Origin: Bacillota bacterium
GTDB taxonomy: Bacteria > Bacillota > Clostridia > Lachnospirales > Lachnospiraceae
Length of the DNA: 13,853 nt
NCBI GenBank assembly: GCA_023398855.1
Contig: JAEWRS010000414.1
Span: 1-13,853 of the forward strand
Reading direction: 5' to 3'
The position numbers and the translations under genes are program-made. Below, piece by piece: positions 1 through 13,853 of this stretch. The number at the start of each line of letters is the position of its first letter. Within the stretch, counting starts at the first letter, position 1. The notes beneath the pieces were generated by a model. It had not been told where the DNA came from. It did not search any database and saw only the letters and a program-made list of their open reading frames with translations.

Positions 1-41
1 GGACAGGACAGATGAATAAATGATGATGGAGGAGATAAAAC

Positions 42-1709
42 ATGTTGAATTATCAAAGATATAAAAAGGTACCGGTAGTCAGTAATCCGGAGAGACAATG
101 GCCGTGCAATGAGATTAAGAAAGCGCCTATCTGGTGTAGCGTTGATTTGAGAGATGGAAACCAGGCTCTTACAGAGCCAATGGTCGTGGAAGAGAAGATC
201 GAGATGTTTGATCTGCTTATAAGACTGGGTTTTAAAGAGATTGAGGTTGGTTTCCCGGCAGCTTCTCAGATTGAATTTGATTTCTTAAGGCAGCTTGTAG
301 AGCGAAAGCTGATACCTGATGATGTGGTCATTCAGGTTCTGGTCCAGTGCAGGGAGCATTTGATCAAAAGGACTTTTGAAGCCCTTCAGGGAGTTAAGAA
401 GTCAATTGTGCATATTTACAATTCTACTTCCACCCTGCAAAGGGATGTGGTTTTCAATAAGGGAAGAGACGAGATCAGGGAGATCGCGGTAAACGGCACG
501 GAATGGGTGAAGCAGTATATGCAGGGCTTTGACGGAGAAGTGACCCTTGAGTATTCTCCGGAAAGTTTTACGGGAACAGAGCTGGATTTTGCTCTGGACA
601 TTTGTACAGCCGTTCAGGAAACCTGGGGCGCATCACCGGATAAGAAGATCATCTTTAATCTTCCGTCAACAGTGGAGATGGCGACTCCCAATGTTTATGC
701 AGATCAGATAGAATGGATGAATACCCATTTTAAGAACCGGGACAGTATTATATTAAGTGTACACCCTCATAATGACCGGGGAACCGGCATTGCGGCCACG
801 GAGCTTGCCCTGCTGGCAGGAGCCGACCGGGTGGAAGGAACGCTGTTAGGTAATGGTGAGCGGACCGGAAATGTAGACATTTTAACGGTGGCATACAATA
901 TGTTTTCTCAGGGAATCAATCCGGAGCTTCACATTGAGAATATCCGTGAGATTGTTGATGTATATGAGCGCTGCACCAAGATGGAGGTGGAGCCAAGACA
1001 TCCATATGCAGGAAAGCTTGTTTTTACTGCTTTTTCCGGCTCCCATCAGGATGCCATCAACAAAGGCATGAAGGCTATGCGGGACAGGAAGAATTCCTAT
1101 TGGGAAGTTCCGTACCTGCCCATCGACCCATCAGATATTGGCAGGCAGTATGAACCTATTGTGCGGATTAACAGTCAGTCAGGCAAAGGCGGCGTGGCCT
1201 TTGTTATGGATACCTTCTACGGTTTCAAGCTGCCCAAGGGAATGCACAAGGAGTTTGCAGATGTGATCCAGGCCATTTCAGAACGGCAGGGTGAGGTTGC
1301 TCCTGAACAAATCCTTGATGAATTTAGAAACCACTATACCGAAAAGAAAGAGCCGATCCATTTCCGTAAATGCCAGATCACTGAAGCAGAGGACGATGTG
1401 GAATTCTCAACCCTTGCCAAAGTCCGGTACACGGATCACGGAGCAGAGAAGATCTTCGAAGGAGTAGGAAACGGACCCATCGACGCGGTACAGAAGGGGT
1501 TGGAAAAAGAACTTGGCATTGAAATCCGGGTTCTGGATTACTATGAGCATGCTCTTGCTTCCGGTTCCGGAGCGCAGGCAGCTTCCTATATCCATCTGTT
1601 GGACGTGAAGACAGGAAAAGCTACTTATGGTGTGGGAATCAGTTCCAATATCACAAGAGCATCTATCCGCGGTATTTTCAGCGCAGTCAACCGGTTATTT
1701 TATTCATAA
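42..1709 (+). CDS. leuA: 2-isopropylmalate synthase (LeuA), long form
   Basis: First committed enzyme of leucine synthesis: condenses acetyl-CoA with 2-oxoisovalerate in the cytoplasm. 555 residues, the usual length of the long LeuA form. Seen: the N-terminal HMGL-type TIM barrel (about 30-300) with SVDLRDGNQAL at 33-43 (metal-binding Asp38), HPHNDRG at 241-247 (metal-binding His241/His243) and GNGERTGN at 270-277; then a linker, and a C-terminal LeuA regulatory domain from about 425 with GSGAQAAS and the closing GVGISSNITRASIRG segment, where leucine feedback inhibition acts in the family. The start is set by GGAGGAG at 28-34, seven bases before the ATG. The upstream promoter or leader lies outside the window, so a T-box cannot be judged. 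It ends in its own terminator, convergent with the LacI gene, so it is not part of the sugar operon. Confidence 0.97.
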   Translation: MLNYQRYKKVPVVSNPERQWPCNEIKKAPIWCSVDLRDGNQALTEPMVVEEKIEMFDLLIRLGFKEIEVGFPAASQIEFDFLRQLVERKLIPDDVVIQVLVQCREHLIKRTFEALQGVKKSIVHIYNSTSTLQRDVVFNKGRDEIREIAVNGTEWVKQYMQGFDGEVTLEYSPESFTGTELDFALDICTAVQETWGASPDKKIIFNLPSTVEMATPNVYADQIEWMNTHFKNRDSIILSVHPHNDRGTGIAATELALLAGADRVEGTLLGNGERTGNVDILTVAYNMFSQGINPELHIENIREIVDVYERCTKMEVEPRHPYAGKLVFTAFSGSHQDAINKGMKAMRDRKNSYWEVPYLPIDPSDIGRQYEPIVRINSQSGKGGVAFVMDTFYGFKLPKGMHKEFADVIQAISERQGEVAPEQILDEFRNHYTEKKEPIHFRKCQITEAEDDVEFSTLAKVRYTDHGAEKIFEGVGNGPIDAVQKGLEKELGIEIRVLDYYEHALASGSGAQAASYIHLLDVKTGKATYGVGISSNITRASIRGIFSAVNRLFYS

Positions 1710-1719
1710 TAATAATGAG

Positions 1720-1754
1720 GGCCAGCCTTTTTTAAAGGCTGGCCTGTTTTTTTG
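1720..1754 (+). terminator. Intrinsic terminator of leuA
   Basis: An 11-bp perfect stem, GGCCAGCCTTT at 1720-1730 and AAAGGCTGGCC at 1734-1744, with a three-base TTT loop, followed by a T-rich run (1745-1754). It lies 10 bases after the leuA stop. On the minus strand the same hairpin is followed by CTCATTATTATT rather than a T run, so it should work well for leuA and poorly for the convergent LacI gene. Confidence 0.93.
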
Positions 1755-1771
1755 TTTGAGAAGGATACTTA

Positions 1772-2779
1772 TTAGATTTTTGCTGTAGATTCCCTGATCA
1801 CCAGCTCTGCATCCAGAATCAGGGATTTTGGAGAACTGGAAGGGTTTTCCACCATTTCAAGCAGCATTTCACAGGCAGTATATCCCAGCTGTAAACGGGG
1901 TTGGTTTACGGTTGTGATGGAAGGGCAGGTCATTGTGGAAAATTCTATGTTGTCAAAGCCAACTACCATAATATCCTTTGGCACATTGAGCTTGAAACGC
2001 TTTGCGGCTCTGATGACGGCGGCTGCAAAAATATCAGAGACCACAAAAAACGCATTGGGCCTTGGTTCGCTGTTTAACAGGCGGCAGATCGCTGCGTAGG
2101 CCATCTGGTAATTGATCTCAGGTAGCTGTATGATCCAGTTTTGCGGTACGGAAATTTCTGCTTTTTTTAATGCACTTAAATATCCTTCCTGCCGTTGGAC
2201 TGCGTATTTAAAGCTCAATGGTCCATTGATCAGGGCGATCTTATTACAGCCGCAGTTGTACAAATATCCGGTAGCAGCTTCTGCTGCAGAAAAGTCATCA
2301 ATACTGACATAAGGATATCCAGCGGCCTCTTCGTTGTATTCACAGCACTGTACTACAGGGGTGATGGCGCGAATCTGCTGCAGCTGTTCTTCTGATGCCC
2401 GGTTTAAAAGGATAGAGCCGGCGGCGTTGACCCTGTGCAGCAGATTACAAAATGTTCGTATGGAACCTCGGTCTAGAGGTGATTCATTGATGAGCAAGTG
2501 GCAGCCATGGGCCTTTGCCGAAACTCTTGCCCCTTTTATGACTTCCTGGTAGAACACATTTTCAATCCCTGGAATATTTAAGACAATCAGCGGCTGCTCT
2601 TCAATGGAAGAAGGACCAATGGATTCAAATGCATATCCAAGAGCAGCCATGGCGTTTTCCACTCTTTTGGCTGTATCAGCTTTTACCAGTTCCCTGTGGT
2701 TTAACACCCGGGAGACTGTTGCCGGTGATACTCCAGCCTGCCGGGCAATTTCTTCCAATGTAATTTTCTCTTGTTTCAT
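1772..2779 (-). CDS. LacI-family transcriptional repressor, likely local regulator of the sugar operon
   Basis: 335 residues, the normal LacI/GalR length. Seen: N-terminal helix-turn-helix at about 6-25 (ITLEEIARQAGVSPATVSRV), then a periplasmic-binding-protein-like sensor domain from about 63, with late VVGFDNIEFS and SITTVNQP segments typical of the family. The hinge after GY (residues 47-48) reads AFESIGPSSIEE and lacks the usual PNxxARxL helix that docks in the operator minor groove. It is divergent from the oxidoreductase-transporter operon, which is the standard arrangement for a local repressor; the effector is presumably the imported sugar or a product of it (inference). GGGAG lies eight bases before the ATG. 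A TTTACA-17-TATAAA promoter upstream is flanked by an inverted repeat, pointing to autoregulation. Confidence 0.93.
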   Translation of the reverse strand: MKQEKITLEEIARQAGVSPATVSRVLNHRELVKADTAKRVENAMAALGYAFESIGPSSIEEQPLIVLNIPGIENVFYQEVIKGARVSAKAHGCHLLINESPLDRGSIRTFCNLLHRVNAAGSILLNRASEEQLQQIRAITPVVQCCEYNEEAAGYPYVSIDDFSAAEAATGYLYNCGCNKIALINGPLSFKYAVQRQEGYLSALKKAEISVPQNWIIQLPEINYQMAYAAICRLLNSEPRPNAFFVVSDIFAAAVIRAAKRFKLNVPKDIMVVGFDNIEFSTMTCPSITTVNQPRLQLGYTACEMLLEMVENPSSSPKSLILDAELVIRESTAKI

Positions 2780-2799
2780 TTCTGTTCTCCCTCAGTACG

Positions 2800-2843
2800 T
2801 TGTTTACCTTGTTTATAACATGAGTAAATCCTTTTGTAAACAA
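2800..2843. promoter_or_regulatory. Inverted repeat TTGTTTAC-N28-GTAAACAA over the lacI-type promoter (candidate operator)
   Basis: TTGTTTAC at 2800-2807 and its exact reverse complement GTAAACAA at 2836-2843 lie with centres 36 bases apart. One arm covers the -35 and the other the predicted start site of the repressor gene. A related direct copy, TTGTTTAT, sits at 2809-2816. The position fits autorepression, but the spacing is wide for a single LacI-type dimer site; the two arms could be half-sites of separate operators or could bind another factor. Confidence 0.4.
2812..2840 (-). promoter_or_regulatory. Promoter of the LacI-family gene
   Basis: Reading the minus strand, TTTACA (2840-2835) and TATAAA (2817-2812) are separated by exactly 17 bases, a good sigma-A promoter. 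Transcription would start near 2805, giving a leader of about 25 bases with GGGAG before the ATG at 2779. The -35 overlaps one arm of an inverted repeat and the start site overlaps the other. Confidence 0.75.
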
Positions 2844-2848
2844 TAATA

Positions 2849-2864
2849 TTTCATAATCATGAAA
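2849..2864. promoter_or_regulatory. Palindrome TTTCATAATCATGAAA (candidate operator)
   Basis: Arms TTTCAT (2849-2854) and ATGAAA (2859-2864) are perfect around a four-base centre; the symmetry continues imperfectly outwards (AATA / TATT with one extra A on the right). The 16-base size is right for a LacI-family dimer operator, though the central CG usual in the family is absent. It lies upstream of the repressor's -35 and about 100 bases before the operon -35. Confidence 0.35.
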
Positions 2865-2904
2865 ATATTTCTGAAAAATATGAGCTGGATTGTGCAATAT
2901 GTTT

Positions 2905-2935
2905 ATGTTATTGCTATAAAATATAGATATAACAT
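2905..2935. repeat. ATGTTAT-N17-ATAACAT inverted repeat, part of a four-copy motif
   Basis: ATGTTAT at 2905-2911 and its exact reverse complement ATAACAT at 2929-2935. The same heptamer occurs twice more in the divergent region: ATAACAT at 2815-2821 over the repressor -10, and ATGTTAT at 3020-3026 in the operon leader. It may be a regulator half-site; the AT-rich background means chance is not excluded. Confidence 0.3.
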
Positions 2936-2963
2936 GGAAAAACTATTAATAACGCCCAAAAAC

Positions 2964-2992
2964 TTGAAGTATAGCTGCAAAAATGATAAAAT
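2964..2992 (+). promoter_or_regulatory. Promoter of the sugar operon
   Basis: TTGAAG (2964-2969) and TAAAAT (2987-2992) are separated by 17 bases, and TGA directly before the -10 gives an extended TGn element. Transcription would start near 2999 and leave a leader of about 60 bases. This is the best sigma-A match between the divergent genes; it faces the oxidoreductase gene. Confidence 0.72.
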
Positions 2993-3060
2993 CATGTTGA
3001 AATAATGAAAGAAATGAAAATGTTATGAAAACCAGTCATAAGAGGAAAAGAGAGGACGCT

Positions 3061-4110
3061 ATGAAGGTAGGAATCATTGGGTGTGGCAGGATCGCACAGA
3101 CAAGACACATTCCTGAATATGCAGATCATCCGGGAACCCAGATCATTGGTTATTATGATTTTAACCAGGAAAGGGCAAAGGAACTGGCTGCAATTTATGG
3201 GGGAAAGGTATATGACTCCGCGGATGCCCTGCTGGCTGACAGAGAAATTGAAGCAGTGAGCGTTTGCACGGCAAATCACACCCATGCTGAAATTACGATC
3301 AAAGCCCTCAGGTCGGGAAAACATGTGCTGTGTGAAAAGCCTATGGCAGTAAGCCTTGAGGAATGCAGAGCAATGGTAACCGCTGCCGCTGAGAACAACC
3401 GGAAGCTGATGATCGGACAGAACCAAAGGTTTGCCAGGGCACATGCCAGGGCAAAGGAGCTTCTTATGGAGGGATTAATTGGTGACGTCCTGACATTTAA
3501 GACTACATTTGGTCACGGAGGTCCGGAAACATGGAGCATAGACAGTGGCATCAGCAGCTGGTTTTTTGATATAAAAAAAGCGGCCATGGGAGCCATGGCT
3601 GATCTGGGAGTTCATAAGACAGATTTAATACAGTTTCTGCTTGGACAGAAGGTGGTGGCAGTAACAGCCCAGCTGGTTACACTGGATAAGAGGAATGAAG
3701 CTGGAGAGCTGATCGGAGTAGATGACAACGCTATCTGCATATATGAGATGGAGCAAGGCTCCATAGGAACCATGACCGCCAGCTGGACCTATTATGGCAA
3801 GGAAGATAATTCCACGGTTCTATATGGTACCAAAGGGATTATGAAGATCTATGATGATCCGGACCACTCTATTTCGGTTACTTTAAAAAATGGGGAACAG
3901 ATTTTTTATGATATCGATAAGATACAGACCAACGACAACCAGACCAAATCCGGAATCATTGATGCATTTGTGGATGCCCTGGAAGGGGAGAGGGAAGTGC
4001 CGGTCAGCGGGGCCGATGTTCTGAGTGCCATGGAAGCGGTGTTTGCCTGCCAGAAATCCAGCAGGGAGAAGCAAAGGATTGTGATAAGGGAAAAGGGAGA
4101 GATCGGATGA
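3061..4110 (+). CDS. Gfo/Idh/MocA-family NAD(P)-dependent sugar oxidoreductase
   Basis: 349 residues, normal for the family. Seen: N-terminal Rossmann fold MKVGIIGCGRIAQTRH with GxGxxA; the family CEKPMAV motif at 91-97, whose Lys93 is the usual catalytic lysine; GQNQRF at 119-124; and DLGVHKTD at 181-188, giving the Asp181/His185 pair of the active site. Family members oxidise or reduce a ring hydroxyl or keto group of sugars, inositols or glycosides with NAD(P). The start at 3061 is chosen because AGAGGA (3051-3056) precedes it and the Rossmann strand begins directly; an in-frame ATG at 3025 has no ribosome binding site and would add a basic 12-residue tail. It is the first gene of the operon and overlaps the next by four bases (ATGA), so the two enzymes are probably translationally coupled and act in one pathway. 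The exact substrate cannot be read from the sequence. Confidence 0.92.
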   Translation: MKVGIIGCGRIAQTRHIPEYADHPGTQIIGYYDFNQERAKELAAIYGGKVYDSADALLADREIEAVSVCTANHTHAEITIKALRSGKHVLCEKPMAVSLEECRAMVTAAAENNRKLMIGQNQRFARAHARAKELLMEGLIGDVLTFKTTFGHGGPETWSIDSGISSWFFDIKKAAMGAMADLGVHKTDLIQFLLGQKVVAVTAQLVTLDKRNEAGELIGVDDNAICIYEMEQGSIGTMTASWTYYGKEDNSTVLYGTKGIMKIYDDPDHSISVTLKNGEQIFYDIDKIQTNDNQTKSGIIDAFVDALEGEREVPVSGADVLSAMEAVFACQKSSREKQRIVIREKGEIG

Positions 4111-5021
4111 AACTGGGATTTGTCAGCGCAATTCTGGCTGAATGGAGCTTTGAAGAAATGATTGATACGGCTGCAGACATGGGGTTCCAATGTGTGGAGG
4201 TGGCCTGCTGGCCTCAGGGAAAGGCAGAGCGAAGGTATGCGGGAGTCAGCCACATTGATGTGGAAACTCTCACAGAGGAAAAGGCAGCATACATAGAAAA
4301 CTACTGTAAAAAACGGAAGGTAGAGATTTCAGCCCTTGCATTTTACCCCAATGCGATGGAAGGGAATGAGGAAAAGAGCCGGGAAAGTATTTCCCATCTT
4401 AAAAAGGTTATTGATGCCAGCGCTTTGCTGGGGGTGGGACTTGTGACCACCTTCATCGGCAGAGACCAGACAAAGACCGTTGAGGAAAACTTTGATCTGG
4501 TAAAAAAAGTATGGCCGCCGATCCTTGCCTATGCGGAGGAAAAAGGGGTAAAAATTGCCATTGAAAACTGCCCTATGTTATTTGGAATCGAGCAGTGGCC
4601 CGGAGGACAGAATCTGATGACAACGCCTGCAATCTGGGATAAAGTTTTTGAGATTCTGCCAAATGAAAATCTTGGGATTAATTATGACCCTTCTCATTTT
4701 GTCTGGCAGATGATGGATTACATCCAGCCTCTTTACCAGTTCAGGAAGAAAATTTTTCACGTTCATTATAAGGACATTAAGCTGTACGAGGATAAGCTGA
4801 AAAAGGTTGGCACCATGGCCTATCCCCTGGATTATATGTCGCCCAAGCTCCCTGGCCTTGGAGATGTGGACTGGGGAAAATATGTCAGCGCATTGACAGA
4901 TATCGGGTATGACGGATTTACCTGCATTGAAGTGGAAGACAGGGCGTTTGAAAGCTCAAGAGAAAAAATTCTGGACAGTTTAAAGCTGTCTAAGAAATAT
5001 ATGGACCAGTTTATTATTTAG
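4107..5021 (+). CDS. Sugar phosphate isomerase/epimerase, AP endonuclease family 2 TIM barrel
   Basis: 304 residues. The (beta/alpha)8 barrel pattern is visible, with the expected metal ligands at strand ends: Glu153 (IAIEN), Asp194 with His197 (NYDPSH), His220 (FHVHYKD) and Glu275 (CIEVE). Members (IolE, IolI, xylose-isomerase-like proteins) isomerise or epimerise sugars or keto-inositols using a divalent metal, or act as dehydratases. The gene overlaps the oxidoreductase stop by ATGA, with GGGAGA just upstream. Pairing of a Gfo/Idh/MocA enzyme with this barrel is common in catabolism of inositols and keto-sugars, but the product of this pair is not known. A cytoplasmic location follows from the lack of a signal peptide. 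Confidence 0.88.
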   Translation: MKLGFVSAILAEWSFEEMIDTAADMGFQCVEVACWPQGKAERRYAGVSHIDVETLTEEKAAYIENYCKKRKVEISALAFYPNAMEGNEEKSRESISHLKKVIDASALLGVGLVTTFIGRDQTKTVEENFDLVKKVWPPILAYAEEKGVKIAIENCPMLFGIEQWPGGQNLMTTPAIWDKVFEILPNENLGINYDPSHFVWQMMDYIQPLYQFRKKIFHVHYKDIKLYEDKLKKVGTMAYPLDYMSPKLPGLGDVDWGKYVSALTDIGYDGFTCIEVEDRAFESSREKILDSLKLSKKYMDQFII

Positions 5022-5078
5022 GTTAAGGCACTTAATTGCTTTAATAGAGAAGGAAATGTAAAAGGAGGAATCAGTAAT

Positions 5079-6212
5079 ATGAAAAAAGCGGCAGCAATTA
5101 TTTTGGCGGCATTGGTGGCGGTGGCTGGAACTGCATGTTCCCAGGTAAAGCCTGCAGACACCACAACAGCGGCAAAAGCAGAAGCAACGGCAGAGACAAC
5201 CTCTGCAGAAACAGCAAAAGAGACAGAGGCTCTTAAAGAAGGGGCACATATCTATGTCCTGACTGTTCCTGAGGATCACGGCTGGACCGGTTCAGTGGCT
5301 ACTTTTGCAAAAGAGAAGATTGAAGAGGTGAATGGAAAGGGCAGCTACACGGCTGAACTGATTACCTCTGCCAATGCGGCTGAACAGATCCGCAACATTG
5401 AGGATATCGTTTCCAAGGGAGAAAAGAATATTGCAATGGTCATCCAGCCTATTGATGATACGGTGCAGTCTGCTATTCAGGGTGTCATTGATGCGGGAAT
5501 CCCCTATGTGGCTTTTGACCGGATTATTGACGGTGTGGCAGCAAAGGCAGTATCCAATGTAAAAGGCGACAATTCCGGCATCGGAGCAGGTGCAGCAGCC
5601 TATTTTGTATCCCTGGGACTCACACCTGGAGAAGCCATCTATGTGTATGAAGGAGACACCTCTTCCGTTACTACCTTAAGAGACGAGGGCTTTACTAAAT
5701 ATTTGACAGGAGAACTGGGATTTGGCGGAGAAACCATTGCAGCAGATAAGAAATGGTCTCAGGATGACTTAAAATCCATTACATTTTCAGGAGCCATGAA
5801 CTGGAGCCGTTCAGACACAAAAACCTCTTTTGAATCTCTCATGGGAGACAGCAAGAACGCTAAGATCAAATGGTTCTATGCAGAGGATGATGAACTGGCA
5901 ATGGGGATTTTAGAGGCACTTTCCGGAGGCGGCATTGACGAAGGGACCAAGGAAGTCTTTCTTTCGGGAAAACCGGCCATTACCGGATGTGGAGGTCTTG
6001 ATGAACTGTATGAAGTACTTCGGGGGAAATCCTATCAGGATATTGCATCAAAATGCGGCGGTATCATGTCTGTTACCTATAGTCCGTCCATGATCCAGAC
6101 AGCCATTGAGGATATGGTAGATTATCTGGATGGAAAGAAAGTCACTCAGGATCACGTGATTGCCTGTGAAAATGTAACATCAGATAATGTAACTGAGTAC
6201 CCATCCTTTTAG
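5079..6212 (+). CDS. ABC sugar transporter substrate-binding lipoprotein
   Basis: 377 residues. The N-terminus is a secretion signal (MKK then a hydrophobic Ala/Val stretch) ending in AGTAC-S, so Cys20 is the likely lipidated residue; the -3 position is Gly rather than the usual Leu, a loose lipobox. A low-complexity Ala/Thr/Glu/Lys tether spans about 24-51. The rest is a two-lobed sugar-binding fold of the ribose/galactose/xylose type, with ITSANAAEQIRNIEDI, VIQPIDDT and IPYVAFDRII segments that build the ligand cleft. AGGAGG (5063-5068) precedes the ATG. It follows the isomerase by 57 bases and is followed by a stem-loop before the ATPase gene, which fits the usual need for more binding protein than transporter. 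The ligand is not identifiable; a pentose, hexose or polyol is plausible. Confidence 0.93.
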   Translation: MKKAAAIILAALVAVAGTACSQVKPADTTTAAKAEATAETTSAETAKETEALKEGAHIYVLTVPEDHGWTGSVATFAKEKIEEVNGKGSYTAELITSANAAEQIRNIEDIVSKGEKNIAMVIQPIDDTVQSAIQGVIDAGIPYVAFDRIIDGVAAKAVSNVKGDNSGIGAGAAAYFVSLGLTPGEAIYVYEGDTSSVTTLRDEGFTKYLTGELGFGGETIAADKKWSQDDLKSITFSGAMNWSRSDTKTSFESLMGDSKNAKIKWFYAEDDELAMGILEALSGGGIDEGTKEVFLSGKPAITGCGGLDELYEVLRGKSYQDIASKCGGIMSVTYSPSMIQTAIEDMVDYLDGKKVTQDHVIACENVTSDNVTEYPSF

Positions 6213-6235
6213 AGATAAAAGTCTGAGGGACAAGA

Positions 6236-6270
6236 GGGGCCGTTCGTCATTTATGGAACGGCCCCTTTTA
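6236..6270 (+). terminator. Intra-operon stem-loop / partial terminator
   Basis: A perfect 10-bp GC-rich stem, GGGGCCGTTC (6236-6245) and GAACGGCCCC (6256-6265), with a 10-base loop, followed by TTTTATC. It sits between the binding-protein gene and the ATPase gene. The short T run suggests partial termination or protection of the upstream mRNA 3' end rather than a full stop, because the next ribosome binding site (GGAGG, 6278-6282) follows with no visible new promoter. Confidence 0.8.
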
Positions 6271-6289
6271 TCAAACCGGAGGTTGATTT

Positions 6290-7789
6290 ATGAGCTTATT
6301 GGAAATGAGTGGGATCTGTAAGGCATTTAACGGAATCCAGGTATTAAAGGGAGTCCGCCTGGAGGTAGGTCAGGGAGAGGTCCACGCGCTGCTGGGAGAA
6401 AACGGGGCGGGGAAATCCACTCTGATGAATGTGCTGACAGGTGTGTTTCCCAAAGACAGCGGAACCATTGCATTTGACGGAAAAGAGATCCATACCATCA
6501 CCATCAGACAGTCTGAAGAACTGGGAATTGCTTTTGTTCATCAGGAATTGAATTTGTTTAATGATTTAAAAGTCTATGAAAATATTTTTCTTGGTAAAGA
6601 ATATAAGAATAAACTGGGTAAGCTGAACAAACGTAAGATGATGGAAGAGACGAACAAGCTGTTTCATGAACTAGGTGTTGACATAAATCCCGGAGAACTG
6701 GTGGCTGATTTAAAGACCAGCCAGAAACAGATGCTGGAGATCGCAAAGGCATTGTTCTTTAAAGCCAGACTGTTGATTTTAGACGAACCCACCACATCCT
6801 TAAACAATGAAGAAGTAAAGCATTTATTCACCATTGTCAATCATTTAAAAAAGACAGGTACCTCTTTTATTTTTATCTCCCACAAGATGCCTGAGATTTT
6901 TGAACTGGCTGACCGGTATACTGTATTCCGGAACGGAGAGTATGTGGGAGAGGGAGCCATTAGGGATACGACCCCGGAAGCAGTAACCAGGATGATGGTA
7001 GGAGATACTTATTCAGCAGGAGAGGTCTATGAGAAGCGGCAGCCTGGGGAAATGGTTCTGGAGCTAAAGGATTTCTCAGGACCTGGATTTGAAGGGGTGT
7101 CCTTGCAGATTAAAAAGGGCCAGATCATCGGGCTGACCGGGCTTCAGGGCTCTGGCAGCAGTGAGCTGATGCAGTGCATGTTTGGAGTTACGAAAGCTGT
7201 ATCCGGAGAGATGAGGATCAGAGGCGAACGGGCGCCATTCCATTCCATTCACAAAGCCATGAAGTCTAAAATAGCCATGCTGGCGTCCAACAGAAAAGAA
7301 AATTCCGTCATTCCCGATATGAACCTGCTGGAAAATATGTATCTGGCGGAACACACCTTATCAGGAACCAGGCCTCACATACAAAAAAAGAGAGAAGAAA
7401 GGCGTTTTGAGAAATACAGGGCGCTGTTAAATATTAAGGCCAAAAGCAGCAGGGATTCTATCTTATCCCTAAGCGGAGGAAACCAGCAAAAGGTGTTTAT
7501 CGCCAGATGGCTGAATACCGAAGCGGATATTCTGCTGTTTGATAATCCTACTCAGGGAATTGATGTGGGGGCTAAGGCAGAGATCTATAAGCTGATACTG
7601 GAAATGGCAAAAGAGGGAAAAACGATTCTCATCAATACCCTGGAAATACCGGAGATTCAGAAGGTAGCTGACCAATGCGCTGTTTTTTATAACGGCAGAA
7701 TCATCAAAGTACTAAATCATGATGAAATCAATGAGACAACGGTCATGCTGTATTCTACAAATGCCGTGAACCAGGAAATAGGAGGATAA
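6290..7789 (+). CDS. Sugar ABC transporter ATP-binding protein, RbsA/MglA type (two ATPase domains)
   Basis: 499 residues, the normal double-domain length; energises sugar import at the inner face of the membrane. Domain 1: Walker A GENGAGKST (36-44), Q-loop Gln85, Walker B LLILDEP (161-167, catalytic Glu166) and His198. Its signature is degenerate, KTSQKQ (142-147) in place of an LSxGQ-type motif. Domain 2: Walker A is degenerate, GLQGSGSSE (284-292); the signature LSGGNQQ (394-400) is intact; Walker B reads ILLFDNP (414-420), with Asn419 where the catalytic Glu should be. Each composite site joins one Walker A/B to the other domain's signature, so one site appears complete and the other dead. 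GGAGG lies eight bases before the ATG. The permease gene follows after four bases. Confidence 0.95.
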   Translation: MSLLEMSGICKAFNGIQVLKGVRLEVGQGEVHALLGENGAGKSTLMNVLTGVFPKDSGTIAFDGKEIHTITIRQSEELGIAFVHQELNLFNDLKVYENIFLGKEYKNKLGKLNKRKMMEETNKLFHELGVDINPGELVADLKTSQKQMLEIAKALFFKARLLILDEPTTSLNNEEVKHLFTIVNHLKKTGTSFIFISHKMPEIFELADRYTVFRNGEYVGEGAIRDTTPEAVTRMMVGDTYSAGEVYEKRQPGEMVLELKDFSGPGFEGVSLQIKKGQIIGLTGLQGSGSSELMQCMFGVTKAVSGEMRIRGERAPFHSIHKAMKSKIAMLASNRKENSVIPDMNLLENMYLAEHTLSGTRPHIQKKREERRFEKYRALLNIKAKSSRDSILSLSGGNQQKVFIARWLNTEADILLFDNPTQGIDVGAKAEIYKLILEMAKEGKTILINTLEIPEIQKVADQCAVFYNGRIIKVLNHDEINETTVMLYSTNAVNQEIGG

Positions 7790-7793
7790 AGAA

Positions 7794-8867
7794 ATGAAGG
7801 CAGGAGAAAAGAAAGGCAGGGTATCCCTTGGCCTTGTATCCAGGTGGTGCGGGGAATTCAGCTTTATTATCGTGTTTGTACTGATTTTTGCAGTGTATGC
7901 AATAACCAGCAACGGACTGACCTGGAGCGGAACCATGAATATCTTCCGCCACTCGGCAGTGGTGGGGATCATTGGTCTGGGAATGGGGCTGGTTTGTCTG
8001 ACAGGGGAAATAGATTTGTCGGTAGGCTCCATGCTGGCCTTAAACAGCGGGCTGTCTGTGATTCTGTTTAACATCACGGATAGTATTATGGCCACGTTGG
8101 TGTTTGCTCTTTTATTTGGCGCTGTATGCGGTCTGGTCAATGGTTTGCTGGTTGGTTACGTAAAAATGCCGGCATTTATTGTTACTTTAGCTACCATGCT
8201 GATTTACCGTTCCTTTGCCCAGTATATCTGTCAGCATATTGATAAGGCCCTTGCAGGAGGAGGCAGCAGTGTTTACCGGATGATCAAGGAGTTGTCCTTT
8301 TACCAACCCTTTTATGGCCTGGGAAACGGAAAGGTTTTTACAATCCCCATTGTGGGTCTGATCCTGATTTTAATTACCGCAATATTTGTTTACATAACTA
8401 CCAATACCAAGTACGGAAAAAAAGTCTATGCAGTTGGCAGTAATGCAAAGGGTGCCCAAATGGCTGGAATCAATGTAAGTCTTATGAAGGTGTCCGTGTT
8501 TATGCTTGGGGGAATATTGACAGGGCTTGCCGCTTTTTTGTGGGTGGCCATGAATGCTTCCTCTGATCCGGCCACAACGGGGAACAGCTATGAAATGTAT
8601 GCGATTGCGGCAGTGGTATTAGGAGGAATCAGCATGTCAGGCGGAAAGGGCAAATGCCTTGGAATTTTGTTTGGGGCCATGTCCTATACCATTATTGATA
8701 AGATTATTGTAGCACTGAAGATGGATTCCTTAATTAATGATGCCATTAAGGGGATTATTCTTATTCTTGTGATTATGGTTCAGATTATCGGGCCGCGGAT
8801 TAAGGAATGGATTACGAGACATCATGAATGGCCCATAAATAGGAATGGTCATGATAAGATAAGATAA
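7794..8867 (+). CDS. Sugar ABC transporter permease, RbsC/MglC/XylH type
   Basis: 357 residues, very hydrophobic, with about nine or ten membrane segments (for example 22-38, 53-70, 101-122, 125-142, 183-203, 234-252, 286-303, 318-334). Family signatures seen: TGEIDLSVGSMLAL (70-83), matching the GGxDLSVGS element of the branched-chain/ribose-type permeases, and the cytoplasmic VGSNAKGAQMAGINV loop (214-228) that contacts the ATPase. It forms the channel, presumably as a homodimer, for the sugar delivered by the upstream lipoprotein. GGAGG (7781-7785) overlaps the end of the ATPase gene. It is the last gene of the operon, and only one permease gene is present, as is normal when a homodimer is used. 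Its C-terminal tail is short and polar. Confidence 0.94.
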   Translation: MKAGEKKGRVSLGLVSRWCGEFSFIIVFVLIFAVYAITSNGLTWSGTMNIFRHSAVVGIIGLGMGLVCLTGEIDLSVGSMLALNSGLSVILFNITDSIMATLVFALLFGAVCGLVNGLLVGYVKMPAFIVTLATMLIYRSFAQYICQHIDKALAGGGSSVYRMIKELSFYQPFYGLGNGKVFTIPIVGLILILITAIFVYITTNTKYGKKVYAVGSNAKGAQMAGINVSLMKVSVFMLGGILTGLAAFLWVAMNASSDPATTGNSYEMYAIAAVVLGGISMSGGKGKCLGILFGAMSYTIIDKIIVALKMDSLINDAIKGIILILVIMVQIIGPRIKEWITRHHEWPINRNGHDKIR

Positions 8868-8878
8868 GAGCAAAGGAG

Positions 8879-8936
8879 GGGAATTTGCTGATGGTACTGG
8901 TGGGGAATCAGGTATCATCAACAAATTCCCTTTTTT
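8879..8936 (+). terminator. Intrinsic terminator of the sugar operon, long two-part hairpin
   Basis: An outer stem of nine perfect pairs, GGGAATTTG (8879-8887) with CAAATTCCC (8922-8930), is followed by TTTTTT. Inside, across one C/A mismatch, TGATGGTAC (8889-8897) pairs with GTATCATCA (8912-8920), nine pairs with one G-U. The closing loop is 14 bases. It begins 11 bases after the permease stop. Confidence 0.92.
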
Positions 8937-9120
8937 CATCCGGAAATACGTTCCGGACGTCCCACAAAAAACCGGGTTTCGAAAGGAGAATTCGATTTTC
9001 CCAGTGAGTTAAGTATAAAAAAGACTAAAAACAGTTGTCTGCGAATACTCAGGAGATAGGTTTATATTTAGCGGCATCATAAAATAAGGATAACTATCTA
9101 TATTATAATCTATCCCTATA
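8937..9120. other. Non-coding stretch between operon terminator and agr locus
   Basis: No gene is seen on either strand. It contains a small perfect hairpin, CCGGAA (8940-8945) and TTCCGG (8951-8956) with a five-base loop, and a weaker imperfect fold at 8974-9002 around TTCGAA and TTCGA flanked by GGG and CCC. From about 9010 it is strongly AT-rich. On the minus strand a 23-codon frame begins at an ATG near 9085 but has no ribosome binding site. Confidence 0.5.
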
Positions 9121-9159
9121 AATTGGACTTGTGTCAAAAATATAGACACAAGTCCAATT
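9121..9159 (-). terminator. 15-bp perfect inverted repeat just after agrB (possible terminator)
   Basis: AATTGGACTTGTGTC (9121-9135) and GACACAAGTCCAATT (9145-9159) are exact reverse complements around a nine-base loop. It starts two bases past the agrB stop, where a terminator is expected. No clean T run follows on either strand (TATAGGG on the minus side), so it may act as a 3' mRNA cap or weak terminator rather than a classical one; a protein-binding palindrome is also possible. Confidence 0.55.
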
Positions 9160-9161
9160 CG

Positions 9162-9722
9162 TCATGCTTTTCTTTGCTTTTCAACAATAATTGCAATTGC
9201 CGAGGCTGTAATGCCGCAAATTAACATTTTGCTGATATATACACTATAAAATACCCAAACTCCCCCTGTTATCAATCCAAGAACTACTACAATGATTCTG
9301 GACTTCTTCTGGTAATATTGGATCTCAGACGGACTCATACGTTTTCCATCATTATCAATAGGAGCATAAATCATGATGATAAATGAAGAGAGAAGCCAAA
9401 CAATTATATATACCAGATCACTTAAATTCTGTCTGTAAAATAGCAGACCAGAGAAAACAGTAAGACAAGATACGGCGTAGCAGCCTGTTCTGGTCTTGGC
9501 GTGATAACCACCGGCATTTTCCCGTATTGGAATAAAAGCACATGCCATGACAAATAAGTCAAAAACTTGCTGCATCAAGATTGCTATGGTTATATAAGAA
9601 ATATAATGCATTAGTTTCAGAAGCAGACATTCTATGCCAAAATCGTAGAGATCCTGTTCCGATTCTAAAATAATGCCATCTCTGACCATGCTTTTTGATA
9701 TGTAGCCAACTAATTTTTTCAT
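9162..9722 (-). CDS. agrB: AgrB-type peptide-processing membrane protease
   Basis: 186 residues, normal for AgrB. It is an integral membrane cysteine endopeptidase that removes the C-terminal tail of AgrD and forms the thiolactone intermediate. Seen: the catalytic motif RENAGGYHAKTRTGC (67-81) with His74 and Cys81, the same seven-residue spacing as His77/Cys84 of Staphylococcus aureus AgrB; several hydrophobic helices (about 40-65, 83-95, 102-120, 144-160, 164-180); and YAPIDNDGKRMS after the middle helices, the family's APxDxxxK element. The start at 9722 has only a weak upstream GATGAAG; a two-codon frame (ATG AAG TAA) overlaps its ATG as TAATG. It lies 31 bases after agrD, presumably co-transcribed from the agrD promoter. 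Codons and flanks are more AT-rich than in the sugar operon. Confidence 0.93.
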   Translation of the reverse strand: MKKLVGYISKSMVRDGIILESEQDLYDFGIECLLLKLMHYISYITIAILMQQVFDLFVMACAFIPIRENAGGYHAKTRTGCYAVSCLTVFSGLLFYRQNLSDLVYIIVWLLSSFIIMIYAPIDNDGKRMSPSEIQYYQKKSRIIVVVLGLITGGVWVFYSVYISKMLICGITASAIAIIVEKQRKA

Positions 9723-9753
9723 TACTTCATCAACTCAATGAATATGAAATTTA

Positions 9754-9900
9754 CTAATTAATTTTCTTGAATTTTGCAGCGCTCTCAGGCATTTTGGGCT
9801 GATATCCGATGCAGATACAAGCTGAATTTGCCTCCTTTTTAGATGTGGATAATGCAGCCTTCGAAAGTAAGGTTAAAGCTGTTTCTTTAAAGTTTTTCAT
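9754..9900 (-). CDS. agrD: AgrD-type cyclic lactone autoinducer peptide precursor
   Basis: 48 codons read directly from the minus strand: amphipathic N-terminal leader MKNFKETALTLLSKAALS, then KKEANSACICIGYQPKMPES and a basic tail AAKFKKIN ending at TAG. This is the architecture of AgrD: leader for membrane binding, a short signal core around Cys, and a charged tail removed by AgrB. By alignment with the clostridial SAC-xxxx-(H/Y)QPxxP pattern (from memory of the C. perfringens precursor SACLWFTHQPEEP) the thiolactone should join Cys28 to Gly32, giving ring Cys-Ile-Cys-Ile-Gly with an N-terminal tail of undetermined length. The start has GGAAG about eight bases upstream and its own promoter. 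It lies between the kinase and agrB, in the right place and strand. An overlapping frame on the plus strand (9809-10084) is not credible. Confidence 0.93.
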   Translation of the reverse strand: MKNFKETALTLLSKAALSTSKKEANSACICIGYQPKMPESAAKFKKIN

Positions 9901-9940
9901 GTTTTTTCTTCCTTTCTTGTTTTTTAAATACTATGGTTTC

Positions 9941-9968
9941 ATTATAGCTGAATGTCTTGTGCTTTCAA
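9941..9968 (-). promoter_or_regulatory. Promoter of agrD-agrB
   Basis: On the minus strand, TTGAAA (9968-9963) and a perfect TATAAT (9946-9941) are separated by 16 bases. The start site would fall near 9934, leaving a leader of about 34 bases with GGAAG before the agrD ATG. This makes agrDB a separately controlled unit from the kinase and regulator genes. Confidence 0.82.
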
Positions 9969-9970
9969 TG

Positions 9971-10003
9971 TTTATAGCACGAAAGACAGTTTTTTTGCAC
10001 GAA
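9971..10003 (-). promoter_or_regulatory. Direct repeats TTCGTGC upstream of the agrD promoter (candidate LytTR regulator sites)
   Basis: On the minus strand TTCGTGC occurs at 10003-9997 and again at 9983-9977, 20 bases start to start, each followed by a similar A/T run (WAWAAA). The near copy ends eight bases before the -35, so the repeats lie at roughly -45 and -65. AgrA/LytTR regulators are known to bind pairs of about nine-base direct repeats one to two helical turns apart in this position. The sequence differs from the S. aureus AgrA box. Confidence 0.6.
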
Positions 10004-10056
10004 GTAAGTACTTCATCTGCAAAAGAGTCAGAGAGCCAGAGTCAGCCCGGCGGTTT

Positions 10057-11367
10057 CTACATATTAATCAGGACATTACACTGAAAGATTCCGTTTTCAC
10101 TGCTTAGGTTCATAGAACCATCGTATTTTTCTACTGCACGCTCAACATTGCTTAACCCGATTCCGTGATTGGTCCCTTTTTGGGATATGGGTCTGCCTTC
10201 CTTCCAGCTGACTATATTGCTTGAAGAGTTTTCGATTTTTATTGCAATCATTTCATAGTAAGGGTTGATTTTCAGCCTGATCCATGGAGCCCCGTTTACT
10301 TGTTCACAGGCCTCTAAGGCATTATCCAGTAAATTGCCGAAAATTGTGGTAATATCCATGGGATTCATGAAGCTTAAATCCACGTTTCCTATTTCAAATT
10401 GCAAATCAATATGCAGCTTCTCTGCATTATGTATCTTGTCATTAAGAAGGATGTTTAAAATACCATTATTAGTAAGCTGCTGTGGAAGTAAAGGCTTTAG
10501 GATGGTATTGATTTCTTTGATATAATTGATTGTCCCTTCCTTATCATCTCCATGATACAGCCCTTCCATTACTGCGATATGCTTATTAACATCGTGGAGG
10601 ATCCGAAGCGATTCCAGATGTTTCTTCTCCTGATGTAAATAATATTTATACTGCATAGTCGCCTGCTGTTCCAACAATTCCAGTTTTACTTTTAATTGAT
10701 AATTATCCTCCATAAAACGTATAAAATATAGAAAATACATATCTGCAAATATAATAAATCCCAGGTTAATCAGAAGAATGAAACTCATGCTTTCCCCTTT
10801 GATTTTCCCATATGAGACTGCTATGACAACCATGTTCATAAAGCTGTAAATGGTAATAATAAAATGAAGTATGTACTGTGTTTTGGTAAATTTAACTTTC
10901 CCGTTTCTTCCCCACACAGGAGAAATAAATACATAATACATAAACAGCAGTACAATCATGGAAAATGTCATATTAAGAAAGTTTTTCATCCCTGGATCTA
11001 ACTGAGGCATATTCATTTTCCAGAATACAAATTCGATTAATGTTACTCCTGTAGCCTCGCATACCGCAAATACCAAAACCATTACTTCTGCTTCCAGAAC
11101 CCTTCGTATGGGTCTGTCAAAATCGTCAAAATACAAGAAATAGCTGACTAAGCCGTACAAAATGACCCAACTCAGCATATTCGCCAAGGGCATCTGCAAT
11201 ACATTGACACTCATTAAGAAGACACTGACGACCACTTGAACAAGTATATATAGCAGCTTGTTATGAAATGCTTTTTTATGCCTGCTCCCGATAAACTGAA
11301 ATATTACTATCGTTGTAACTGTGCATGAAATAATGATGCCAAACAAAAACAATAGGTTATTTTCCAT
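10057..11367 (-). CDS. agrC: AgrC-type sensor histidine kinase (GHKL ATPase)
   Basis: 436 residues from the chosen start. The N-terminal half holds about seven membrane segments (roughly 4-27, 38-59, 63-80, 93-116, 131-151, 164-187, 195-217), the peptide-sensing part in AgrC proteins; then a helical linker (about 222-250), the phosphoacceptor HDVNKH (His258), the N box NLLDNALEA (345-353) and the G box GTNHGIGLSNV (398-408) of the GHKL ATPase. It would autophosphorylate in response to the cyclic peptide and pass phosphate to the adjacent LytTR regulator. The start is placed at 11367, not at the upstream ATG at 11388, because AGGAG (11380-11376) lies eight bases before it. That site is built from the last codons of the regulator gene, whose stop is one base upstream, so the pair is translationally coupled. 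Confidence 0.92.
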   Translation of the reverse strand: MENNLLFLFGIIISCTVTTIVIFQFIGSRHKKAFHNKLLYILVQVVVSVFLMSVNVLQMPLANMLSWVILYGLVSYFLYFDDFDRPIRRVLEAEVMVLVFAVCEATGVTLIEFVFWKMNMPQLDPGMKNFLNMTFSMIVLLFMYYVFISPVWGRNGKVKFTKTQYILHFIITIYSFMNMVVIAVSYGKIKGESMSFILLINLGFIIFADMYFLYFIRFMEDNYQLKVKLELLEQQATMQYKYYLHQEKKHLESLRILHDVNKHIAVMEGLYHGDDKEGTINYIKEINTILKPLLPQQLTNNGILNILLNDKIHNAEKLHIDLQFEIGNVDLSFMNPMDITTIFGNLLDNALEACEQVNGAPWIRLKINPYYEMIAIKIENSSSNIVSWKEGRPISQKGTNHGIGLSNVERAVEKYDGSMNLSSENGIFQCNVLINM

Positions 11368-11368
11368 A

Positions 11369-12121
11369 TTAAATACTCCTGTGAACATAATTATTTAGAT
11401 GCTCTTTAAAAGCAATTACCCTCTTTTGCGATAAAGGAAGCCGTTCTCCTGTATTCAAATAAACCATATCTCCTTTTACCTTTGCCACATGTTCAAAATT
11501 AACGATCACACCCCGGTAGCAGGTGCCAAAGCCATATAATTCCATTCGCTGCTCCACATCTGCAATTGTTCCTATGTACTCGTACGTTTTTTTCAGTGTC
11601 TTTACTCTGATTTTACGTGCTGTCTTCACGTATTCAAAATAAAGGATTTTTGAAACGGTCACTTTAATTGCCGGATATTCTTTTTTTCCGCTGTCACTTA
11701 TTTCTGTAACATTGGTCAATACAATTTCTATATCATTTCCTCTGTCCAACCCAATGACCTGAACCAGTTCACTGACGTGATCGGTTAACTGCTTTTTTTC
11801 AACAGGCTTGGGCAGATAGGCAAACGCATGTGCGCGGTTAATCGCATCATTGCAGTATCCATCATACCCTGTAATATAAATGATCCTGACTTTTCTGTTT
11901 CTCTGGTATAGTTTCATCCCTGCCTCAATTCCATTCATTCCTCCCATTGAAATATCAAGAAAGACAAAATCAAAGCTTATAGAAGAGGCTATCAGCTCCT
12001 CTCCGGAAGGAAACATCTGAATGCTGTAAAGGATTCCATGATTATTCATAAATTCTTCTACAAGTTCTTTAATTGCTGCAGCCTCATTCCATTCATCATC
12101 GCAAATTGCCACTCTAAACAT
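11369..12121 (-). CDS. agrA: AgrA-type LytTR response regulator
   Basis: 250 residues. Receiver domain about 1-125 with the acidic pair Asp8/Asp9, phosphoacceptor Asp56 (FLDISM), Thr84 and Lys105 (LPKP). LytTR DNA-binding domain about 150-245, with IKVTVSKILYFEYVKTARKI, YRGVIVNFEHV and LPLSQKRV segments typical of the family. Phosphorylated by the downstream kinase, it would activate agrD-agrB through repeats near 9971-10003 (inference). GGGAG (12134-12130) lies eight bases before the ATG. It is the first gene of the minus-strand agr unit and divergent from glf. Confidence 0.92.
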   Translation of the reverse strand: MFRVAICDDEWNEAAAIKELVEEFMNNHGILYSIQMFPSGEELIASSISFDFVFLDISMGGMNGIEAGMKLYQRNRKVRIIYITGYDGYCNDAINRAHAFAYLPKPVEKKQLTDHVSELVQVIGLDRGNDIEIVLTNVTEISDSGKKEYPAIKVTVSKILYFEYVKTARKIRVKTLKKTYEYIGTIADVEQRMELYGFGTCYRGVIVNFEHVAKVKGDMVYLNTGERLPLSQKRVIAFKEHLNNYVHRSI

Positions 12122-12172
12122 TTCTTCATCTCCCTAAAGCCTTATCTTTTTATCGTTAGCAAGTATATTAAT

Positions 12173-12202
12173 ATTTTAACTCAAATAAGCCGGATTTGGC
12201 AA
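12173..12202 (-). promoter_or_regulatory. Possible promoter of the regulator-kinase unit
   Basis: On the minus strand TTGCCA (12202-12197) is followed after 18 bases by TAAAAT (12178-12173), or after 17 by TTAAAA. It leaves a leader of about 45 bases before the regulator ATG at 12121. The region is AT-rich, so other -10 choices exist. No TTCGTGC repeat is seen here, unlike at agrD. Confidence 0.4.
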
Positions 12203-12249
12203 TTAAACCACTTATATATTAGTTTTGATGAAGTAAATAAGTACATAGA

Positions 12250-12278
12250 TTTACTTTTTTAGGTGATTTTAGTATAAT
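12250..12278 (+). promoter_or_regulatory. Promoter of glf
   Basis: TTTACT (12250-12255), a 17-base spacer and a perfect TATAAT (12273-12278). The start site would be near 12285, about 30 bases before the glf ATG, with AGGAG (12301-12305) in between. Confidence 0.68.
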
Positions 12279-12314
12279 GTAGGAAGTTTATGACAGTGAC
12301 AGGAGAATGAAACC

Positions 12315-13415
12315 ATGAAAAAATATGATTATGTGCTGGTAGGCGGCGGTCTCTATTCTGGTGTTTTTGCATATATGGCAAGACAAAAGGGAAAAAGGTG
12401 CCTTGTGGTAGAGAAGAGAAGTCATATGGGCGGTAATATTTACTGCGAAGAAACAGAAGGAATCCACGTACACCGTTACGGAGCCCATATTTTCCACACC
12501 AGCAACAAGAAGGTCTGGCAGTTTGCCAATGGATTGGCTGAGTTCAATCGTTATACCAACAGCCCGGTGGCAAATTACAAAGGTGAAATGTACAACATGC
12601 CCTTTAATATGAATACGTTCAGCAGGATGTGGGGAATATCCACCCCTGCGCAGGCAAAAGCAAAGATTGAAGAGCAGAAAGCCTCCATAACCGGTGAACC
12701 AAAGAATCTGGAGGAGCAGGCAATCAGCCTTGTGGGCAGAGATATTTATGAGAAGCTGGTAAAAGGCTATACAGAAAAACAGTGGGGCAGAGACTGCAAA
12801 GACCTTCCGGCCTTTATCATCAGGCGCCTGCCTGTCCGGTTTACCTATGACAACAATTATTTCAATGATTTATATCAGGGAATTCCAATCGGCGGATACA
12901 ATGTGATCATTGAAAGGCTGTTTGAGGGTTGTGATGTAGAGCTGGGTGTGGACTATCTGGAACATAAAGAATATTATAATGAATTAGGAAAAATGATAGT
13001 TTACACAGGAACCATTGATGCATATTATGACTACCGGTTTGGGAAACTGGAATACCGGAGCCTGCGGTTTGAGACTGAGGTAGCTGATACGGAAAATTAC
13101 CAGGGAGTGGCTGTGGTTAATTATACAGACAGGGAAACACCCTATACCAGGATCATTGAGCACAAGCATTTTGAATTCGGGTCCCAGCCGAAAACTGTGA
13201 TCACCAGAGAGTACCCGGAGGCCTGGAAGGAAGGCATGGAGCCGTATTATCCTGTTAATGATGAAAAAAACCAGGAATTGTATCAGCAATACGCTGCCCT
13301 GGCCGGCCATGAGACCAATGTAATCTTTGGCGGACGTTTGGGAGAATATAAATATTACGATATGGACAAGGTCATTGAATCTGCCATGGAAAAGGCAACC
13401 AGCGAATTAATGTGA
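12315..13415 (+). CDS. glf: UDP-galactopyranose mutase
   Basis: 366 residues, the normal bacterial length. It converts UDP-galactopyranose to UDP-galactofuranose, the donor for galactofuranose in surface glycans, using reduced FAD. Seen: N-terminal FAD-binding DYVLVGGGLYSGVFA, VVEKRSHMGGNIY (31-43), RYGAHIFHT (54-62) and GYTEKQWGRD (151-160) around the flavin; RLPVRFTYDNNYF with active-site Arg175; YTGTIDAYYDYRFG (230-243); and FGGRLGEYKYYDMD (338-351), whose Arg341 matches the second conserved substrate arginine. It has its own promoter and terminator, and no glycosyltransferase or other surface-polysaccharide gene is present in the window, so it appears monocistronic. AGGAG is nine bases before the ATG. 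Confidence 0.97.
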   Translation: MKKYDYVLVGGGLYSGVFAYMARQKGKRCLVVEKRSHMGGNIYCEETEGIHVHRYGAHIFHTSNKKVWQFANGLAEFNRYTNSPVANYKGEMYNMPFNMNTFSRMWGISTPAQAKAKIEEQKASITGEPKNLEEQAISLVGRDIYEKLVKGYTEKQWGRDCKDLPAFIIRRLPVRFTYDNNYFNDLYQGIPIGGYNVIIERLFEGCDVELGVDYLEHKEYYNELGKMIVYTGTIDAYYDYRFGKLEYRSLRFETEVADTENYQGVAVVNYTDRETPYTRIIEHKHFEFGSQPKTVITREYPEAWKEGMEPYYPVNDEKNQELYQQYAALAGHETNVIFGGRLGEYKYYDMDKVIESAMEKATSELM

Positions 13416-13426
13416 AATTTAGGAAG

Positions 13427-13462
13427 AAAAGACTGCTGAACAGAAATCAGCAGTCTTTTTTT
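13427..13462 (+). terminator. Intrinsic terminator of glf
   Basis: GACTGCTGA (13431-13439) pairs with TCAGCAGTC (13447-13455) over a seven-base loop; AAAA before and TTTTTTT after (13456-13462) extend the stem and supply the T run. It begins 11 bases past the glf stop. Confidence 0.93.
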
Positions 13463-13547
13463 CCTAATGAGGGGAAAACAATGGGTAAGCATAAGGATAA
13501 TATAAAAGTTATAATTTTCTTATCAATACATAGAAAGGGTAACTATT

Positions 13548-13853
13548 ATGCAGGAACTGGAATTAAGATGCTTTCAAATCATTTCAGCAGCGGGGGTTGC
13601 AAAGTCTGATTTTGTGGAGGCAATCAGCCAGATAAAAAACGGTGATGTATCCCGGGCAATGGAGCTGGTGAAGGAAGGAGAAAAAAGCTATGTACAGGGT
13701 CATGATGCGCATACCGGTCTGCTGGCACTGAAAGAGGGGGCAGAATCCATAAGTTCTTTGGTTCTTGTGATGCATGCTGAGGATCAGCTGATGGCGGCGG
13801 AACTGTATAAAACCATGTTTATGGAATTCAAAAGTGTCTATGGAAGATTAAGA
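13548..13853 (+). CDS. PTS lactose/cellobiose-type IIA protein, partial at the window edge
   Basis: 102 codons to the window end with no stop; family members are about 100-110 residues, so only the last few are probably missing. IIA carries phosphate from HPr to IIB for uptake of lactose, cellobiose or related disaccharides. Seen: helical SAAGVAKSDFVEAI segment; YVQGHDAHTGLL (48-59) with the conserved His52 and His55; and VMHAEDQLMAAE (74-85), where His76 is the phosphorylated residue and Asp79 the metal-binding residue of the trimer core. The start has AAAGGG about nine bases upstream. A TATAAT at 13510-13515 could be its -10, but no good -35 precedes it. The rest of the PTS operon presumably lies beyond the window. 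Confidence 0.9.
   Translation, partial: MQELELRCFQIISAAGVAKSDFVEAISQIKNGDVSRAMELVKEGEKSYVQGHDAHTGLLALKEGAESISSLVLVMHAEDQLMAAELYKTMFMEFKSVYGRLR

Follow-up and report, generated by a model that had tools for sequence, protein, structure and literature searches.

Background

The nearest counterparts described for the locus reported here are the agr2 locus of C. difficile and the agrBDCA locus of S. aureus. The C. difficile agr2 locus has the order agrACDB, and the available text of the source suggests that it forms a single transcript (PMC3754575); it includes a LytTR regulator and a short AgrD of 46 residues, whose ring is given as NSA[SSWVA] in Table 1 of PMC12312760. For S. aureus, the available text of PMC10196373 reports that AgrB needs R70, G75, H77 and C84, that AgrD carries its ring cysteine at position 28 and is cut between residues 32 and 33, and that the acidic residues D33 and E34 are needed for cleavage. 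An amphipathic leader is given as an AgrD feature in PMC12312760, and none of the autoinducing peptide (AIP) rings listed in Table 1 of that source has a second cysteine inside the ring. Clusters of the cyclic-lactone-autoinducer type are described as common in Lacrimispora, with further study called for (PMC11316579), and our literature search for AgrD together with autoinducing peptides in Lachnoclostridium found nothing.

The window analysed here, by which we mean the whole stretch of 13,853 nucleotides, carries a four-gene locus on the minus strand in the order agrA-agrC-agrD-agrB. In its A-C-D-B order, its LytTR regulator, its short AgrD (48 residues) and its clostridial host the locus is like C. 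difficile agr2, from which it differs in the predicted ring (CICIG) and in having a conserved promoter-like block before agrD, where a single transcript is suggested for agr2. All four parts are also common to S. aureus agrBDCA, the gene order being reversed. An Rfam scan of the window returned no family at gathering score, neither a counterpart of S. aureus RNAIII nor any other, and a tRNA scan found none.

The agrD frame and its product

The agrD frame runs from ATG to TAG at positions 9754-9900 of the minus strand, between agrB (9162-9722) and agrC (10057-11388), with 31 bp between its stop and the start of agrB. Its translation is a 48-residue AgrD pro-peptide, MKNFKETALTLLSKAALSTSKKEANSACICIGYQPKMPESAAKFKKIN, composed of a leader (residues 1-27), a predicted ring (C28-I-C-I-G32) and a tail beginning YQPKMPES. 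The initial annotation had proposed a 48-codon minus-strand frame at this place and a comparison of its product with autoinducer profiles; when this was run, the peptide matched the NCBIfam model TIGR04223 (AgrD cyclic lactone autoinducer) with 46.9 bits (E 2.1e-12) against a curated cut-off of 19, which bears out both the frame and its AgrD identity. No Pfam match was obtained for the peptide. Comparison of the window with four related genomes further supports the frame as real: 20 of the 38 codons compared are variable, 17 of them through silent changes only, and first, second and third codon positions contribute 1, 1 and 19 variable columns. By this codon-level comparison purifying selection is shown to act on the AgrD peptide, and the third-position pattern favours the minus strand as the coding one, as the initial annotation had chosen. 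An antisense frame on the plus strand (9809-10084) was rejected as the true gene. Stops interrupt it in two of the four relatives (L063, L065) and its ATG is lost in two (L063, L066), so that it is broken or startless in three of the four; in L064 the ATG is kept and the frame stays open over the compared stretch.

In an alignment of 15 AgrD rows, C28, Q34, P35 and P38 are invariant, and the AgrD pattern of a cysteine four residues ahead of the processing site, followed by a tail with a conserved P..P, is present. Because C28 is invariant in these 15 sequences and the second cysteine is not, we took C28 as the ring-forming residue and predict the macrocycle to be CICIG. The core had previously been read as ANSAC, which is incorrect, as this alignment has the ring start only at the last letter of that motif. 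The positions of the ring cysteine and of the presumed cut are those of S. aureus AgrD, from which the peptide differs in two respects: its ring holds a second cysteine, and Y33 and Q34, within the tail YQP, replace D33 and E34. In addition, the hydrophobic moment of the leader is not above that of its own shuffles, 2144 of 5000 of which reach it.

The second ring cysteine is kept in the window and all four close relatives, of which G009 shares the complete CICIG ring with the window. A C-x-C ring occurs in 36 of 121 peptides (the window peptide and the best 120 of 1868 profile matches), a fraction that is inflated by the profile, eight of whose 15 seed rows are themselves C-x-C, and that is not to be read as a frequency; in the other 85 the third ring residue is not cysteine. 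The C-x-C rings seen among the AgrD relatives (P0001-P0004 and P0016-P0132) include CICIG, CMCIG, CLCLN, CPCIN and CPCWN, besides others. As judged from these alignments, the second cysteine inside the ring is a mild oddity common to other Lachnospiraceae AgrDs.

A search for close peptides gave three matches, one of which, P0002, carries a source name; it is 98% identical over 94% and is named by NCBI 'cyclic lactone autoinducer peptide [Lacrimispora sp.]'. Source names are shown by 21 of the best 120 of the 1868 profile matches, and all 21 read 'cyclic lactone autoinducer peptide'; the other 99 have none, as is usual. The window peptide belongs to the same family as these named peptides of Lacrimispora and other Lachnospiraceae and shows no difference of substance from them. 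The earlier expectation that automatic annotation would probably miss the gene is not supported, given that NCBI maintains a dedicated model (TIGR04223) and P0002 is already named.

The other genes of the locus

The agrB gene (9162-9722, minus strand) encodes a membrane peptidase of 186 residues that matched PF04647 with 114.7 bits against a cut-off of 23. Its residues R67, G72, H74 and C81 are invariant in a ten-row alignment, and their spacing matches that of the residues reported as needed in S. aureus AgrB. A comparison of AgrB with solved structures found no relative, only two matches at chance level. The agrC gene (10057-11388, minus strand) encodes a GHKL sensor kinase of 443 residues (PF14501, 88.7 bits, cut-off 22), or of 436 residues if read from the second ATG, the point at which similarity to its relatives starts; motifs and hydropathy give six hydrophobic segments, H265 and NLLDNALEA at 352. 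The agrA gene (11369-12121, minus strand) encodes a response regulator of 250 residues with D56 and a LytTR DNA-binding domain, which exceeded the cut-offs of both PF00072 (51.7 bits) and PF04397 (44.1 bits). With all four Pfam families above cut-off, the proposal that AgrB, a GHKL kinase and a LytTR regulator complete the locus is upheld.

On the agrA side the locus is flanked by glf (PF03275) and beyond agrB by an ABC permease gene (PF02653), which looks like part of a sugar-uptake gene group. A Pfam scan of eight flanking proteins found none resembling a bacteriocin or immunity gene product.

The region upstream of agrD

A predicted agrDB promoter, TTGAAA-16-TATAAT, lies at 9941-9968 on the minus strand, and its hexamers are invariant in all five sequences. 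It is the best of 12 promoter-like matches in the region 8860-12330, agreeing at 11 of 12 positions; shuffled sequence yields 13.4 such matches, and the match count by itself therefore proves nothing. The conservation of the hexamers across the five sequences is, at the level of sequence comparison, the stronger promoter evidence. The suggestion that agrD has its own promoter is supported as far as the conserved promoter-like block is concerned. The proposed ribosome binding site, AAAGGAAG, is found directly 5' of the agrD start in all five sequences, which supports it.

Upstream of the -35 hexamer is a tandem TTCGTGC repeat (9977-10003, minus strand) whose units start 20 bp apart and which we regard as a candidate AgrA site. 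A spacing of 20 bp is about two helical turns and resembles that of LytTR sites. The repeat is exact in the window, L064, L065 and L066, with one base changed per unit in L063, and it occurs as a single copy in the window when both strands are scanned. The order of the block is common to the five sequences: a TTCGTGC unit, seven A, GTC, the second TTCGTGC unit, TTGAAA, 16 bases, TATAAT, AAAGGAAG and the agrD start. In L065 about 620 extra bases, including a 108-codon frame, stand between agrC and the block, which is still whole. The presence of this conserved promoter-like block right before agrD suggests that there may also be a separate agrDB unit.

Searched genome-wide, the repeat and its A-tract are present at agrD in all four relative genomes (mismatches: G006 0, G009 1, G020 0, G021 0); a single additional match, with one mismatch and away from agrD, occurs in each of G006 and G020. 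The reversed repeat pattern matches more often than the true pattern in all four genomes, which leaves the position of the repeat and the longer block as the informative features, and for the same reason no further regulon targets are claimed from these genomes.

Directly after agrB, a 16-bp hairpin (9120-9160, minus strand; -24.2 kcal/mol, z -6.66) is a candidate terminator. It was not returned by the terminator scan, which accepts only loops of 3-8 and requires a run of T; the hairpin has a loop of 9 and few T in its tail. A similar hairpin follows agrB in L063 and is absent from that place in L064-L066.

Conservation in the nearest genus

For comparison we used 25 genomes from the nearest genus, probably Lacrimispora, to which the nearest named proteins belong. 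An AgrD of the window type (E <= 1e-15) was found in four of them (G006, G009, G020, G021), and the same four carry the close type of AgrB, so that the frame is kept beside the same agrB in every close relative. The A-C-D-B order and the glf and permease flanks are as in the window in all four. Protein identity to the window is 86-90% for AgrA, 83-89% for AgrC, 70-81% for AgrB and 91-96% (over 45-46 residues) for AgrD, with the qualification that the four loci (L063-L066) come from one genus, that L064 and L066 have the same AgrD and that they are not four independent tests. Matches to TIGR04223 above cut-off were present in all 25 genomes, one to six per genome and 75 in total, which suggests, at the level of profile matches, that strains of the genus commonly have several agr-type signals in parallel.

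We also searched for the locus on mobile elements. A plasmid collection gave no match by DNA and five records below 60% identity with AgrB; phage records gave no match with AgrD and three distant places, in unannotated records, with AgrB; and viral contigs searched with the single AgrB gave no relative. A phage or plasmid origin was set aside, having found no support in these searches and the flanks being the same in all five loci. A first scan of genome contigs recognised a relative in none of 39 stretches, and a second recovered 22 loci, the best 41% identical and none of the close type. Separately, a search of viral contigs with an AgrB alignment returned one distant AgrB relative of 28% identity (L023, IMGVR_UViG_3300010278_000245).

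A related agr locus with acetone-pathway genes

An AgrB of a more remote type (E 1.9e-51 to 4.4e-46) was found in 15 other genomes of the 25, at loci L067-L081. In the four of these loci that were listed gene by gene (L067, L073, L076, L079), the interval between agrC and agrB contains genes for a thiolase, an acetoacetate decarboxylase and the CoA-transferase subunits A and B; NCBIfam confirmed these four enzyme families for L073 only (1147-5564 of the reverse-complemented stretch). All 15 have a decarboxylase match (PF06314) in the locus stretch; that of G016 is truncated where the contig ends, and that of G025 is split in two. An agrC match is present in 12, the three where it was not seen being L069, L075 and L077. 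The AgrD of these loci has the ring CFFIG and adjoins agrB in 13 cases and agrC in two (L073, L079). One genome, G017, has a similar decarboxylase (4.3e-70) and no AgrB at E <= 1e-40. At E <= 1e-20, a free-standing decarboxylase is absent from the four window-type genomes; in three of them PF06314 matches within an open frame of 944-955 residues, and G009 has no such match. The gene arrangement suggests that acetone formation may be under agr control. Literature searches on agrD or AgrB together with acetoacetate decarboxylase listed no title or abstract opening that describes such an arrangement.

Discussion

We consider it very probable that the window frame represents agrD within a complete quorum-sensing locus of the agr type, because TIGR04223, PF04647, PF14501, PF00072 and PF04397 all score above cut-off; because the A-C-D-B order and flanks recur in four of four relatives, with silent substitutions in agrD and the R/G/H/C residues of AgrB kept; and because the promoter hexamers and the repeat are conserved and S. 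aureus AgrD has a like ring cysteine and cut position. Several observations count against this reading: the leader, no more amphipathic than its shuffles; the Y33/Q34 pair in place of the acidic residues of S. aureus, though Q34 is invariant in the 15-row alignment; the common genus of the four relatives; the more frequent matches of the reversed repeat pattern; and the lack of an AgrB relative among solved structures. The gene product is most likely the precursor of a small cyclic signal, used by this clostridial bacterium to sense its own numbers. AgrB would cut AgrD after G32 by means of C81 and H74, and a five-residue thiolactone would form between the thiol of C28 and the carboxyl of G32. 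The leader would then be removed, leaving a short exotail or none ahead of CICIG, and the exported peptide would bind the membrane domain of AgrC, which would phosphorylate AgrA. Finally, AgrA may bind the tandem TTCGTGC repeat and raise agrDB transcription, giving positive feedback.

The possibility of a chance ORF, or of an agrD in decay, has the shortness of the frame (48 residues) in its favour and seems exceedingly improbable in view of the TIGR04223 score, the silent substitution pattern and the conserved RBS and promoter. Nor does it seem at all likely that the product is AgrD-like with another role, for instance as a bacteriocin or an interference peptide, the adjacent kinase answering to something else. 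The AIPs of one S. aureus group are reported to inhibit other groups (PMC12312760), a precedent for such a role, but AgrA, AgrC, AgrD and AgrB stand together in all five loci, the conserved promoter block precedes agrD, and the eight flanking proteins offer no bacteriocin or immunity candidate.

A tentative alternative, which we hold possible, concerns the last chemical step only and leaves gene and locus unchanged. If removal of the leader left C28 as the first residue, its free amine could attack the thioester (S-to-N acyl shift), and the mature signal would be a homodetic cyclopeptide, cyclo(CICIG), with two free thiols that might close a disulfide, rather than a thiolactone. The five-residue AIP of Listeria, which lacks an exotail, rearranges in this manner, its half-life at pH 7 and 37 C being 1.3 min, and Ruminiclostridium cellulolyticum is reported to show a comparable shift (both in the available text of PMC11297923). 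The retention of the second cysteine in the window and its four relatives, together with the recurrence of C-x-C rings, also speaks for this outcome, but the recurrence is inflated by the profile seeds and most of the 121 peptides lack the cysteine, and the shift is impossible if an exotail residue remains on the ring. More speculatively, and in our estimate very improbably, the C-x-C AgrDs of Lachnospiraceae, that of the window included, might give rise to a signal sensitive to redox conditions, in the form of a homodetic or thiolactone ring in which the second thiol can form an internal disulfide or shift the thioester. If this were true, such a signal would report redox state along with density.

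The window agrD is a textbook member of the AgrD family, already recognised by databases, and the picture of agr systems is unchanged. The locus adds one well-supported AgrD with a predicted CICIG ring and a candidate autoinduction site, which is useful for annotating and testing Lacrimispora signalling. The recurrent second ring cysteine and the acetone-pathway genes in the related agr locus are the parts that deserve a later look.
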